From a virus, in the IMG/VR virus record IMGVR_UViG_3300042291_000207, positions 1 through 63,484 of that record: a stretch of DNA of 63,484 nt, one strand, 5' to 3'. Shown here one piece after another: positions 1-63,484 of the stretch (position 1 is its first letter; every line of letters starts with the position of its first letter). The translations under genes and the position numbers were made by a program. The notes beneath the pieces were generated by a model, which worked only from the letters and a program-made list of their open reading frames with translations, was not told the origin of the DNA and did not search any database.

Positions 1-3000
1 GTTGTAGTGGTACTACTAGTTGTAGTAGTTGTAGTAGGTGTTACTGTCGTAGTGGTTGTAGTAGTAGTAGTTGGTCCAGGTGGGACAGTGGTTGTAGTGG
101 TACTCGTGCTATTAGATGTTGTTGTGGTAGTGGTAGATGAGCAATTTTCAACTGCTGTACCAAATATACAACAAGGATTAATTGCTGTTCCTATCAATGT
201 ACAATCTACACATAGATCAACTGCTGTACCTACTATTCTACAATCTTTTGTTGTTGATGTGGTTGTGGTAGTGGTGCAAGGAATCTGAGAGAAAGTAATA
301 GCCTCTAAATCACATCCACCATTTAATCCAGAATAGAAGAAGTTATTCTCTGCTATGTAGAAGTTAGGAATATAGCTATGGAAGCTAATCCAACTCTTAG
401 TGTTCATACTAAATGAAAGAGTCCATGACTTATTACAGAAGTATTCTGAATCATAAACACTTACCACTGTTCTTATTACACTATTACCTAGAGTTTTCTC
501 TATATAGAATTCTCTATTAGTAGCATCATATTTAATATTTTTGCTATTAGGAATGTAATCTAGCTTAGATATAATTACCCTATCATATTTACTATCAAAC
601 ACTCCATGTAAGCCAATACCATCATAATGGTTATCTGTGTTTACATTAGGATAGTAACGTAAGATTTCAAACGCTAAATGGTCTGTAAAGAACTTATTAA
701 GTCCTGAACCAAATGCTGATAAATCAGTAGCCTGTAAACCCTCAATTAAAAACACCTGTCCTCTCTTAGCATCTATTGTAATCTGTCCCTGAGGAATCTT
801 TAACAACATCTTATTTTGAGCTCCTACATATCCAAGATCTGTTTCAGCAAAGTCAATTGGAGGAGCACTCTTAAATAATGTATCATTACCTAAATAAGCA
901 GCTTGTGGGTTACTAGTTTGAACTGTAAGCATTGTATTGTATAACAATGACTTGTTTTCAAACCTAGCCAATATAGCCTTATTCTGAATACCATCTAGTG
1001 ATACAAGACCACCAAAGTTTTGAGGGAAATCAAAGAACGATGTAGGTTTATAGATCAACCAACTATTCACCTTATTGTCAGCAAATACATCCTGAGGATT
1101 TGAGTAAATAGCTCTGAATGGATATTTGGTAAAACAAAGTTGTTCATTCCAATCTGCAGGTAAGTGAGTGAATACATTCTCTCTGTTTTGCTTTGAAAAT
1201 GTTATATTGTAATAATATGTATTATCAAATACAATAGGAACTACAGACTCTTGTAACCAGTTATCAGGAATACCTGAGCTCACGTGTGGGAAGAAGTCAC
1301 CTTCTAGATTATTGAATGCTTGACGTAAATCCACATTATATGAACTTTCACAATAGAAAGAAGGAATACCATAAGCAAACATATACATTTTACCATCGTA
1401 GAATGTTCTGTTAGGATTTACTATAGGAGGATTTGCTGCTGAGTTAGGTGCAGGATCTTGGTTATTAGGGCAATCAAAATTATGTGCCTTATAAGAAATC
1501 ATATTCTTCAGCACGGGACCAGCACCTGCATTTAAAGAATAGTCTTCTAATACAGATCTGGCTGAGTGCCAGTATTGTGGGTAAGCTACATTACCAATCT
1601 CATCATAGAATACATCACTATCATCAAGACCATTCACTCTGTTATCGATAAAGAATGGAAGCTTAGTCTTAAATGCAAATCTACTAATAAATGTATCTCC
1701 ACCAAATACAGTGGATGATTTAGGTGTAGAGAACATTAAATTGTTAGTGTCAATACTTTCTTGGAAACCTGTATCAATTGTATCGTAAGAATATATCTGA
1801 CCCCATTGATTATTAAAGATGTTCTTCAATGATCCATAGTAAGAAACTACATTAATTGCTTCATTCTTACTAGGTACAGAACAATTGTTCTTCTGTGATA
1901 TAGTGAACCTTGATGTATCAGAGATACCACTTACACCACCAACTAAAAGACTAGGAGTTTGATTAGGGAATGGTAGAGGTACCACTGATGAACCATCTCT
2001 GGTTTCAATAGTCTTTATGTATATAGATGATTCTCTATTAAAGTTGTTGAAATCATGTAAATCACTTACAGACTGTACTCCAGGGAACACATATTGAGAG
2101 TTATCTAATTGTCTTTGCTTGATACCTAGATTATTATTAATTGCCCCACTATAGTCATAACTAGCTATAGAGTTAAATGAATACCCGTAGTTTCTTCTAG
2201 TGATTCCATTTATGTAGATAGTTAGATAGGCTTGGTATGCAGCAAACATTGCTGATGCATTAAACGTTGGTGTGATAGCACCAATATCTTCACTAGACTC
2301 AAGAGCATCACGTTGAGCTTCTGCTGTGAGAAGCTTATACATAGCATTCTTCTTAACCTCTACGAAATGAGCTATACCTGCACCAAACATAACGTTCTCA
2401 AGCTTTAGAACAGTTCCTAAGAAAGGTTGTCCAAAAGATGTTTCAGGTGAGTTAAATACCATTCTGTATTTAGATTCATCTGTAGCAAACGCATCTAACT
2501 TATTAGGATAACAAAGTGAGTTCTTTGTTGCATCTGTTGTAATACTAAAACTAGTTGTTCCAGATAAGTATACAGGAAGCACTAATGAATTCACTTGTTG
2601 TAAACCATTACCCGTCACTGTGATTTGTTTAAATACAGTTGTTAATGGATCTTGATATTGGAATACAGTTGTTGAAGCACTAGTAAGATTATATGTGTTA
2701 TAGACAACCACAGTGATTGTAGCTGTTCCACTCATAACCAAAAGAGTGCTAAGAGAACATATCTTTTTTGTAGTTCCAACTACTAATGTTTCTATCTGTG
2801 TTGTATTTGAAAAACAATCAGTATATTGTATAACACATGTTGTAGTGGCTATTACATTATAGGTAATACATTGATCAAGGTATGCATTATTATTATCAAG
2901 AAGGAACTCATCCTTATTAAGATCATTATATGGATAGTTAGGGAAGTAGAATTCTGTTTCTTCTCTCTTATACTTACCTACGTTTCTAAGAATACCTTTA

Positions 3001-4709
3001 CCTACAATAGATCTATTTGTACTTCTGTCCCCTCTTACAATCTTAAATCCTGCAACGCTTTCTTTCTGTGCTTGTGTAAGATTAGATGCATACACCAAGT
3101 ATGCAACTTGTTGAACATCAATCTGTACACCTATTGGGAATATAGCATCATTCTGCATCACTGGTGCAAATCCTGCTCCTAGTGTGTATGTAGGACTTTC
3201 GTATATAGGACTTACAAGAACATCAGGAAACTTGTGATGTCTAATAGGTTGACCAGCAAGATCCCCCCATACATCTATATTACATGGATAGGTATCAGTT
3301 GATTCCCAGTAAGCAAACTCACCGTATTGATAAGGTCCTTTATATGATTGACTTGTTGAATATCCAGGAGAAAATCCTGTTACAGAACCTGTGTTGTAAA
3401 TCTTCCAATAAGGTGCACTTGTGCCCTCTCCAATAAAGTCAGGATTACTGCTTGGTACATCTGGTTGAGAACCTTCGTTAGCAGTAATCATTCTACCAGG
3501 AATATGGAAACCATCTGTTTGTTTACCATTACTTAATAAGAAAACTATTTCAAATGCATACACCTCATCTCTTAGATAACCTCTAAGATTTGTAGCGTTT
3601 AGTTCATCAGCATAGTTTTCTGTACTAGGGATTCTATAAGTTTCCCATTTAAGATCAATTTGACTAGCAATTGATTGATAGTTAATTCTATCTATAGAGG
3701 TAAGATTATCCCAGATAAGAATATCTTGGGCAGTGGTTAAGTCTTGAGCTACCTCATAATATGGATATTTCTCAAATATATCAGCAATAGCAAGACGGAT
3801 TTGTGTAACATTCTGTCCTGTATAAGTTACAGTTCTAGTGTCATCTTCAATAAAATATGTACCAACAAGCTCAACAGAAGCTATTGCATTTATTGTCTTT
3901 ACTACAGCAAGATTGAAATACTGGAATTGTCCAGTGGTATCTAAGTTACTAATACTAACTACAATAGACTTACCCACTTGATAAGAGAACTCTGGTGTAG
4001 TAATTTTATTATTAGCAATAGGTGTAGGATTGGTAACAGAGTAGAAAGATGTGTATGGGTTACCAGCAGCATCACAATACTGAATAGCAAACTGATATGT
4101 ACCAGAAGTTAGATCACCACCAGTTACAACATCAGTTATATCTAATGCAGGAATGTTAAAATTAGGCTGAACGTTTAATTGATTACAATCAAGCTCAGTG
4201 GTATAAATAGGATCACATAAATCAGCGTTAGGAGCTAACTTGTAGGGAATGTTATTTAAGTCTATATATCTTCTAGGATTAAGACCATCTGTCCAATATA
4301 CTTCTGTAGTGCAATTGGTAATCTTATGAACAGCTTTAAGAATAGGATATTTTATATCAAAGCCTAAACATTTAGCACTTACGTACACACGATATACGCA
4401 ATCATTATTATCCATATATCCAATCTGGCTATCTTCTGTTTCAGGATTAGTTAAAAAGAATATATGTTTATTTTGCTCACCAATGAAATGAGTTCCTATC
4501 AAATGATAGTTTGTAGGAAAGTTTAGACATAACTCATTACCTGGCTCATTCTGATAGTTAACAGAATCTGAGTCAAAGTTCTCAACACTAGCATTCAATG
4601 CATACGTAAGCTTACCCTTCTCAACCTGATTTACAGATTGATCCATGTTTAAGCCAGATATAGCACTGTTATACTCCTGCTTAATATTAGTTGTTTCTTC
4701 TCCAGCCAT
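1..4709 (-). CDS. Very large tail (hub/stabilization-like) virion protein, partial
   Basis: An open minus-strand frame of about 1,570 codons begins at the ATG at 4709 and reaches the window edge without a stop, so the C-terminus lies outside. The start overlaps the upstream gene by 23 bases. Residues 138-151 read YWTDGLNPRRYIDL, and the N-terminus contains GLNMDQSVNQVEKGKL; both resemble the large tail hub/stabilization proteins of crAss-like phages as I recall them. Near residues 1488-1525 three short repeats built on GTA(V/I)xxC occur, bounded by Thr-rich stretches. It is the last visible gene of the structural operon, after several connector-type proteins. The reading frame is secure; the precise tail role is inferred. 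Confidence 0.75.
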   Translation of the reverse strand, partial: MAGEETTNIKQEYNSAISGLNMDQSVNQVEKGKLTYALNASVENFDSDSVNYQNEPGNELCLNFPTNYHLIGTHFIGEQNKHIFFLTNPETEDSQIGYMDNNDCVYRVYVSAKCLGFDIKYPILKAVHKITNCTTEVYWTDGLNPRRYIDLNNIPYKLAPNADLCDPIYTTELDCNQLNVQPNFNIPALDITDVVTGGDLTSGTYQFAIQYCDAAGNPYTSFYSVTNPTPIANNKITTPEFSYQVGKSIVVSISNLDTTGQFQYFNLAVVKTINAIASVELVGTYFIEDDTRTVTYTGQNVTQIRLAIADIFEKYPYYEVAQDLTTAQDILIWDNLTSIDRINYQSIASQIDLKWETYRIPSTENYADELNATNLRGYLRDEVYAFEIVFLLSNGKQTDGFHIPGRMITANEGSQPDVPSSNPDFIGEGTSAPYWKIYNTGSVTGFSPGYSTSQSYKGPYQYGEFAYWESTDTYPCNIDVWGDLAGQPIRHHKFPDVLVSPIYESPTYTLGAGFAPVMQNDAIFPIGVQIDVQQVAYLVYASNLTQAQKESVAGFKIVRGDRSTNRSIVGKGILRNVGKYKREETEFYFPNYPYNDLNKDEFLLDNNNAYLDQCITYNVIATTTCVIQYTDCFSNTTQIETLVVGTTKKICSLSTLLVMSGTATITVVVYNTYNLTSASTTVFQYQDPLTTVFKQITVTGNGLQQVNSLVLPVYLSGTTSFSITTDATKNSLCYPNKLDAFATDESKYRMVFNSPETSFGQPFLGTVLKLENVMFGAGIAHFVEVKKNAMYKLLTAEAQRDALESSEDIGAITPTFNASAMFAAYQAYLTIYINGITRRNYGYSFNSIASYDYSGAINNNLGIKQRQLDNSQYVFPGVQSVSDLHDFNNFNRESSIYIKTIETRDGSSVVPLPFPNQTPSLLVGGVSGISDTSRFTISQKNNCSVPSKNEAINVVSYYGSLKNIFNNQWGQIYSYDTIDTGFQESIDTNNLMFSTPKSSTVFGGDTFISRFAFKTKLPFFIDNRVNGLDDSDVFYDEIGNVAYPQYWHSARSVLEDYSLNAGAGPVLKNMISYKAHNFDCPNNQDPAPNSAANPPIVNPNRTFYDGKMYMFAYGIPSFYCESSYNVDLRQAFNNLEGDFFPHVSSGIPDNWLQESVVPIVFDNTYYYNITFSKQNRENVFTHLPADWNEQLCFTKYPFRAIYSNPQDVFADNKVNSWLIYKPTSFFDFPQNFGGLVSLDGIQNKAILARFENKSLLYNTMLTVQTSNPQAAYLGNDTLFKSAPPIDFAETDLGYVGAQNKMLLKIPQGQITIDAKRGQVFLIEGLQATDLSAFGSGLNKFFTDHLAFEILRYYPNVNTDNHYDGIGLHGVFDSKYDRVIISKLDYIPNSKNIKYDATNREFYIEKTLGNSVIRTVVSVYDSEYFCNKSWTLSFSMNTKSWISFHSYIPNFYIAENNFFYSGLNGGCDLEAITFSQIPCTTTTTTSTTKDCRIVGTAVDLCVDCTLIGTAINPCCIFGTAVENCSSTTTTTTSNSTSTTTTTVPPGPTTTTTTTTTVTPTTTTTTSSTTT
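3..140 (-). repeat. Thr-codon (ACN) low-complexity repeat
   Basis: Degenerate ACN-codon repeat encoding runs of Thr broken by Ser, Pro, Val and Gly in the C-terminal part of the large tail protein. A shorter patch lies at about 249-278. Similar tracts recur at 8.5, 9.4, 9.8 and 12.4 kb. Confidence 0.85.
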
Positions 4710-5610
4710 ATCTGTAACTTCTATTTGGTAGTTCGTATCTGTTAAATCTGTTTAAGTCTTGGATGATTCTTCTTTGCTTAGCCCAAGCATCTTGCTTCTT
4801 CACCTCAATGTCAGCCATGATAAATGCTTCATCAGCCATCTGTTTATAGTTTATCATCTTCCTCTCTAGCTGATTATATGTCTCATCGTTAGTTTGGTTA
4901 GTAAGTGTTTCCATCATTTTGTATTTGATGAAAGCCTCAACAAACTCTCTAACACGATAGTTATCTGGAATCAATTGGTTACCTATTCCATCATATGCTG
5001 TAGAATAGAATATCAAATGAACCACACCATTTCTAAAATTGGTTACAAACTTGTTATCTCTAATGTCAAATGAATCAGCAGCAGAACTACCAAAGTTTGC
5101 ACAGTCTAGTGCACAATGAGCTTGTACAGAGATGTTACCTGGTTTTAATAAGTATTGTCTATGATATTCTACAGCCACTTGTTGATTGGTCTTGTATACA
5201 GCTTGAATAAGCTCAGGCATGCACGTAGGACAACCTGTTGTACATTCTAGATTGGTACAAGGAGCTCCTCCAGAAATAACAGGACTCACCTGTATTGTTG
5301 TTTGTGAAGCTGCTTGAGAATAGAATGAATTAGCTGTTTGATAAGGATAGCCAGGGATTGATGTACATAACCAAGCCTCTCTCACAGCAAAGAAGTTATC
5401 AGGAAGCCTAGCTTCAAAGTCCTCAATATATAGAAGCTGTTCGCTAATAACATAAGAAGACCTTCCTAGTTTCCTAAGACATTTATCCAGGTATGTAGGG
5501 AATAACAAATCATCTACAGCACCTGTATCGAAGTAGCTTTTAAACTCTTCTTTTACAGTCGAATAGACAGGCTCAGGGGAGATGAAGTTATACTTGTAGT
5601 AATATGACAT
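4687..5610 (-). CDS. Putative connector/ring structural protein (crAss-like)
   Basis: 307 aa. The N-terminus (SPEPVYSTVKEEFKSYFDTG, then AVDDLLFP) resembles a conserved connector or ring-type protein of crAss-like phages. The middle contains a Cys cluster (CTNLECTTGCPTC, about residues 118-130). The C-terminus is rich in Arg, Tyr and Asn and preceded by a helical stretch, consistent with a packing or interface tail. It sits between small structural genes and the giant tail protein, overlapping the latter by 23 bases, which suggests translational coupling. No enzymatic motif is visible. Being virion structural is well supported by position; the exact ring is not. Confidence 0.6.
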   Translation of the reverse strand: MSYYYKYNFISPEPVYSTVKEEFKSYFDTGAVDDLLFPTYLDKCLRKLGRSSYVISEQLLYIEDFEARLPDNFFAVREAWLCTSIPGYPYQTANSFYSQAASQTTIQVSPVISGGAPCTNLECTTGCPTCMPELIQAVYKTNQQVAVEYHRQYLLKPGNISVQAHCALDCANFGSSAADSFDIRDNKFVTNFRNGVVHLIFYSTAYDGIGNQLIPDNYRVREFVEAFIKYKMMETLTNQTNDETYNQLERKMINYKQMADEAFIMADIEVKKQDAWAKQRRIIQDLNRFNRYELPNRSYRYGWRRNN

Positions 5611-5615
5611 TTATT

Positions 5616-6092
5616 TTATTTTTTCCATTCACGATAAATATGTTGATATTGATCGTTGGTTTTTAGGTAGTGAGATAGTAACCTAGAGGTTGTACGAGAT
5701 GGTTTGAAATACCAGAGTTTCATGTTCTTGAATCTGGCTGATTCTCTAAACCACATCCACCCAAAGAAATATCCTTCAGTGTGGTAATTAAAGTTGTAGA
5801 TTATTTTACCCTTCTCTTTAGATCTTTTCCAATCAACTGGTAGGTTAACATATTCCTTACCATCAATTAGTTTCATCTTCTTCCTCTTCTTCTTATTGAT
5901 TGAGAAGTCACCAAATCCAAAAGGAAGCTTAGCTTTCTCTCCAGTTTCTAGAATATAGTTTTTGAAGCTCTCATTATACAAATAGATGATGTTTCTCCAT
6001 TGGTCAAATGAGATTTTTATAGAGGGGTTCTTTTTACAGAAATTATTGTAGTTTTCTTTACTGGAGCTTCTCCAATCAACTTTTGTTCGCAT
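5616..6092 (-). CDS. Conserved phage protein in tail/connector operon, unknown function
   Basis: 158 aa, basic and aromatic-rich. The core FGFGDFSINKKKRKK followed by a WKRSKEKGKIIYNFNYHTEG stretch and the C-terminal KPSRTTSRLLSHYL pattern look like a protein conserved next to structural genes in many phages. I cannot name its role with confidence. It overlaps the stop of the upstream gene by one base (stop/start overlap) and lies 5 bases ahead of the following connector-type gene, so it is part of the same transcript. A small tail-assembly or completion factor is possible. Confidence 0.6.
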   Translation of the reverse strand: MRTKVDWRSSSKENYNNFCKKNPSIKISFDQWRNIIYLYNESFKNYILETGEKAKLPFGFGDFSINKKKRKKMKLIDGKEYVNLPVDWKRSKEKGKIIYNFNYHTEGYFFGWMWFRESARFKNMKLWYFKPSRTTSRLLSHYLKTNDQYQHIYREWKK

Positions 6093-6820
6093 TAGTTATT
6101 GTTGGTTGTGTTTGGTGCTTGACCATCCACCCCATCTGATGTTTGATCTGTTTTCAATCTAAAGTAGGTTGATAACAGCTTTTGAGATGTCAGTTCTAGC
6201 ACTTGCTTTTCTAGATAACCAGGGCAGCCATATTCTTTATCTAGAGGGTTTTTACAATAGTCTTCTAGATTAACATTATCACTGCAACAGCATTCAGCAA
6301 ACATGATCTCATTAGGAACATCTTCTTCAAAGAAAGCAGAAATTCTAACAGCTTGTAACAAAGGATTATTTACATATAAATATCCTCCATTAGCAATCCA
6401 GTAGTATTGCTCATTCTTGATGATTGGAAGTTTTAAGAGATTGACATATCTATTGATAGTAACCTCTTTTAACTTTTTGCCTTGCCCACTCATAGCGTTT
6501 ATTGAATAAACACCTTGAATGAGGTATTGATAATTACCCTCGCATATACGAGGAAGTTTATATTTTGTTCTAGCTACAGTACAAGGATCCACATAATCAC
6601 AACATTCAGAAATAGGAACTTCTACCAATTCCAAACAAGGAATGGTAGTAAACAAAGTATCAGTAGCCCAAAGCTTTCTGAGATTTGTTTCACGTTTTAC
6701 TAATAAAAGTGTGTTGTTCTTAATCTCAGATGCCACCACTCTATCAGTGATTAGGTTATCTGTTGATAACAATTTGTGCATTGCACGTACATCTGAAACT
6801 AATTTCCTTAAAGTTGCCAT
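6092..6820 (-). CDS. Putative ring/tail-connector structural protein
   Basis: 242 aa. The central block (LRKLWATDTLFTTIPCLELV, then ECCDY...CTVARTKYKLPRICEGNYQY) and KLKEVTINRYVNLLKLP resemble a conserved crAss-like ring/connector protein, recognised from memory. Several Cys residues occur in pairs (CCDY; AECCCSD) and could bind metal or form disulfides. The C-terminal 20 residues are low-complexity Asn/Thr/Gly. It shares stop/start bases with the genes on either side, so it is tightly coupled in the operon. No enzyme motifs. Confidence 0.6.
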   Translation of the reverse strand: MATLRKLVSDVRAMHKLLSTDNLITDRVVASEIKNNTLLLVKRETNLRKLWATDTLFTTIPCLELVEVPISECCDYVDPCTVARTKYKLPRICEGNYQYLIQGVYSINAMSGQGKKLKEVTINRYVNLLKLPIIKNEQYYWIANGGYLYVNNPLLQAVRISAFFEEDVPNEIMFAECCCSDNVNLEDYCKNPLDKEYGCPGYLEKQVLELTSQKLLSTYFRLKTDQTSDGVDGQAPNTTNNN

Positions 6821-8070
6821 TATAAATACTGTTTGAATATATTTGTCATTCCCTCAGCTTGATCGATTAAGAATGCTGTCACTTCAGCCTTAGACATTGT
6901 GTGACCATTCTTATCATCCCAAAGGCTCTTAGCATTTGAGAAAGCTGGAATTTGGTAAAATTTAATACCGTTAAAATCATGACTCACTTCATGATGCTTA
7001 TCTCCTGTGAATATATAGAAGTTATTATGGAATGACCATTGGTCTCTATATTCTATTGGGAACAGTCCTGCAAGTTTAGCTGGCTTAATAGCATCCCCAT
7101 GATTGAACATTAATGCTGAATTGCCATAACTTACATACTTTCTGTATTTAGGAGAGCTATCAATTGTAAGTCTGTCTGTATTTCTAAAATACGTTTGTAA
7201 CCAGTTAACCATGTGCCATCCTACAAACTCATCATGATTACCAGCTACATACACTACATTAACATGTTTAGCGTATTGTAATAACATTGTAATCATTAAC
7301 ACCTCATGGTCACATATATACTCAAATGAAGTTTGATATGTATGTGTATTCTGTTGAGGGGTTCCTTTTGTAGTTGCATTGGTGTACTCACTATTAAACT
7401 CATCTGAGCCAATAATGTATGTGATTTCTTCTAGGTTGTTTGAAAGTTGAGCTTGTGCAGCTATCAATTCCACCTTATACATAATCTTAGCTAATCTATC
7501 TAGTACATTGTTATTACCATCTACATCCCATTTGTTTAAATGAGAGTCTTGTTTGTTGATAACCAACATACCATTTGGTCTCTCTGGGTCAAACTTAGGA
7601 CTCATAACTTCCTGACTAACAGGTTGGTATGATGCTAAAAAGTCTATAAAACTATCTTGAAAAACTTGTTCTGTAGACTTCTTTGCTAGCCAGGCTTTAA
7701 CCTGCCAGTGGGGATTTCCACCATTCCCCCAGAAGTTCTGTACATATTTAGTTATTTCCCATTTATCTGTGTCTATGTGACACTTCTCAATTAGTTCGTC
7801 TAAGCTCTTAACCTCTTCGCTAAAATTAGCTACCACCTCACCAACACCCTTACTGATGTCCTCTGTAAACTTAACTATTACATTCTCTAGCTCAGCAATG
7901 TAATTTCCAACCTCAGCATCTTCCTCACTTTTCTCTTGATTTCTTAATTCTTTTAATAACTCATCCACCTCAAACTCTGTAATTCCAAGCTTATCAGCAT
8001 AGAATTGTTTACTCTTTTTCCAATGTAGAATCTCTTCTAGCTGTTGTAGCAACGATTGGTTTTCAGACAT
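6820..8070 (-). CDS. Calcineurin-like metallophosphoesterase with N-terminal helix-turn-helix-like segment
   Basis: 416 aa. Metallophosphoesterase motifs occur in order: DSHLNKWD (D175, H177), GSDEFN (D223), GNHDEF (277-282), FNHGD (around 323-327) and GDKHH (around 358-362), together forming a dinuclear metal site. Residues about 20-43 (KQFYADKLGITEFEVDELLK) look like a helix-turn-helix, and residues 45-100 are acidic and helical. The enzyme probably hydrolyses phosphodiester or phosphomonoester bonds; the substrate is unknown. It is first in a sub-operon with its own promoter and precedes connector genes, so it may act in virion assembly or DNA handling. The fold is near certain, the role is not. 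Confidence 0.85.
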   Translation of the reverse strand: MSENQSLLQQLEEILHWKKSKQFYADKLGITEFEVDELLKELRNQEKSEEDAEVGNYIAELENVIVKFTEDISKGVGEVVANFSEEVKSLDELIEKCHIDTDKWEITKYVQNFWGNGGNPHWQVKAWLAKKSTEQVFQDSFIDFLASYQPVSQEVMSPKFDPERPNGMLVINKQDSHLNKWDVDGNNNVLDRLAKIMYKVELIAAQAQLSNNLEEITYIIGSDEFNSEYTNATTKGTPQQNTHTYQTSFEYICDHEVLMITMLLQYAKHVNVVYVAGNHDEFVGWHMVNWLQTYFRNTDRLTIDSSPKYRKYVSYGNSALMFNHGDAIKPAKLAGLFPIEYRDQWSFHNNFYIFTGDKHHEVSHDFNGIKFYQIPAFSNAKSLWDDKNGHTMSKAEVTAFLIDQAEGMTNIFKQYL

Positions 8071-8098
8071 ATATGGTTTAATTTAGTTAAAATTGGTG

Positions 8099-8130
8099 TA
8101 AAGGTACGAACTAATTTTGACATTTACAAA
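8099..8130 (-). promoter_or_regulatory. Bacteroidota-type promoter for the phosphoesterase/tail sub-operon
   Basis: On the minus strand TTTG (8130-8127) is followed after 20 bases by TACCTTTA (8106-8099), close to the -33 TTTG / -7 TAnnTTTG consensus. The gene start at 8070 lies about 30 bases downstream. Confidence 0.65.
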
Positions 8131-8189
8131 ATTTAATTAACCAATTTAATTATATACATTAATCAATTTGATTAGAGTTTAAACAAAAA

Positions 8190-8213
8190 CCCCCAGCCTA
8201 GAAAGGCCAGGGG
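8190..8213 (-). terminator. Rho-independent terminator downstream of the 191-aa Thr-rich protein
   Basis: On the minus strand an imperfect C/G-rich hairpin (CCCC arm pairing with GGGG, plus GCCT/AGGC) is followed by TTTTTGTTT. It separates the fibre genes from the phosphoesterase sub-operon. A second inverted repeat, ACCTTGT/ACAAGGT, lies at about 8216-8240. Confidence 0.7.
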
Positions 8214-8251
8214 ATACCTTGTAAAACCAACAAAACAAGGTTTTTGATATT

Positions 8252-8827
8252 TTATGGACAAGTTACATAATTTGTAATCTCACCAGCTGTAGTGATTTCA
8301 ACAGCATATGTACCTGATGGTCCAATTAATTTGTGCCAACCTGGTGAACCAATGAATGGATTTGATAGAGGTGATTGTATTGTATAAAGTATCATTGTAA
8401 CAAATGGTACAGTAAATCCAGGTTGAGCCCATACTGATATTGTTGGGGATTGACCACAAGCCTCACCAGAAGTACCAGATGCTCCTGAATTAATTGTATA
8501 CATCACTGGGCTTGAAGATGTGGTAGTTGTGGTTGTTGTTGGAGGAACTGTGGTTGTGGTTGTAGTGGTTGTAGATGTACTAGTACTAGTTGTAGTGGTT
8601 GTAGAACATGGCACTACAGATATATCTGTATAGTTTGTACATGTTCCTGTAGACATAACACGAACGATTGTTGTACCGTTTGGAACTACTGTAGATGTAT
8701 ATCCAGCCAATAAGCTAGATCTTGATACACCTGTTACAAATGGTGTAGAATACGAATCTACATTTGAATATAGACTAAATGGTCCTGTTGAGGTGCCAGC
8801 TGTCGTTAATGTAATTAATACTGTCAT
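8252..8827 (-). CDS. Thr-rich virion (fibre/decoration) protein
   Basis: 191 aa in three parts. Residues 1-75 form a small beta-rich domain (TLTTAGTSTGPFSLYSNVD at the N-terminus, GTTIVRVMSTGTCTNY later). Residues 76-108 are a Thr/Ser tract with Pro interruptions. The C-terminal domain from about 110 contains two Cys and ends in TCP. This beta-domain/Thr-linker plan recurs in the two neighbouring fibre genes and suggests a surface-exposed, possibly glycosylated virion protein. It is the last gene before a terminator. I recognise the type as common in environmental Bacteroidota phages but know no experimental function. Confidence 0.65.
   Translation of the reverse strand: MTVLITLTTAGTSTGPFSLYSNVDSYSTPFVTGVSRSSLLAGYTSTVVPNGTTIVRVMSTGTCTNYTDISVVPCSTTTTTSTSTSTTTTTTTTVPPTTTTTTTSSSPVMYTINSGASGTSGEACGQSPTISVWAQPGFTVPFVTMILYTIQSPLSNPFIGSPGWHKLIGPSGTYAVEITTAGEITNYVTCP
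8517..8604 (-). repeat. Thr-codon repeat tract in the 191-aa virion protein
   Basis: ACN/TCN codon repeat, nearly the same units as at 3-140, 9344-9462, 9660-9916 and 12373-12437. Confidence 0.85.
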
Positions 8828-8849
8828 AATTTATTTATTGATTTTAATA

Positions 8850-10205
8850 TTAGAAGCTTCTTATTGCTTTAGCACGATATGAATTAGACTTATTATCACC
8901 AAGTCCAGTTCCATTTAAAAAGTTTATAGCAGATGCAAAGTTTGCACTACCACTTGTAGAAGTCCAATATGGAACATTTGCATAAACACCAATTGCAACT
9001 TTATTTGGGTATATACGCTCTAGTTCCTGTTGGCTTGGTAAGTACCAATCGCTGTATCCACCTTCTACTAAATCTCCACATAGTCTAGCTGGAATTCCTG
9101 CAGTAGGACAGCCTGCCATGATATCAATTGTATTTTGATTACCTGTACCTAGTGCATATTGAGTTGATATAAGTGTACCAGTACATCCCCAGGCTGCACC
9201 TGTTGAAACATCTGATACAGCAGCTACTAGTCCATGTTGAGAAAGTGGATCATATCCTGGATCAAAAGATTGTAGAATATAAGCTATGATACCACCTAAT
9301 GCTGCTTGACCAACTGTGTAAGTACCTGGTGGTATTGGAACAGAAGTAGTAGTTGTGGTTGTTGTTGGAGTAGCTGTAGTGGTTGTTGTAGTTGTGCTAC
9401 TTGAAGTAGTTGTTGTGGTGGTAGTTGGAGTTATGGTAGTAGTAGTTGTTGTTGTAGAACCTGGACATCCAACAAATCCTGTTGCTGCAATTGCATACAA
9501 CGTACCTCCTGGGTTTGTTGTCACAGATCCTGTAACTACCCATGTATTTCCTGGAGAGGTTACCCTATCATTAATTGCAAATGTTCCAAACGGATACTCT
9601 TCAGAATATGCTATAGAACTATCTTCACAGTTTGTTATTTGGTACCATATAGATAAAGGAGTAGCAGTGGTAGTAGTCGTTGTAGTGCTAGTAGATGTAC
9701 TAGTAGATGTAGTAGTAGATGTACTAGTTGTTGTTGATGTAGAACTAGATGTAGATGTTGTAGTGGTTGTAATAGGAACAGCGGTAGTTGTTGTTGTTGT
9801 TGTACTGCTACTGCTGGTAGTAGATGTTGTAGTTGTTGGTGTTATTGTAGATGTGGTGGTTGTAGTTGTTATTGGTATAACAGTTGTAGATGTAGTAGTT
9901 GTAGTTGGAGTGATGGCACAAGAGTTTACCAATGTACAGAACATCACCTTTAAAGATGGGTTCTGATTAATTACAGTGATGAGGGTTTGTACTAACTCTA
10001 TAGGTTCAAGTGCGTTATCTAGTTTCTGCAAAGCTAATGTCAATATATCCCCTGTATCAATTCCTGAGTTAGGAAGATCTGGGCCATTATATTGAACAGC
10101 TGATGTAGGAATAGGATAACCAGCAAATGCTCCATTATTACATTGCTGTGGATAATAGGCATTCACTGTATTCTCAAAGCAAGGGGTACCAGGTACGCAA
10201 GCCAT
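8850..10205 (-). CDS. Tail fibre / receptor-binding candidate with Thr-rich linkers and C-terminal DUF1566 (Lcl-like) domain
   Basis: 451 aa. Residues 38-65 carry YNGPDLPNSGIDTGD followed by a helical segment; a related YTGDPIPSLGIDTGD block opens the neighbouring fibre, so this is a likely shared attachment domain. Two Thr/Ser/Pro linkers (about 98-190 and 250-292) flank a beta domain. Residues about 295-451 match DUF1566/Lcl C-terminal domains: GGIIAYIL, HGLVAA, GGYSDWYLPSQQEL, PYWTSTS and the final AKAIRSF. Such domains are found on adhesins and phage fibres, so host recognition is the likely role. Length variation of the linkers is expected from the repeats. Confidence 0.8.
   Translation of the reverse strand: MACVPGTPCFENTVNAYYPQQCNNGAFAGYPIPTSAVQYNGPDLPNSGIDTGDILTLALQKLDNALEPIELVQTLITVINQNPSLKVMFCTLVNSCAITPTTTTTSTTVIPITTTTTTSTITPTTTTSTTSSSSTTTTTTTAVPITTTTTSTSSSTSTTTSTSTTTSTSTSTSTTTTTTTATPLSIWYQITNCEDSSIAYSEEYPFGTFAINDRVTSPGNTWVVTGSVTTNPGGTLYAIAATGFVGCPGSTTTTTTTITPTTTTTTTSSSTTTTTTTATPTTTTTTTSVPIPPGTYTVGQAALGGIIAYILQSFDPGYDPLSQHGLVAAVSDVSTGAAWGCTGTLISTQYALGTGNQNTIDIMAGCPTAGIPARLCGDLVEGGYSDWYLPSQQELERIYPNKVAIGVYANVPYWTSTSGSANFASAINFLNGTGLGDNKSNSYRAKAIRSF
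9344..9462 (-). repeat. Thr-codon repeat tract, linker 2 of the DUF1566 fibre
   Basis: Degenerate ACN repeat encoding about 40 residues of Thr with Ser, Pro, Ala and Ile, directly before the C-terminal domain. Confidence 0.85.
9660..9916 (-). repeat. Thr-codon repeat tract, linker 1 of the DUF1566 fibre
   Basis: The longest of the tracts: about 85 codons, nearly all Thr or Ser, with short IP, AVP and TP interruptions that suggest internal sub-repeats. Confidence 0.85.
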
Positions 10206-10224
10206 TATAATTTAGTTTAATCGA

Positions 10225-11334
10225 TTAAGGGATGTACATGATGTAGTAGCACGCGCGTACAGGTTGAATGTTAGCATGACCTAATCCACCACCTGTATTA
10301 CCAACGGTTACATTTATACCTGTAGTGGCAGTTGCTGTATACTGAGGAGCAGTGAGTGCTGGATCACTATTTGTTAATTGTGTAGCAACACATTGTGTTC
10401 CACCAGAGTCATCTGTAGTTCTGTTACCTCTAAAGATAGAGCTACCAGGAGCATGTACGTGACCAGGATCAGTAACTACAACAGAGTGTGAGTGTGCAGG
10501 GATTTGTGTGCTGTTTAATATTATAGTGTTAACACCACCACCATCTCCAAGAGCATAGTTAGGGTTACCAACGTTAATAGGGTTAACAGCAGGATCTAAA
10601 GTTCCACCACCCATACCAACAATAGCACCTACAGGAACACGTCCTCTTTTATCAGGAGTTCCATTTAAGCCATTACATAGATAGATTTTATCAAACCCGT
10701 CAGCAGCAATACCTGCTCCAGTGATATCAAAGTAGGTCAATGAACCATAGTATTCTACAGCTGTATAAGGAACCATCTTTGTATAGTTCTGTGTAGGAGC
10801 AAGACTATTTAAGTAAGCTTGGATTAAACCATTTAGATCAGCAAGCTTTACGTAGTTTGTACTTACGTTTAAAGCTAATGCCGTTAAGTCTACACCTAAT
10901 TGACAAAGCTTTGTAATAACAGCCTGAACAACAGCATGTGTATCAGAAGAGGCTGTTACACCTGTAAGACAACCTATGTTATAATCTGCATTCAATACAG
11001 CAATATCAGCTTCTACAGCATCAACTTGTACCTGTAAATCACACGCAGCTTTTACTAAAGCTGTAAATAAATCTAAAGCAGAAGGAGTTCCACACGTAGG
11101 GAAACAAGGAGGAAGATACTGTGTAACTAGATTACAATAATCATCTAGATCTATATCGATAGAGATTCCTGTTCCATCTAGAAAACTAATCACTTTATTA
11201 ATAAGAGCTTGCTCTACAACAAGAAGGTTATCACCAGTATCTATTCCTAAAGAAGGGATAGGGTCTCCTGTATATCTAACACATTTATCAGAAACAATCT
11301 CTACACAACCGTTATAACAATTTGTACAAGACAT
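10225..11334 (-). CDS. Tail fibre with phage tail-collar domain
   Basis: 369 aa. The N-terminus has paired Cys (MSCTNCYNGC) and a YTGDPIPSLGIDTGD block related to the next fibre gene, then a mostly helical region to about residue 190. The C-terminal third is a tail-collar/microcystin-dependent-protein-like domain: YLCNGLNGTPDKRGRVPVGA, then the metal-type STQIPAHSHSV and DPGHVH motifs, ending GLGHANIQPVRACYYIMYIP. The paired His motifs resemble the trimeric metal-binding tip of T4 gp12-like fibres. A receptor-binding or short tail fibre is likely. Confidence 0.82.
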   Translation of the reverse strand: MSCTNCYNGCVEIVSDKCVRYTGDPIPSLGIDTGDNLLVVEQALINKVISFLDGTGISIDIDLDDYCNLVTQYLPPCFPTCGTPSALDLFTALVKAACDLQVQVDAVEADIAVLNADYNIGCLTGVTASSDTHAVVQAVITKLCQLGVDLTALALNVSTNYVKLADLNGLIQAYLNSLAPTQNYTKMVPYTAVEYYGSLTYFDITGAGIAADGFDKIYLCNGLNGTPDKRGRVPVGAIVGMGGGTLDPAVNPINVGNPNYALGDGGGVNTIILNSTQIPAHSHSVVVTDPGHVHAPGSSIFRGNRTTDDSGGTQCVATQLTNSDPALTAPQYTATATTGINVTVGNTGGGLGHANIQPVRACYYIMYIP

Positions 11335-11342
11335 TTTATAAA

Positions 11343-11609
11343 TTATTTATGAATTAAAAGTTTTACTTTACTCGCTATCATCTTCACAGTAAATTGACTA
11401 CAGTAGTCAGGGTTACAATATTTGTAAACTAAGATTCTTTTATAGTTTAGTAAGTCACCAATTACAACTCCTGGTACAGGATAATTTAAAGAGAATACGA
11501 TATTATTATATTGATTATTTGCCAAGTCTGTTAACTTGCAATCAATATCATTTAATAGTACAGGTATAGTTGTACAATCAATACAGTTTGTAAGCCTTGG
11601 TGATAACAT
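11343..11609 (-). CDS. Small Cys-containing protein in fibre operon, unknown function
   Basis: 88 aa with a CIDC pair near residue 9 and further Cys residues (IDCKL; YKYCNPDYCSQF). No recognised domain. It starts inside the end of the zinc-ribbon microprotein gene (32-base overlap) and is followed 8 bases later by the collar fibre, so it may be a chaperone or connector for that fibre. Confidence 0.6.
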   Translation of the reverse strand: MLSPRLTNCIDCTTIPVLLNDIDCKLTDLANNQYNNIVFSLNYPVPGVVIGDLLNYKRILVYKYCNPDYCSQFTVKMIASKVKLLIHK

Positions 11610-11721
11610 TTTTTATTCTTTGAGTTGCTTGCTTCAGCTTATAATTACATGCTGAACATAAGCCATTAATTAATTGACATCCACATCCTACTTTGATGCC
11701 ACATTCTCTACAGTTTGCCAT
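11578..11721 (-). CDS. Zinc-ribbon microprotein
   Basis: 47 aa from the ATG at 11721. Cys pairs CRECG and CGC, then GLCSAC, are spaced like a compact zinc-binding knuckle, followed by a basic helical tail. It begins one base before the stop of the upstream gene and overlaps the downstream gene. I recall similar GCxCQLxNGLCxxC microproteins next to phage structural genes, without a known function. Confidence 0.6.
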   Translation of the reverse strand: MANCRECGIKVGCGCQLINGLCSACNYKLKQATQRIKNVITKAYKLY

Positions 11722-11722
11722 T

Positions 11723-12280
11723 TTATTGAAAATTAATTATGTAGTTATTTCCTGAACAACCACAGTTGGTTCTAATAAAGTTGTTAAGCATTTTATCTGC
11801 TTGTATATACAGTTTGTTAGAAGTGTCTACAGCACAGTTATTAGCTGCAGCAATAGAACCCTGAATCATGTAGTATACACTATTTAAATTTACCTTAGCC
11901 TGTGTCTTGATAGCAAGATCGCATTCCATCATATCAAGCTTCATGAAAGCATTGTCAAACTTCTCTTGTAATTGGTCAACACGAATAATGGTTTTGGTAA
12001 CATAGTTCAGATATGCAGGAGCAACAGAATATGTTAATGTATAGATTCCATCAGGTAGAGGAATCAATGGAGCTCCTACAACACTAAGTCCTAATGAGGC
12101 CGAATTAAATATATTAAAGTCATTAACATTAAATGGTAAAAATACAGGATCAAATCCAGGCATTGTTACTTCAAGAGTTGGAGAAGAAACAACAGGAGGA
12201 TTTGTATTGTAGGTTGATGCATCAGCTACACCTAATGTTAATGTGTTATAAGTTGGTACTACTAGTATATCTAAGGTCAT
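11723..12280 (-). CDS. Virion-associated protein, unknown
   Basis: 185 aa. The N-terminal half is beta-like, with a PDGIYTLTYSVAP segment typical of Ig-like or fibre-adaptor folds. The C-terminal half is helical (DQLQEKFDNAFMKLDMMECD onwards) and ends with a Cys-x-Cys (NCGCSGN). The plan, a beta domain followed by a helix with a Cys end, looks like a conserved crAss-like structural protein, but I cannot assign a position in the virion. It opens the fibre group after a terminator-like hairpin. Confidence 0.6.
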   Translation of the reverse strand: MTLDILVVPTYNTLTLGVADASTYNTNPPVVSSPTLEVTMPGFDPVFLPFNVNDFNIFNSASLGLSVVGAPLIPLPDGIYTLTYSVAPAYLNYVTKTIIRVDQLQEKFDNAFMKLDMMECDLAIKTQAKVNLNSVYYMIQGSIAAANNCAVDTSNKLYIQADKMLNNFIRTNCGCSGNNYIINFQ

Positions 12281-12294
12281 GTCTTTAAAATAAA

Positions 12295-12337
12295 TATGCC
12301 AGAGGACTTGAGAAATATCCTCTCACCCTCTGGCATA
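12295..12337 (-). terminator. Terminator-like hairpin downstream of the 387-aa virion protein
   Basis: TATGCCAGAG pairs perfectly with CTCTGGCATA (10 bp). An inner GAGGA/TCCTC pair gives a nested stem. On the minus strand it is followed by TTTATTTT. Confidence 0.7.
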
Positions 12338-12363
12338 GGTTATATGATTCTACTTTTATTCTA

Positions 12364-13527
12364 TTAAGGAATCAAAGTAGTTGTTGTTGAAGTACTAGGC
12401 CAAACAGTAGTTGTAGTAGAAGTAGTACTTGTTACAGGACCGCTCTCATTAGTAACAGCACCTAAAGCAGCAACTAAAATTGCCTCGATTGCAGCAGTTG
12501 CACCACTAGGGATAGCAATGATTACAGTGCTATCTTCATAGATATAGTCGCCCCACTGATACTCAGACCTGTTATACTCATTAAACTTAATGTAATAAGT
12601 GTCATAAGTAGTACCATCAGTTACCCAAGACTCAAAGTTCTCGTTGTAACCAACCATTCTGTACAAATGTTTAAGGTAACCAGCTTGATAGCTATAGAAG
12701 TTTTTCTCTAATTGCTTAATCTCATCTGAAGTACCAGATATGTAAGAAGCACGTTGAGTAACTACAGCCTCAGCAACGATGTTACAATTGTCAGCAACGA
12801 TGAAGTCAGCAGTTGTAGCTGGTCCACTGTACACAAAAGTACGGAAGTACATACGATCGTATTCCCAAGGGAAAGCAGCAACATCACATGGTTGACCATA
12901 TTTAGTTAATGGTTTACCAGAGATAACTAACTTAGCGTTTTGATCGTTACCAACTCTTTGGAATTGATAGAAAGTGTTGAAGCTAATGTTGTCAGGGTTG
13001 TTACCTGGAGCTTCTTGTTCAAACTTTAAGATAGCTTGATCAATAAAAGCAGGAACATCAACTTCTGCACAAGGATCGCCACCACACTCTAAACAAGGAG
13101 CAACAACTGTAATAGAACGGGTGAAACCGTTGAAATACAATGTGTCAATGTAAGAAGAATGAGCACGTAATGTGAATGTTACAACCTCACCTGGCTTAAC
13201 GTTAAAGTTACTAATCTGAGTTACTTGGTTAGCAGCAACTGGGTTACCAGTCACCTTGTACCATTCTGTAACGTTTGATTTGCAAGAAGAACCTGTAGGA
13301 CATCCAGAAATTTTGTCTGAACGCTTAGATCCTTGTAAATAAGTGTTAACTCTACCTTGAGCTAAATAGAAGTACGGTTTAGCAGCAATGTTACCTGCAG
13401 TAGCTACAGTGTAATCGCTTCTAAAGATACCAAACTGACCTGCGGTCAAGTTTTGCGTAGAACCAGAGCTAGGTAGAGTGTTTCCTACTGGAACTACGAA
13501 GAGGGTAGTTAATGAAAAATCAGCCAT
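12364..13527 (-). CDS. Abundant-type virion structural protein with Thr-rich C-terminal tail
   Basis: 387 aa. The body is beta-rich, with a Cys pair (CLECGGDPC, about residues 144-152) and the phrase GQFGIFRSDYTV near residue 31. The last 25 residues are a Ser/Thr/Pro tail of the same type as the fibre linkers, so the C-terminus is probably exposed on the particle. It lies between a connector gene and a strong terminator-like hairpin, which would fit a highly expressed head-decoration, head-fibre or tail-tube protein. I cannot choose between these from sequence alone. Confidence 0.6.
   Translation of the reverse strand: MADFSLTTLFVVPVGNTLPSSGSTQNLTAGQFGIFRSDYTVATAGNIAAKPYFYLAQGRVNTYLQGSKRSDKISGCPTGSSCKSNVTEWYKVTGNPVAANQVTQISNFNVKPGEVVTFTLRAHSSYIDTLYFNGFTRSITVVAPCLECGGDPCAEVDVPAFIDQAILKFEQEAPGNNPDNISFNTFYQFQRVGNDQNAKLVISGKPLTKYGQPCDVAAFPWEYDRMYFRTFVYSGPATTADFIVADNCNIVAEAVVTQRASYISGTSDEIKQLEKNFYSYQAGYLKHLYRMVGYNENFESWVTDGTTYDTYYIKFNEYNRSEYQWGDYIYEDSTVIIAIPSGATAAIEAILVAALGAVTNESGPVTSTTSTTTTVWPSTSTTTTLIP
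12373..12437 (-). repeat. Thr-codon repeat at the C-terminus of the 387-aa protein
   Basis: ACN/TCN repeat encoding the final Ser/Thr/Pro tail; shortest member of the set. Confidence 0.8.
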
Positions 13528-13554
13528 TTTGTTTTATTTAAATTGTGAAAATAA

Positions 13555-14286
13555 CTATTCGTTTGTTTGAATTCTAAACTGAGCACTTTGAACTGCAGAT
13601 TGATTCTCTGTATACATCGCTAGGTTTTGAACTGTTAAGTCTAACAACTCATCTTCTAGGTATGTTTCTAGTTCACAGTCTTGATCATAAGAGTTCTGTC
13701 CGTCTAACATAACATATCCAGTCTTATTAATATACACTGGGTATCTCATGTACGATACATATATTTGCTTAGGTGTAAATGTACCATCAGTAAATATAGA
13801 AATCTCATCAGAAGATATAGAATTAAACGTTTCTTGATATTCAAATGATGGTCTATAGTGAGTGTTAGTTAAGCAAAATTGTAAATCGCCATGCTTAGTA
13901 AGATCTCTATTAATCCATATTTTTCTATCTGTACATCTACCCTTATCTGCTAATACATAACTATCTATATAGAACATGTATTTTGGAGTGAGTAAATGAA
14001 TATCTGCAGACCATTGATTTAACTCAGCATTTAGTAGTGTTAAATTTAGGGGTTGATGGTTATAATTTACCACCAAACTTTGTAGGTCTTCGTAACGCTT
14101 TTTGAAAGCATCTAGACCTAAACCAGAAACTGTGTTTTGACCGTCAACCTTCTGTTTAATCAACTTGATCTGAGCCTCATTCAAGGCTAAAATCTTATCT
14201 TCCAATTGAATTTGTTGATGCTCGTTAGTTGATAGTTTATTTAGTTTCTGGTCAATTTTATATAATAAACTATCTACGGGTATCAT
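13555..14286 (-). CDS. Ring/connector protein (crAss-like)
   Basis: 243 aa. The N-terminus (PVDSLLYKIDQKLNKLSTNE) with LALNEAQIKLIKQK and LGLDAFKKRYEDLQ is a pattern I associate with crAss-like ring proteins that bind below the portal. The C-terminal half has a beta section (YVSYMRYPVYINKTGYVMLD) and an acidic helix (CELETYLEDELLDLTVQNLA) resembling head-tail connector proteins of other podoviruses. It overlaps the next upstream gene by 4 bases. The role would be to extend the portal channel towards the tail. Confidence 0.7.
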   Translation of the reverse strand: MIPVDSLLYKIDQKLNKLSTNEHQQIQLEDKILALNEAQIKLIKQKVDGQNTVSGLGLDAFKKRYEDLQSLVVNYNHQPLNLTLLNAELNQWSADIHLLTPKYMFYIDSYVLADKGRCTDRKIWINRDLTKHGDLQFCLTNTHYRPSFEYQETFNSISSDEISIFTDGTFTPKQIYVSYMRYPVYINKTGYVMLDGQNSYDQDCELETYLEDELLDLTVQNLAMYTENQSAVQSAQFRIQTNE

Positions 14287-15251
14287 ACAGAAGCTATTTT
14301 CTTAGTTTTTAATTTTCCTTCCAAGGTTAATAATTCGTCTTGGTTATCTTCATCAGCAAGGAATTTAACTAAATCATCTTCATCCTTAGCAATCTCAAAC
14401 TCTCCTTCATACACCTTACCATTAGGTTTTAAACGATATACTGAGTGAGCAATAGCTTGCTTAACCAAGTCTTTAATATGGAGTAAGTTTTCCTTCATAT
14501 CTGCAAATCTGCTGAACACCTCTACAGGGTTTAAACCAGCATGTTTACCATTCTTGAATTCTGTTTGTTTTAATAGGTTGTCTACCTGATTGTATACAGA
14601 GTCTTCTTTAGTATCTTCTGTAACAGGTAATCCTAACAATCTTGCCACCTTGCGTTTCTTCTCAGGACTCATTGAATCAAACTTGACAATAGCCTTGTTG
14701 ATCAATTGTTTCTTCTTGAATATCACTGCATTTTCAATTTCATCATCAGCAACGTAAAATTGTGTATCTGCAGGAACTTCACCACGTTCCCAAGCCTGAT
14801 AGCTAGAGGCAATTGTTGGATGAACTCTTAACCATGCAAAAGCTAATTCTTGAAAAGGATTAGAGAAATCAAAGTAGTTATCACCATCCATCAACTTAAC
14901 AGCTTGTACATGTAATGTATCATCTGTAGATGTAGACAATCCATAGTTCCAGAAACTAGAACGAGGACCTAAATCAACATCACCTAAATTAGCTTCAAGT
15001 TTTTGTTTAAGTGCTGTAACTCTTTCAACTTCCATTTCTCTTTCAAGACTGTCACCCATTCTACGAATGTATGCAGCATTTGGATCTAATCCAGTTCTGT
15101 ACTGTCCATCAAGTTCCTTGTAAGGATACTTAAATACACCTGTTCCAGGGATCCTGGTTAAACCTTTCTGTGCAAGTCCACCTTGCATAGTTTGTAACTG
15201 AGAGTTGTTGTAATCTTTCTTTAACGTAGAGATTTTTCCTATCTTACCCAT
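14283..15251 (-). CDS. Conserved virion/head-associated protein downstream of the capsid gene
   Basis: 322 aa. Basic N-terminus (MGKIGKISTLKKDYNNSQLQ), then long helical stretches and an acidic C-terminal part. Motifs such as FWNYGLSTSTDDTLHVQAVK and NPFQELAFAWLRVHP show no enzyme signature. Its position between the major capsid gene and the ring protein matches an uncharacterised conserved gene of crAss-like structural modules. Internal capsid or portal-adaptor roles are both possible. Confidence 0.6.
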   Translation of the reverse strand: MGKIGKISTLKKDYNNSQLQTMQGGLAQKGLTRIPGTGVFKYPYKELDGQYRTGLDPNAAYIRRMGDSLEREMEVERVTALKQKLEANLGDVDLGPRSSFWNYGLSTSTDDTLHVQAVKLMDGDNYFDFSNPFQELAFAWLRVHPTIASSYQAWERGEVPADTQFYVADDEIENAVIFKKKQLINKAIVKFDSMSPEKKRKVARLLGLPVTEDTKEDSVYNQVDNLLKQTEFKNGKHAGLNPVEVFSRFADMKENLLHIKDLVKQAIAHSVYRLKPNGKVYEGEFEIAKDEDDLVKFLADEDNQDELLTLEGKLKTKKIASV

Positions 15252-15344
15252 ATGTAGTTGTTTTTGTTTGGTTTATTTTTGCAGATGGGTTCTCAGCGAA
15301 GAGAGTGCCATACAGACATGTAATCTGTATCCATCCATCTGTGT

Positions 15345-15387
15345 GAGAAGACTCCCCCACTTGGAGCAGTGGGGGGGAATTCTTCTC
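15345..15387 (-). terminator. Strong extended hairpin after the major capsid gene
   Basis: Outer arms GAGAAGA/TCTTCTC enclose CCCCCACT/AGTGGGGG with a 6-base loop. It has no clear U-tract on the minus strand, so it may stabilise or attenuate the capsid transcript rather than stop it completely. A smaller TACAGA/TCTGTA hairpin lies at 15311-15329. Confidence 0.65.
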
Positions 15388-15411
15388 GGTAGGTTATTTC
15401 TAATCCTTAGA

Positions 15412-16965
15412 TTAGAATTGTGGTATTTCTTCGATTAATACTGTACGTGATAAATCTTCAATGAATACATCACAACGGTCTTTCATCCAAATCTCATAAC
15501 CAGGGAATTTGTTTGCAGAACTCATACCTTGAGACTTAGCAAAACCTAAGTGGTGACGAGTACCATCGATATAACCCCAAGTCATTGAAGGAGCACCCTT
15601 CATACGTACTTCACGGATGTTGTTTACCATTGAACCATCGCTCATTGGAGATACATCAAACACCATGAATACAGGAGTAGATTTTTTGTTCTGACCGAAT
15701 TCTAAGTTAGTTTGAGGAAGGTCTAATTCTTTTAAGTGAATTAGTTCAACACGACCTGTTTCACGTGTAACCATTGCATCGAATGCAAAGTTGTAAGTGA
15801 TGTGTTGACCTTCTCCTTGCATGTAGCGATTACCAGAATCAGCCATGAAAGTTAAACCAGAATTAAGTGCATCATTTTTAAGAGCTTGTTGGAACACATC
15901 AAAGCCAGCTTCGTTTGTGTACATTTTAACTCTACGATCCTTAACATCAACACGTCTGTAGAATAAGTCACCAAACACTGAACGAATCAAGTTTGCAGTG
16001 AACTCACCACGGTTGTATTGTACTAAGTTACCGTTATTACGCATTCTGTGGTAAACACCAGCAGATGTACGCTTTAATTCTTGCTTAGAACCATTAGTCT
16101 TCACGGTACCAGGCTTAGCCCAGATCATACGCTTAACTTTTAATTCTAACATAGACTTACGCATCCAGAACTCAATAAATGGTTCCCATTTAACATCGTT
16201 ACGAGTTAAAGGTAATTGGTTACGTCTTTGTGGAGCATATACTAAGATGTCAAGAGGCTTACCAGAAGCATCACGCATCATTTTATCATCAGCCCACTCA
16301 GTGATCTTGTGCTCATAACCATATGCAGAACCTAAAGATTCAAACATAGTGATTTGCTCACCTAAACGAGGAAGACCTAATAAGTCTTGATCGAATTCAC
16401 CGATAGCAGCATCAACTAATTCTAGTTCGATACCAGTTTGTAAGAAAGTAGCACTTACGTAATCTACTTGAGGGTTGTCAGTCACAAGAGTGAATGTGTA
16501 CAAGAAACCAGCGTTCCAAGGTTGAGGATCCTTGATAACGTAGAAACGAGGACCATACTGACGAGTACCTACAGAAACAATAGCGTTCTTAGAAAACTCA
16601 TTTGTGTCAATTACAAGAGAAAATTCTTGACCATCGATACCTGGCTTATCTAAAGCTAGAGTGGTATCAGGGATGTCAATGATTTTTGGAAACTTGTAAG
16701 GAACTTGTACTTGCCACTTCCAAGCATCACTGTTATTATCGATATAGTAAGGAGTAGACTTGTTGATCATGTCTAGGAAATCATTACTGTAAAGAGAACT
16801 CTGAGTATACAAACTGATAATTTTCTTATCATAATCTGCTGGCTCAGTTGAGTGAAAACTCTCCAAGTGGTTAGAATCTGTTAACTTACCTACTGCACGC
16901 TTGTCCATAGAAGCAACACGAGCATACGTAAATCCAGTTAAACCTGGGATTGTTTGAATTGCCAT
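15412..16965 (-). CDS. Major capsid protein (crAss-like, HK97-fold expected)
   Basis: 517 aa, close to the roughly 500 aa usual for crAss-like capsid proteins. The N-terminus (GLTGFTYARVASMDKRAVGK), DYDKKIISLYTQSSLYSNDF and the C-terminal VFIEDLSRTVLIEEIPQF fit that family as I recall it. Its location after the acidic scaffold-like gene and before connector genes, the individual hairpin after its stop and the even codon use all point to the main shell protein. No separate protease or delta domain is evident. HK97 fold is inferred from family membership, not seen directly. Confidence 0.8.
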   Translation of the reverse strand: MAIQTIPGLTGFTYARVASMDKRAVGKLTDSNHLESFHSTEPADYDKKIISLYTQSSLYSNDFLDMINKSTPYYIDNNSDAWKWQVQVPYKFPKIIDIPDTTLALDKPGIDGQEFSLVIDTNEFSKNAIVSVGTRQYGPRFYVIKDPQPWNAGFLYTFTLVTDNPQVDYVSATFLQTGIELELVDAAIGEFDQDLLGLPRLGEQITMFESLGSAYGYEHKITEWADDKMMRDASGKPLDILVYAPQRRNQLPLTRNDVKWEPFIEFWMRKSMLELKVKRMIWAKPGTVKTNGSKQELKRTSAGVYHRMRNNGNLVQYNRGEFTANLIRSVFGDLFYRRVDVKDRRVKMYTNEAGFDVFQQALKNDALNSGLTFMADSGNRYMQGEGQHITYNFAFDAMVTRETGRVELIHLKELDLPQTNLEFGQNKKSTPVFMVFDVSPMSDGSMVNNIREVRMKGAPSMTWGYIDGTRHHLGFAKSQGMSSANKFPGYEIWMKDRCDVFIEDLSRTVLIEEIPQF

Positions 16966-16999
16966 TTTGTTATTTTTTTAATTAATGTTTATAAATTGT

Positions 17000-18262
17000 T
17001 TATTGAAACCATGAAGTTGTAGGCTTAGGCTTATTTCCTGTTTTTGTAGAACTTTTGCTAACTTGTCTAGCAACTTCACCAAACAATTCATTTGACTTTT
17101 TGGTGATACCAGTCTTTTGTATTGTAGATAGAGTAGGATCCTTTTCTAAAATCTTTAGTAACAGTCCAATCTTAACCTTTGTTGCATGGTTTTCTGGACG
17201 TTTAAGTTCTAGAATAGTACGATCAAAATCTGTGAGAGTCTCACCAGATGCTGTCTTATACTTATCTACTAACAGGAAATCTTGTAGTTCACCAGCCAAT
17301 TTAGGGTTCAGAGGAATACCGTCAAACTCTTTTGTTTTTAGTTTTTCTTGTAATACTGACTGAACGTTTTGAAAGTATTGCTGTTTAACAGCAGCTTGCT
17401 GTTGTAATCTTCTTTCATTCTCTTGCTCCATTTCTTGAAGCTTTGCAGCTTCTTTCTTAACCAACACTTTGTGGTGTTTAGTAGCAACAGTTTCCAAATC
17501 ACCGTAATTCTTAAGTCTTTCAACTTCTGTTGTAACATCCTCAGGATCAAATCCTTGATCGTTGAGTGCTTGTTTAATTACTGCAATTTGGTTAGCTTCG
17601 TCTGCTAAATCCATCTCAGCAAAACTCTTTATATTATTAAAAGTACCGAAATACTCTTTTGGATCTACTCCTTTTACAAATATGGCATCAAACGCTTGTT
17701 GATAATCTTCTCCAAATTGACCAATGAAGTTGTTTACCACCTCAATAGCTCCTTTCTTCTTCTCAGCTTGGAAACGCTCAAGAAATTCTTCAGGAGTGGA
17801 AATTGCAACATCCTCTTCATCTTCATCGTTGGTAAATACACCAAGTTTGAAAAGATCTTTAGATAGAGATGTGAATGGACTAGCTGGTTCATCACCTTCT
17901 ATTTCTTCATCATCTTCTGTATCTACAGGAGCTTTTGCTTTGGGAGCTGGAGCAGGAGAATCATCTTCATCCTCTTCCTCTTCATCATCTCCACCTAGTA
18001 AAAAGTCCTGTAAAGACTTTGCATTATCTTCTTTCTTTTCCTCATCATTCTCTTCTGAAGCATCAGCAGGAGCTGGTGTCTTTTTTGCAGGTTTAGGTGC
18101 AGGAGCAGGTTCATCTTTAATATCTTGGATATCATCAGGATTGGTAGTAGAAGTTTCAGGAGCAAATAAATCGCTTAAAAGTTCTTGGTTTCCCATACCC
18201 ATTTCCATAGTATCTTGAATACTAAAGTTTCCCATTGATGGGTTTTCTAGATTTTCAGCCAT
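17000..18262 (-). CDS. Acidic coiled-coil protein, probable scaffold or internal head protein
   Basis: 420 aa. Residues 1-135 are disordered, very acidic and Pro/Ala-rich (repeats such as PAPAPK and DDEEEEDEDD). Residues about 140-330 are mostly helical, with a Gln/Glu coiled coil (KLQEMEQENERRLQQQAAVK). The basic C-terminus ends TTSWFQ. Placement just before the major capsid gene and this composition match scaffolding proteins of other tailed phages; a permanent internal protein cannot be excluded. The C-terminal basic patch could bind capsid subunits, as in lambda-type and P22-type scaffolds. Confidence 0.65.
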   Translation of the reverse strand: MAENLENPSMGNFSIQDTMEMGMGNQELLSDLFAPETSTTNPDDIQDIKDEPAPAPKPAKKTPAPADASEENDEEKKEDNAKSLQDFLLGGDDEEEEDEDDSPAPAPKAKAPVDTEDDEEIEGDEPASPFTSLSKDLFKLGVFTNDEDEEDVAISTPEEFLERFQAEKKKGAIEVVNNFIGQFGEDYQQAFDAIFVKGVDPKEYFGTFNNIKSFAEMDLADEANQIAVIKQALNDQGFDPEDVTTEVERLKNYGDLETVATKHHKVLVKKEAAKLQEMEQENERRLQQQAAVKQQYFQNVQSVLQEKLKTKEFDGIPLNPKLAGELQDFLLVDKYKTASGETLTDFDRTILELKRPENHATKVKIGLLLKILEKDPTLSTIQKTGITKKSNELFGEVARQVSKSSTKTGNKPKPTTSWFQ

Positions 18263-18382
18263 ATGTAGTTTATTTATTATTGGTTTTCAGATGTAAAAGT
18301 ATATTATTATAAATTAATACCAAAGAGGTAGTGCATTATAAGGCTCATTATTCACGATAATATAGCATTAATGTAATTCACT

Positions 18383-18913
18383 CTAATCAAGATTGTTTGT
18401 AATTGTGTCATTTATTAGCCTGTAACTCCTAATTGGAGCTAAATCAGTGAGTGTAACTTGTTGAATGTCAACACCCCACTTCCTTGCTTCAACCCTTACC
18501 TTCTTAGTTAATGTGTTATCAAGTTCTGCATCTGTACATTCTTCCAGGGACATAGCCATGATTACATTTTTTATGACACTTTGTGACATGTCAGCTATTG
18601 CATCTTGGGCATCAAACACTTCTAGCAGGAATGTTTTTACATCTGATATCTTGTATTTGATTACACCCTTGACAACAATGTTCTGTTTATCACTAGTATA
18701 CAAAGATTGTGCTGGAAGACTTAATGTTGTCACAACGACATGTTGCTCAATCACCTCATCTGCAAACGGTATCTTTACATGGAATCCAGGTTTTAATAAC
18801 TTTTTAAACTTGCCAAATCTTAGAAGCACAGCCTCCTCGTAATCCCTAATAATAATACCAGGGAGTACGTCTGAGCCAAATTGTAACACAACGTCAATTA
18901 GCCTATCTAACAT
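18383..18913 (-). CDS. SPFH/band-7 (stomatin-prohibitin) domain protein
   Basis: 176 aa. The sequence VLPGIIIRDYEEAVLLRFGK, KPGFHVKIPFADEV and a run of KNIVVKGVIKYKISDVKTF-type strands are typical of SPFH domains. Residues 140-165 (VRVEARKWGVDIQQVTLTDL) match the later part of the same domain. There is no clear membrane helix, only a mildly hydrophobic N-terminus. The gene lies between portal and scaffold, with the portal stop only 2 bases away, so it is co-expressed with head genes. SPFH proteins form oligomeric rings on membranes; here a role in head assembly or DNA entry is possible but unproven. Confidence 0.8.
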   Translation of the reverse strand: MLDRLIDVVLQFGSDVLPGIIIRDYEEAVLLRFGKFKKLLKPGFHVKIPFADEVIEQHVVVTTLSLPAQSLYTSDKQNIVVKGVIKYKISDVKTFLLEVFDAQDAIADMSQSVIKNVIMAMSLEECTDAELDNTLTKKVRVEARKWGVDIQQVTLTDLAPIRSYRLINDTITNNLD

Positions 18914-18915
18914 AA

Positions 18916-21501
18916 TTACTTAGTTTTCTTATTTGCTCTACCTTTAGCATTTTCTTTAGCAACAGCTAAATCATTTGCTTGGTTTTCTCTAGCCACTTGT
19001 AACTTCTCTCTTTCCAATTGAAGTTTCTCAGCATCTTGTCTTGTTCTAGATTGAATCTCTTGAAGTCTTAATTGGTAATCATTGCTAGCTTTAGATTGCT
19101 CTAAACCTAACTTATTGATTTCCAATACATCAGGAGCTCCAGACATATCAAGATCTGATAGAGGACCACTCTTTGATTCAGCAGCAATAAGTGCAATTTC
19201 TTTCTTATTGATTCTATCAAGTTCCTTCTGATAGTCATCATGAGCCAATTGTTTCTCTTGAGCTTCTTGAGCTTGTTGGATTTGAGCCATAGCTTGCTCT
19301 TGCTGCTGTTGTTGCTGTTGCTGTTGCAGATCCAACTGTTGTTGTTGCATAGCATCTTGCTTATCCTTAAGGCTCTTAAACACCTTCTTCATCTTACGTA
19401 CAGAATCAGTGCTGTAGAGTTCAATGATATCATGTAATGAACCACCATTTTGTATAACAGCTTGAGACAATCCACGTAATTCGTTAAACATTTTCTGATC
19501 TTCAGGGCGATTGGTTAAGAACACCTTAAGGTCACGGAATTTGAGATCAGTTCCATTCACCTGTACGAAAGCAGACTCTCCATCAGATGTAATGTATGAT
19601 AGGGTGGATTGTGGTTTACTAGATTCTACATATAAAGCAGCATCAATGATAGCTTGGTACAATTGACCAAGAACATATTCATGAGCTACAAATAAAGGTT
19701 CTGTTTGAGAATAAGATTGTGTAAGAGCTGCGTTTGTACCTGTGGCACTTTCACTAGCTGATACAGATCCCATTCTTTGTTTAGACATACCCACTAGTTC
19801 CCAACACTCTTGCTTAAGTTGCATAGCTAACGTGTAACGAGATTGAATCTCCTGCGTACGTGTAAGGTCAATATCTCTAAACTGATTGAAGCTAGAAGGA
19901 CTCTTTAAGTTTTCAGGAGAGTCATCAATAAATACAACTCCTCTATTACGAGCTTCTAGTTCCCATATATCTAAAGCATCTTGAGCATCACCGTCCTTAG
20001 GAACAGGGATGTGTCTGATGGATGTCAAATACACCTTACCAACTTCCTTCTCAAGAAGTGTGTAAAGCTGGTTCATACATACATTATATAACACTTGGAA
20101 TGGTTTCATTAAGTCTACTAAGCTCTTAGCTTCTGTATTCTTAACTTCATGAACCAATCCAATGATAGGACAATAGCTTAATAGTTTGTATGGTTTAACA
20201 TGGTAGATGTCTGGACCAATCTTAATGCCCTGATACCATTGGTTAATCCAACCCCATTCTAAAGAAATCTCTGTAGGAATTGTCTTACTCTTATAGTTTT
20301 CATCAACAAGCATAGATTGCTCATTGCCCATTTCATCTGTGTAGACTAACTTACCAATCTTCTTCTTAGAGATCCAATAAGCTCTAACTACCACATACTT
20401 ATAACCAAATGAGCTTACATTAGATGTAAGTCCCAAGAAGTCTTTAAGTCCATCATCGTTCTCTTTCATTTCTGATTCAATAATCATTCTTGTTTGTAGA
20501 ACAAGAGGATCGTATGTATCATATTGTACTGAATCAATACCAGGTGTTGCATTTGGATTACCAAGATTTGATTCACGTACATTAATCAATCCATAGTCTT
20601 GTAAAGAACTACGTAAGTGATCTATTTCTTCTTTAGTTAGGTCAGGAATAGCTTCAATGATTTCAGATAGTTCCATCACCTGTACAATACCAGCAGCATA
20701 TGCTCCTTGTGCTCTACCTGTAGGATCTGAAACATACTTTCTATCTGGTGTAGTTAGGAACCAAGTGTTTTTAGGGTTAGCCACCTCAATGTTAAATCCA
20801 AGCTTTGAGTTATCTTCATATATATGATAGAACTCTCTAGCTGAAATCAACATATCTCTGAATGCATCTTCTGATTTCTCCTTAAGATTAAACTCTGCTT
20901 TCTGACATGTAAGAATATGGTTGGCCCATTTCTCAGCAATAGATGTGTAGCTATCTAGCTCATCTTTCACTTGATCCATTGTCATTTGTTGAACCTCTTC
21001 ATCTTCTAACTCTTGTCCATTTAACTGGGCTTTGGTTAATATCTTTTGTCTAGCTTCATTCATAATGTATTCCTGTAGAATACCAGTTTTGAATTCTAGT
21101 TCTTCAGCTTGACTATCATCATCAAATGCCTTCACACGGAAAGCATCTGGTCTTTTAGAAATCTCTCCAACTAACTCATTAAGAGGAGTGGTGATAATAG
21201 AATACATTTTTACATATGAAGGAAGGTTTAAGTTAGCTTCTAATGTTTGTGTAAAGCTACTTACAACAGGCTCTTGATAGAAATCCTCCATACGCAAAAT
21301 ACCCTTGACAAGATCATAGTTCTTGACAAAGGTGTCTCTGTTCTTCACATACTCAGCGTATGATTTGTTGGCAAAATAATCCATTGTGTTTTTAATCCAA
21401 CTCTCATCTTGCTTCTCCTTCTCAGTTTTAAACTGATCAGGAAATATATTTAAATATGCATACCTAATCGTAGCATCTTTTGTATACCGTATAATTGCCA
21501 T
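18916..21501 (-). CDS. Portal protein
   Basis: 861 aa. Placement between terminase and head genes, and length similar to crAss-like portals (about 800 aa), support the call. Residues 1-600 hold alternating helices and strands, including YVKMYSIITTPLNELVGEIS and the block LKQECWELVGMSKQRMG typical of this portal family. Residues about 705-860 form a long Gln-rich coiled coil (DLQQQQQQQQQEQAMAQIQQ) ending in a basic tail (GRANKKTK), probably the barrel or crown extending inside the head. It shares a base with the terminase stop. Function: a dodecameric ring for DNA passage and terminase docking. Confidence 0.85.
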   Translation of the reverse strand: MAIIRYTKDATIRYAYLNIFPDQFKTEKEKQDESWIKNTMDYFANKSYAEYVKNRDTFVKNYDLVKGILRMEDFYQEPVVSSFTQTLEANLNLPSYVKMYSIITTPLNELVGEISKRPDAFRVKAFDDDSQAEELEFKTGILQEYIMNEARQKILTKAQLNGQELEDEEVQQMTMDQVKDELDSYTSIAEKWANHILTCQKAEFNLKEKSEDAFRDMLISAREFYHIYEDNSKLGFNIEVANPKNTWFLTTPDRKYVSDPTGRAQGAYAAGIVQVMELSEIIEAIPDLTKEEIDHLRSSLQDYGLINVRESNLGNPNATPGIDSVQYDTYDPLVLQTRMIIESEMKENDDGLKDFLGLTSNVSSFGYKYVVVRAYWISKKKIGKLVYTDEMGNEQSMLVDENYKSKTIPTEISLEWGWINQWYQGIKIGPDIYHVKPYKLLSYCPIIGLVHEVKNTEAKSLVDLMKPFQVLYNVCMNQLYTLLEKEVGKVYLTSIRHIPVPKDGDAQDALDIWELEARNRGVVFIDDSPENLKSPSSFNQFRDIDLTRTQEIQSRYTLAMQLKQECWELVGMSKQRMGSVSASESATGTNAALTQSYSQTEPLFVAHEYVLGQLYQAIIDAALYVESSKPQSTLSYITSDGESAFVQVNGTDLKFRDLKVFLTNRPEDQKMFNELRGLSQAVIQNGGSLHDIIELYSTDSVRKMKKVFKSLKDKQDAMQQQQLDLQQQQQQQQQEQAMAQIQQAQEAQEKQLAHDDYQKELDRINKKEIALIAAESKSGPLSDLDMSGAPDVLEINKLGLEQSKASNDYQLRLQEIQSRTRQDAEKLQLEREKLQVARENQANDLAVAKENAKGRANKKTK

Positions 21502-23528
21502 TATGTAAAAAGTTTACGTTTTCTTTTATTAAATATTCCTCTTGATGTAGAAAATAAAGGGTTCTTTGGTGATCCTGAATGCATCGCTTTCACTCTATCA
21601 TCACTAGACCCACCAATCTTTCCAAATATAGGATCCATTTTAAGTGCTTGAGCAATAGCTAATTCTGCAGCAATGATACGGTCAAAGTTACCTGAATCAT
21701 TATATTGAATAACTTCTTCAAGTAATACAGGATCAAATATCTTACTTATTCCCAACACTTCTCTCACAATCTCACCAGCTTCATTTGTCTCTTTATATAT
21801 TGTTCCTTCCAAATACTTCTTTAAACAGTTGTGAAGATAGTCAATTATCTTCTGACTTGAACGATGTATTCCATATTCACGTCTCACTGTTGTATTTGGA
21901 ACAATCTCCATAAGCCATTGAGGTTGCTTTTCTAAATAGTGAGCATCCCCTTTAGCCTTCATATATTCTATAAATGATATGTCATCATTCTCACAAAGTG
22001 TTCTAGCATTGTAATACTTGATAAGTAGGCGAGCTTGTTCTTCCCAAGTTTCTTTCTTATCAGGTCTAGCACAATACGAAGCTACGAACATATCTTGATA
22101 TTTCTCACCTGTTAGGTCATGCATTCTTTTATAAACATAAACAGATCCTAATGAGCTTGAATATGCAGATTGTCCTTGTCTGTAAGGATCGACTCCTGCT
22201 ACATATAATCCATATGGAGGATTATCAATAGGGAATTCATATATAACAACAGGAGCATTCTTTTGATCACTATTCTTTAGAGGGAAGTTAGATATAGGAA
22301 GTGTGTCTGTAAACTCGTGTGTTATCTTCTCTCCATCATTGAATAATATAATAGGTGTACCTGTTCTGTCTTGTTGTAATAGTTTACTCTTCTGCCTTTT
22401 AGCAGCCTCAATATCAAAGATGTTGGTATCTTCATTGAGGAATATGTCATCCACTTCCTGTGGGTAGTACATCTTTTCTTTTAGATAGGCAACTCTATCA
22501 CCAGCTTTCTTAAGTCTTTCTAAGTTTTGCATAGTGATTTGGTCAGCCTTTTCTTGGTCACTTACTAGCATCTCAATCTTGTGTAAGTCGGATGTATAAG
22601 GTTCATTTAGATAAGCCCCAAGAGAGCTTTTATCTTTGGCCTCCATTCTATATTTATTAGATATGAAGAGTCCATGTATACGAGATGTATCTTTCTCATT
22701 GTTATATGTAAGGAAATTAAAGTTGTCTACATCAAACATTAAGCTCTTTGCATCCATAAATTTCTTCATATCACCGCCCGTCCCAGTAAGAATAGGAGAA
22801 CATCCCCAGCCATAGGGTGTAGTGAAGCCAGGAATAGCTGCCTGTAAACCTCGAAGGAAATTTCCTTTACCAATTTCATCTATAATTAATTTACGTGGTT
22901 TTGTACCTGCAATAGCTTCCTCATTATTACCTTCATCAAGGTTACGAATTAAGATGGAAGAAAAGGGGATACGTTCTCCAGACTTAGTCTTGATACCAAG
23001 TGTAACTTGGTTTTTCCAGTTATCCTCAATTCTCTGCCATCTCCAATATTCTGGAATGAAGTTAAGCCCCTTATCAATCTTATCTGTGATAAGCTTAATA
23101 TCTGGAGCATTCAAACCAGCAATAATGTTTTGTGAGTTTTCATCAAATGTTGCACCCCATGCAATATAAGATGCCTCAATAACGGACTTAGCAAAACGTC
23201 TAATACCTAGAATGACTAAACCCTTTCTTTCTTTTTGGGCTCTGTCAATTTCGTTTGTTACCAGCCACTCGTTATCACGTAATAAAGGATTAGCATATTT
23301 CTGTGCAATCCTTCCATACTCATCAATAATATCCACCTCTGTATGCCAAATGTTTAGGTGCCAATATAAAAAGGGGTTAATATATACACCCCCCATCATA
23401 CAGCCATTTAAACATAGGTCTTTGTGAAAATCATAGAATTCCTTATATTCCTCAGATGCTCTGTCTGGCAGACGCTTCTGATTAATAAACCAGTCTTTGT
23501 AATCTATACTCTGTATGTGTACATTCAT
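21501..23528 (-). CDS. terL: Terminase large subunit
   Basis: 675 aa. The ATPase part has a variant Walker A (LGIRRFAKSV, K114-S115) and Walker B with catalytic Glu (KLIIDEIGK, D217-E218). The C-terminal nuclease part begins near GLYVAGVDPYRQG (an Asp of the RNase H-like centre) and continues to the basic C-terminus NKRKRKLFT. It packages DNA into the prohead. No classical small terminase is obvious, though the small genes upstream are candidates. The nonstandard P-loop (RRFAKS rather than GxxGxGKS) is common among phage terminases. Confidence 0.88.
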   Translation of the reverse strand: MNVHIQSIDYKDWFINQKRLPDRASEEYKEFYDFHKDLCLNGCMMGGVYINPFLYWHLNIWHTEVDIIDEYGRIAQKYANPLLRDNEWLVTNEIDRAQKERKGLVILGIRRFAKSVIEASYIAWGATFDENSQNIIAGLNAPDIKLITDKIDKGLNFIPEYWRWQRIEDNWKNQVTLGIKTKSGERIPFSSILIRNLDEGNNEEAIAGTKPRKLIIDEIGKGNFLRGLQAAIPGFTTPYGWGCSPILTGTGGDMKKFMDAKSLMFDVDNFNFLTYNNEKDTSRIHGLFISNKYRMEAKDKSSLGAYLNEPYTSDLHKIEMLVSDQEKADQITMQNLERLKKAGDRVAYLKEKMYYPQEVDDIFLNEDTNIFDIEAAKRQKSKLLQQDRTGTPIILFNDGEKITHEFTDTLPISNFPLKNSDQKNAPVVIYEFPIDNPPYGLYVAGVDPYRQGQSAYSSSLGSVYVYKRMHDLTGEKYQDMFVASYCARPDKKETWEEQARLLIKYYNARTLCENDDISFIEYMKAKGDAHYLEKQPQWLMEIVPNTTVRREYGIHRSSQKIIDYLHNCLKKYLEGTIYKETNEAGEIVREVLGISKIFDPVLLEEVIQYNDSGNFDRIIAAELAIAQALKMDPIFGKIGGSSDDRVKAMHSGSPKNPLFSTSRGIFNKRKRKLFT

Positions 23529-23863
23529 TATCTTCTGTTCTTAAGAAACTCTTCTGCAGCACCAGATAATTCCCCTTTACCTCTCACTTCCACCTTTGCC
23601 TCTTCAACGCTTCTTAACTTGTCTACCACCTCAATAAGAGCTAGGTAGTTTTTCATTGTCTCTTGTACAAACTTACCTTGTGCCTCAATAGAAGCTATCA
23701 CCATAGGTAACATACCTCCTTTAGCTGTAGGTTTCCACTCAATTCTGTCTTTTAGTTCATGAAGAGGGTTTGCATCTACATATTGTTTCCATGAAACAAG
23801 CTGTGTCTCAGCCCATTCAAGCTCTGTATTTATAAATGTAGTTTTTTTAATAGTTGTCGCCAT
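23528..23863 (-). CDS. Small helical protein upstream of terminase, unknown
   Basis: 111 aa, mostly helical, with a charged C-terminus (AKVEVRGKGELSGAAEEFLK). It shares a base with the terminase start, so translation is coupled. A small terminase subunit or terminase-associated factor would fit the position; no helix-turn-helix is visible, so this is only a guess. Confidence 0.55.
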   Translation of the reverse strand: MATTIKKTTFINTELEWAETQLVSWKQYVDANPLHELKDRIEWKPTAKGGMLPMVIASIEAQGKFVQETMKNYLALIEVVDKLRSVEEAKVEVRGKGELSGAAEEFLKNRR

Positions 23864-24137
23864 AATCTTCGTCTTCTTCTTTTAGAATATTGTCTAAATC
23901 CATTCCCTCCTTGATAATCTTATCAAGCTCAGACTCATCTGTATGGGGAATATCCATTTCAAGCTTTGTTTTATATTTATCCATGGCAAATGCTAGCTCT
24001 TTGTCTGTCATTCCCCATATATCTCCATATTCATCAAGAGCTGTGGCTATGTGTCTTCCCATGTTATACTCTGGGAATCCCTTATGTAGTTCTTGAAGGG
24101 TATGAATTACACTATTGTAATAATTCTTCTTACTCAC
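23847..24137 (-). CDS. Small acidic protein, unknown
   Basis: 96 aa. Helical N-terminus (YYNSVIHTLQELHKGFPEYN) and a very acidic C-terminus (ILKEEDEDYGDNY). Overlaps the following gene by 17 bases. No recognised domain. Confidence 0.55.
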   Translation of the reverse strand: MSKKNYYNSVIHTLQELHKGFPEYNMGRHIATALDEYGDIWGMTDKELAFAMDKYKTKLEMDIPHTDESELDKIIKEGMDLDNILKEEDEDYGDNY

Positions 24138-24142
24138 TGTAT

Positions 24143-24391
24143 TTATAATAATTGGTTTAAGTCCTCATCGGACAGTTTTATGTTTATTTGTGACTCGTCT
24201 GGGTTTAGATTTGTATCTTCCTCAGGAGACATGTATGATGAGTTAAAGGAAATACCTATCTTATCCTGTTCTTCCCCATTAACACCAAGGATGTCAATGT
24301 AATCCACACCAGAATTGTATATTTCTGTTAGGTGGTCCAATAAGACTGATAAAGGAATCTTTCTTAATATAACATCATGGTTATTTTCCAT
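24143..24391 (-). CDS. Small acidic protein, unknown
   Basis: 82 aa, acidic, with the sequence PLSVLLDHLTEIYNSGVDYI near the N-terminus. Short leader to the next gene; no recognised domain. Real by its fit in the tightly packed operon. Confidence 0.5.
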   Translation of the reverse strand: MENNHDVILRKIPLSVLLDHLTEIYNSGVDYIDILGVNGEEQDKIGISFNSSYMSPEEDTNLNPDESQINIKLSDEDLNQLL

Positions 24392-24674
24392 CGATAGCTT
24401 GTTTTATTTCATCATATTCATCGTCTGTCATCATCTCTTTCCACTTACCAATAGGGCAAGCACATGACAGACAACTTGTTTTGGCTGATAGTGTACATCC
24501 ACAATCTATACAATGTACATCTGGTCTAATAGACTTATGTTTTGTGGATATGTTCTCACAGGCATTACATATAGCCATTCTTTCCTCACTAACATTAGCG
24601 ATTAAAGCTTTCATTTTAGCTGGAGGAAACAGCTTGTTTCTCCATCCTTCATAAACCTTGGATAGATCAATCAT
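24381..24674 (-). CDS. Zinc-ribbon protein
   Basis: 97 aa. Residues 36-75 contain CNAC, HCIDCGC, SCLSCACP: at least seven Cys and one His arranged as two metal knuckles. The context (basic segment RPDVHCIDC, then KW) resembles a small phage Zn-ribbon family often seen near terminase genes. DNA or protein binding is plausible. Confidence 0.65.
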   Translation of the reverse strand: MIDLSKVYEGWRNKLFPPAKMKALIANVSEERMAICNACENISTKHKSIRPDVHCIDCGCTLSAKTSCLSCACPIGKWKEMMTDDEYDEIKQAIDGK

Positions 24675-25017
24675 ATCTGAGCTTTGGTTTTAATTGATTG
24701 ATTGTTATATGTGTATTGGCTAATGTCACTGTAGCAGCATTTCTTCTCTGCTCTGTAATTGTGTCATCAGCCAGTATTTTTTCCATGGCTCCCACCTTAG
24801 CATATAAGGCTTCTAGCTTCTTAATGGCCTTTTTGTTGTTAAAGAGTAACTTACCAAACCCAGATATCTCTACACTGTGGTTGGTTTCAAGAGCCTCGTT
24901 AGCGGATTGGAACTGATGGTTGACAACAGCCTCAATTGTCTTCTCACTCGTAAGCATCTTAACAGCTAGCATCCTAATCAAATAGTCCTTGACGGACATG
25001 CTTATTGGCTTATCCAT
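24667..25017 (-). CDS. IHF/HU-like DNA-binding protein
   Basis: 116 aa. Residues about 9-60 match the HU/IHF helix-turn-strand core: VKDYLIRMLAVKMLTSEKTI, then VEISGFGKLLF, the latter being the conserved VxxSGFG-type strand that leads into the DNA-binding arm. The usual Pro-bearing arm is not evident; instead a helical tail follows. IHF-like genes near the terminase are characteristic of crAss-like phages. It would bend or compact DNA during packaging or replication. It overlaps the genes on both sides. Confidence 0.7.
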   Translation of the reverse strand: MDKPISMSVKDYLIRMLAVKMLTSEKTIEAVVNHQFQSANEALETNHSVEISGFGKLLFNNKKAIKKLEALYAKVGAMEKILADDTITEQRRNAATVTLANTHITINQLKPKLRYD

Positions 25018-25372
25018 GACTAAGGGTTATTTGTAAGACTATATCGTTCTCGAAGTTGAGGATAATCATTGGGTTCACCTTCACCTTGGTTCCGTCCTTA
25101 ACAAACACCCCTAGCTTCTTAAGCTTGGAGATGATGTTGTTTATTGTAGGAGCTGTACTGTCATACTTCTCACAGAACTCTGTTCTGATGTTGGCATAGG
25201 AGATGTTACCCTTTATGGCTGTAAATGCCACGAGCTGTATCTCCCTCTGTGTAAGCTTCAACCCATTCAATGATGACAATAGGGAATAATACTTCTCAGC
25301 TATAGCGAATTGATCCTCTACAGGCTTCTTTAGTTTCTGAACTATTGTCTTCTTGGTTGTTGGTTGTTCCAT
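25010..25372 (-). CDS. Winged-helix DNA-binding protein, first gene of the structural operon
   Basis: 120 aa. Residues 36-100 form a winged helix: LTQREIQLVAFTAIKG, then STAPTINNIISKLKKLGVFV as the recognition helix and a beta wing (VKVNPMIILNF). As promoter-proximal gene with a palindrome over the promoter, it could be an autoregulator of the structural operon. A small-terminase role is the main alternative, as TerS proteins also carry helix-turn-helix domains and precede TerL. Confidence 0.65.
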   Translation of the reverse strand: MEQPTTKKTIVQKLKKPVEDQFAIAEKYYSLLSSLNGLKLTQREIQLVAFTAIKGNISYANIRTEFCEKYDSTAPTINNIISKLKKLGVFVKDGTKVKVNPMIILNFENDIVLQITLSHG

Positions 25373-25384
25373 ATTTAATTAGGG

Positions 25385-25415
25385 CAAAGGTAATTGATTT
25401 ACAATCATCTACAAA
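25385..25415 (-). promoter_or_regulatory. Main promoter of the left (structural) operon
   Basis: On the minus strand TTTG (25415-25412), a 19-base spacer, then TACCTTTG (25392-25385), a full match to the Bacteroidota -33/-7 pattern. The first ATG is only about 13 bases beyond the -7 element, so the leader is very short. Confidence 0.75.
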
Positions 25416-25433
25416 TAACTTAATTAGTTATTT
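25413..25433. promoter_or_regulatory. Palindrome over the -33 element, operator candidate
   Basis: AAATAACT-taatt-AGTTATTT is a perfect 8-bp inverted repeat overlapping the -33 box of the structural promoter. The winged-helix protein encoded first in that operon would be the natural ligand. Confidence 0.5.
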
Positions 25434-25451
25434 ATAACACCTAATGCTATA

Positions 25452-25694
25452 TTATGCATCATTTCCTTCTTTCTCTATCCAGAACAGAATACTAATGTTT
25501 ATGAAAAAGAAACCTATACGTAATTCTCTCTCTACATTCTTATCTTCTAGGACAAACTCTGTATACGATAAGCCTAGAAGGAAATAAGGAGTCATTAACA
25601 GGTTAATCTCTAATGCAAAATCTATTTCGTTATACCTGGAAAAACCATGTATTAAGGAAATAACAATCAGTAGTGTTACTATTATATATATCAT
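25452..25694 (-). CDS. Small membrane protein, unknown
   Basis: 80 aa from the ATG at 25694. The upstream GTG at 25721 lies in a C/G-rich stem (CCCTCC/GGAGGG) and is less likely. Three hydrophobic stretches (about residues 2-16, 28-44 and 62-74) suggest an inner-membrane protein. It stands alone between the structural promoter and the strand switch. A host-membrane function such as exclusion or lysis timing is possible. Confidence 0.5.
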   Translation of the reverse strand: MIYIIVTLLIVISLIHGFSRYNEIDFALEINLLMTPYFLLGLSYTEFVLEDKNVERELRIGFFFINISILFWIEKEGNDA

Positions 25695-25740
25695 GTTGTT
25701 TGTTTTTAACCCACCCTCCACCCCAAAGGTAAGGGGAGGG

Positions 25741-26124
25741 AATTCATATTAACAAATTTATTTTAAAATTGTGGATAACTTCTATAGCAAGATGTTATAA
25801 TTCTGGTACAGCACTATATTATAATACATATAATCTGTTGGAAATATCCATCACTATATGCCATAACATATCATAATGTGTTATAAAAGCAACATTGTCA
25901 AGCTGAGCATGTCCCTTATAAGACACATTATGTAAAGCTATTCCTTTACAAAACGTAAAATAAGTAAAGCTATAACTTGACACTTTTGGCAGAATATAGA
26001 CTTGTTATAACTTGCCAAATCAGGAAGTAAAACACAGCCAAACTAGGAAGTCTGTAACAAATAAGTATATAAATTTGTTACAAGAGTGTCACAAATATTT
26101 GAAAAAGTGTGACAAACCAGGAGG
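25741..26124. other. Gene-free AT-rich region with iterons and inverted repeats (control or origin candidate)
   Basis: No ORF is convincing. Contents: iteron-like CAAATCAGGAAGT (26016-26028), CAAACTAGGAAGT (26039-26051) and CAAACCAGGAGG (26113-26124); the inverted repeat GTAACAAAT (26054-26062)/ATTTGTTAC (26073-26081); TGTCAC/GTGACA around 26088-26114 with the palindrome CAAATATTTG inside; TTTGGC/GCCAAA at 25985-26019. Just outside the strand switch, so suited to a replication origin or a regulatory switch. Confidence 0.5.
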
Positions 26125-26343
26125 CTAAATAAACTCCACATCATCCCCCTTACCATTCATGGGATTGTCATACACCCTAATATCATCAGAATAGAAATGT
26201 TTAATAACCCCTCCAGGTAACCTAACCAGCCAGACCGTATTCACGTTTAGCCCATAGTCCATAATAAACATAGCCTCCCCTTCCCCATGTGCTTTACACC
26301 AAACAGGAATTGTTGGATTGAGCTGTAGCATCATGCCATACAT
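26125..26343 (-). CDS. Small conserved phage protein, unknown
   Basis: 72 aa. NPTIPVWCKAHGEGEAMFIM, then DYGLNVNTVWLVRLPGG and a C-terminal DIRVYDNP strand look like a compact beta protein conserved among phages of this type. A lone minus-strand gene at the strand switch with its own -7 element upstream; likely an early or regulatory product, but no function is visible. Confidence 0.6.
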   Translation of the reverse strand: MYGMMLQLNPTIPVWCKAHGEGEAMFIMDYGLNVNTVWLVRLPGGVIKHFYSDDIRVYDNPMNGKGDDVEFI

Positions 26344-26364
26344 ATATTACATTTTTATTTAATA

Positions 26365-26372
26365 CAAATATA
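26365..26372 (-). promoter_or_regulatory. -7 element for the 72-aa gene
   Basis: TATATTTG on the minus strand matches TAnnTTTG and sits 22 bases before the start codon. The -33 box is weak. Confidence 0.45.
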
Positions 26373-26476
26373 CGTCATTCTGGTGAGATAAAAAAATTTT
26401 TCTAAAGCTAGGGATGTCTTGTATATATGGGGGAAGAGGGTACTTCATATTGCAACCCCGTGTACAGATTGGCAGG

Positions 26477-26505
26477 TTGACACTATCCCCTGCTTAATTT
26501 ATAAT
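26477..26505 (+). promoter_or_regulatory. Perfect sigma70-type promoter TTGACA-N17-TATAAT
   Basis: TTGACA (26477-26482), exactly 17 bases, then TATAAT (26500-26505). This is the enterobacterial consensus, not the Bacteroidota TTTG/TAnnTTTG pattern. The first plus-strand gene starts 40 bases downstream. Confidence 0.65.
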
Positions 26506-26545
26506 CAAAAGTGCTTGCGACACATTAAACACTGCAACAAACACC

Positions 26546-26938
26546 GTGAGACAAACTCAAATCTTATCAGGCAAGTTCTCAACAGGAACAGATTCAAAAG
26601 GTAATTTCTCTGGCTACAATGCTGGTGGTGAAAGAATCTTCATCCACAAGTCACAGATGGAATCAGTAGGCTTTGTTACAGCTGATGATGTTAAGTTCCC
26701 ATTCTACGCATTGATTGCTAACAAGCCAATCCAAACTCGCGATGCTAATGGAGACATCACAGATGTGGTGGTTGACAGATTGCAAGCATTAAGCTTGTTC
26801 AAGACTTCTGCCGAGTTAACAGCTGCTGTTAATGCAGACTTCGCATTAAGCTTGGATGCTGCAAAAGCTCGCAAAGAGATGGCAACAGCTGCTGGTCTCA
26901 ATGAAGAGAGTGTTAACACACTTCTTCAAATGGCATAA
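26546..26938 (+). CDS. First gene of the plus-strand (early) region, conserved phage protein
   Basis: 130 aa from a GTG start; no in-frame ATG lies nearby upstream, and the A-rich leader (aacaaacacc) precedes the GTG. RQTQILSGKFSTG, AGGERIFIHKSQM and DDVKFPFYALIANKPIQTRD suggest a small beta-barrel, OB-like domain, followed by a helical Ala-rich tail. G/C content looks a little higher than in its neighbours. It has its own promoter and terminator, so it is a monocistronic, probably strongly expressed early gene. Nucleic-acid or host-factor binding is conceivable; not shown. Confidence 0.75.
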   Translation: MRQTQILSGKFSTGTDSKGNFSGYNAGGERIFIHKSQMESVGFVTADDVKFPFYALIANKPIQTRDANGDITDVVVDRLQALSLFKTSAELTAAVNADFALSLDAAKARKEMATAAGLNEESVNTLLQMA

Positions 26939-26952
26939 GCCATTCATAATGG

Positions 26953-26985
26953 ACAACAGACTCTCAACTAATGAGAGTTTGTTGT
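26953..26985 (+). terminator. Terminator of the 130-aa gene
   Basis: 14-bp stem ACAACAGACTCTCA/TGAGAGTTTGTTGT with a 5-base loop, then tctttat. From 26986 to 27174 I see no gene; only the inverted repeat ATATATTC/GAATATAT at about 27058-27076. Confidence 0.8.
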
Positions 26986-27174
26986 TCTTTATATATATGG
27001 GTGGGCATAGAATGCATTAGGGTGGGGAAAACAAAGACATAACACACTGATTTACAATATATTCTATGAATATATGTGAGAAGCTGTGTAACCACTCATG
27101 GATAAATAGCACATTTTTACAAACCGTTATATGTAAAACATAATACAATACATATAGCATTAAATACAAATAAC

Positions 27175-27339
27175 ATGAATAATAGCATTATTAGCAAGTA
27201 TTATCTATTAGAAGGTTCTACACTAGTTAAACATACTATTCACTCTAATGGTAATGTAGATTGTTGGTTTGATTCAGGTGATATCAGACAACATAGATGT
27301 TTATCATTAGAAGACTTTACTAATTATAAGAGCCTGTAA
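27175..27339 (+). CDS. Small protein, unknown
   Basis: 54 aa: YYLLEGSTLVKHTIHSNGNV, then CWFDSGDIRQHRC. Starts after an A-rich leader (aaataac) and its stop lies inside a terminator hairpin, which supports a real monocistronic gene. No domain recognised. Confidence 0.5.
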   Translation: MNNSIISKYYLLEGSTLVKHTIHSNGNVDCWFDSGDIRQHRCLSLEDFTNYKSL

Positions 27340-27347
27340 CAGGGCTC
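27330..27347 (+). terminator. Terminator hairpin GAGCC/GGCTC
   Basis: GAGCC-TGT/ACA-GGCTC stem with one bulge, then atttgttt; overlaps the stop of the 54-aa gene. Confidence 0.6.
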
Positions 27348-27736
27348 ATTTGTTTCTAGCGGTTGTTAGAAATCCCTTGTTGAACGGACTGTGGGTTAAC
27401 AGAACGTATTAATGTACCATTTCAGCTTCCCAAGGGCTGACAGATGTATATAGATCTATGTAACTCCATATATTAGATTTTGTTTACTATATACATCTGA
27501 GTACAGAGGGATTTTATTCTAGTTATCATTCACAACGGTAATATGCCAGCTTAGACTACTGGTTTCCTATACTAGATAGGTTCTTATTGCTCACGCTAGT
27601 GGCTTGCGTGTAATAAATTAAGACTGCTTTATGAAAGAAACATGTTGCATTATGACATACAACAGAATATACAAGCTTAGGCAACATATGGCTGTATATT
27701 CGCTTTTTACACACACATACACTAAAAAACAAACAT
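27348..27736 (+). other. Gene-free, hairpin-rich segment; noncoding RNA candidate
   Basis: About 390 bases without a supported ORF. Inverted repeats in order: CAGATGTATATAG (27441-27453)/CTATATACATCTG (27487-27499), 13 bp perfect; CCAG/CTGG (27546-27562); CCTAT/ATAGG (27566-27580); CACGC/GCGTG (27592-27610); GAATATACA (27665-27673)/TGTATATTC (27693-27701), followed at once by gctttttac like an intrinsic terminator. The segment ends 30 bases before the next gene. A structured RNA ending near 27,708 would explain this arrangement; no known RNA family or tRNA was recognised. Confidence 0.4.
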
Positions 27737-28279
27737 ATGTATTACATTATCAACAGAACAACTAACCAAACAACAACACATTTTGGAGATTGGCCTAATC
27801 TCAATGAACAATTAACCAATGGTGAAGACATCATTGTTGTTAGTCTTTATTCTAATACAATCAAAACTCCTTATATGGAGAATGATTGTTGGGAGTGGAA
27901 AGACTATGATGCTTCATTCTTATCTCCTGATGCATATTTTCCTTGGGATGATTATAATGATAAGATAAATCAGGAGTATGATGAACAGGATTATAATGAG
28001 CCTGAAATCAGCACAGAGTATGTTATTGCTTCTACAAGCCAGATGATGGAAGAAACAATGGTGTTTCCTTCTAACGCTGATGGACATATTACAGATTATA
28101 CTGATCTGAACTGTGTTGCATTAAGATATGGTCGTTATGATTGGGAAGATGCATTCTCAGCTGTTGCTGAATTAAACACTGATGAGTACAAATACATATA
28201 TGTACGCACTCTTGAAAGTGATAAGAACGTTCACAATCTATTCAGGAGAATTGATACATCAGATGCAGTTGTAATATAA
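27737..28279 (+). CDS. Acidic protein, unknown (early region)
   Basis: 180 aa, strongly acidic and aromatic (DYNDKINQEYDEQDYNEPEI in the middle). The first 50 residues (YYIINRTTNQTTTHFGDWPN, then INVVVSL-like strands) may be a small beta domain. It has its own start context and a terminator after the stop. Acidic early phage proteins often mimic DNA or bind host proteins; no specific evidence here. Confidence 0.65.
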   Translation: MYYIINRTTNQTTTHFGDWPNLNEQLTNGEDIIVVSLYSNTIKTPYMENDCWEWKDYDASFLSPDAYFPWDDYNDKINQEYDEQDYNEPEISTEYVIASTSQMMEETMVFPSNADGHITDYTDLNCVALRYGRYDWEDAFSAVAELNTDEYKYIYVRTLESDKNVHNLFRRIDTSDAVVI

Positions 28280-28284
28280 CAAAC

Positions 28285-28333
28285 ACATATCCTTTTGGAT
28301 TAGCCTTCTACGGACAAAAGGTAAAGGATATGT
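28285..28333 (+). terminator. Terminator after the 180-aa acidic gene
   Basis: ACATATCCTTT/AAAGGATATGT stem (11 bp), with the inner CCTTTTG/CAAAAGG as an alternative pairing, then TTTTTT. Confidence 0.75.
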
Positions 28334-28363
28334 TTTTTCATTCACATATTAAATAACAATTAT

Positions 28364-28591
28364 ATGAAGATAATTAAATCAATCCTACTTACAATCAAAA
28401 AAACATTAGTTATAATCTGGCTCATCTGGATAGTATTATTAGTAGGTGTTATGTTATTTCATTCAGGTCCAATTGATCTGAATATTACTAACACAATAGC
28501 TGCCACTTGGATATTCTATGGATTAACCTTTGGATTACCATTAATATTGGGGCTAGCTTCATCCTTAAATACTAAATCATCAAACACATGA
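28364..28591 (+). CDS. Small two-helix membrane protein
   Basis: 75 aa. Hydrophobic stretches at about 15-30 (VIIWLIWIVLLVGVML) and 45-65 (ATWIFYGLTFGLPLILGLAS) form two membrane helices with a basic N-terminus inside. Its stop overlaps the next start (ATGA), coupling it to a lipoprotein gene. Confidence 0.65.
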   Translation: MKIIKSILLTIKKTLVIIWLIWIVLLVGVMLFHSGPIDLNITNTIAATWIFYGLTFGLPLILGLASSLNTKSSNT

Positions 28592-28785
28592 GAAAGATTA
28601 CATTATTCCTTCTTATAACCACTATTGTTGGTTGTAAAATTAGTTCTCGTCCTTCTACTAATGGATATCAGATGACAGTTGATGCTGATTCTATTTACAT
28701 ATTTGATGGAGATAGATATGTTGGCTCATTAGCTTCTTCATCTGTTCCTGCATTAGATAGTCTTATTATAGAGGACAATAGATAA
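28588..28785 (+). CDS. Phage-encoded small lipoprotein
   Basis: 65 aa. A short basic N-terminus, hydrophobic core (LFLLITTIVGC) and lipobox IVGC predict signal peptidase II cleavage before Cys16. The mature part has about 50 residues with a strand-like DADSIYIFDGDRYVG. It is coupled to the membrane protein upstream. Surface lipoproteins of phages often block superinfection or receptors; that role is inference. Confidence 0.7.
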   Translation: MRKITLFLLITTIVGCKISSRPSTNGYQMTVDADSIYIFDGDRYVGSLASSSVPALDSLIIEDNR

Positions 28786-28818
28786 CACATTATTAATCAA
28801 ACACTTAAACACAATCAA

Positions 28819-29133
28819 ATGAAAATTTTATTCGCATCATTATCTGTAATCACCTCAACATCAGGTGGTTATCTATTACTTACAGCACCAACACAATCAC
28901 ATGTAATGTTAGGTGTTATTTTTATCCTTACAGCTATTATATGTCTGTTGTTCCTTATTATTAAGGAGCTTAGACAAGAATTAGATTTCTGGAAAGGAAT
29001 TAAAACATTTATATTTGTAGCTGTAATGCTATCATTAGGCTCTTGTGCTTCTAGTAAGCATTCATGTCCTACAAATGATAAGAACTATTTCTTCAAACAA
29101 CAATCAGTTAAAGCATTTTATCACAGACAATAA
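28819..29133 (+). CDS. Membrane protein with embedded lipoprotein-like C-terminus
   Basis: 104 aa. Two membrane helices (about 3-22 and 29-48), a charged helix (KELRQELDFWKG), then a third hydrophobic stretch (TFIFVAVMLSLGSC) that is a textbook lipoprotein signal with lipobox LGSC at 73-76 and a short Cys-containing tail (SSKHSCP). The layout suggests fusion of a membrane gene and a lipoprotein gene, or internal initiation, for example at Met70 or a non-ATG start near residue 61. Part of the membrane trio at 28.4-29.1 kb. Confidence 0.6.
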   Translation: MKILFASLSVITSTSGGYLLLTAPTQSHVMLGVIFILTAIICLLFLIIKELRQELDFWKGIKTFIFVAVMLSLGSCASSKHSCPTNDKNYFFKQQSVKAFYHRQ

Positions 29134-29144
29134 TACACATATAC

Positions 29145-29285
29145 ATGAAAACAGTACAATTAACACCAAGAGAATGGGATACATTCAAAAAGATTGCTAC
29201 ATTTAACTATGTCATTGAGCTTATTAAGAAACAAACAGTCTTTATTAGAGCTGATATAAAACAATTAGAAAGTCTAGGCTATTAA
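29145..29285 (+). CDS. Small helical protein, unknown
   Basis: 46 aa: VQLTPREWDTFKKIATFNYV, then a second helix with LIKKQT. Too short for a full domain; the stop lies inside a perfect hairpin, as for other genes here, which supports it being real. Confidence 0.55.
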   Translation: MKTVQLTPREWDTFKKIATFNYVIELIKKQTVFIRADIKQLESLGY

Positions 29286-29297
29286 ACCTAGACTTTC
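29268..29297 (+). terminator. Perfect 11-bp hairpin over the stop of the 46-aa gene
   Basis: GAAAGTCTAGG (29268-29278) pairs with CCTAGACTTTC (29287-29297), then tttc. Confidence 0.7.
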
Positions 29298-29319
29298 TTT
29301 CATATTAAACTATTATATT

Positions 29320-29862
29320 ATGTTTATAGATTGCAAGCTCGTACTTAAATCATATGTACCTGAGAAATTAGAGAAGGGCATGTGGTTCGTAAGAGTTAAA
29401 ACAGAAGTTATATACGGAGAGAAACAAGAATATCTCTCCGTACATGAACTAGCATTAGTTCCAAGGGATATAGATACATATCTCACATACAATGGCTATC
29501 CTGTTAAGCCATATCTTGTATATCCAATGATTAATCCTGATGATACAGAGGTGATTGCAGCCTATCCAGAAGAAATAGGTTGGTGGGATGAAGGTGATCA
29601 CGTGGATGAATTAAGGGATATAACAGTGAAAGATATCAACAATATATTGGAGTGGGACAATTCAATGGTACAAATAGAGGTGTTTGATGATGAGGAAGAT
29701 GAAGATGGTACACCAATTCCAATATTATACAATGATAAGGTGACTCTCAGAGATGTACATACAATAGATCACGATGATGATGAAGATTGGGATGATGATG
29801 AGGATTATCTAGATGATGGAGATGATGATGTATGGGATGCTGAGGATCACAACACAGAATAA
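29320..29862 (+). CDS. Protein with extremely acidic C-terminus, unknown
   Basis: 180 aa. Residues 1-110 look like a mixed beta domain (KLVLKSYVPEKLEKGMWFVR; VYPMINPDDTEVIAAYPEE). Residues 120-180 are dominated by Asp and Glu (DDDEDWDDDEDYLDDGDDDV). Such tails mimic nucleic acid or bind basic proteins. Stands in the run of small early genes. Function not recognised. Confidence 0.65.
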   Translation: MFIDCKLVLKSYVPEKLEKGMWFVRVKTEVIYGEKQEYLSVHELALVPRDIDTYLTYNGYPVKPYLVYPMINPDDTEVIAAYPEEIGWWDEGDHVDELRDITVKDINNILEWDNSMVQIEVFDDEEDEDGTPIPILYNDKVTLRDVHTIDHDDDEDWDDDEDYLDDGDDDVWDAEDHNTE

Positions 29863-29887
29863 CATTTATTAACCAACACACACAAAC

Positions 29888-30073
29888 ATGCAAGAATTAC
29901 TAAACTTATTATCACAGGTGGTTAAAAACCAAGAACAGCCACCTAAGATTAAAATCAAATTTAACGTTGAGAAAGAAAGGGAAATGACATTTAATGACCC
30001 TGAATTTATTAAATGGTGTAATGACCACAATGTTGGAATGCTTTGGGATCGCTCTGCGGTCCATCTTGGTTAG
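29888..30073 (+). CDS. Small protein, unknown
   Basis: 61 aa with a helical N-terminus (QELLNLLSQVVKNQEQ), a basic strand and NDPEFIKWCNDHNVGMLWDR. Ends with TAG and is followed by a clear terminator. No domain recognised. Confidence 0.55.
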   Translation: MQELLNLLSQVVKNQEQPPKIKIKFNVEKEREMTFNDPEFIKWCNDHNVGMLWDRSAVHLG

Positions 30074-30087
30074 TGTTATGTGGTGGT

Positions 30088-30121
30088 AAAAAGGCTCTCA
30101 ATTAAGTTTGAGGGCCTTTTT
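30088..30121 (+). terminator. Terminator after the 61-aa gene
   Basis: 13-bp stem AAAAAGGCTCTCA/TGAGGGCCTTTTT, loop of 8, then tttatt. Confidence 0.85.
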
Positions 30122-30162
30122 TATTTATTGTCACTTATTTACTTATTATAAAAAACAAACAA

Positions 30163-30462
30163 ATGAAAAATCGTAAGAATTACACACAGACAGAACTTCA
30201 ATTAATTGAAACAGCTTCTCAATCAAGAGGTACAGCTAAAAGAATAGCTAGAAGAGTAGCTAAGGAGTTAAAACGCTCAGAAACTGGTGTTTACATCCAG
30301 GTGAGAAAGTTCCGTAAAATGTACAAACCTGTTGCTACAACAACAGCTCCAATTGTTGCACAGCCAGCAAAACCAGCTGTTAAGACAACAAAAGATTTTG
30401 TATTAAACTTCACACCAAAGAAGACAGAGGTGTTCCAAGATCACGTTAGACTTTATTTCTAG
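30163..30462 (+). CDS. Small basic helix-turn-helix (Myb/SANT-like) DNA-binding protein candidate
   Basis: 99 aa. Residues 6-54 (YTQTELQLIETASQSRGTAK, then VAKELKRSETGVYIQVRKFR) look like a three-helix Myb/SANT or related DNA-binding unit. A Pro/Ala/Thr linker and a short strand follow. A small transcription factor of the early region is likely. It has its own leader after a terminator. Confidence 0.6.
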   Translation: MKNRKNYTQTELQLIETASQSRGTAKRIARRVAKELKRSETGVYIQVRKFRKMYKPVATTTAPIVAQPAKPAVKTTKDFVLNFTPKKTEVFQDHVRLYF

Positions 30463-30480
30463 TCATCAAAAACCATACAT

Positions 30481-30684
30481 ATGCCAAACGCTACATTAGT
30501 CTATTCATCAAGACTACATCCAAGAAATCACATTACAGTGTATTATGCCAATAGTACAAACTGGAATGCTACAAAGCTTATTGATGCTATTATAGCTGCA
30601 TCAAAACAACGTAGAGTTGTTCCCAAAGATAATACATTTGTATTTATGGGTAAGGTTGTACGCAAAAAAAATGTTGGGCAGTAA
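30481..30684 (+). CDS. Small basic protein, unknown
   Basis: 67 aa. NATLVYSSRLHPRNHITVYY, then a helix (ATKLIDAIIAASKQRRV) and a strand with VFMGKVVRKK. May be a small RNA- or DNA-binding fold; not recognised. Confidence 0.55.
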   Translation: MPNATLVYSSRLHPRNHITVYYANSTNWNATKLIDAIIAASKQRRVVPKDNTFVFMGKVVRKKNVGQ

Positions 30685-30695
30685 GTAAAACAATG

Positions 30696-30726
30696 AGCCC
30701 TGTGTACTATCTTTGTACATGGGGCT
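30696..30726 (+). terminator. Terminator hairpin with a -7 promoter motif in the loop
   Basis: AGCCCTGTGTAC pairs with GTACATGGGGCT (wobble pairs allowed), loop tatcttt, then TATTTTT. The loop and closing base read TATCTTTG (30708-30715), a match to TAnnTTTG; the -33 box is not evident. Confidence 0.75.
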
Positions 30727-30751
30727 TATTTTTAACATTAAATAGACTAAT

Positions 30752-31063
30752 ATGAGCGTAGAATGCGTATGTATCAATGATGGTGGTAGACCAAAAGAAA
30801 TACCAGCAAACAAATGGGTTAAGAAGGGTAACACATACACAGTGATATTTACTGTCACTGTATTACCACAGAAGGAATTAGGTGTACAGCTAGCTGAAAT
30901 AGAGCTAACAGACAGAGAATTACCATATGAATACTTCTTAGCCAATAGATTTGCATTTACAGAGGAAGCATTAAAGAAACTAATTGAATTAATTAAAGAC
31001 TGTTCTGATATAACGTTCTCAATGGATGAGTTATTGAAACAAACAGAATTAGTTGAAGCATAA
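30752..31063 (+). CDS. Conserved small phage protein, beta-barrel-like
   Basis: 103 aa. VECVCINDGGRPKEIPANKW, VKKGNTYTVIFTVTVLPQK and a C-terminal helix pair. The first 60 residues look like an SH3- or OB-type small barrel. I recall similar proteins in Bacteroidota phages, without a known role. Starts a run of tightly spaced small genes. Confidence 0.65.
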   Translation: MSVECVCINDGGRPKEIPANKWVKKGNTYTVIFTVTVLPQKELGVQLAEIELTDRELPYEYFLANRFAFTEEALKKLIELIKDCSDITFSMDELLKQTELVEA

Positions 31064-31072
31064 ACATATTAT

Positions 31073-31276
31073 ATGCAAACAGCAATGCAAGAATTTATTG
31101 AGTATTTAGAAAAGGCTTATTACATTAACGAGTTGACAAATTTTGACGAAGATAAAATTCAATTTCTAGAAAAAGAAAAAGAGCAGATAATAGATGCTTA
31201 CTATGGTAATATAGATGGAGTATATGGATATAGAGAAGCAGGAGAAGAATACTACAACCAAACCTATAATCTATGA
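31073..31276 (+). CDS. Small acidic helical protein, unknown
   Basis: 67 aa: AMQEFIEYLEKAYYINELTN, IQFLEKEKEQIIDAYYGNID and a Tyr-rich end. Stop overlaps the next start (ATGA). Matches a recurring small phage protein type; no function known to me. Confidence 0.6.
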   Translation: MQTAMQEFIEYLEKAYYINELTNFDEDKIQFLEKEKEQIIDAYYGNIDGVYGYREAGEEYYNQTYNL

Positions 31277-31509
31277 GAAATATAATCATAGCCTTATCAG
31301 GAGTTATAAGTGTATTAGTTATTCTTATGGCTTTATTAATGAAGCAAAAGAATAATATAGAGCTTGAAATGTCTGCAATACAATCAAAATCAGATAGTTT
31401 ATATGATGAGATTGTCCCATTAAAGTACCAAAATATGAGATATGAGTACATTTATGACCAGTTAAGCACAAATCCAGAGGTAATAAAAGCATTTAATGAA
31501 ACCGAATAA
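31273..31509 (+). CDS. Small single-pass membrane protein with coiled-coil tail
   Basis: 78 aa. N-terminal helix (IIIALSGVISVLVILMALLM) followed by a charged coiled coil (KNNIELEMSAIQSKSDSLYD). The topology resembles small spanin-like or envelope-anchored proteins, but without a lytic gene nearby the role is open. Confidence 0.6.
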   Translation: MRNIIIALSGVISVLVILMALLMKQKNNIELEMSAIQSKSDSLYDEIVPLKYQNMRYEYIYDQLSTNPEVIKAFNETE

Positions 31510-31518
31510 ACAAATAAC

Positions 31519-31704
31519 ATGGAAGCTAAAATACTAATAAACATTACAGACAACAAGGTGACACTTGATGTTGAAGGAGAAAACACAGCATTAATAGCAG
31601 GCTTAGCTTCTGTATTACTATCAGAAGAGGGTAATGAATTTAGAGAATTACTTATATCAGCATTTGAATTAGCAGACAGTGAAGTTGAAAAACTAAAAAA
31701 ATAA
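31519..31704 (+). CDS. Small acidic protein, unknown
   Basis: 61 aa: AKILINITDNKVTLDVEGEN, then ALIAGLASVLLSEEGNEFRE. A strand pair followed by helices. No domain recognised. Confidence 0.5.
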   Translation: MEAKILINITDNKVTLDVEGENTALIAGLASVLLSEEGNEFRELLISAFELADSEVEKLKK

Positions 31705-31709
31705 TAGCC

Positions 31710-31898
31710 ATGGATCCACTATATGACTATCTATTCCATTATAACCATTACCAAGGTTTATGGCATGCAATACCAAGAGCAAAATATTTAGACTATTGGA
31801 CTAATGAGAATGTAGAAGGTGTATTAAAATCAAAAGAAATACATGTTCTAATTGATTTGATTAGTCGTGGTCAAGAGTTTATTGACACTATTAACTAA
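31710..31898 (+). CDS. Small protein, unknown
   Basis: 62 aa, aromatic-rich (DYLFHYNHYQGLWHAIPRAK), with a helical C-terminus. Only 5 bases after the previous stop; part of the polycistronic run. Confidence 0.5.
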   Translation: MDPLYDYLFHYNHYQGLWHAIPRAKYLDYWTNENVEGVLKSKEIHVLIDLISRGQEFIDTIN

Positions 31899-31944
31899 TT
31901 TAGTTATGACAGTTATAGGTAAAATAATAAAACAACGATCCATA

Positions 31945-32112
31945 ATGAATCAGAATGATTTTGATACATGGATATTAGAGAATTTAGACAATCTATTTGA
32001 CGAAGAGAAACAAATGTTAACAGATGCTATGATGTACGCTTTTGATGAAGATGGACATACAGGCACATGGAAACATGATGTAATTAATAAATATTACAAT
32101 AAAATTAAATAA
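31945..32112 (+). CDS. Small acidic protein, unknown
   Basis: 55 aa from the ATG at 31945 (QNDFDTWILENLDNLFDEEK). A longer start at 31906 is possible. The 31945 start has the A-rich leader typical here, so I prefer it. No domain. Confidence 0.45.
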   Translation: MNQNDFDTWILENLDNLFDEEKQMLTDAMMYAFDEDGHTGTWKHDVINKYYNKIK

Positions 32113-32113
32113 G

Positions 32114-32323
32114 ATGCCTCCAAAAAAAGTTAAAGACAAAGAAAAAAAGTACATAGCGTTGTATGAGAATACAGACGTATGGATAATAGGTACAAAACAA
32201 GACATTATTGATGACTTTAATAAGGAACCTGATGCATATTTATCTGCTGATGGTATGCTTGAAATTTATGAATTAGGTGAACCTATAAAGTTTGGATTTG
32301 TTAAACCAGAAATACTATTTTAA
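32114..32323 (+). CDS. Small protein, unknown
   Basis: 69 aa. Basic start (PPKKVKDKEKKYIALYENTD) and a compact alpha/beta body (VWIIGTKQDIIDDFNKEPDA). Follows the preceding stop by 1 base. Confidence 0.5.
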   Translation: MPPKKVKDKEKKYIALYENTDVWIIGTKQDIIDDFNKEPDAYLSADGMLEIYELGEPIKFGFVKPEILF

Positions 32324-32324
32324 C

Positions 32325-32411
32325 ATGACAGGAGTAATAATAATTTGAATTGTTGCTATTGTAGCAATATTAGGTGTTATAGATGTATTAAGACAAACTA
32401 AAAACAAATAA
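32325..32411 (+). pseudogene. Membrane microprotein frame interrupted by TGA
   Basis: The frame reads MTGVIII, a TGA at 32346-32348, then IVAIVAILGVIDVLRQTKNK and TAA. Ignoring the TGA gives a 28-residue single-helix membrane microprotein in exactly the gap between neighbours. A Trp codon (TGG) changed to TGA is the simplest explanation. Because TGA ends other genes here, recoding seems unlikely. Confidence 0.4.
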
Positions 32412-32412
32412 C

Positions 32413-32649
32413 ATGGAAGAACAATTACAAAAACAAGAAGTTGGTATACCAGTAGAATATGAACCAAGTAAAAAAGAATTATTAAAACAGAATTCAATTA
32501 GGATAGTCTTTTGTTCAAGAGGCTGTTTAATTGATATTGGGTGCAAATCAATTCCTTTTGAAACAATAGAAGCAGCAATGGAGGCATTAAATAAATACAT
32601 TAATGACCCTTGGAATGAACAAAAGAAGTGGGAAAAAATCTTAAATTAA
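32413..32649 (+). CDS. Small protein, unknown
   Basis: 78 aa. EVGIPVEYEPSKKELLKQNS, then a short strand with CSRGCLIDIGCKSIPF and a helical end. Two bases after the interrupted microprotein frame. No domain recognised. Confidence 0.5.
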   Translation: MEEQLQKQEVGIPVEYEPSKKELLKQNSIRIVFCSRGCLIDIGCKSIPFETIEAAMEALNKYINDPWNEQKKWEKILN

Positions 32650-32660
32650 AGACAAATAAC

Positions 32661-32780
32661 ATGGAGTCAGTTTTAGTAGGAGCTCTAATATCTGTTATAG
32701 TGGCAACACCTATATCTATATTATGGGTGCACTTAATTACCAAACAAAAAGAGTACGAAGATGAACATACTGATTTATGA
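32661..32780 (+). CDS. Single-helix membrane microprotein overlapping the polymerase start
   Basis: 39 aa: SVLVGALISVIVATPISILW is one membrane helix, followed by a charged tail (TKQKEYEDEH). The last 20 bases overlap the start of the polymerase gene in another frame, so it may tune polymerase translation. Confidence 0.5.
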   Translation: MESVLVGALISVIVATPISILWVHLITKQKEYEDEHTDL

Positions 32781-34713
32781 CATAGAGACTATGCAGGAGC
32801 TGTTTCTAATAGGTATATACAATCCTGATACACAACAGTGGTATGAATTCCAGGTGAGTAGAAATATTAACCAATTAGATGCATTTCACAGGTTTACAGA
32901 GGAGCACGCTGATTACTATTGGGTTGGGTATAACAATCTACGCTTTGATAGTCAGGTGGTTGAGTGGGTATTACGTAATCATGGTGACTGGTATGATCTA
33001 AGTGCATTAGAAGTGTGTGCTAAAATAGCACAGAAAGCTGCTGATGTGATACATGATGCTAACTATGATGTATTTCCTGAGTATAGAGAAGAATGGCTCA
33101 CCCTCAAACAGATAGACCTATTCAGAGTGAATCACTATGATAATAAGAACAGACGTGTATCACTAAAAAGGTTAGAGTTTGAGATGGATCTTCCAAACAT
33201 TGAAGAGATGCCTATTCATCATACTAAAACTGATATGACTGATGAGGAGATACAGCTCACTGTTGACTATTGTCGTAATGATATATATGCTACATATGAA
33301 TTCTATTTGGTAACTATTGGTCAAACAGACCATCCTTTATACAAGGGTAATAATCAAATAGAGCTCAGACAGGATATATACAACGAGTTTGGTATTCCTT
33401 GCTTAAACTATTCTGACAGTAAGATAGGTGATGAGATGATTAAGAAGTATTACTGTCAAGAGAAGAACATATCCTATGGTGATTTACCAAAGAAGGGATA
33501 TTTTAGAAAGCAAGTGAGAGCCAAAGATTGTATTGCTCACTATGTGGATTTCCAGACACCAGAGCTACAAGCATTCTTAAAACATGTAAAGAAGCAGATA
33601 TTCACACTCACTGATGATTTTAAAGAGTCATTGGTATTTATGGATAACACTTACACATTTGCCAAGGGTGGGTTACATACAGAGAACAAGCCTAAGATAT
33701 TTGAAGCTGATGAAGATAACATCATAGTTGACTGGGATGTTAGTTCATACTATCCAGCTATCATCATTAACAATGGTAAATATCCACAACATTTGGGTAA
33801 AGAGTTTCTTAGAGGATACAAACAGATGTTTGAGAAGAGACTAGAACTTAAACCCTTGGCTAAGAAGGATAAGAAGATAGCTGGTATTGTTGGAGCATTA
33901 AAGCTTGCAGTTAACTCTGTATATGGTAAAAGCTCTGATATGCTATCCTGGCTTTATGATAGACAACTAACTATGTTCACCACTATTACAGGTGAGCTGA
34001 GCTTACTAATGCTTATTGAGGCATATGAATTAGCTGGCATACGTGTAATATCTGCTAATACAGACGGAGTGACAATACTTGTAAAAAATGCAAGTTTTGA
34101 TACTATGACTGCTATTAATAAGTGGTGGATGGATGTAACTCAGTATGAGCTAGAACGCACTGATTATCAGAAGATTATATTCTCAACAGTAAATGACTAT
34201 TTAGCAATTAAAACCAATGGAGAAATTAAAAAGAAAGGTGACTTCCTCACTGACTTTGAGTTACACAAAAATAAGTCAGCTAGGATTGTACCTATTGCTC
34301 TCGAGCATTATTTTGTTAATGATATCCCTGTGGCTGATACCATTCATAATCATACAAACATATATGATTTTTGTCTCAGGCAGAAAGCGAGCAAAGATTT
34401 CCATTATGAAGGAGTAGCCAATGGTAAGAAAACAGTGTACAATAAGCTAATCAGGTATTATGTGTCTAATAAGGGTGAGAAGCTGTTAAAGGTTAAGAAC
34501 CCTGAATGTCAATCTAATGCTGCTGATGTTAGTCAAGTGGAAGCAGGTGAATGGGTGATGCATGTATGTAATCATCTACAACCAGATCATCCTCTGGATA
34601 ACATTAATTATGCTTATTACATAGAACGTGCTGAACGTATTATCAGCAAAATACAGTTAGAAGGTAAAAAGAGAAAGATGACAATCAATCCTAATCAATT
34701 AAGTTTATTCTAA
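32761..34713 (+). CDS. Family B DNA polymerase with 3'-5' exonuclease and C-terminal clamp motif
   Basis: 650 aa, shorter than most family B enzymes. Exonuclease motifs: YDIET (D7, E9), YNNLRFD (57-63), YCRND (170-174). Polymerase motifs: A, WDVSSYYPAI with D326; B, KLAVNSVYGK (381-390); C, SANTDGV, in which Asn433 replaces the first Asp of DTD but the essential second Asp (D435) stays. The final residues NQLSLF match the bacterial beta-clamp-binding pentapeptide QL[SD]LF. It is the replicative polymerase of this phage, followed by small genes and the helicase cluster. Fold and activity are confident; clamp binding is a strong inference. Confidence 0.92.
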   Translation: MNILIYDIETMQELFLIGIYNPDTQQWYEFQVSRNINQLDAFHRFTEEHADYYWVGYNNLRFDSQVVEWVLRNHGDWYDLSALEVCAKIAQKAADVIHDANYDVFPEYREEWLTLKQIDLFRVNHYDNKNRRVSLKRLEFEMDLPNIEEMPIHHTKTDMTDEEIQLTVDYCRNDIYATYEFYLVTIGQTDHPLYKGNNQIELRQDIYNEFGIPCLNYSDSKIGDEMIKKYYCQEKNISYGDLPKKGYFRKQVRAKDCIAHYVDFQTPELQAFLKHVKKQIFTLTDDFKESLVFMDNTYTFAKGGLHTENKPKIFEADEDNIIVDWDVSSYYPAIIINNGKYPQHLGKEFLRGYKQMFEKRLELKPLAKKDKKIAGIVGALKLAVNSVYGKSSDMLSWLYDRQLTMFTTITGELSLLMLIEAYELAGIRVISANTDGVTILVKNASFDTMTAINKWWMDVTQYELERTDYQKIIFSTVNDYLAIKTNGEIKKKGDFLTDFELHKNKSARIVPIALEHYFVNDIPVADTIHNHTNIYDFCLRQKASKDFHYEGVANGKKTVYNKLIRYYVSNKGEKLLKVKNPECQSNAADVSQVEAGEWVMHVCNHLQPDHPLDNINYAYYIERAERIISKIQLEGKKRKMTINPNQLSLF

Positions 34714-34889
34714 TGGGAAAATCACAATTTAAAATAGCAGCAGATCTAGTAGTAGAAGACTGCAAAGAGAATGGATATACATATCCTTCAGCATCAAATT
34801 ACTATTGTGCTTATGTAAAATTCTTTATAGAGATTAATAGTAATTTTGATATAGACAAATTCGATGATTACATAATAAAAAGAATCTAA
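34713..34889 (+). CDS. Small protein, unknown
   Basis: 58 aa; start overlaps the polymerase stop (TAATG). FKIAADLVVEDCKENGYTYP and FFIEINSNFDIDKF suggest a small helical fold. Coupled to the polymerase, so perhaps a replication accessory. Confidence 0.55.
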   Translation: MGKSQFKIAADLVVEDCKENGYTYPSASNYYCAYVKFFIEINSNFDIDKFDDYIIKRI

Positions 34890-34890
34890 C

Positions 34891-35148
34891 ATGATACAAG
34901 CACAATCACTCGAAGGCAGACAATTTTATATTGATGCATGGGGAATGACTATGACCAGCAGAAGAGCATATGAACCAGAACTAAAACAAGTAGTAGAAGA
35001 CAATGGTCCTACATGCATTATTGCTGAGGTTAAAGGTGGTAAACCTGTGGAACATTCTAGACAAGAATGGTCTAGAGAATCAATAGAGAACCAATTAAAG
35101 AGTTTTCCTGCATATAGACATATTAACGGATATCAATTAACATTATAA
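34891..35148 (+). CDS. Small protein, unknown
   Basis: 85 aa. The second half (VEHSRQEWSRESIENQLKSF) is helical and basic; the first half has an Ala/Glu/Tyr-rich helix. Stop and next start share one base. Confidence 0.55.
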   Translation: MIQAQSLEGRQFYIDAWGMTMTSRRAYEPELKQVVEDNGPTCIIAEVKGGKPVEHSRQEWSRESIENQLKSFPAYRHINGYQLTL

Positions 35149-35402
35149 TGGCAAAGATTAATAGAGAAAATATTTCAGAGCACTTGCTTGATTATCAATT
35201 AGATATGATTGGTAAATCAATGCAAGAGGCTTATATGACAAGAGAATGGTACAATAAATGGACCTTGACACAAGAGCAACACGATCAGTTCAAAACTTAT
35301 GCATTACCACTATTAAAGAAGGTGTTTAAATGCAGTAAGTCAAAAGCTGAAAGCATATTTGACTTTTTTGATTTACAATTTGGATTACGTATAAAGGGAT
35401 AG
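35148..35402 (+). CDS. Small helical protein, unknown
   Basis: 84 aa, fully helical by composition (SEHLLDYQLDMIGKSMQEAY; ALPLLKKVFKCSKSKAESIF). Ends with TAG. Nothing further can be said. Confidence 0.5.
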   Translation: MAKINRENISEHLLDYQLDMIGKSMQEAYMTREWYNKWTLTQEQHDQFKTYALPLLKKVFKCSKSKAESIFDFFDLQFGLRIKG

Positions 35403-35404
35403 TT

Positions 35405-35581
35405 ATGTCTGAACAAAAATATATAATAAGACCTGTACATTTAAAACAACCGTATTCCCTTAATAATAGAACAGTTAACTGGTGGATATTTACTATGATT
35501 CCTAAGAAAAAGAAACATAGTGGTCCGTTTTATTCTAAGTGGGATGCACAACAAGAATTATATCAAATTTTAAACAGATAA
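35405..35581 (+). CDS. Small basic protein, unknown
   Basis: 58 aa from the ATG at 35405. YIIRPVHLKQPYSLNNRTVN, then WWIFTMIPKKKK and a helix. Precedes a gene starting 2 bases after its stop. Confidence 0.5.
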   Translation: MSEQKYIIRPVHLKQPYSLNNRTVNWWIFTMIPKKKKHSGPFYSKWDAQQELYQILNR

Positions 35582-35583
35582 TC

Positions 35584-35961
35584 ATGTTAGGTCTATCAAG
35601 AGATTATAAAGATATGATTGAGGATAAATATATAGAAAACAAAGGCATATTTACAATTGAAATCAATAAACTACAAGACGAACTTAAACAACCATTAAAA
35701 GCCATACAGGTTTTAGAAAAGATGGATGTTCTTTCGTGTTATAAGAAAGTTATTGAGATGAAAGTTTGTTTTTTAGAAGTAAAATGTTCTAAATATCCTG
35801 ATAACGTATATGTAAATGCTAGAACTGCTATACATAAAGGAAAATACAACAGAGTGTGGGTTAATTATTATGTAGGTAAAAAAGAGGATGTTACAGACAA
35901 TTTAAGAGAAGCTGCTAAAATAGAGCTAGCAAAAAAAGCAATTAAAAAATTATTAAAATAA
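35584..35961 (+). CDS. Hypothetical protein
   Basis: 125 aa from the ATG at 35584; the longer frame from 35539 overlaps the upstream gene and is less likely. Helical N-terminus (DYKDMIEDKYIENKGIFTIE), a central strand rich in Cys/Val (MKVCFLEVKCSKYPDNVYVN) and a basic C-terminus (ELAKKAIKKLLK). No domain recognised. Confidence 0.6.
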   Translation: MLGLSRDYKDMIEDKYIENKGIFTIEINKLQDELKQPLKAIQVLEKMDVLSCYKKVIEMKVCFLEVKCSKYPDNVYVNARTAIHKGKYNRVWVNYYVGKKEDVTDNLREAAKIELAKKAIKKLLK

Positions 35962-35967
35962 TCAATT

Positions 35968-36522
35968 ATGGGAGCAAGTTGGTTTCAACAAACGGGATAT
36001 GGTAAAACATTAAACGATGCATACAATAGTGCTTGTGAAGAAGCAGAAGTAGAGTATGGACATCAGGAAGGATATAATGGTACAATCAGCACTACACATA
36101 GTGTTAGAGACATTACAGAGGAGTATAAGAGAAGTAAACTAGACTTAGAACCATTTGTACGTTCTAAGGTGGAAATATTAAACAAAAGAGACTGTTGTTC
36201 GATTTGCTTACAAGAGCCTGTTGGAAATAAGAACAAAACCAAATCTCAGGTGGAGCACCTTGTTACACCAGGTACAAAGAAATGGGTGCTTAAATATGTA
36301 GTGTACGATTCACATAATGATAGAATGATAGCTTCTTGTAATACAAAAGGTGAAGCTGTTACTAAAGCTAGAGCTTATACAGAGAAAACTACAACTCCTA
36401 CAAATATATGTATGGAGAAGAGCCTTGAGAAAGGTAATAGAACAGTAGCTAAGATTACATACAAGAAAGCACCAACAGAAAGACCAGGTAAATGGATGTT
36501 CTTTGGTTGGGCTGCTGAATAA
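35968..36522 (+). CDS. Conserved phage protein, unknown
   Basis: 184 aa. The N-terminus ASWFQQTGYGKTLNDAYNSA and YNGTISTTHSVRDITEEYKR form a conserved block I associate with many Bacteroidota phages. A CCSIC cluster (around 76-80) could bind metal, and repeated beta strands follow with KWVLKYVVYDS. Possibly an RNA- or nucleotide-binding protein, but unproven. Confidence 0.6.
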   Translation: MGASWFQQTGYGKTLNDAYNSACEEAEVEYGHQEGYNGTISTTHSVRDITEEYKRSKLDLEPFVRSKVEILNKRDCCSICLQEPVGNKNKTKSQVEHLVTPGTKKWVLKYVVYDSHNDRMIASCNTKGEAVTKARAYTEKTTTPTNICMEKSLEKGNRTVAKITYKKAPTERPGKWMFFGWAAE

Positions 36523-36532
36523 AACAATAAAT

Positions 36533-36892
36533 ATGAAAAAAGAATTTCTACCGTATCAAGAAGCGTTAGAACTTAAAGAACTAGGCTTTAATGAGAAGTG
36601 TGCTGCACATTATTTAGATGTAGATGATTTAGAGTTAAAATGGCTCATATATAGAAATCTTTCTATTGATACTAATAAGTGTATACAAGCACCTTTATTT
36701 CAACAAGCATTTAGATTTTTCAGAGAGAAGTATGAACTAACTAGTTGGGTATATAATAGCGATAAAGATAATTATTTTTATAGTATATTGCAAAATGGTA
36801 GAATCATAAAAGCCCATAAAGATTTTATGGCTTATGAAGAAGCAGAACTTGCTTGTCTTAAGAACCTAATTGAAATGGTCAAAAACAAATAA
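36533..36892 (+). CDS. Conserved small protein of mobile elements, unknown
   Basis: 119 aa from the ATG at 36533. KEFLPYQEALELKELGFNEK is a pattern seen in mobile-element proteins of Bacteroidota, followed by APLFQQAFRFFREKYELTSW, a beta pair and a final helix with EEAELACLKNLIE. The function of this family is unknown to me. Confidence 0.65.
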   Translation: MKKEFLPYQEALELKELGFNEKCAAHYLDVDDLELKWLIYRNLSIDTNKCIQAPLFQQAFRFFREKYELTSWVYNSDKDNYFYSILQNGRIIKAHKDFMAYEEAELACLKNLIEMVKNK

Positions 36893-36895
36893 CCT

Positions 36896-37009
36896 ATGGC
36901 AACATCAACATGCTGTGGAGCACAAACCACAATGCCTGAAATAGGTATATGCCCAGATTGCTTAGAACATTGTGATTGGGAAGAAGAAGAATCATATAAA
37001 ACTAATTAA
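36896..37009 (+). CDS. Cys-rich microprotein
   Basis: 37 aa. CCGA and CPDCLEHC give four or five Cys in zinc-ribbon spacing, then an acidic tail. Fits exactly between neighbours, 2-3 bases from each. Confidence 0.5.
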   Translation: MATSTCCGAQTTMPEIGICPDCLEHCDWEEEESYKTN

Positions 37010-37011
37010 TT

Positions 37012-37242
37012 ATGTCAGATATATCAGCATGCAATGGTGGTAGTTGTCCATTAAGACTACACTGCCACAGATACACTTGCCCTAAAGAAGAATTAGGACA
37101 ATCTTATTTTCAAGACCCTCCATATGAAATGAGCATGATAACAAGTGAGCTATTTAACTCAGTTGGTGTTATGACATTCACATGCCCTTTCTTTTGGAAC
37201 AATAAAGACTTTAAAGATGAAAGACCAAAGCTTGAAAATTAA
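37012..37242 (+). CDS. Cys-rich small protein
   Basis: 76 aa with Cys at positions 6, 11, 17 and 23 (CNGGSCPLRLHCHRYTC), typical of a small zinc knuckle, then a Pro/Tyr-rich region and a further Cys near 61. Overlaps the next gene by 26 bases. Confidence 0.55.
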   Translation: MSDISACNGGSCPLRLHCHRYTCPKEELGQSYFQDPPYEMSMITSELFNSVGVMTFTCPFFWNNKDFKDERPKLEN

Positions 37243-37423
37243 CGAAGATTTCGAGAGGGAATTTCTTAAAGATTTAGTATATTTGCAAGAAGAGAGCTAT
37301 GAGCTTGATAAACAAATCCAGAAGGAGTTAAACAAGTTTAGAGAGCCAGCAGCTATATTTATTGTGGATACAGATAAAATCTTAGAGAGAGATGAAGTTA
37401 GACATAACGTACTTCCATTTTGA
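37217..37423 (+). CDS. Small helical protein, unknown
   Basis: 68 aa: EDFEREFLKDLVYLQEESYE is helical. Overlaps both neighbours (26 and 32 bases), consistent with coupling ahead of the loader-like gene. Start choice is uncertain. Confidence 0.5.
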   Translation: MKDQSLKINEDFEREFLKDLVYLQEESYELDKQIQKELNKFREPAAIFIVDTDKILERDEVRHNVLPF

Positions 37424-38015
37424 GGAACTACTTAAAAGAGGATACAATCTAGATGTTGTATTCCTATTAAAGCTTATAGAAGAGAATTATGATGTTCGTG
37501 CATTACGAACTGATAACATTAAGATAGAAGCTCTTTATCAGACGTTAGTTAGGAAAGGATTGATAACAGAAAAGGGACTAACGCTCACAGGTAAAGAGCT
37601 TCTAAAATTTATTAACATCAAAGAACCAACTGTTAGAATACAGAAGAAGGTTGACATCACATCAGAGTTTGAAGAGTGGTGGAAAGCTTTTCCAGGTACA
37701 GATTCATTTACACACAAAGGGAAGAAGTTCTCAGGTGGTAGAACATTGAAAAGGACCAAGGAAGACTGTCAGTTGAAGTTTGATAAGATATTAGAGGAAG
37801 GAGAATATACAGCAAAAGACCTGATAGATTCATTGAATCTAGATGTGTTACAAAAGAAAGAGAATTCTGTAAAGACAGGGACTAACAGGCTAACATACAT
37901 GCAAAATAGTCTCACTTATTTAAACCAGCGTTCTTTTGAACCCTTTATAGACCTATTAAAAGAGGGCTATAATGTGGAAGATAAAGCACCTACAAATGGA
38001 GGTACAGATATATGA
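37392..38015 (+). CDS. Replication-region protein, possible helicase loader
   Basis: 207 aa. Residues 1-75 may be a winged-helix domain (EELLKRGYNLDVVFLLKLIE; ALYQTLVRKGLITEKGLTLT). Residues 95-190 form a helical block (EEWWKAFPGTDSFTHKGKKF, TGTNRLTYMQNSLTYLNQ) found near helicases in related phages. It lies two genes before the DnaB-like helicase, and a winged-helix plus DnaD-like helical part would suit a loader or initiator. Inference only. Confidence 0.55.
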   Translation: MKLDITYFHFEELLKRGYNLDVVFLLKLIEENYDVRALRTDNIKIEALYQTLVRKGLITEKGLTLTGKELLKFINIKEPTVRIQKKVDITSEFEEWWKAFPGTDSFTHKGKKFSGGRTLKRTKEDCQLKFDKILEEGEYTAKDLIDSLNLDVLQKKENSVKTGTNRLTYMQNSLTYLNQRSFEPFIDLLKEGYNVEDKAPTNGGTDI

Positions 38016-38197
38016 AAAATGAAATTTTGGTATGTAAAGAATGTGGATCAGCAGATTCTATTCAAATAAAAGTTTGGCAGTATGTAAACTCTGGTGAGTT
38101 TGCAGCTGACTGTATAGAGGACAGAAATAATGCATGGTGTGAAGATTGCGAAGAACACGTTGAGTTTATAGCAAAAGAAGAATATGAAAAAAAGTAA
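38012..38197 (+). CDS. Zinc-ribbon protein
   Basis: 61 aa. CKECG near the N-terminus and CEDCEEH near position 44 give a four-Cys zinc ribbon with acidic surroundings. Start overlaps the previous stop (ATGA); the helicase starts 3 bases after its stop. Possibly a DNA-binding accessory of the helicase. Confidence 0.6.
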   Translation: MKNEILVCKECGSADSIQIKVWQYVNSGEFAADCIEDRNNAWCEDCEEHVEFIAKEEYEKK

Positions 38198-38200
38198 TCT

Positions 38201-39265
38201 ATGAGTTTTGAAGACTTAAAAAAACAGGTACAGGCAGGCTTAGAGGGTAGGAATGGTGGTATACCTATGGGGTTTGATAGACTTAATAGATATATTGGTA
38301 TTAGAAAGTCCATATATACGCTTATAGGTGGTCTCACAGGTTCTGGTAAGACTAGCTTTATTGATGATGCATACGTGCTTAATCCATTTGATTGGTATAT
38401 AAGCAAAGAGAATAAAACAAACATCAAGCTAAGGATTATATACAGATCCATGGAGAGAAGCAGAACCTATAAGATGGCTAAATGGGTAGGTAGAAGAATA
38501 TTCATCGATCATGGTATAACTATCACAGTTAATAAACTGTTGGGCTGGAATGATAGAATGACCAAAGATGAGCATGATCTATTTCTAATGTATGAAGACT
38601 ATATAGGAGAAATGAGCGAAGTGATTACAATTATTGATGGTCCAGAGAATGCTGTTGGTATTGCCAAAGAGTTAAAGGCACATGCTTTACAGAATGGAAC
38701 TATTGAGCAGCTGGATGAATACAATAAGAAGTATGTCCCCACAAATGAGAATGAAATCACTATGGTTGTTATCGATCATATAGGTTTATTAAAAACTACA
38801 CAAGCCCAGCCTACAAAGAAAGATGCTATTGATAAGATGAGTGATGAGCTCAGATATGCTAGAGACTTCTATGGATATAGTCCTGTTGTTGTTAGTCAGT
38901 TCAATAGGAGCATTTCTAACATGGCAAGATTAAAGAGTGGTGATGTAGAACCACAACTAGAAGACTTTGCAGAGAGTTCAAGCACGCAGAATGATGCTGA
39001 TGTTGTACTAGGATTGTTTGACCCAATGAGATATAAAGTGGCTGATCCATCAGGCTATGAATTAGATAAGCTAAAAGATGGATATGGTGCCAAGTATTTT
39101 AGATCTCTCAGGCTAATTAAGAATAGCTATGGTGAAGATGATGTTAGAATAGGCTTAGGCTTCTTAGGAAGCATTGGTATGTTCAAAGAACTGCCTAGAG
39201 TGAGAGACATTACAGAAGCGGATTATACAGCAGTCGTGAATAAATCATTTTTCCTAAACAAATAA
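38201..39265 (+). CDS. DnaB-like replicative helicase (SF4)
   Basis: 354 aa, about the size of the C-terminal RecA-like part of DnaB, so the N-terminal primase-contact domain is reduced or absent. Walker A GGLTGSGKTS (43-52), an arginine-rich segment with YRSMERSRTYKMAKW, Walker B MVVIDHIGLL (around 187-196) and the DnaB H4-type motif PVVVSQFNRS. It unwinds DNA 5'-3' ahead of the polymerase as a hexamer. The family B polymerase, primase and SSB-like gene are all on the same strand nearby. Confidence 0.85.
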   Translation: MSFEDLKKQVQAGLEGRNGGIPMGFDRLNRYIGIRKSIYTLIGGLTGSGKTSFIDDAYVLNPFDWYISKENKTNIKLRIIYRSMERSRTYKMAKWVGRRIFIDHGITITVNKLLGWNDRMTKDEHDLFLMYEDYIGEMSEVITIIDGPENAVGIAKELKAHALQNGTIEQLDEYNKKYVPTNENEITMVVIDHIGLLKTTQAQPTKKDAIDKMSDELRYARDFYGYSPVVVSQFNRSISNMARLKSGDVEPQLEDFAESSSTQNDADVVLGLFDPMRYKVADPSGYELDKLKDGYGAKYFRSLRLIKNSYGEDDVRIGLGFLGSIGMFKELPRVRDITEADYTAVVNKSFFLNK

Positions 39266-39267
39266 AC

Positions 39268-39468
39268 ATGAGTATAAAAACAAAAGTATATAACACGCTA
39301 CCAAGTAAAAAAGACCATTGGTGGCAGGTTGTAGTATTGCCTACAGTTAGTATTATGAACAACATACAGAAATATGATCCATACGTGGCTATCAATTTTG
39401 AATGGTTATTTTGGTCATTTACTACAATTATAAGCTATGGCAAAAAAGGAAATCTCTTTACGAGATAA
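39268..39468 (+). CDS. Small protein, unknown
   Basis: 66 aa. DHWWQVVVLPTVSIMNN and INFEWLFWSFTTIISYG are hydrophobic and aromatic; one membrane helix at the C-terminal half is possible. Overlaps the SF2 helicase start by 32 bases. Confidence 0.5.
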   Translation: MSIKTKVYNTLPSKKDHWWQVVVLPTVSIMNNIQKYDPYVAINFEWLFWSFTTIISYGKKGNLFTR

Positions 39469-40525
39469 GAGGCAACAGGAGTTTGCTGAGGTGTTCCTAA
39501 AACATGGAAAGTTTGGTATTCTAAACTTATGTCCTAGATTTGGGAAGATCTATACAACTATCAACATATTAGAGAAACTAGACAAAGATATCAACATCCT
39601 GATAGCCTATCCAGATCTTAAGATTAAAGAGGCTTGGGAAGCTGATTTCAAGACTAGAAAATACAAGAATCCCTACATAACGTACACTACACACTTATCT
39701 ATTAAAAAGCACACAGGGGGTGTATTTGACCTAGTAATACTAGATGAGATACATTTGCTGTCAGAAGCACAAATAGAGGCTGTAAAGGAGCTAAAATGCG
39801 TAAGTGTGCTTGGTCTTACAGGAACATTAGCTAGTAATACAGAAAGGACCCTCAATGAGGAGCTTGGACTGAATGTATTAGCTACCTATCCAATAGAACA
39901 AGCTATTGCAGAAGGTGTTATTACAGACTATGAAATCACTGTGATAAAAGTGTCTTTGGATGATAAGCGTATTAACGATTATAAAGGGAAGAAGCGTACA
40001 GAGAAGAAACAATTTGATAGCTATGCATGGGTGATTGATCAGCTAGAAAGACAAGGAAAAGCAACAATGTTCCTACGTCTAGCTAGAATGAGAATCATAC
40101 AGAACAGTGTAGCTAAAATGGAGAAGACAAGAGAAATCTTAGCTAAATACAAGCAAGATAGAATCTTGGTATTTTGTGGTGTTACTAAAATAGCTGACAC
40201 ACTTGGTATTCCTTCCTATCACAGTAAATCTACGGAGAAAGAAATCTTTACAGATTTTGCTGCAGGTAAGGGAAATCATTTGGCTGTTGTTAAGATAGGT
40301 AACACAGGTGTAACTTACAAACCACTTAACAAGGTGATTATCAATTACTTTGATAGTAATGCAGAAAACCTTGCTCAGAAGATTAATAGATGTATGGCTA
40401 TGGAATACAACACTCCAGACAAGAAAGCCCATATATACATCATATCTTCTAATGAGGAAGTGGAATTAAAATGGCTCAAGAAAGCTCTTGAGTTCTTTGA
40501 CAAATCAAAAATTAAGTATCTATGA
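39437..40525 (+). CDS. SF2 helicase (DEAD/DEAH-like) with altered Walker A
   Basis: 362 aa. Walker A is NLCPRFGKIYTT (30-41): Lys37 is present but the usual Thr/Ser after it is Ile38. DEIH box at 103-106 (LVILDEIHLL), motif III GLTGT (126-130), C-terminal helicase lobe with VFCGVTK, GNTGV and motif VI (QKINRCMAM). Related to phage UvsW-type helicases used in recombination and fork repair. The Ile may lower ATP binding or be tolerated. Stop overlaps the next start (ATGA). Confidence 0.8.
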   Translation: MAKKEISLRDKRQQEFAEVFLKHGKFGILNLCPRFGKIYTTINILEKLDKDINILIAYPDLKIKEAWEADFKTRKYKNPYITYTTHLSIKKHTGGVFDLVILDEIHLLSEAQIEAVKELKCVSVLGLTGTLASNTERTLNEELGLNVLATYPIEQAIAEGVITDYEITVIKVSLDDKRINDYKGKKRTEKKQFDSYAWVIDQLERQGKATMFLRLARMRIIQNSVAKMEKTREILAKYKQDRILVFCGVTKIADTLGIPSYHSKSTEKEIFTDFAAGKGNHLAVVKIGNTGVTYKPLNKVIINYFDSNAENLAQKINRCMAMEYNTPDKKAHIYIISSNEEVELKWLKKALEFFDKSKIKYL

Positions 40526-40734
40526 ATTTAGAATTATTAGAAGAAACCACTCCAGGAAGCGGTACAATGTATGTAGTTAGATTAGATGGTTCAGCTGTTA
40601 AATGGTTTGCTCACAAAGCTGATGCAGATAAGTATTATGAAGAAATTGTTGCTAATCCAGATTTATTAAAACCTCAAAAAAATATTTTGAAATCTCAGGA
40701 AATTACCTTATCTTTGGAGCAAACAAATAACTAA
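40522..40734 (+). CDS. Small protein, unknown
   Basis: 70 aa. TMYVVRLDGSAVKWFAHKAD is a strand-helix segment; the C-terminus is polar. Its end contains TTATCTTTG, a TAnnTTTG -7 match (about 40708-40715) some 30 bases ahead of the ATPase gene, so a promoter may lie in this gene. Confidence 0.5.
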   Translation: MNLELLEETTPGSGTMYVVRLDGSAVKWFAHKADADKYYEEIVANPDLLKPQKNILKSQEITLSLEQTNN

Positions 40735-40743
40735 ATATTAAAC

Positions 40744-41415
40744 ATGGCAAGCAAATTAATTGGTATTGTTGGTCCAACAGGGACTGGCAAGTCAACATCA
40801 GTGAAACATTTAGACCACAAAGAAACATTCATCATTAACGTAGCAAAGAAAGAGCTTCCATTCAAAGGAGCAGAAAAGCTATACAATGCTGAGAACAAGA
40901 ATTACAAAGAGATGGATGATGCCATCGCTATCGTTCAACAGTTAGTGAAGATATCAGAAGGGCAACCACACATCAAGAACGTTATTATTGAAGACTCTAA
41001 TTACATTATGGGTTTCAATATTGTATCAAAAGCTGACCAAGTGGGCTTTACCAAATTTAGCTTAATGGCTAAGGACATGGTAGAACTATTTAGAACAGCA
41101 AGAAAGTTAAGAAATGATCTTAAAGTGTTCTACTTTACACACCCAGAGACTATTGAAGACTCAGGTGAGATTGTAGGATACAAGATTAAGACAGCAGGTA
41201 AGTTAATTGACAACCAAATTGTATTGGAAGGATTATTAACCATCTGTTTATATACACACGTGGAAGAGTCAAAAGATGGCACAGCCACATATAATTTTGT
41301 AACTAACAGATTCAAGAAGTATCCAGCAAAGAGTCCAGATGGTATGTTTGCTGACATCAAGATTCCAAATAACTTACAGCTTGTAGTAGACACAATTGAC
41401 GAATATTATAAATAA
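40744..41415 (+). CDS. AAA/RecA-type ATPase (Sak4-like recombination ATPase candidate)
   Basis: 223 aa. Walker A GPTGTGKS (10-17), Walker B NVIIEDS (D84 in VIIED), followed by a helical arginine-rich region (TARKLRNDLKVFYFTHPETI). Compact single-domain ATPases of this size in replication clusters of crAss-like phages are Sak4-like and act with SSB in single-strand annealing. The SSB-like gene follows directly, 20 bases on. Nucleic-acid-bound ATPase activity is likely; the Sak4 label is moderate. Confidence 0.75.
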   Translation: MASKLIGIVGPTGTGKSTSVKHLDHKETFIINVAKKELPFKGAEKLYNAENKNYKEMDDAIAIVQQLVKISEGQPHIKNVIIEDSNYIMGFNIVSKADQVGFTKFSLMAKDMVELFRTARKLRNDLKVFYFTHPETIEDSGEIVGYKIKTAGKLIDNQIVLEGLLTICLYTHVEESKDGTATYNFVTNRFKKYPAKSPDGMFADIKIPNNLQLVVDTIDEYYK

Positions 41416-41435
41416 CAATTAAAACTAGAAAAACA

Positions 41436-42308
41436 ATGTCAGGAATCGGTGGAAACAAAAGACAGCAATCAAGTGGAGAATCAAACTTCTCAAAGAAGGT
41501 AGGTTTATTTGAAGCTAATGTGATTGCAATTAACCCAACAATTGAAGAGTTCAAAGACAAATTAGGTATTGAACTTAAAGAAGACAGCAAAGCAGCTGAC
41601 TATTTGGGAACAAGTCAAGATGGTAACAAAACACTACGTGTGGACATCTGGCTTGAAGAAGTTAAGAGTAAGGATAAGTTTAAAGCTGTATTCTTCCTTG
41701 AGAACAAAGAAAGAGAAAACAAAGATGGTACTAAGAAGCAATATATCAACTCTGTTGGTAGTTGTTCTTGGGCTGATGATGAAAACAATCTCCCTAAATG
41801 GTTTACAGAGCGTGAAGTTCGTGTAGCTTATATGGGTGAAGAAGACCTTTACAATTTCATGCGTACATGGTTAGGTAATTTAGATTATCGTGATGCTGAA
41901 ACCACTCTACAATTAGACTGGAGCAAGCTTATGAAGGGTAATGTTAAAGACCTAAGAGACCAAATCAATGGTGAATGGTGTACAAGTGTTGTTGCTTTAG
42001 CTACAGTGAAGACTGTTGAGAAAGATGGTGACATTAAAGAATATCAGGGTGTATATAACAAAGGATTCCTACCTGCTTATACATTGAAGCAATTTAGACT
42101 AGTAGATTTCAGTAGCTCTACAATCCTTAAAGGATTACGTGAGAAGAAATCTAAAGATCTAAAGCCTCATGAGCGTTTTGTGTTAAACATTACAGGTGAG
42201 TATGGATGTAAAGAATTCTATACATTTAGAGACTTAGCAGAGTATAACGCGGATGATAATCTTGTAGCCTCTGATAAGGTGCTAGAAGAAGATGATAGCG
42301 ACTTTTAA
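41436..42308 (+). CDS. Single-stranded DNA-binding protein (SSB-like)
   Basis: 290 aa. An N-terminal disordered stretch, then a beta-rich body (DGNKTLRVDIWLEEVKSKDK; FKAVFFLENKERENKDGT; SVGSCSWADDENNLPKWF) consistent with an OB-fold. The last residues VLEEDDSDF form an acidic tail ending in Phe, as in bacterial SSB proteins whose tail recruits partners. Adjacent to the Sak4-like ATPase and primase. It coats single-stranded DNA during replication and recombination. Confidence 0.7.
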   Translation: MSGIGGNKRQQSSGESNFSKKVGLFEANVIAINPTIEEFKDKLGIELKEDSKAADYLGTSQDGNKTLRVDIWLEEVKSKDKFKAVFFLENKERENKDGTKKQYINSVGSCSWADDENNLPKWFTEREVRVAYMGEEDLYNFMRTWLGNLDYRDAETTLQLDWSKLMKGNVKDLRDQINGEWCTSVVALATVKTVEKDGDIKEYQGVYNKGFLPAYTLKQFRLVDFSSSTILKGLREKKSKDLKPHERFVLNITGEYGCKEFYTFRDLAEYNADDNLVASDKVLEEDDSDF

Positions 42309-42332
42309 TTTTGTCCCCTCCCCCTATAAAAG

Positions 42333-42358
42333 CCCCTCATCTGTAAAAAGGTGGGGGG
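42333..42358 (+). terminator. Terminator between the SSB-like gene and the primase
   Basis: Stem CCCCTCATC/GGTGGGGGG (9 bp) with loop tgtaaaaa, then TTTTAA. An apparent GTG start for the primase at 42351 lies inside this stem. Confidence 0.8.
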
Positions 42359-42374
42359 TTTTAACTTTATATAT

Positions 42375-43373
42375 ATGATAAACGGAAAAAGAAGAACAAA
42401 GCTTACACCAGAGTCCGTACTAGATAAGATAACTGATTATGATATATTTAGGTTCTATATGCCTGATAAGACATGGAAGCTTAACAGAGTGACCTTCTCT
42501 CCATTCAGGAATGAGAACAATCCTTCCTTTGTAATAGGGAATAAAAGGGGTTTTATATCATTTATTGACTTTGCTGATACCAGTAAAAGAGGTGATTGTT
42601 TTGAGTTTGTTAAGCTCCTACACAATCTATCTAGTATGAATGATGTGTTAAAGCTTATAGACAGAGATTTTGGACTAGGAATAACTACCAAGGGTACAGA
42701 GGAATACAAGAAAATAACAGCTGAATACAAACAACCTGAAGCTGTTAAGAGGTATTCTCTCATCCAGGTGGTTACAAAGAAGTTTACACAAGAGGAGTTA
42801 GCCTATTGGAATCAATATCATATAGATATAGAGGACCTAAAGAGTAACAACGTCTATTCTATCAAGAAGGTGTATTTGAACAAAAGTTTGTTCTACACTA
42901 ATGGTCAGGAAATGAGGTTTGGTTATTTCTATGATGGACATTGGAAGATTTACACACCGTTTGGAGATAAGAAAACTAAATGGTTGCCTAATAATGTTCC
43001 TATCACCGCTATGGATGGTAAAGAGGACATAAAGAATTGTAATGTTGCATTCATCAACAAGAGTAAGAAAGACTATATGGTTATGAAAAAGATCTTTCCA
43101 TGTAGTTGTGCTGTACAGAATGAAGGTGTTGGATGTTTCTCTCCAGAGAACCTAGAATATCTTAAAGCTAATTCTGACAGACAAATCCTCAGCTTTGATA
43201 GCGATGTTACAGGTGTAACTAACTCACAACAGATTACCAAGCTATTTGATTTTGATTATGCTAATGTTCCCCGTAAGTATCTAGCAGAAGGAATTAAAGA
43301 TTGGGCTGATTTAGCAAAAGCTCATGGTTTGGAATCAATAGAATCTTATTTAAAACAAAAACACATTTTATGA
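42375..43373 (+). CDS. DnaG-like primase (zinc-site residues lost)
   Basis: 332 aa from the ATG at 42375. Residues 41-80 correspond to the CHC2 zinc domain (FSPFRNENNPSFV; FADTSKRGDCFEFVKLL), but the metal-binding Cys/His are replaced. The TOPRIM region has NVAFINKSKKDYMVMKKIF, with TKS/KD-type replacement of the usual Glu as in some phage primases, and the Asp motif LSFDSDVTG. It makes RNA primers for lagging strands. Follows a terminator, so it may have its own transcript. Confidence 0.75.
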   Translation: MINGKRRTKLTPESVLDKITDYDIFRFYMPDKTWKLNRVTFSPFRNENNPSFVIGNKRGFISFIDFADTSKRGDCFEFVKLLHNLSSMNDVLKLIDRDFGLGITTKGTEEYKKITAEYKQPEAVKRYSLIQVVTKKFTQEELAYWNQYHIDIEDLKSNNVYSIKKVYLNKSLFYTNGQEMRFGYFYDGHWKIYTPFGDKKTKWLPNNVPITAMDGKEDIKNCNVAFINKSKKDYMVMKKIFPCSCAVQNEGVGCFSPENLEYLKANSDRQILSFDSDVTGVTNSQQITKLFDFDYANVPRKYLAEGIKDWADLAKAHGLESIESYLKQKHIL

Positions 43374-43531
43374 CACTGCATGAATTAAAAGAAGCTATTC
43401 AAAGCGAAATAGAATTTCTTGAAACAACAGAAGGAGATGAGATAGAGTGCATTGGTATTGAGAACCTGGAAGGTATATTATCAAAATATTTTAAAACAGA
43501 AATCAAATTAACAGAAGAGTATGACTACTGA
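43370..43531 (+). CDS. Small acidic helical protein, unknown
   Basis: 53 aa: LHELKEAIQSEIEFLETTEG and a second helix (ENLEGILSKYFKTEIK). Overlaps both neighbours (4 and 11 bases). Accessory to the primase or the clamp-motif protein is possible. Confidence 0.55.
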   Translation: MTLHELKEAIQSEIEFLETTEGDEIECIGIENLEGILSKYFKTEIKLTEEYDY

Positions 43532-44327
43532 GAACTACAACACAACGAAAGAATTGATTCTTGCAGCAGATATTCCTGCACAGACAAGAACTTACAAACC
43601 AGTTAGCCACGGTCAATTGATTGATCTTACAATGGATGGCATTCAGAAGGCTGGGTTTGTATTAGACAGAGAAACTTATTCAGCAGCTCAACAAGGACAG
43701 ATTGCTAATGGTAGATTTACTATCAAGAATGTAATGGATAGTGAGATGCAATTAGAGATTGGCTGGCAGAATAGCTACAACAAGCAACTTACATTAAAGT
43801 TTGCCCTAGGTACACGCATTATGATTTGTCAGAATGGTTGTGTATCAGGTGATTATGGTGCATTTAAGAAGAAACACGTAGGTGAAATACAATCATTTAC
43901 ACCAAATGCTATTAGTGAATACATCAAAGCTGCAGGAGAAAGCTTTAGAACTATTCAGTTCCAGAGAGATCAAATGAAGCAGGTGGAAGTTACTAAGCGT
44001 GTTAAAGCTGAATTGATTGGTAGAATGATGATTGAAGAGCAGTTTATTACATCTACACAATTGAATATTATTACCAGAGAATTAAATAGCCCTACACATG
44101 ATTATGGTGCACCTGATAGCTTATGGGAGTTATATAACTACACAACATTTGCTATGAAGGAAACACATCCTGCAAACTGGATGAGTAGTCACATCAAAGC
44201 ACATTCATTCTTTGTTAACAACAGTGGTATATTAGTTCCACCTGTAGTTAAAGCAGCATCAATCATGGCTATGAGTGGAGATACACAACAAGAAATAGAG
44301 GAGTTCACACAATTATCAATATTTTAA
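43521..44327 (+). CDS. DUF932-like protein ending in a clamp-binding motif
   Basis: 268 aa. GFVLDRETYSAAQQGQIANG, EIGWQNSYNKQLTLKFALGT and MICQNGCVSGDYGAFKKKH are strongly like DUF932-type phage/plasmid proteins. The last five residues are QLSIF, close to the beta-clamp pentapeptide QL[SD]LF. It lies between primase and UDG-like genes. The function of the family is unknown; the clamp motif suggests recruitment to the replication fork. Confidence 0.7.
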   Translation: MTTENYNTTKELILAADIPAQTRTYKPVSHGQLIDLTMDGIQKAGFVLDRETYSAAQQGQIANGRFTIKNVMDSEMQLEIGWQNSYNKQLTLKFALGTRIMICQNGCVSGDYGAFKKKHVGEIQSFTPNAISEYIKAAGESFRTIQFQRDQMKQVEVTKRVKAELIGRMMIEEQFITSTQLNIITRELNSPTHDYGAPDSLWELYNYTTFAMKETHPANWMSSHIKAHSFFVNNSGILVPPVVKAASIMAMSGDTQQEIEEFTQLSIF

Positions 44328-44328
44328 T

Positions 44329-45045
44329 ATGAATTGGAACAAATTTGAATCACAATTTCACCCATCATGGCATAGACTTATACAGCCATTCATTGAAAGT
44401 GAAGCTTGTGATAACATCTATAAATTCCTAAAATCAGAGAGTCAGAGGGGCAAGAAGATTGCTCCTCTTTCTCCTAATGTTTATAGATGCTTTTTAGAGA
44501 CTTCACTAGATGACCTAAAGATGGTTATGGTGGGTATGTGTCCTTACCACACATTAAAGAATGGTAGTCCTATAGCAGAAGGTTTGTTGATGGGTTGTTC
44601 TACAACAGGTATATTGCAGCCATCTCTAACAAAGTTCTATGATGGAATAGAAAAAGAGTTGTATCAGGGATTAAACCTCACTATACTAAAGAATCCAGAT
44701 GTTACCTATTTGGCTAAACAAGGAGTTCTTATGTATAACGCAGCTTTAACCACTGAAATCAACAAAGCAGGTTCACATATTGATATCTGGGAACCTTTTA
44801 CTAAGTATCTATTTGAAGAGGTTCTATCCTATACAGGAGTGCCTATTCTGTTCTTAGGGAAAGATGCTTCCAAGTATGAGAGATATGTACCACCGTTTAG
44901 TTGGTCATTCACTGTAAGTCATCCAGCCAGTGCTTCTTACAAGCAAACTGATTGGGATACAGAAGGTGTATTCACCAAGCTAAACAAGATACTAAAAGAA
45001 AACAATAATACAGAAATCGATTGGCTAGAAAAAGTGCCATTCTAA
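44329..45045 (+). CDS. Uracil-DNA glycosylase-fold protein, catalytic Asp replaced
   Basis: 238 aa. Family 1 UDG signatures are in order: GMCPYH (69-74) for GQDPYH, with Cys71 where the catalytic water-activating Asp should be; AEGLLMG (83-89); VLMYNAALTTE for LLLNTVLTVE; SHPASASY (197-204) for the HPSPLS loop, keeping its His. The fold and DNA contacts appear intact but activity is doubtful. Such proteins can act as DNA-binding replication factors (as poxvirus D4 does). Context is replication. Confidence 0.8.
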   Translation: MNWNKFESQFHPSWHRLIQPFIESEACDNIYKFLKSESQRGKKIAPLSPNVYRCFLETSLDDLKMVMVGMCPYHTLKNGSPIAEGLLMGCSTTGILQPSLTKFYDGIEKELYQGLNLTILKNPDVTYLAKQGVLMYNAALTTEINKAGSHIDIWEPFTKYLFEEVLSYTGVPILFLGKDASKYERYVPPFSWSFTVSHPASASYKQTDWDTEGVFTKLNKILKENNNTEIDWLEKVPF

Positions 45046-45058
45046 AAACACAAACACT

Positions 45059-45424
45059 ATGTACAACGTTAGATTTGGAGAAACAATTGAAAAGGGAGAC
45101 CTCATTGCTATTGCTAATGGTAATGATTTCTCATTAGGTATTTATTTTGGAAGAGGAATGGGAGGAACTGTTCAGTATTACATGCCTAATGCTGTTAAGC
45201 ATTGTATGGAACGTTTTAACGTAAAAACAGCAGAATTAGTTGCTGAAGGAAAACCTACAGAACCTCTTAAGTTAAATAGATTTTGGAAATGCTATGTTAA
45301 CACACCAAGAGACACACGAATAATGAAATTAAACAGAGAAAACATTACAAGTCAAAAAGACATAGAAGAAATTATGGTAGCAAAAGAAGCACTAAAAAAC
45401 TTTAACATTGACGTAAAATACTAA
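45059..45424 (+). CDS. Hypothetical protein
   Basis: 121 aa. The N-terminus (NVRFGETIEKGDLIAIANGN, GIYFGRGMGGTVQYYMPN) looks like a small barrel with a Gly-rich loop; the second half is basic and helical. Three bases ahead of the rIIA-like gene. No domain assigned. Confidence 0.6.
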   Translation: MYNVRFGETIEKGDLIAIANGNDFSLGIYFGRGMGGTVQYYMPNAVKHCMERFNVKTAELVAEGKPTEPLKLNRFWKCYVNTPRDTRIMKLNRENITSQKDIEEIMVAKEALKNFNIDVKY

Positions 45425-45426
45425 TC

Positions 45427-47745
45427 ATGATACTAGAAAAACAGACAGAAGCAACTATCCTACAAGAAGGAGAATCACAAGAATCAATTGGAATGTCATT
45501 AGATCTGGACTCAGCTCAGGTGCTAATGCAAATGTTAAGTAAGAATTTATATTCAGATGCAATAGGTTCCACTATTCGTGAGTGTGCCTCTAATGCATTA
45601 GACAGTCACAGAAGAGCAGGTATTGATAAACCAATCATCGTTAGCCTTAATAGGAATAACCATGATAACTATGAATTCTCTGTAGAGGATTTTGGTATTG
45701 GTCTAGATGCAGATGATGTAGTTAATATCATCAGCAAATACGGTAAGAGTACAAAACGTGATAGCAACACAGAATTAGGCATGATGGGTCTTGGTTTCAA
45801 GGCCCCACTAGCATACACATCTACCTTCTATTTCACTGCAAGGAAAAATGGAATGGAAAGAAAATACATGATGTATGAGGGAGAAGAAGTTAATTCAATT
45901 GATTTACTTCATGAGACTCCCACAGATCAGCCAAACGGTGTTAAGATAACTATACCAGTTGACTATTACGACAGACATGATTTTGTACGTAAAATTAGAG
46001 AACAGCTAGCTTATTTTGAGAATGTATATTTCAATGTACTAGATAATGAGGTGAAGAATGATTTCACCATCCATAGATCTGAGTACTATCAAGCTTCTAG
46101 CTTATCTAGAGATAGCTATTTACATGTTTGTTTAGATAACGTGTATTATCCATTGGATTTCAGCAAGTTAGGTATTGATAGAATATCTATTCCTGTAGGT
46201 TTGAGATTCAGTCTTACAGATGGTTTGTTCCCTACACCAAACAGAGAATCCATCAGATATACCAAGGAAGCAAAAGATATCATCCTGGCTAAGATTGGTA
46301 AGATGGTTGATCATTTTATTACCAAATACAATGAAACTGTTGCTGATTCTGATGATTTCATGGCTGTATTGAGATATCATGCTACAAACAGAAGATATGT
46401 TAATGTTCCTGGTAAGGATAATCATAACTTTGATCTAACTGATATAGTTAAACACGGTACTGTTCTAATCGCTTCTCCTAAAGTGAGCAGTCTAAAGAAG
46501 CTTGACTTACAAAAACTTGTCAGAAACAGAGAATACATTCTTGGTGAGTATGATAAGAAGTTTGAGCTTTACAATGGTAGAATGTCTCAAGTGAAGAGTT
46601 ATTGGAGAACTGGTGTTGATATTATAAACAGGAATGATGAACCACACTATTTTTATTCTGAGAAGATTAGTGGTGCTATGAAGGATTATATTAAGAGTAT
46701 AGCCCCAAGAGGTAGACATGCATATTTCATTAGAAAAGTGAAGACATTTAAATTGGGTAGTCTTACAAGGATGAATGATTATGATACTTACATGAAGCTT
46801 CTTGACTTACAGAATTATCCAAGAACTGAGTGGAGAGAACTTATTGCAGAGTTTCAAACTGTATTAGCTTCTCTTACAAAGACATTCATCAACCTTGATG
46901 AAATGGTAATACCACAAGCTTTCCTAGATTCTAGGAAGAAGCAAAAGGGAATCACTGTTACTGTTGGTGGAACAAAGGTGAGACGTATTAAGTTAGAAGG
47001 TGAGGTGATTGGTAGACAATTAGTGGATTTAGAAAGAAGTGTAGATGGTAAGAATTCTAAACTGGTTAGCAAGATTTATGGCCTTGCTGAAATGCATAAG
47101 TATAACAAGCTTGTTATCTATGGTACCCAGGCAGATATTGCTACTATGGACAAACTATATTCAATTATCAATAAGAGTAAGATAGAACTAGCTGTATTTT
47201 CTGAGAGAGAGCTTAAGACACTATCTACCATTAATATACACAATCTAATCCCTTTAAGCAAGTTTATGGAAGGTAAAAACAAACCATTCAAGAGAATTCT
47301 AACAGCCTATCTAATTAATGAATTACATAATAAGTTTAGTAGATCATTCATTAGAAGAGAAAAAATAAGTCTCATCTCTACAGATTTATATGAAAAGATG
47401 AAAAAACTAAATGACTACAAGAATGAACATCATTGCCATGGTAATGCTACAGTGCATTTAGCTATGCTAGAAGTGGCTCAAACACACAACTTATTTGATA
47501 TGGAGATATATCATGAGTATGTGGAAGTGAAGAACCTTCTAGAAAGATTACCATTCATTGAAGCTATGTCAGACAAAATACAGAGTTATGATAATGATAA
47601 CTCTCCGATAATCAGTGCATTTCGTGATCTATTCAAGTATCATGGACATAGAATTGACTGGAAACACTACAACATTCGTATTAACGAAGAGGTTGTAGAA
47701 GAGTTAACAGAAGCTTCTGTAGAGCAGTTGGTAGAGAATTTATAA
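45427..47745 (+). CDS. rIIA-like GHKL ATPase
   Basis: 772 aa. N-terminal GHKL (gyrase/Hsp90/histidine kinase/MutL) ATPase: N box IRECASNALDS (E52, N56, D59), G1 box VEDFGIG (D88-G92), G2 region GMMGLGFKAPLA (118-129). The remainder is mixed alpha/beta (SIPVGLRFSLTDGLFPTPNR region; C-terminal helices). T4 rIIA proteins share this N-terminal fold and are always paired with rIIB, as here with the following gene. T4 rII proteins counter a prophage exclusion system (Rex). A membrane-associated anti-host-defence role is inference. Confidence 0.75.
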   Translation: MILEKQTEATILQEGESQESIGMSLDLDSAQVLMQMLSKNLYSDAIGSTIRECASNALDSHRRAGIDKPIIVSLNRNNHDNYEFSVEDFGIGLDADDVVNIISKYGKSTKRDSNTELGMMGLGFKAPLAYTSTFYFTARKNGMERKYMMYEGEEVNSIDLLHETPTDQPNGVKITIPVDYYDRHDFVRKIREQLAYFENVYFNVLDNEVKNDFTIHRSEYYQASSLSRDSYLHVCLDNVYYPLDFSKLGIDRISIPVGLRFSLTDGLFPTPNRESIRYTKEAKDIILAKIGKMVDHFITKYNETVADSDDFMAVLRYHATNRRYVNVPGKDNHNFDLTDIVKHGTVLIASPKVSSLKKLDLQKLVRNREYILGEYDKKFELYNGRMSQVKSYWRTGVDIINRNDEPHYFYSEKISGAMKDYIKSIAPRGRHAYFIRKVKTFKLGSLTRMNDYDTYMKLLDLQNYPRTEWRELIAEFQTVLASLTKTFINLDEMVIPQAFLDSRKKQKGITVTVGGTKVRRIKLEGEVIGRQLVDLERSVDGKNSKLVSKIYGLAEMHKYNKLVIYGTQADIATMDKLYSIINKSKIELAVFSERELKTLSTINIHNLIPLSKFMEGKNKPFKRILTAYLINELHNKFSRSFIRREKISLISTDLYEKMKKLNDYKNEHHCHGNATVHLAMLEVAQTHNLFDMEIYHEYVEVKNLLERLPFIEAMSDKIQSYDNDNSPIISAFRDLFKYHGHRIDWKHYNIRINEEVVEELTEASVEQLVENL

Positions 47746-47752
47746 CAAAAAA

Positions 47753-47827
47753 GGAAATATATTGCTTATTTGCATGAATTTTTCTAAAATTTCATGCATT
47801 TTCCCTCCAAATGAGCAATATATTTCC
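47753..47827 (+). other. Long nested inverted repeat between the rII-like genes
   Basis: Outer arms GGAAATATATTGCTTATTTG (47753-47772) and 47808-47827 pair over 20 bases with one G/T wobble. Inside, GCATGAA (47772-47778)/TTCATGC (47791-47797) forms a second stem extended by TTTT/AAAA. No strong U-tract follows (caattttaat). Could be a processing or attenuation structure, or an RNA switch. Confidence 0.75.
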
Positions 47828-47866
47828 AATTTTAATACATTATTTTAAAACAAAAAACAAAACAAA

Positions 47867-49471
47867 ATGGGACTATTCAGTTTAAGCTGGTTCAAGAGCC
47901 AGAAACAAAAGCAATTAGATGAATTACAACATGAGATTGAGCTTAAAAGGTTAGAGAAGACACTAGAAAGATTGGATCAACAAGAGAAACCTTCTACTTA
48001 CACAATAGGGGTTAGTAATCCATGGGTAGCACCCACTGCACCAGTTTGTGTACCTGCCCCTAAGCCTTATTCCAACATTAAGATTGTGAATGATGTGCTT
48101 ACAGTGGTGCTTAACGATGGTTCTATCATTACTAAGTCTAAAGCTACAGCAGAAGACTTTAATAATGCCAGAGAATGTAAGACAGAAGCTTGTTTATTGA
48201 GCCTTGTAGGTTCTCCAGATATACTAAAGGAGAAGCAGGAAGCACAGGCTGCATATGAGAAAGCTAAGGCTATTCAGAAAGGTGTTGAGTATCTAGCTAA
48301 GTTTGATGATTTTCAGATGAAAGACGGATCTCTTTATATCAAGGGAATCAACAGAAGCATCCCACCTTTGATGGTAGATGAGTTCTTACGCATCATTGGA
48401 TTTCACAGTTACAACTCTATGGACAATGTAACAGATAGAGAAATAGATGAGGTAAATGAGCTTATCCAGCAAGACGAAGAGTATCAATCTCTTAAGCGTT
48501 TCTTTATGTGGTGTTGCTTAAATCCAAGAGCTGAGGTGGCTGACAAGCTATACAACTTCTTAAAGAAGAATAGCTTCCGTATCACTAAGCAAGGATTCTT
48601 TGTAGCATTGCGTAACGTTGTAACATTACATGGATCTACAGAGCTAGTACAATTCATCAGCAATGCTTACAACAAGACTAAAGCTGTATGGAAGAAGAAC
48701 CCATCTGACTATTTAGTATTCTTACAAGATGGTCAATACAAAATGGTTCACAAATCTATATTTGAAGAAAAAGAAACATGCACATATTGTGATGGTTCAG
48801 GAACAGTTCCTTGTGAAGCTGATGAATATGATGAAGACTATGATTGTTATGATGAAGATAGCTGTGATTGTCCAGAGTGTGATGGTACAGGTGAAGTTTA
48901 CAAATATGATAAATCTAATTATGGTGAAGAGATTGGTAACCTAACTGAACTCTATCTTGATTTGCCTAATAGAGCAGAGAATAGATTTACAGATGCTCAC
49001 ACAAGAACATTTGACATCAGAATTGGTAGACCAGTGAACATGCCTATGGAGCAGTGTAGATGGAATACTGATGATTGTGGTGCTGAAGGTTTACACTTCA
49101 CATCTGATGAGATTCATTATGTAGGTTGTGGTGACACATCTGTGCTTGTACTTATCAATCCAATGAAGGTTGTAGGTATTGGTGAGAGTAAAGGTAGATG
49201 CTATGAGTATTTACCAATTATGACTGTTCCTCGTGAAGAAGCAACAACCATCTTACATGATCTAGACTTTGATACAATGGAGCTTGATGAGAGCTATGCA
49301 GTTCGCGAATTGGAAAATCTAAGTACAAAAGCTAGAGAAGGTTTTATTGCAGAAGCTAAGAAGTATGAGTTTAATCTCCCTGCTTTATCTGCTGTAGAAG
49401 TACTTAAAATTGTTAAGAGTCTTGATGAAATAAGACAAGAAATCTCTAAGAGAATCGTAAATATTGATTAA
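47867..49471 (+). CDS. rIIB-like protein with DnaJ-type zinc-finger repeats
   Basis: 534 aa. The C-terminal region carries the rIIB-type block GRPVNMPMEQCRW...CGAEGLHFTS and VLVLINPMKVVGIGE. Residues 305-342 contain CTYCDGSG and CDCPECDGTG, the CxxCxGxG repeats of DnaJ zinc fingers, separated by an acidic Asp/Glu/Tyr loop with further Cys (316, 327, 333, 335, 338). The N-terminus (1-40) is a coiled coil. Located just after the rIIA-like gene and the nested hairpin. A zinc-bearing adaptor working with the ATPase is likely. Confidence 0.72.
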   Translation: MGLFSLSWFKSQKQKQLDELQHEIELKRLEKTLERLDQQEKPSTYTIGVSNPWVAPTAPVCVPAPKPYSNIKIVNDVLTVVLNDGSIITKSKATAEDFNNARECKTEACLLSLVGSPDILKEKQEAQAAYEKAKAIQKGVEYLAKFDDFQMKDGSLYIKGINRSIPPLMVDEFLRIIGFHSYNSMDNVTDREIDEVNELIQQDEEYQSLKRFFMWCCLNPRAEVADKLYNFLKKNSFRITKQGFFVALRNVVTLHGSTELVQFISNAYNKTKAVWKKNPSDYLVFLQDGQYKMVHKSIFEEKETCTYCDGSGTVPCEADEYDEDYDCYDEDSCDCPECDGTGEVYKYDKSNYGEEIGNLTELYLDLPNRAENRFTDAHTRTFDIRIGRPVNMPMEQCRWNTDDCGAEGLHFTSDEIHYVGCGDTSVLVLINPMKVVGIGESKGRCYEYLPIMTVPREEATTILHDLDFDTMELDESYAVRELENLSTKAREGFIAEAKKYEFNLPALSAVEVLKIVKSLDEIRQEISKRIVNID

Positions 49472-49479
49472 CTTTGTAG

Positions 49480-49503
49480 GACCAGGGGCTAAAATCCCTG
49501 GTC
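49480..49503 (+). terminator. Terminator after the rIIB-like gene
   Basis: GACCAGGG/CCCTGGTC (8 bp), loop of 8, then ttatatt. A TAACTTTG (TAnnTTTG) match at 49469-49476 overlaps the stop codon just before it. Confidence 0.75.
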
Positions 49504-49516
49504 TTATATTAAGCTT

Positions 49517-49918
49517 ATGAAAAAGAACGCAACAAAGAGAAGAGCAAAAATACCTAGAGCTAAGTCTGTTAAGGTGAGAAATGCTGGTACTATGACAGAA
49601 TCAGCATTTTGGAGCTTCATTAGGAGTGCTTTGAGACAGAAATCTAGATGGTGGAAACCTATTACAGAATGCAAGATGAAAGCTCGTAGGGCATATAAAG
49701 GTCCCAGTAAGAGACAAAAGTTTGAGTATCAATGCAATAGCTGTAAAGCATGGTTTCCAGAAAAACAAATTAACGTAGATCACATTAAGCCTGCAGGTAG
49801 TCTTAACTGTAAAGAGGACTTATCAGGATTTGTAGAGCGTCTGTTCTGTGAACTAGATAATCTACAGGTATTATGTGAATCTTGTCATGATGTAAAAACT
49901 AAATTAGAGAAAAAATGA
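49517..49918 (+). CDS. HNH endonuclease
   Basis: 133 aa. Basic N-terminus, then CNSCKAWFPEKQINVDHIKP and DNLQVLCESCHDVKTKLEKK: two CxxC pairs and the VDHIKP...NLQxLCxxCH pattern of HNH nucleases. Probably a free-standing homing nuclease or a DNA-processing enzyme. Its stop overlaps the next start (ATGA). Confidence 0.85.
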   Translation: MKKNATKRRAKIPRAKSVKVRNAGTMTESAFWSFIRSALRQKSRWWKPITECKMKARRAYKGPSKRQKFEYQCNSCKAWFPEKQINVDHIKPAGSLNCKEDLSGFVERLFCELDNLQVLCESCHDVKTKLEKK

Positions 49919-50184
49919 GTGATTTAGAGATAACAATCAATAAAGAACCATCGTTCACAGAGATATGGCATGAGGGATATATTACGTATAACTCAGAGAA
50001 GCACTATTTCTGGTTAATCCATCCAAAGAATGTAGATGATAAGGGAGATCCTTATGAACTAGAGGTGAGATGGTTCTTTCAAAGAGTACCAAGGGAGGTG
50101 AGAGCAATGCATCCCTATATTATAGAATCTTTTAAACAAACACTAAATGATACAAGGACCAAACAGAACAGAAGCAGCTTATAG
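49915..50184 (+). CDS. Small protein, unknown
   Basis: 89 aa. TEIWHEGYITYNSEKHYFWL, a beta-strand pair, and a helical basic end. Overlaps the next gene by 38 bases. No domain. Confidence 0.6.
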   Translation: MSDLEITINKEPSFTEIWHEGYITYNSEKHYFWLIHPKNVDDKGDPYELEVRWFFQRVPREVRAMHPYIIESFKQTLNDTRTKQNRSSL

Positions 50185-51190
50185 GGCTGTAGTAATGGAC
50201 AGTTCATCAAGCTTGAAGGACTTTTCCATGGACAGAAAGAAATACCACAAGAAGTATGTCCTAAATGAGAAGGTGGAAGAGAAAGACACAGCAGCATCAG
50301 TTATTGGTAGACTGGTAGAGACACAACTTATGGAACCAGAACTCTTTGATGAGAGGTTTTATATGTCAACCATCACTAGTGCACCAACCAATCTTATGCT
50401 AGAATTTGTAGAAGCATTGTATAGACATACAGCTGCAGCTACAAATGAAGATGGTGTAGTTACAAGAGAGATGGAAGACATCATGAAAGATGCATATGTA
50501 GATTCTGGATTCAAGATTAAGCTTGATGCTGTTCTTGCTAAATTCATAGGATCTGATGCAGAAATCTATTACAAAGAAATCCGTGAGGTGAGAAGCAAGG
50601 GCTTAACTGTCGTTACTACACAGGATATAACCAATGCAGAGAAGATTGTAGAAGAGCTTAAGACTAATGACTTTACAGCACCAATTGTAAACCTAGTTAA
50701 TAGTTCACGCTACAATGTATATAATCAGCTCCAAGTGGAAGGATATGTTGTATATGGACATATGTTCAAGAGTATGATGGATAAGGTGATTGTTGACCAT
50801 ACAGAGAAGACAATCCAGGTGTATGATCTTAAATGCACATGGTCCGTAGAGAATTTCTATGAAGAGTATTATCTCTATCGTAGAGCTTATATACAGGGCT
50901 ATTTGTATTTCTATGCAGCAAAGCAAATGTTTGATGAGTTAGTAGCTGTAGGATATGAGATATTACCTCCTAGATTTATTGTATGTGACAGCACAAACTA
51001 TGCATGTCCATTAGTATTTACAATGGATGATAAGTCATTCCAAGATGCTGAACAAGGATTTGAGCACAAAGGAAGAAAGTATCCTGGTGTTAAAAGTCTT
51101 GTTGATGACCTCAAATGGGCTATCAAGAATGATAAATGGAATATTTCAAAAGAGAATTATTTAAATAACGGGTTAGTAAAATTAGGCTAA
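50147..51190 (+). CDS. PD-(D/E)XK nuclease (Cas4/RecB-like)
   Basis: 347 aa. The N-terminus MDSSSSLKDFSMDRKKYHKK is typical of phage RecB/Cas4-like nucleases. The catalytic core is MDKVIVDHTEKTIQVYDLKC (211-230), with D212 and the DLK motif D227-K229, followed by a helical QGYLYFYAAKQ segment. The usual four-Cys iron-sulfur cluster of Cas4 is not evident. It likely trims DNA ends for recombination; a PD-(D/E)XK gene is part of the crAss-like core set. Confidence 0.8.
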   Translation: MIQGPNRTEAAYRAVVMDSSSSLKDFSMDRKKYHKKYVLNEKVEEKDTAASVIGRLVETQLMEPELFDERFYMSTITSAPTNLMLEFVEALYRHTAAATNEDGVVTREMEDIMKDAYVDSGFKIKLDAVLAKFIGSDAEIYYKEIREVRSKGLTVVTTQDITNAEKIVEELKTNDFTAPIVNLVNSSRYNVYNQLQVEGYVVYGHMFKSMMDKVIVDHTEKTIQVYDLKCTWSVENFYEEYYLYRRAYIQGYLYFYAAKQMFDELVAVGYEILPPRFIVCDSTNYACPLVFTMDDKSFQDAEQGFEHKGRKYPGVKSLVDDLKWAIKNDKWNISKENYLNNGLVKLG

Positions 51191-51741
51191 TGGATACAAT
51201 AAAGACGATTACCACTATATTCATTGTTCCAATATTCAGTATTGACAAAGAAAAACTAAAAACTAATGGGTTCGTCAATGGTTTTATAAAAGATATCAGA
51301 AAAGATGTACAATACAAGGATTCTGTTTATCTTTTATTTAAGCCTGAAGATCTAGATAAGTTTAAGGTGTTTCTAGACAGTGAGTATGAACGTACAAAAC
51401 AAATCATTGATGATTATGATTATGAAGAGGGGTATGTTGTTGTAGTTTATCAAATCAATCCAAGGCTAATGCCTGATATAGAATTGGTAAAACAGGGCAA
51501 ATATTCCCAAACTTCTACCAAATTCCAGCAGATTTTCCCTAAAATTATCAAAATTAACAAACATGGCTTCCAAAAAGATGAACTCTCTCTTCAATACCGA
51601 GTCTTTAATAAGACAGAAGATTTAAAGCAGTTCTGGGAAGAAAAGTTTGATGTAGTATTTGATGATGATATGGAAGTTTGGTCTGGTTTTTCAGAAGACT
51701 ATGAAACTCTTAACCTAGATAAAATCAAAGAAAATGTATAA
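51190..51741 (+). CDS. Conserved phage protein, unknown
   Basis: 183 aa. Strands (TIFIVPIFSIDKEKL, VYLLFKPEDLDKF), YVVVVYQINPRLMPDIELVK, then FPKIIKINKHGFQKDELSLQ. An alpha/beta protein with acidic C-terminus; shares a base with the nuclease stop and overlaps the next start. No assigned function. Confidence 0.6.
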   Translation: MDTIKTITTIFIVPIFSIDKEKLKTNGFVNGFIKDIRKDVQYKDSVYLLFKPEDLDKFKVFLDSEYERTKQIIDDYDYEEGYVVVVYQINPRLMPDIELVKQGKYSQTSTKFQQIFPKIIKINKHGFQKDELSLQYRVFNKTEDLKQFWEEKFDVVFDDDMEVWSGFSEDYETLNLDKIKENV

Positions 51742-51946
51742 CAAAGAAGTGTTAGAAGAACTAGTAAAGAAGTTTGGTATAGAAAATACCATTCTGTTCT
51801 GTAAAATGGAAGCTCTAAAGAATGCTGTTCTATACGAGGATTGTATTAAGAATGATCAAAATACAACCGATTGTGTAGAATTTGATTTTGAGAGGGACTG
51901 GTGGCAGAACAAATATGAAGAACTAAATAAAACAAATTCGTTATGA
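51734..51946 (+). CDS. Small acidic protein, unknown
   Basis: 70 aa: NKEVLEELVKKFGIENTILF and a second helix with FDFERDWWQNKYEE. Overlaps both neighbours (8 and 4 bases). Confidence 0.55.
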   Translation: MYNKEVLEELVKKFGIENTILFCKMEALKNAVLYEDCIKNDQNTTDCVEFDFERDWWQNKYEELNKTNSL

Positions 51947-52305
51947 CAGGATTAGAACTATTAGAAAAGTATGACAAAGCAGCTATTGTTATCAAGCAGT
52001 ATTATTTGAATAGCATGTTAGAGTCTCTGAAGGATGATAATCTTCCAGAGAACTTCAAAGAATATGCTCGTCAAACAACTATTGATAATGATAAGATAGG
52101 TAAGCTCATAGATGTACAGCCTAGAGGATTATTTGATGTGTTTGATACCAACAAGATATACATTGGAATTACTCCTAATATATTAATTGGTGGTATGGAA
52201 TTCAAATACACCATAGGTGACATCACTGGTGAGCAGCCTACAAGAAAGGAAGTTGAGAAAATAGCTGTTGAAAAAGCATTTGAAATCTTAAACAATAAGT
52301 TATGA
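51943..52305 (+). CDS. Small protein, unknown
   Basis: 120 aa. Helices (YDKAAIVIKQYYLNSMLESL), a strand segment (IGITPNILIGGMEFKYTIGD) and a last helix. Stop overlaps the next start (ATGA). No domain. Confidence 0.55.
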   Translation: MTGLELLEKYDKAAIVIKQYYLNSMLESLKDDNLPENFKEYARQTTIDNDKIGKLIDVQPRGLFDVFDTNKIYIGITPNILIGGMEFKYTIGDITGEQPTRKEVEKIAVEKAFEILNNKL

Positions 52306-52553
52306 CAGATAGTATAGTTGACCAAGTTGTCCGTAAGTATGAGATTAGAAGTGCTGTAGGTATCAATAAGTATGGCACCACTCTACAAACTAACAATAAG
52401 GACAATTTTCTTAACCATCTGCAGGAAGAACTAATGGATGCAACGCTCTATATAGAGAAGCTTATGACTCTTGAAAAGGAAATAACTAATCTAGTTAGAA
52501 AGCATCCTAATGATGCAGAACTTGGTTGGAAAATAAGAGATTTAGTTAAGTAG
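52302..52553 (+). CDS. Small protein, possible nucleotide-hydrolase-like helix bundle
   Basis: 83 aa. VGINKYGTTLQTNN, then FLNHLQEELMDATLYIEKLM resemble a small phage family with an EELxDAxxY motif that recalls MazG-like or dATP/dGTP pyrophosphohydrolases. The EExxD pattern could bind Mg2+ and nucleotides, but the domain is shorter than usual. It precedes the RNR gene, which would fit. Low confidence in function. Confidence 0.5.
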   Translation: MTDSIVDQVVRKYEIRSAVGINKYGTTLQTNNKDNFLNHLQEELMDATLYIEKLMTLEKEITNLVRKHPNDAELGWKIRDLVK

Positions 52554-52568
52554 AATTTTTGAAATGTC

Positions 52569-52609
52569 TTGGTTTATAAGAAGGGCGGTTGTACATTTGC
52601 AACCCCCTT
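52569..52609 (+). promoter_or_regulatory. Promoter of the RNR operon, merged with a terminator hairpin
   Basis: TTG at 52569-52571, 20 bases, then TACATTTG (52592-52599), a full Bacteroidota promoter. The -7 element is the loop of a hairpin AAGGG(c)GGTTG/CAACCCCCTT (52581-52609) followed by TTTTT, which can terminate the upstream transcript. The RNR start is 40 bases downstream of the promoter. Confidence 0.75.
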
Positions 52610-52638
52610 TTTTTAACTAATTAAAAACAAAACAAAAC

Positions 52639-54495
52639 ATGGATTTAGGATTAGATGCGTTAAGTAAAATAACGATTTTTAGTAAGTATGCAAAGTATGT
52701 TCCAGAACTAAAGAGAAGAGAAACCTGGGATGAGATAGTAGATAGATATCAGACAATGATGATCAAGAAATATCCTAAATTACAAGATGCTATTATAGAG
52801 AGTGCCAAGTTTATCAGAGATAAGAAGGTGTTACCATCTATGAGGGCTCTTCAGTTTGCTGGTCCAGCTATGGAAGTAAATAACGCTAGGGGATATAACT
52901 GTGCTTATCTGCCAGTGGATAGTCTGTATAGCTTCAGTGAGACTATGTTCTTATTATTAGGTGGTTCAGGTGTTGGTTTTTCTGTACAGAAGCACCATGT
53001 AGCTCAATTACCAGCTATTAAGAAGCAACAGAGCTACAAACAAAAGAACTATCTTATTGAGGATAGTATTATGGGATGGGCTGATGCTGTGAAGGTGTTA
53101 GTTAAGTTCTATTTTGAGGGTGGTTATAAGCCTAAGTTTGACTTTAGAGCCATTCGTGAGAAAGGAGCTAGACTGGTAACAGCTGGTGGTAAAGCACCTG
53201 GTCCTGAACCATTAAAGATTGCATTAGCTCACATTGATGCTATTATGGAGCGTAAAGAAGATGGTAGTAAACTATCTCCTCTAGAATGCCATGATATTAT
53301 GTGTCACATTGCTAACAGTGTCCTTGCAGGTGGTATTAGAAGAAGTGCTATGATTAGCCTATTCAGCCATGATGATGAGGAAATGATTACATGTAAGTAT
53401 GGTAACTGGTGGGAGCTTAATGAACAGCGTGGTAGAAGTAATAACTCAGCTGTCCTTAAAAGAGGTGAGGTGAGTGAAGAAGAATTCCAAGCCCTATGGA
53501 AAAGAATTGAAGCATCAGGAAGTGGTGAACCAGGAATCTATTGGACTAATGACCTAGATTGGGGAACTAATCCTTGTTGTGAGATCGGCTTACGTCCATT
53601 CCAATTCTGTAACTTATGTGAGGTGAATGTATCTGATATCAAGGATCAAGACGATCTTAATGAAAGAGTGGCAATTGCTTCATTCTTTGGTACATTACAG
53701 GCAGGATTCTTTGACTTTCACTACTTACGTCCTATCTGGCAAAAGACTACACAGAAAGATGCTCTATTGGGTATTGGTATGACTGGTATTGGTTCAGGAG
53801 AAATCTTGAAGTATGACCTAGAACTAGTGGCTAATACAGCTAAAACAATGAACAGAGATCTATCAGCTCTTATTGGTACTAATGAAGCAGCTCGTATTAC
53901 ATGTATTAAACCTTCTGGTACAACATCATTGGTGTTAGGTACAGCTAGTGGTATACATGCTTGGCATGCTCCTCACTATTTACGTACAATGAGATTTAAC
54001 AAGAATGAAGACATTGCTATGTACTTAGAGATTAACCATCCTGAACTATGTGAAGATGATGTATTACGTCCTAAGGATACAGTGTGTGTACGCATTCCAG
54101 TTCAAGCTCCTGAAGGATCTATATTTAGAACTGAGTCTCCACTAGATACATTAGAGCGTGTTAAGAAGTTCTCTACAGAATGGATTAAACCAGGTCATAG
54201 CAATGGAGCCAATACACACAACGTAAGTGCTACTATTTCTATTGCAGATGAGTGGGAAGCTGTAGGTAATTGGATGTGGGACAATAGAGAGGTGTATAAT
54301 GGTTTATCTGTATTACCATTCTTTGGTGGTACGTATAAACAAGCTCCTTTTGAAGACATCACAGAAGAGGAATACAACAACCGCATTAAATCATTGAAAT
54401 CCATTGACTTAACAAAGGTGATGGAGATAGATGATACTGTAGACTTTGGTGCTATCCAAGCTTGCGGAGGTGGTGCTTGTGAAGTGAACATCTAA
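52639..54495 (+). CDS. nrdJ: Class II (adenosylcobalamin-dependent) ribonucleotide reductase, NrdJ-type
   Basis: 618 aa. Catalytic Cys/Glu set: NPCCEIGL (C313 thiyl radical site, E315), C324 in FCNLC and C88 in GYNCAYLP as the redox pair, spacing matching monomeric class II enzymes (C408/E410/C419 and C119 in L. leichmannii). NPCCEI has Cys314 instead of the usual Gly. The C-terminal ACGGGACEVNI supplies the reducing Cys pair. It converts ribonucleotides to deoxyribonucleotides with B12, without oxygen or a separate subunit. First in its own operon. Confidence 0.88.
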   Translation: MDLGLDALSKITIFSKYAKYVPELKRRETWDEIVDRYQTMMIKKYPKLQDAIIESAKFIRDKKVLPSMRALQFAGPAMEVNNARGYNCAYLPVDSLYSFSETMFLLLGGSGVGFSVQKHHVAQLPAIKKQQSYKQKNYLIEDSIMGWADAVKVLVKFYFEGGYKPKFDFRAIREKGARLVTAGGKAPGPEPLKIALAHIDAIMERKEDGSKLSPLECHDIMCHIANSVLAGGIRRSAMISLFSHDDEEMITCKYGNWWELNEQRGRSNNSAVLKRGEVSEEEFQALWKRIEASGSGEPGIYWTNDLDWGTNPCCEIGLRPFQFCNLCEVNVSDIKDQDDLNERVAIASFFGTLQAGFFDFHYLRPIWQKTTQKDALLGIGMTGIGSGEILKYDLELVANTAKTMNRDLSALIGTNEAARITCIKPSGTTSLVLGTASGIHAWHAPHYLRTMRFNKNEDIAMYLEINHPELCEDDVLRPKDTVCVRIPVQAPEGSIFRTESPLDTLERVKKFSTEWIKPGHSNGANTHNVSATISIADEWEAVGNWMWDNREVYNGLSVLPFFGGTYKQAPFEDITEEEYNNRIKSLKSIDLTKVMEIDDTVDFGAIQACGGGACEVNI

Positions 54496-54674
54496 TGGAA
54501 AAGAAAGAACTCATAAAAGATAAACATTACTACTTGGAGGGAGATAGAGTTGTATTTACATCTCTGTTTCTCATCCAACGTGGTGAATGTTGTGCAAACG
54601 GGTGTAAACACTGTCCATATACCAAACCAAGAAAAAAAGGTAATACTCTTCTAGAAGAAGAGAAAAAAATATAG
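54495..54674 (+). CDS. Small Cys-rich DUF5522-like protein, coupled to the RNR
   Basis: 59 aa, start overlapping the RNR stop (TAATG). RGECCANGCKHCPY matches the CCxxxCxxCP core of DUF5522, with basic surroundings and a helical acidic end. Could be a zinc- or redox-active helper of the RNR; this rests on context. Confidence 0.7.
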   Translation: MEKKELIKDKHYYLEGDRVVFTSLFLIQRGECCANGCKHCPYTKPRKKGNTLLEEEKKI

Positions 54675-54701
54675 TGTTCTGTGTTCTGTTTTGATTATGA
54701 A

Positions 54702-54727
54702 AGCCCTGGTATATCTATACTGGGGCT
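54702..54727 (+). terminator. Terminator between the RNR operon and recA
   Basis: Twelve-base-pair hairpin from AGCCCTGGTAT to ATACTGGGGCT with loop of 4, then a T-rich tract (ATTTTTTATTTTTT). Confidence 0.8.
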
Positions 54728-54759
54728 ATTTTTTATTTTTTATTTTGTAAAATTATTCG

Positions 54760-54767
54760 TAAATTTG
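54760..54767 (+). promoter_or_regulatory. -7 element upstream of recA
   Basis: TAAATTTG matches TAnnTTTG and lies 20 bases before the recA ATG. The -33 box is weak (T-rich only). Confidence 0.5.
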
Positions 54768-54787
54768 TATCTATAAAACCAACAATT

Positions 54788-55822
54788 ATGGCAAAAGCAA
54801 AGGAAACCTCAGAGGGCAAAAGTAAATATCAAGAAGCCCTTGAGAAATTAAACAAAGCTTACGGTGTAGGAACAATCCTAACACTAGAAAGCAAAACAGA
54901 TGGTGAGTATGACATTATCAGTACAGGGAGTATTGGTTTTGATTATATCACTTTAGGAACTGGAGGATTTGTAAAAGGTAAGATGTATGAACTAATGGGC
55001 TGGGAAGGCTCAGGTAAGTCTACAATTTGTGGTCATGCTGTAGCAGAGTGTCAAAAGAAAGGAGGCACTGTGTTATATATAGATGGCGAGCATGCTGTAG
55101 ATAAACAATACTTCCAAGCTCTAGGTGTAGACACTACCAAGATGTTAATTGCTCAACCAAGCTGCGGTGAGGAGGGTTTTAACATTGCTATGGAAATGAT
55201 TCAAACAGGAGATGTTGATCTTGTTATCATTGACTCTGATAGCTCATTGATTCCTAAGAAACAATTAGATGGTGATGTGGGTGATAGCACTATCGGTTAC
55301 AAAGCTAGATTGAATAGCAATGCATATCCAAAACTAAAAGGTGCCCTATCACAACATAATGTATGTGTTATTGTTGTAAGTCAATATCGTGAGAAGATTG
55401 GTGTCATGTTTGGTAACCCTACAACAACTCAGGGTGGTCATGCATTGAAGTTTTACACTGATGTAAGAATAGAAGTGAGCAAGAGCTTAGCTAAGGAAGG
55501 TGATGTAAACTATGGTAATATTACCAAGGTGAAAGCTGTAAAGAACAAGATGAGTTCTCCTTATAAGCTACATGCATTTGATATTGTATATGGTGAGGGT
55601 ATTGATAAGGTGGGTGAGATTATGGAACTTCTTAATGAGTTTGAACTTGGTAGGAAGTATGGTAAGACATTCACATTCAATGAAATAAAGTATGATCTTG
55701 ACCAGTTTAAAGCTATGTTGTTAGACAACGAAGAGTTTTACAATGAAATCAAGACTAGTATTATTAACAAAATTAATCAAACTGAAATTAAAATCGAAGA
55801 AGATGTTACAAGTGAAATTTAA
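54788..55822 (+). CDS. recA: RecA recombinase
   Basis: 344 aa, usual RecA length. Walker A MGWEGSGKST (70-79), Walker B LVIIDSDSSL (around 148-157), L2-type region GGHALKFYTDVRIEV and the C-terminal domain (ELGRKYGKTFTFN). It catalyses strand exchange and probably helps replication restart with the SF2 helicase, Sak4-like ATPase and nuclease. Phage-coded RecA is less common in crAss-like phages, so it is a notable addition. Overlaps the dUTPase gene by 20 bases. Confidence 0.9.
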   Translation: MAKAKETSEGKSKYQEALEKLNKAYGVGTILTLESKTDGEYDIISTGSIGFDYITLGTGGFVKGKMYELMGWEGSGKSTICGHAVAECQKKGGTVLYIDGEHAVDKQYFQALGVDTTKMLIAQPSCGEEGFNIAMEMIQTGDVDLVIIDSDSSLIPKKQLDGDVGDSTIGYKARLNSNAYPKLKGALSQHNVCVIVVSQYREKIGVMFGNPTTTQGGHALKFYTDVRIEVSKSLAKEGDVNYGNITKVKAVKNKMSSPYKLHAFDIVYGEGIDKVGEIMELLNEFELGRKYGKTFTFNEIKYDLDQFKAMLLDNEEFYNEIKTSIINKINQTEIKIEEDVTSEI

Positions 55823-56234
55823 AAAGATTTCTGACAACACTATTGTTCCAGCAAGAGCAAGTTTAGATGCAGCATGTTATGATGTGTATGCACATTCCAT
55901 TGTACATAAAGATGATGGTAAAGTTGTTGTTGGATTAGGGTTTAAGACAGAAATTCCTACAGGTTATAAAGCTGTATTAGTTCCCCGTAGTAACTTAACT
56001 AAATACCACTGGGTGATGAACAACTCCATAGGTATTATTGACTCTGATTACCGTGGTGAGTGGATATGTATATTCACCACTACAAAAGAAGGAGAAGATT
56101 TTCCTTATAATGTAGGTGATAGAGTGGCACAGTTCTATCTAGATGAGGTGTATAACATTGCATTCTTAGAAGTTGCAGCCCTATCAGATACAGATAGAGG
56201 TGATGGTGGATTTGGATCAACTGGTCTTAAGTAA
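55803..56234 (+). CDS. dut: dUTPase (deoxyuridine triphosphatase)
   Basis: 143 aa from the ATG at 55803. Five trimeric dUTPase motifs: 1 AACYDVYA, 2 PRSNLTKY, 3 GIIDSDYRGEW, 4 DRVAQFYL, 5 RGDGGFGSTG. It removes dUTP, supplies dUMP and limits uracil in DNA, complementing the neighbouring nucleotide genes. An upstream in-frame start lies inside recA and is unlikely. Confidence 0.95.
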   Translation: MLQVKFKKISDNTIVPARASLDAACYDVYAHSIVHKDDGKVVVGLGFKTEIPTGYKAVLVPRSNLTKYHWVMNNSIGIIDSDYRGEWICIFTTTKEGEDFPYNVGDRVAQFYLDEVYNIAFLEVAALSDTDRGDGGFGSTGLK

Positions 56235-56632
56235 TGGCTACATGTAAAACCTGTGGTAAGAAATGTGATGGAGAATACTGTTTTATGCACAAACCTAGAA
56301 AACCTTTATCCTCTGCGAAAGGATTTAAGGTGAAGGTCCCTGATAAACATCCTATTACAGAGATTAATCCTATGAAGGATTTGTTTCTGCGTATATGGAA
56401 AACAAGACCTCGTAAATCAGAGGTTAGTGGGGATTATTTAATAGGTAGTGTGTCAACAGCATTCTTCCATCACATTTTACCAAAAGAAAAATATCCTCAA
56501 GCTGCATTAGATGAAGAAAATATCATACTTTTGACATTAGATGAACATACTAATGTAGAAAGTGATATGTACAGGTATGAGGAAGTAAACAATAGACGTG
56601 AACATTTAAAACAAAAGTATGAAATTAGCTGA
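56234..56632 (+). CDS. HNH-like/recombination endonuclease candidate
   Basis: 132 aa. N-terminal four-Cys motif (CKTCGKKCDGEYC), basic linker, then FFHHILPKEKYPQAALDEEN and a Glu/His-rich end (LLTLDEHTNVE). The HHILPK...NIILLT...EH pattern is typical of HNH nucleases in Bacteroidota phages. Probably cuts branched or host DNA. Shares a base with the dUTPase stop. Confidence 0.75.
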   Translation: MATCKTCGKKCDGEYCFMHKPRKPLSSAKGFKVKVPDKHPITEINPMKDLFLRIWKTRPRKSEVSGDYLIGSVSTAFFHHILPKEKYPQAALDEENIILLTLDEHTNVESDMYRYEEVNNRREHLKQKYEIS

Positions 56633-57068
56633 GACAATAATAATAGGTGTATCTATAGGATGCATGTTAGCTACAGCTGTTTGGACAATGGACAAAAAGC
56701 CTGTTGATCCTCATCACAAGGTGTATACAATCCCTGCTGGGACATTTGACTTAGATGTACAAATCATTGTTACAGAGGATACAGCATTTGCTGCTAAGTA
56801 TATAACTACCAACTTTGATAGTAGTATTAAGAGTCCTAATTTAGACGCTAGGGCTGTAACATTTGGTACAGCTAATGGCAAACCTCCTATCATATGGTTC
56901 TCAGATATTGAGGACTCATCTATTGTACAACATGAACTACTCCATGTAACAATAGACATGATGAAATGGGCAGGTATTGAGCTAAATGATGAAACAGAAG
57001 AGGTGTACACCTACCAGTTACAATACTTAACAAAACAATTTTATAAACAAGTAAACCAAAACAAATGA
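56619..57068 (+). CDS. Membrane-anchored HExxH metallopeptidase-like protein
   Basis: 149 aa. N-terminal membrane anchor (about 4-23, AETIIIGVSIGCMLATAVW). The zinc motif HELLH is at 105-109, and EE at 127-128 (DETEEVY) may supply the third ligand. The rest is a compact alpha/beta domain. Probable envelope-facing metal enzyme; the substrate is unknown. Resembles small phage proteins of unknown role. Stop overlaps the next start (ATGA). Confidence 0.65.
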   Translation: MKLAETIIIGVSIGCMLATAVWTMDKKPVDPHHKVYTIPAGTFDLDVQIIVTEDTAFAAKYITTNFDSSIKSPNLDARAVTFGTANGKPPIIWFSDIEDSSIVQHELLHVTIDMMKWAGIELNDETEEVYTYQLQYLTKQFYKQVNQNK

Positions 57069-57334
57069 GCAATTTATTCTTTTACACAAGAAAAGAAGGT
57101 GAGAACACCTTTACAGAATGTTTTAACTTAAACAAAGTTATTAGATCAATTGCAGGTGCTGAACCTGGAAAACTTATCATTTTATTAGATGATATGTACG
57201 AAACTTCTAGAGATATACAAACTCCAAATCTTAAAACAAACAAATTAGAAGTGAAGAGAGTAAGAGAATCAATGCAATCTCAAATCTTTTTAGAAGGAGA
57301 AGACGTTACAAGATTTAACAATTTAAACAAATAA
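57065..57334 (+). CDS. Small protein, unknown
   Basis: 89 aa. LFFYTRKEGENTFTECFNLN, KLIILLDDMYETSRDIQTPN and a basic helix. Lies 2 bases before the GroES-like gene. No domain. Confidence 0.55.
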   Translation: MSNLFFYTRKEGENTFTECFNLNKVIRSIAGAEPGKLIILLDDMYETSRDIQTPNLKTNKLEVKRVRESMQSQIFLEGEDVTRFNNLNK

Positions 57335-57336
57335 TC

Positions 57337-57624
57337 ATGGCAAAGTTATTAGGAAACAGAGTGTTATTACAATTACCTCCACAAGATGAGGAAAGCAAGA
57401 TTGTTGTAGATGAAAACACTAAAGAAGCATTACAAAGAGAATTGCTTAACAAGATGTCAAAGTTAAAGGTGCTACAAGTTGGTACTATTGTTACAGAGAT
57501 TAAAGCAGGAGACTGGGTATTAGCAGATCCAGCAGCTCTAAACAAAGCTACACTAGTTCCAATTAATGATAATGATGACCGTGCAATATTAGTTTCACCA
57601 TTTGATATTATTCAAATCTGGTAA
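57337..57624 (+). CDS. GroES-like co-chaperonin
   Basis: 95 aa, the length of GroES. The N-terminus LLGNRVLLQLPPQDEESKIV corresponds to the GroES first strand and mobile-loop region, and the C-terminus (GDWVLADP, then ILVSPFDIIQIW) to the final strands. The central part (KVLQVGTIVTEIKAGDW) fits the barrel. It would dock on host GroEL in place of GroES, as T4 gp31 does for capsid folding. No GroEL is seen. Sequence is diverged, so the call is moderate. Confidence 0.6.
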   Translation: MAKLLGNRVLLQLPPQDEESKIVVDENTKEALQRELLNKMSKLKVLQVGTIVTEIKAGDWVLADPAALNKATLVPINDNDDRAILVSPFDIIQIW

Positions 57625-57625
57625 T

Positions 57626-58303
57626 ATGAAAATAAAAGCATTCATAATAATGTATAATAGGTTGACTATTCCTAAGAAGCTAGCTGAAAATCTAGCTGAT
57701 ACAGGATGTGAACCTATTTTATTGGATAACAGTTCTAGCTATCCTCCGTTATTAGAATGGTACAAAAGCTGCCCTTTCAAAGTCCATACTTTTAATCAAA
57801 GGTATGGCGAAAGGGTTTTTTGGGATTCAGGACTATTTAAAGAGTATGATGATGAGTATTACATTGTAACAGATCATGATTTAGATATATCTAATGTTCC
57901 TCTAGACTACACAGAGGTGTTAATAAAAGGGTTAGAAAACAAAGATATAACTAAATGTGGTTTGTCTTTAGATATAGATGATTTACCAGATACACCTTAT
58001 GGAAAAGATGTAATAGGTTGTGAATTAAAGTATTGGGGAGATAAAGACTTTTTAGGAAACTATATAGCAGGAGTAGACACTACGTTTGCTATGTATGACA
58101 GAAAAAGACAAACTCTAGGATGGGATCATGGAGATAAATTCTACTATGGTAGCAGACTTCCTAAACCTTATACAGCAAAACATATGCCTTGGTATCTCAC
58201 TGAAGAATCTTTTGCATCAAACGAAGAAGAAAAATATTACCACACAGGATGTACCAACTTTTGGTCCACCGTATTTAAAAGAAGACACAATATAAAAATA
58301 TGA
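57626..58303 (+). CDS. Glycosyltransferase (GT-A-like)
   Basis: 225 aa from the ATG at 57626. KAFIIMYNRLTIPKKLAENL, then LLDNSSSYPPLLEWYKS and a DxD-type VTDHDLD (D83-D85). GT2 family logic: nucleotide-binding strand, then the metal motif. First of three glycosyltransferase-like genes. Target could be virion proteins, phage DNA or host surface. Confidence 0.75.
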   Translation: MKIKAFIIMYNRLTIPKKLAENLADTGCEPILLDNSSSYPPLLEWYKSCPFKVHTFNQRYGERVFWDSGLFKEYDDEYYIVTDHDLDISNVPLDYTEVLIKGLENKDITKCGLSLDIDDLPDTPYGKDVIGCELKYWGDKDFLGNYIAGVDTTFAMYDRKRQTLGWDHGDKFYYGSRLPKPYTAKHMPWYLTEESFASNEEEKYYHTGCTNFWSTVFKRRHNIKI

Positions 58304-59166
58304 AAATAATAAACGCAACTTATGGGGGTGTTGATTGTACAAGTATTTTACAATCTAAAGTTAAAAACAATGCGTTAATCATTAGAGCAACCAATGATAT
58401 TATTGGTGATCCTTCTCCAGGAAACGTTAAAGAACTTATTGTAGACATGGAGATAGATGGTAACACCTTTACACATAGCGTAAAAGAACATCAATTGTTT
58501 GTCTATCCTAAAACTAAAAAAGATAGATTAGGCATATTTTATTCTAACAATGATACACCTGTTATCTATCCTGCTATCAGAGCATCTTTAGCATCTATTC
58601 AAAAAGCTGCAGAAGAAAAAGCAGATATATATACATGTATGTGGTATCATGAGCCTTCTAATCCTTTTACAGAATATATAGCTTGGACAAAAACATCTTC
58701 TCATTTGAATCAATTGTTGCAAGTTATGCAACTGTTATACAACGCTAGACAAGTTAATAACTATACGTATGTATCTTTCTTAGAACATGATGTATTATAT
58801 CCAGAAGGATACTTTGATTATCCTGAGTTTGGTGCAGGTGAAGTTTGGACTAACATGAACTATATGGGAATTAATAAAGACGGTTACCAACCACAAGGTG
58901 CCAAGCATGAACCTTTCCACCAAATGACTATGAGATTTGATGATGCAATAAAGCATTGCGAATCTATTTTTGAGAATGCATTAATAACTAACAGTGGATT
59001 AATGGAACAACAAAATAATAGACATCAATGGGAGTGTGTAAATCCTGCTATTCACATCAATCATGGTTATCACTTTACATCTCATAATAGCATCTATCTT
59101 AAAGAAGGAATCTATCAAGACCATCCGTATTGGGGAAGTTTTGAAAAATGGAAACATTTGTTCTAA
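58300..59166 (+). CDS. Glycosyltransferase-like protein
   Basis: 288 aa. IINATYGGVDCTSILQSKVK and GDPSPGNVKELIVDMEIDG, then SFLEHDVLYPEG with an E-H-D (162-164) in the DxD position. The C-terminal part is rich in His and aromatic residues. Probably a sugar transferase acting with the next gene. Start overlaps the previous stop (ATGA). Confidence 0.65.
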   Translation: MKIINATYGGVDCTSILQSKVKNNALIIRATNDIIGDPSPGNVKELIVDMEIDGNTFTHSVKEHQLFVYPKTKKDRLGIFYSNNDTPVIYPAIRASLASIQKAAEEKADIYTCMWYHEPSNPFTEYIAWTKTSSHLNQLLQVMQLLYNARQVNNYTYVSFLEHDVLYPEGYFDYPEFGAGEVWTNMNYMGINKDGYQPQGAKHEPFHQMTMRFDDAIKHCESIFENALITNSGLMEQQNNRHQWECVNPAIHINHGYHFTSHNSIYLKEGIYQDHPYWGSFEKWKHLF

Positions 59167-59804
59167 TGAAAGTATTAGTATTTACATCCTCTTACAACAG
59201 ACCTTACATGTTAAGACAGTGTATTCTTAGTGTAAAGAACCAGAGTGTTAAAAAAATTAAACACAGCGTAAACATTACATCAGAGATGCCATTAGATGCA
59301 CTGTTATTAATAAATGATTTAGATGACATTACTATATCTATTACAGAAAATAATCATACCCATTTTAATAACATAGCAGCTATTAAAGCTGTTGAGAACT
59401 ACGAGGACTATGATTTGTTTATTAAGATGGACGATGATGATATATACAAATCAGATTATGTAAAGAACATAATTGCTTTCTTTAAAACTAATCCTGATGT
59501 AGATATAGTGTCTTCAGAAATTAAGTTCCAACTTAATGGTACAGAAGTGTATAGTGTAGACGCTAAAGATTTAGGAGGTAACATAGATGTAGAATACAAA
59601 ATGCCTATGACATATGCTTTTAATAAGAAAGCCCTTGATGCTATTATCAATCTAGAGAAGAAAGATATTTTTGGATTTGATGATATGACATGGAGGATTA
59701 TCTGGAAAGCTTATAAATTAAAACATGCAGTTGTAAACAACTCACAAGAAGTTATATGGCACATACATGGAAAGAATGTATCTACAGCAAGCTTCTTAAA
59801 ATAA
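59166..59804 (+). CDS. GT2-family glycosyltransferase
   Basis: 212 aa from the ATG at 59166, sharing a base with the stop before it. VLVFTSSYNRPYMLRQCILS is the typical GT2 start, and LFIKMDDDDIY (89-92, DDDD) is the metal/nucleotide site. The end has MTWRIIWKAYKLKHAVVN. Last gene of the plus-strand operon, before a converging terminator. Confidence 0.8.
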   Translation: MKVLVFTSSYNRPYMLRQCILSVKNQSVKKIKHSVNITSEMPLDALLLINDLDDITISITENNHTHFNNIAAIKAVENYEDYDLFIKMDDDDIYKSDYVKNIIAFFKTNPDVDIVSSEIKFQLNGTEVYSVDAKDLGGNIDVEYKMPMTYAFNKKALDAIINLEKKDIFGFDDMTWRIIWKAYKLKHAVVNNSQEVIWHIHGKNVSTASFLK

Positions 59805-59831
59805 GAACTCCCTTTTGTTTTTTGCTCATAA

Positions 59832-59861
59832 AAAAAGCCCTCCATTTCTGGGGGGCTTTTT
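59832..59861. terminator. Bidirectional terminator between converging operons
   Basis: AAAAAGCCCTCCA/TGGGGGGCTTTTT, 13 bp, loop of 4, with A/T tracts on both sides, so it can stop both the plus-strand operon and the minus-strand cluster. Confidence 0.9.
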
Positions 59862-59862
59862 A

Positions 59863-60003
59863 TTATTTTGATAATTTCTTACCAGTCATAGGAGCCATAG
59901 GGCTCTTACCTTTGTTTCTAGTATTATCTGATTCCCTCATATAAGGCTTATTAGGCTTAGGGTTCTTAACCTTAGGAGCTAAACGTGGTTTACCTGATTT
60001 CAT
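59863..60003 (-). CDS. Small basic protein
   Basis: 46 aa: KSGKPRLAPKVKNPKPNKPY, then GKSPMAPMTGKKLSK. Lys/Pro-rich and unstructured; shares bases with the stop of the gene before. Member of the basic cluster, ending two bases before the bidirectional terminator. Confidence 0.55.
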   Translation of the reverse strand: MKSGKPRLAPKVKNPKPNKPYMRESDNTRNKGKSPMAPMTGKKLSK

Positions 60004-60554
60004 TAGCAACCATATTTACATTTGCTCATAGACTTACCCATCTTAGCTTTACCACTGTAGTTCTTACCAGGTTGTCTACCATAACTACCAAGTTGCATAG
60101 ATACAGTTTTACCAGACTTAGCAGCAGGGGCTTTTTTAGCAGCTCTAGCAGCTTTACGTTCTGCTCTAGCTTCTTGACGCTCTTCTTTAGTTTTACCACC
60201 AGTTAAGACATTTTTGATAGCTTGACCAGCTTTTTGAAGAGGACTAGGTCCACCTTGGAAATATCTTTGTCTTTGAGCACCAGTCATGTTTGATACACAT
60301 CCGCCTCTTTGAGCTTTCTTAATAGTTTTACCAGCTTTAGCCTCAGGAGCAGATTTAGCAGCTTTTTTAGCAGCTCTTTTTTCAACTCTTTCTTCTTTGC
60401 GTTCTGCTCTTGCATTTTCACGCATTTGCTTGTTACCAGCTCTTCTTAATTGACCTTCAGTACCACCTCTAAAGAAATTAGTTCTCTCTTGAGAAGACAT
60501 GTTTGATACACAACCACCCCTTTGGGCTTTTTTAACCTTTTTAACAGTTGCCAT
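60003..60554 (-). CDS. Basic protein with duplicated KKAQRGGCVSNM unit
   Basis: 183 aa, rich in Lys, Arg, Ala and Gly. The 12-residue unit KKAQRGGCVSNM occurs at 8-19 and 79-90, and related AKAGK and AKSGK motifs at about 73-77 and 150. C-terminus ends in Cys. Charge suggests DNA compaction or an internal, packaged protein. The duplication suggests unequal exchange. Two more KKAQxG proteins lie in the cluster. Confidence 0.65.
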   Translation of the reverse strand: MATVKKVKKAQRGGCVSNMSSQERTNFFRGGTEGQLRRAGNKQMRENARAERKEERVEKRAAKKAAKSAPEAKAGKTIKKAQRGGCVSNMTGAQRQRYFQGGPSPLQKAGQAIKNVLTGGKTKEERQEARAERKAARAAKKAPAAKSGKTVSMQLGSYGRQPGKNYSGKAKMGKSMSKCKYGC

Positions 60555-60566
60555 TTTTATAAGTTT

Positions 60567-61067
60567 TTATTTTTTAACAATTTTTTTACTAACTTTACCA
60601 CCAGCTTTTTTCTTTGGTGTTGCACCTTTAGCATTTATGATTGATTTTACAATCTTTCTGCCATATTTTTTAGGTTTTGCAGGATAATCTTTATATACAC
60701 CTGATTCTAATCCTTCTAAATACCTACCAGTACCTTTGAATGTTTTCTTACCACCAGCATAGCCAGTGGTATCAACAGCTAGTCTTCTTTTTGGATAACG
60801 AACACCTTTAGTTTCATAAACTAATGAGTCACCAGACTGAGCTTTTTTTGCTCTTGCAGCTTTTGCACGCTCTCTTAATGGTATAGACATTTTGCTTGGT
60901 GGCTTAACTGAACTTGGTTTAACTGAACGTAAAGCTCTTTTTTGTACACGAGCAGCTACTCTTTCAGCCCTTTCAGGGTCTTTCTTTTCTATTCTGTGTA
61001 TTCTGTCATCTTGTGATTTTCTTTTAACAAGATGATCACCAAGTTGTGCTTTTTTTACCTTTGCCAT
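60567..61067 (-). CDS. Basic protein with KKAQxG motifs
   Basis: 166 aa from the ATG at 61067; an upstream start at 61118 lies within the preceding gene. KKAQLG at 5-10 and KKAQSG at 74-79. Residues 25-48 (RIEKKDPERAERVAARVQKR) match a segment of the 248-aa paralogue (RIAEKNPDRADKVSDRMKER). The remainder is basic with GGK repeats. Likely virion-internal or DNA-binding; function unknown. Confidence 0.6.
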   Translation of the reverse strand: MAKVKKAQLGDHLVKRKSQDDRIHRIEKKDPERAERVAARVQKRALRSVKPSSVKPPSKMSIPLRERAKAARAKKAQSGDSLVYETKGVRYPKRRLAVDTTGYAGGKKTFKGTGRYLEGLESGVYKDYPAKPKKYGRKIVKSIINAKGATPKKKAGGKVSKKIVKK

Positions 61068-61068
61068 T

Positions 61069-61509
61069 TTAACAGTTCCATTTACGAAGTGATTTATTAA
61101 TTCTGCTGTTAGGGTCATTAGCCGTTTTAGCAGACGTGAGTTTCTTTTTCATACCTGACATTCTAGAACAGAAAGACTTACGTCTACTTGCTGCTTTAGA
61201 ACCAGCTTTGAGTTTTGAAGGTTTAGTAGTAACAGCTGTCTTCAGCTTACTACCTGGATTAGCTTTTCTATAAGAAGCTACACCCTTAGCGTTTAAACCA
61301 CCTTCAGGATTCTTACCTTCTTTTCTTTGCCATGCTGGGCTAACCTTACCACCGTCCTTTAATGTAGAGCCTTTAAACTCTCCCTTCTTTTTAACAAGAG
61401 GACCATTAGGAACAGGAGTGATTTTACCACCAGTTCTAAGAACTCCCTTACCAACATAGGCTTCAGCCTTTTGTGGGTTATATACCTTTGTTTTAGGAAT
61501 TCTAGCCAT
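61069..61509 (-). CDS. Conserved basic phage protein (DUF6321-like)
   Basis: 146 aa. The core WQRKEGKNPEGGLNAKGVAS, then RRKSFCSRMSGMKKKLTSAK and NDPNSRINKSLRKWNC match a family I recall as DUF6321, widespread in phages and some giant viruses. Basic and Gly-rich N-terminus (GGKITPVPNG). No KKAQxG motif. Function unknown, possibly DNA-binding in the virion. Confidence 0.7.
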   Translation of the reverse strand: MARIPKTKVYNPQKAEAYVGKGVLRTGGKITPVPNGPLVKKKGEFKGSTLKDGGKVSPAWQRKEGKNPEGGLNAKGVASYRKANPGSKLKTAVTTKPSKLKAGSKAASRRKSFCSRMSGMKKKLTSAKTANDPNSRINKSLRKWNC

Positions 61510-61510
61510 G

Positions 61511-61672
61511 TTATTTACCTTTACGCTTTGCAGCTATCTTCTTAAATGTTTTAGCAAGAGCTTTAGCCCTACCTGTACAACCAGGTTTTGTGATAGGAGT
61601 GCATTTGCCTTCTGTACCTCTAGCCTTAATAGACTTAGTTACTTTCTGCATCCACTTTTTATCTGTAGCCAT
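61511..61672 (-). CDS. Small basic protein
   Basis: 53 aa: TDKKWMQKVTKSIKARGTEG, with CTPITKPGC and a basic helical tail. Shares a base with the stop of the gene before it and starts 1 base before the next. Part of the basic cluster; similar short proteins occur in other Bacteroidota phages. Confidence 0.6.
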   Translation of the reverse strand: MATDKKWMQKVTKSIKARGTEGKCTPITKPGCTGRAKALAKTFKKIAAKRKGK

Positions 61673-62418
61673 TATTTTTTCTTTTTCATTTTACCACCCA
61701 TCTTCATCTTTGTAGCACCTAACTGTTTGTCCTTCTTAAGACTTACAGAGGTTTTAACGTTACGAGGAGGTAAGTTCATTTCTTGAACCTTAGTCCAAGC
61801 ACCTTTAGGATCAACAGGTCCTACACGCTTATTAGAAGCAGTTAATCCAGCCTGAGCTTTCTTAATCTTTCCACCAAGTTTCATACCACCAACTTTATTA
61901 ACAGAAGATTTTCTTGGTTTTTCTAAACTCTTCATCATCATTTCTCTCCTTCTAGCAGCATCACTGTCCTTACTCATAGAACGAATAGATAATCTATCTC
62001 TTCTAGATCTATCAAATAAATCACCTTCTATTCCTCCTGCCATACCAGTTCTTCCTTTAGGTGTAAGAACAGGTGGTTTTTGAACTTGTGTTGTATCACC
62101 ATCTTGAGCCTTCTTAACTTTAGCACCCTTCTTAGCAATAACACCACGTCCTTTAAGGATGTCAGCCTTAGTAATCTTACCATCCTTGTTTAAGTCTGGG
62201 AATGATTTACCATCTTTAGCTTTAGGTAGCATGTTGGAAGCTCTAGAGCCACTGCTCTGAGCAACTCTTTTACCACGTTCTAAACGTGTAGCTCTTTCCT
62301 TCATGCGATCAGATACTTTATCAGCTCTGTCAGGATTTTTTTCTGCTATTCTACCAAGTCTTTTGTATTGTCCTCTTCTAAGTTTAATACCAGATTGGGC
62401 TTTTTTAACTTTTGTCAT
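61672..62418 (-). CDS. KKAQxG protein with EF-hand-like loop
   Basis: 248 aa, very basic. KKAQSG (5-10), KKAQDG (102-107) and KKAQAG (186-191). Residues 75-86 DLNKDGKITKAD fit the 12-residue EF-hand/dockerin calcium loop (D, N, D, G, I, D at 1, 3, 5, 6, 8, 12). The 20-48 segment matches the 166-aa paralogue. Ends in a Lys-rich tail. A packaged or structural protein that is calcium-sensitive is a reasonable hypothesis, not proven. Confidence 0.6.
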   Translation of the reverse strand: MTKVKKAQSGIKLRRGQYKRLGRIAEKNPDRADKVSDRMKERATRLERGKRVAQSSGSRASNMLPKAKDGKSFPDLNKDGKITKADILKGRGVIAKKGAKVKKAQDGDTTQVQKPPVLTPKGRTGMAGGIEGDLFDRSRRDRLSIRSMSKDSDAARRREMMMKSLEKPRKSSVNKVGGMKLGGKIKKAQAGLTASNKRVGPVDPKGAWTKVQEMNLPPRNVKTSVSLKKDKQLGATKMKMGGKMKKKK

Positions 62419-62423
62419 CTTAT

Positions 62424-62504
62424 TTATATATTAGATTGTTCTAGACATTTAGGACATTGTCCTTCCTCAAGAGCTATTTCATGTATGGAGCAATGATCGT
62501 TCAT
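62424..62504 (-). CDS. Zinc-ribbon-like microprotein
   Basis: 26 aa: DHCSIHEIALEEGQCPKCLE has His/Cys and CPKC, enough for one zinc site. Its start overlaps the stop of the 49-aa gene. Too short to be sure. Confidence 0.4.
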   Translation of the reverse strand: MNDHCSIHEIALEEGQCPKCLEQSNI

Positions 62505-62653
62505 TACTTCTTACTCTTAGCCTTGATTTTCTTTTCCTGCTTAAGCATAGCAGCTGTAGGTTTCTTACCTGAGCCTTTAGCAGCACGAATGTTATCCCAC
62601 AACCCACGTTGTGAAACAGAACCATCCTTGCGTTTAATCATTTCTTTTGCCAT
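62504..62653 (-). CDS. Small basic protein
   Basis: 49 aa: IKRKDGSVSQRGLWDNIRAA, then a Lys-rich helix (EKKIKAKSKK). Start/stop overlaps its neighbour. Probably DNA- or RNA-binding by charge. Confidence 0.55.
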   Translation of the reverse strand: MAKEMIKRKDGSVSQRGLWDNIRAAKGSGKKPTAAMLKQEKKIKAKSKK

Positions 62654-62656
62654 AAC

Positions 62657-62950
62657 TTATTGATTTTCAGCTTCTTTAATAACACCAGCTTCTACTGATC
62701 TAGCTAAAACTTGCTCAACCGTATTGTTAGCTCTGTTAGCTAAAAGGATACGAGCAGCTTCTTCTGTAGCTAATTGTGCACGTAGTGAGTTAAGGATTAC
62801 ACCAAACTCAGCACCGTTGATAACAAAGATATCATCTGTATTCCAGGTGTATTTCTTGTTAGGATCGTACTTAATGGGCTCTTGAACAGGTTCTTGAATA
62901 TTTACTTCTTCTTGACCTGGAGTTACTTCTTGTACTAATTCTTCTGACAT
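62657..62950 (-). CDS. Conserved small acidic protein, first of the basic cluster
   Basis: 97 aa. Acidic disordered start (EELVQEVTPGQEEVNIQEPV), then KYTWNTDDIFVINGAEFGVI and a helical end (EEAARILLANRANNTVEQVL). Follows a good promoter. Resembles a small phage protein I have seen in related genomes; function unknown. Confidence 0.6.
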   Translation of the reverse strand: MSEELVQEVTPGQEEVNIQEPVQEPIKYDPNKKYTWNTDDIFVINGAEFGVILNSLRAQLATEEAARILLANRANNTVEQVLARSVEAGVIKEAENQ

Positions 62951-62975
62951 ATTATATATTTTTTGGTTTTACGAA

Positions 62976-63007
62976 CAAAGATATGTATTTCTACAATATC
63001 TACCAAA
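62976..63007 (-). promoter_or_regulatory. Promoter of the basic-protein cluster
   Basis: On the minus strand TTTG (63007-63004), 20 bases, TATCTTTG (62983-62976). Full Bacteroidota match; the first start is 26 bases on. Confidence 0.75.
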
Positions 63008-63016
63008 TTTATTTTA

Positions 63017-63484
63017 CTATCTGAACACCTTCTTTTCCTTCCAAGCTTGATCGTAGTGTATATTCTTATGTGCACCATCATAAACAAGTCCAAAATGGTT
63101 TGATAACTTAGTTAAAAAGACATTTTTAGCATCTTTATCACATACAAATCCACCTGAATATCTATGTTGTAAGATTCTAGATCCGTTATAATCCCCTAAA
63201 GATATTTCCTTACTACGAGGATTAAGATTGTATCCTTTATGTAGGAACGCTTGACCTAACACTGTAGGACCTGTAACATCTAATGAACTAATGCCATGAT
63301 TATTAGTCCTAATATTTTTAGCACTTATGTCAATAGCTTTTGCAATTATTTCATCTCCTGGTTTAGCACACATTACAGCATTATATAAGAAAGACTTATT
63401 AGAAGGATCATCTCTAACAAACACTCGATCAACCCCTTCTGTAAGTTCATCATACGATACTAGAGGAATCTGTGAGAAATCACC
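63017..63484 (-). CDS. GT32/OCH1-like glycosyltransferase, C-terminal part (5' end outside)
   Basis: About 155 residues are visible and the frame stays open to the window edge, so the N-terminus and true start are missing; an internal GTG at 63424 is not the start. FLYNAVMCAKPGDEIIAKAI, NNHGISSLDVTGPTVLGQAF and the C-terminal HKNIHYDQAWKEK fit the last part of GT32/capsular-polysaccharide transferases, which follow the DxD motif. Probably transfers a hexose. A fourth glycosyltransferase-like gene of the window, read against the other three. Confidence 0.7.
   Translation of the reverse strand, partial: GDFSQIPLVSYDELTEGVDRVFVRDDPSNKSFLYNAVMCAKPGDEIIAKAIDISAKNIRTNNHGISSLDVTGPTVLGQAFLHKGYNLNPRSKEISLGDYNGSRILQHRYSGGFVCDKDAKNVFLTKLSNHFGLVYDGAHKNIHYDQAWKEKKVFR

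Follow-up and report, generated by a model that had tools for sequence, protein, structure and literature searches.

A modular, lysine-rich gene cluster in a crAss-like phage: probable head cargo proteins with a repeated KKAQxG motif

What does a phage do with three very basic proteins that repeat the motif KKAQxG, and what does the motif do in them? We addressed this question in the window, i.e. the whole stretch of 63,484 nucleotides analysed here, which comes from a phage whose major capsid protein (PF23898, E 5.6e-29) assigns it to the Crassvirales. The further markers of that group (tail ring, P22-like portal, crAss-type TerL and IHF-like protein) were found as well: among the Pfam models, CrAss_Ring_1 and CrAss_Ring_2 score above cut-off and Ring_3_4 below it, P22_portal and Bac_DNA_binding are matched, and so are phrog_6547 and phrog_6681, which PHROGs names portal and terminase, not crAss. 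Of 82 pattern-matching stretches in a genome collection none was confirmed as a relative, and hence neither a prophage nor a host was found. The capsid gene, which anchors the phage as crAss-like, and the features of the cluster are the following.

15412..16965, minus strand: Crass major capsid protein
62976..63007, minus strand: Bacteroides-type promoter-like site, TTTG-N20-TATCTTTG, upstream of the 97-aa gene and the cluster
62657..62950, minus strand: 97-aa protein, whose gene is the first to follow the promoter-like site
62504..62653, minus strand: 49-aa stand-alone GLWDN cassette protein
61672..62418, minus strand: 248-aa KKAQxG protein 1, with KKAQSG, KKAQDG and KKAQAG
62389..62406, minus strand: KKAQSG, residue 5 of the 248-aa protein
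62137..62205, minus strand: EF-hand/dockerin-like loop cassette SFPDLNKDGKITKADILKGRGVI, residues 72-94 of the 248-aa protein
62098..62115, minus strand: KKAQDG, residue 102 of the 248-aa protein
61846..61863, minus strand: KKAQAG, residue 186 of the 248-aa protein
61511..61672, minus strand: 53-aa stand-alone WMQK...CTP..C cassette protein
61069..61509, minus strand: 146-aa protein with NPQKA and TPVPNGPL cassettes, a KDGG linker and a DUF6321 cassette
60567..61067, minus strand: 166-aa KKAQxG protein 2, with KKAQLG (61055-61038) and KKAQSG (60848-60831)
60003..60554, minus strand: 183-aa KKAQxG protein 3, with two KKAQRGGCVSNM units and a C-terminal KCKYGC
60533-60516 and 60320-60303, minus strand: the KKAQRGGCVSNM units (KKAQRG twice) of the 183-aa protein
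59863..60003, minus strand: 46-aa last cassette gene (PRLAPKVKNPKPNKPYM...LSK)
59832..59861, no strand assigned: stem-loop resembling a terminator, where the minus and plus units converge

The original prediction gave this operon a promoter of its own, which is plausible: TTTG-N20-TATCTTTG, which we take to be the Bacteroides-type consensus, lies upstream of the 97-aa gene, and TAnnTTTG is intact in the window and in the relatives L009, L021 and L025, and L026 departs from it at one base (window and four relatives aligned). The site alone is no proof of a promoter, because the window holds eight such matches against 2.0 expected. By eye, homologues of the 97-aa protein sit upstream of basic genes in L009, L012 and L021, and the stem-loop, scanned as plus, has its T run on the minus side. 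A gene flanking the cluster is Dps-like.

The description of the motif itself held up throughout. KKAQxG occurs seven times in the three basic proteins, and the six-frame translation of the window contains exactly seven KKAQ, all on the minus strand and nowhere else; a scan with the DNA pattern gave seven reverse and no forward matches, and the reversed control pattern gave none. Shuffles of the three proteins that kept their composition yielded a mean of 0.01 copies and reached seven in 0/20,000 cases, and no 4-mer of any kind reached seven copies in 2,000 shuffles. The N-terminal position with repetition further in was also found, the first copies beginning at residues 5, 5 and 8 (MTKVKKAQSG, MAKVKKAQLG and MATVKKVKKAQ), where the value for the 166-aa protein takes 61067 as its ATG (17 codons downstream of the mechanical ORF start); several relatives begin MAKVKKAQ or MAKIKKAQ. 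The five operon proteins measured are indeed very basic, with pI from 10.65 to 11.08, one value being computed with a longer ORF start. The residue after Q is almost free to vary, and the looser K[AM][QK]xG counts 10 in the cluster, two in other minus-strand genes and none in plus-strand genes.

The motif is also far above chance in related loci, where it often lies near the N-terminus: a second set of 312 further unique basic proteins, none from contigs used before, holds 92 KKAQxG copies in 82 proteins against 0.55 expected. Related sequences are not independent in the counts given here, and one pattern of the six in an initial search contained KKAQ. The scattered, non-syntenic hits that had been named as evidence to the contrary were not seen. 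A KKAQxG protein is encoded on 72 distinct contigs (counted without repeat contigs, two antisense ORFs and G001's own record). Of these, 69 keep an upstream or downstream homologue of this phage's genes, the upstream same-strand one in 57/72, the downstream convergent one in 57/72 and both in 45/72. The cluster closes the strand that carries the structural genes, and its synteny is conserved. The three proteins have no significant match in PHROGs, Pfam or NCBIfam, and PADLOC gave nothing convincing for them; its DpdA match (E 0.0023) falls in a basic repetitive stretch and was judged spurious. A search of the named phage collection turned up no relative of the 248-aa protein, and two short cassette queries retrieved no record and one record, respectively.

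Where the motif stands within these proteins suggests what it does there. Small cassettes, among them DUF6321, GLWDN, CW-GY and the EF-hand-like loop, are strung together in the basic proteins; cassettes are found fused in this way and also as genes of their own. The 248-aa protein, for example, runs from an N-terminal cap through RIAEKNPDRA, EF-hand-like and GPVDPKGAW cassettes to a KMGGKMKKKK tail; in relatives, a KKAKAG or KSGG linker precedes the fused GLWDN cassette, and the cassette model of the 46-aa gene matches its homologues there. With cassette anchors picked by eye, a KAQxG- or xGG-type linker lies just upstream of 50/58 fused cassettes, against 18.1/58 expected for random positions in the same proteins, and such an element is present in 46/50 distinct junction strings; in the second set, the linker is found at 90/104 distinct junctions against 29.1 expected. 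Of the motif copies, 90 fall outside cassettes (6374 residues) and 16 inside (5358 residues), and those of the 248-aa model (pLDDT 51.7) lie in or border stretches of pLDDT<50. The loop SFPDLNKDGKITKADILKGRGVI is identical in 9/9 rows of alignment A3 (window and eight relatives) and occurs in variant form outside it, e.g. in L028; scoring 14.6 bits against a curated Pfam cut-off of 22.9 for Dockerin_1 (E 0.04) and 12.0 against 25.9 for EF-hand_5, it has by sequence a loop resemblance to these families only.

In relative L010 the segment between KKAQDG and KKAQAG of the 248-aa protein is missing; 88/90 nt upstream match the flank of copy 2, 88/90 nt downstream match the flank of copy 3, and the switch between the two flanks falls inside AAG AAR GCT CAR. 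In L015, by eye, the unit order of the KKAQRGGCVSNM-bearing 183-aa protein is reversed. Judged by sequence, then, KKAQxG is a flexible linker between shuffled cassettes, which are swapped by recombination at the linker, and it is in this specific sense, given the linker counts and the L010 crossover, that the repeat unit of the original prediction was right.

The evidence that leads to the phage head was obtained in other phage types and chiefly concerns a single cassette, DUF6321 (PF19846). A clear member of this family, and the only one in the cluster, is the cassette at the C-terminus of the 146-aa protein (~61317-61078, E 4.7e-20), with 72.4 bits against a curated cut-off of 28.5; the three KKAQxG proteins themselves have no match. 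The family is matched in 535 phage records, duplicates included; its Pfam entry gives no function, no paper of the open PMC literature searched names it or was found to combine KKAQ with phage, and in wider literature searches we found no title or abstract start describing such a system. For capsid-targeting sequences in connection with cyanophages, the same literature yielded a single review, on T4. The model of the DUF6321 protein (pLDDT 63.9; helices 74-83, 105-124 and 136-143) has no Foldseek match in PDB, where the family has no sequence relative either.

The internal head proteins IPI-IPIII of T4, which carry a capsid-targeting sequence (CTS) and are processed by gp21, resemble the window proteins in being small and in joining varied bodies to a conserved element at the N-terminus; IPII and IPIII begin MKTYQEFIAEA. 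In some T4-like marine phages, a CTS-like sequence whose last residue is E immediately precedes DUF6321 (L160, L168, L172 and L177, the CTS of the last two requiring an internal Met as start). CTS-like N-termini are found in 7/72 DUF6321 proteins against 7/802 other ORFs (p 4e-5, an optimistic value, the pattern having been widened after its first version gave 4/72), and are absent in 65/72 and, in named genomes, in 5/7. All 39 DUF6321 junctions tested carry [LIVMF]xE or GG/GS. P-SSM7 has CTS, GLWDN-like and DUF6321 together in one protein, and for the GLWDN cassette T4-like proteins gave weaker matches (E 0.0036 and 0.0016). The cyanophage family T4-GC119 (S-SM1 SSM1_115, P-HM2 PHM2_112) carries a C-terminal DUF6321, preceded by CW-GY in SSM1_115, in a gene between gp16 and gp17, and the S-SM1 homologue, according to a record note, was probably seen in virions. 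These proteins are longer than those of the window, and the junction in PHM2_112 is by eye of the [LIVMF]xE kind (VSE), not KKAQxG; in Greip, the cassette gene does not adjoin capsid genes. Unlike the T4 internal head proteins, those of the window have no CTS (MKTYQEFIAE in IPII/IPIII), their conserved element recurs within the proteins as well, and by the model tested this phage lacks a gp21-type protease.

A crAss-like comparison is offered by crAss001, which, according to a published account (PMC10172136), stores protein cargo in head and tail. Its cargo proteins gp45, gp46, gp47, gp49 and gp50 likewise belong to a crAss-like phage, but are large; our cassette models on the cargo locus match none of them, and the one weak DUF6321-model match (E 0.007) is to an unrelated small gene.

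We consider that the three proteins of this modular, lysine-rich cluster are most likely internal virion proteins, i.e. head cargo. That they are packaged with DNA, as originally proposed, we infer from indirect signs: the strand-end position, the synteny, the CTS-bearing T4-like cassettes and the probable virion detection in S-SM1. A search for virion proteomics of this clade found none. The cluster would probably be expressed late, and its proteins, predicted to be largely disordered, are each a string of short cassettes, with KKAQxG and its variants (KAKxG, KMQYGG, KxGG) as flexible linkers and KKAQxG also as a common N-terminal cap, MAxVKKAQxG. The crAss-like versions would be packed inside the head with the DNA, which their lysines may neutralise, and would be ejected together with it.

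A possible but rather doubtful alternative is that KKAQxG is itself a capsid-targeting signal, the N-terminal MAxVKKAQxG playing the part of the T4 CTS in this clade. The first KK[AM][QK]xG copy lies at residues 4-9 in 61/106 second-set proteins with the motif, the amino acids are conserved despite six codon spellings among the seven KKAQ copies, the linkers occupy the place of the CTS or [LIVMF]xE sites of T4-like proteins, and KAQVG is present in a 1087-aa minus-strand protein. However, of the cluster genes counted only 3/8 have the motif (5/8 do not), many copies are internal, many stand-alone cassette genes of relatives have no KKAQxG, and four of the five crAss001 cargo proteins (gp46, gp47, gp49 and gp50, proven by mass spectrometry) have not even the looser KAQxG, of which gp45 has one. 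The strict sorting-tag reading is thereby weakened.

It is unlikely that the proteins are instead basic nucleic-acid binders that act in the infected cell, e.g. on host DNA or RNA, and are not virion proteins at all. Their strong basicity and predicted disorder would suit that role, the clade lacks direct virion evidence and the flanking Dps-like gene could act in the cell too, but the T4-type CTS on some homologous cassettes and the probable S-SM1 detection speak for the virion. Still less likely is that KKAQxG serves as a recombination joint only, its repeated DNA keeping cassettes exchanging while the peptide is inert: the crossover of L010 inside KKAQ codons and the reversed units of L015 agree with this, but six codon spellings for one peptide point to selection on amino acids, and conservation extends to N-terminal copies, which join nothing.

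Least probable is a maturation cleavage site at which basic polyproteins would be cut at each copy, as by T4 gp21, because, for all that the equivalent spot upstream of DUF6321 in T4-like phages has protease-type [LIVMF]xE sites (16/39 junctions against a 5.8% background), that cassettes are found both alone and fused, and that a 1272-aa minus-strand protein weakly matches the putative metallopeptidase DUF6782 (E 0.0019, below cut-off), the models for gp21-type (Peptidase_S77) and HK97-type (S78) prohead proteases have no match in the near-complete 114-kb relative genome G001, S77 being matched once in each of the two T4-like controls (P-SSM7 and P-HM2), the residue following Q varies freely, and the crAss001 virion atlas nowhere uses the word protease in its text. 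The processing once proposed at this motif thus finds no support. A 3C-like protease cutting after Q was considered and rejected, since nearly any residue may follow it.

Returning to head cargo, to our knowledge little is understood of how proteins are selected for the head in phages other than T4. We offer tentatively, as a doubtful proposal, that phages of the clade might use an encapsidation code made of short linear elements. In it, cassettes capped by KKAQxG or xGG, together with a capsid-mimic cassette in large minus-strand proteins (PGxxGFTYAR, a copy of the N-terminus of their own major capsid protein), would bring varied cargo into the head, and linker recombination would build new cargo from a cassette set partly common to T4-like marine phages, where the CTS would do the same job.

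A cluster that recurs in viral metagenomes with no named function thus gains a testable role as modular head cargo, built from a cassette set partly common to crAss-like and T4-like phages, and DUF6321 gains a concrete hypothesis because it stands directly behind the CTS in some T4-like phages. Should packaging be directed by the linker or by the capsid-mimic cassette, that element would be at hand as a tag for bringing proteins into the heads of crAss-like phages.

The KKAQxG motif occurs seven times in the window, each time in one of three basic minus-strand proteins, with 0.01 occurrences expected from composition; six different codon strings spell the seven KKAQ copies, and the conserved entity is therefore the peptide. 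Across 131 ORFs from the related 114,224-base record G001 and the window gene set, the looser K[AM][QK]xG occurs 10 times in the gene cluster that holds these proteins, where 0.55 would be expected. The only other copies are two in a single 1087-aa minus-strand protein; plus-strand genes have none. KKAQxG itself is carried by only three of the eight counted cluster genes (97, 49, 248, 53, 146, 166, 183 and 46 aa), a count made without a putative ORF of 26 codons that lies between the 49-aa and the 248-aa gene. The AlphaFold2 model of the 248-aa protein (pLDDT 51.7) has helices at residues 15-55 and 131-166, and its KKAQ copies sit inside or border stretches with pLDDT below 50.

Genes of the window, a 63,484-base virus record, mark a crAss-like phage (Crass_capsid, crAss ring proteins, a P22-like portal and an HU/IHF-type protein), and portal and terminase families are also matched. 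The window appears to lie entirely within G001 at an offset of 50,694, the two agreeing over the window's opening 60 bases, at its final bases and at all seven motif sites. The G001 termini share a 172-nt overlap (168/172 identities) inside a glycosyltransferase gene (PF04488), which makes G001 a near-complete circle of about 114.05 kb, with strain variation perhaps accounting for the break; the window record stops near the same place (window 63359-63484). The minus strand carries the structural genes, and the cluster closes this unit on its downstream side; next come a terminator-like stem-loop and plus-strand genes in convergent orientation, RecA and dUTPase among them. From its gene content, we infer that the minus-strand unit is expressed late. 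A promoter-like site of Bacteroides type precedes the first cluster gene:

63007-62976, minus strand, Bacteroides-type promoter-like site

Elsewhere in the window, an SPFH/Band 7 protein (18383-18913) lies between the portal and an acidic ORF (17000-18262) that looks scaffold-like by eye, and long poly-threonine runs occur in minus-strand proteins (8252-10205), as in fibre-like genes of relatives.

Relatives were gathered in three scans, of 22 loci (KKAQ being present in one of six search patterns), of 9 loci, and of 80 loci used out of the 265 confirmed within the first 599 stretches, this last with a cassette protein as query and search patterns lacking KKAQ. The third scan gave 312 basic proteins new to the analysis, none from contigs already used, with 92 KKAQxG in 82 proteins from 43 loci (0.55 expected); the first copy falls at residues 4-9 in 61 of its 106 proteins with KK[AM][QK]xG. 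Both sets together, a KKAQxG protein is present on 72 of 94 distinct contigs. Homologues of this phage's genes lie upstream on the same strand in 57 of the 72 and downstream in convergent orientation in 57, on both sides in 45 and on at least one side in 69, the three others being L363, L364 and L379. The commonest neighbours are an 89-aa gene downstream (53 contigs) and a 93-aa gene upstream (52), then, again upstream, one called Dps-like after its matches in the relative L009 (49), and RecA downstream (31).

L009:6079-6483 and G001 2241-2645, upstream of the basic cluster, Dps-like gene (phrog_858, DUF5856)

In two relatives a 207-aa GIY-YIG endonuclease gene (L009:7286-7909, PF01541, E 2.7e-11; L012:6675-7298) interrupts the basic cluster.

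The proteins are strings of short cassettes that are also found as stand-alone genes. GLWDN is a 49-aa gene in the window and a fusion behind KKAKAG in other phages, WMQK..CTP is a 53-aa gene here and a fusion in others, and DUF6321 is part of a fusion in the window and a gene of its own in other genomes. Seven cassettes were anchored with regular expressions picked by eye, and random positions within the same proteins gave the expectation. In the first set, a KAQxG- or xGG-type element stands just upstream of 50 of 58 fused cassettes (18.1 expected), and 46 of the 50 distinct junction strings have one; in the second it stands at 90 of 104 distinct junctions (29.1 expected). The KAQxG type alone stands at 29/58 (10.0 expected) and 59/104 (14.0 expected). 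These counts are not independent trials because sequences within a set are related. Several of the 14 element-less second-set junctions show near variants such as KNG. DUF6321 junctions are of xGG type in both sets, with KAQxG at 0/10 and 0/13. The relative L010 has a joint that resembles the flank of window copy 2 on its upstream side and that of copy 3 on its downstream side, each over 90 nt with 88 identities, the switch falling within the KKAQ codons; codons suggest a like exchange in the second KKAQxG protein, and in L015 the two units of the third stand, by eye, in reversed order. The repeat unit of the original prediction is thus borne out as a cassette linker, and a sorting tag is a possible role.

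The prediction's other option, a cleavage site, lacks support: no S77 or S78 protease was matched in G001, which leaves the idea without an enzyme, and the sole hint comes from a 1272-aa protein that matches a metallopeptidase family below threshold.

G001 45829-49647 and L123:5829-9647, minus strand, 1272-aa protein with an LPGAVGFTYAR cassette resembling the MCP N-terminus

This cassette (about residues 508-520, preceded by KKAMGG) resembles IPGLTGFTYAR in residues 1-16 of the MCP (window 16965-15412), with a BLASTP E of 0.033 over just 13 residues. A DNA scan of IMG/VR for PGxxGFTYA gave at least 77 ORF occurrences in at least 80 loci; among the matches listed, 58 are MCP N-termini, one is spurious and 18 are other proteins, where it sits in a GG-linked or similar cassette. 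It was not found in the crAss001 MCP. The cassette is a possible capsid-mimic packaging peptide.

That the proteins are cargo packaged with DNA is likely, although crAss001 cargo proteins lack KKAQxG (the sole looser match is one KAQxG in gp45); the link to the head depends mostly on one cassette, DUF6321. It is matched in 535 phage-collection records, mainly cyanophages and pelagiphages, ending the protein encoded between gp16 and gp17 in P-HM2 and S-SM1, forming a separate gene two genes past the capsid gene in HTVC115P, and lying away from the capsid genes in Greip. Sullivan 2010 (PMC3037559) reports 41 proteins from S-SM1 virions and names gp14, gp21 and T4-GC190 among those detected. In positions 85,001-183,806 of the P-HM2 record, 11 of 147 CDS are noted as similar to an S-SM1 protein: gp13, gp14, gp15, gp18, gp19, gp20, gp21, gp23, gp3, T4-GC190 and T4-GC119, the last being the DUF6321 protein. 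The note is missing there from gp16, gp17, gp22, the replication genes and PHM2_169, named a virion structural protein; we infer that it marks the S-SM1 virion set.

T4 IPII and IPIII begin MKTYQEFIAEA, a type of start described in PMC3012670 and PMC9958956 as a capsid-targeting sequence (CTS) that places proteins in the prohead core. A single P-SSM7 protein begins MKTYSQFIEE and continues with GLWDN-like (E 0.0036) and DUF6321 cassettes. Among 1,233 ORFs of seven named genomes (two taken without their last 2-4 kb), 15 have a CTS-like start, including 2 of 7 DUF6321 proteins. Of at least 600 stretches matched for DUF6321, at least 590 were confirmed and 80 used, yielding 72 DUF6321 ORFs; four match the strict pattern at the ORF start, and seven, versus 7 of 802 other ORFs (Fisher p 4e-5), match a wider pattern that also accepts internal Met starts up to residue 70 and was adopted after the strict result was seen. 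The CTS-like peptide leads directly into DUF6321 in L160, L168, L172 and L177 (in the last two counted from an internal Met); L171 is similar but falls outside the pattern. Two of the seven non-DUF6321 ORFs carry CW-GY. This second cassette class stands a short way behind a CTS-like sequence at L141:3261-3518 (MVTFKEFITE) and L190:203-448 (MITFKEFITE).

Prohead protease cleavage sites have a hydrophobic position. Of the 39 DUF6321 junctions preceded by 12 or more residues, 16 show [LIVMF]xE (background 5.8%) and 24 show GG or GS, one junction having both and none neither; T4 and giant-phage prohead proteases cleave after E (PMC5694885).

We propose that the phage makes a lysine-rich, mostly disordered protein set along with its structural proteins, and that this set would enter the head, where its lysines could touch DNA phosphates, as PMC3012670 describes for T4 internal proteins, and would exit together with the DNA. 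KKAQxG and xGG would act as flexible joints, KKAQxG also as an N-terminal cap, and the repeated joints would let recombination swap cassettes. The motif is a real, conserved and syntenic feature, and the cluster probably encodes a variant form of phage internal head proteins.
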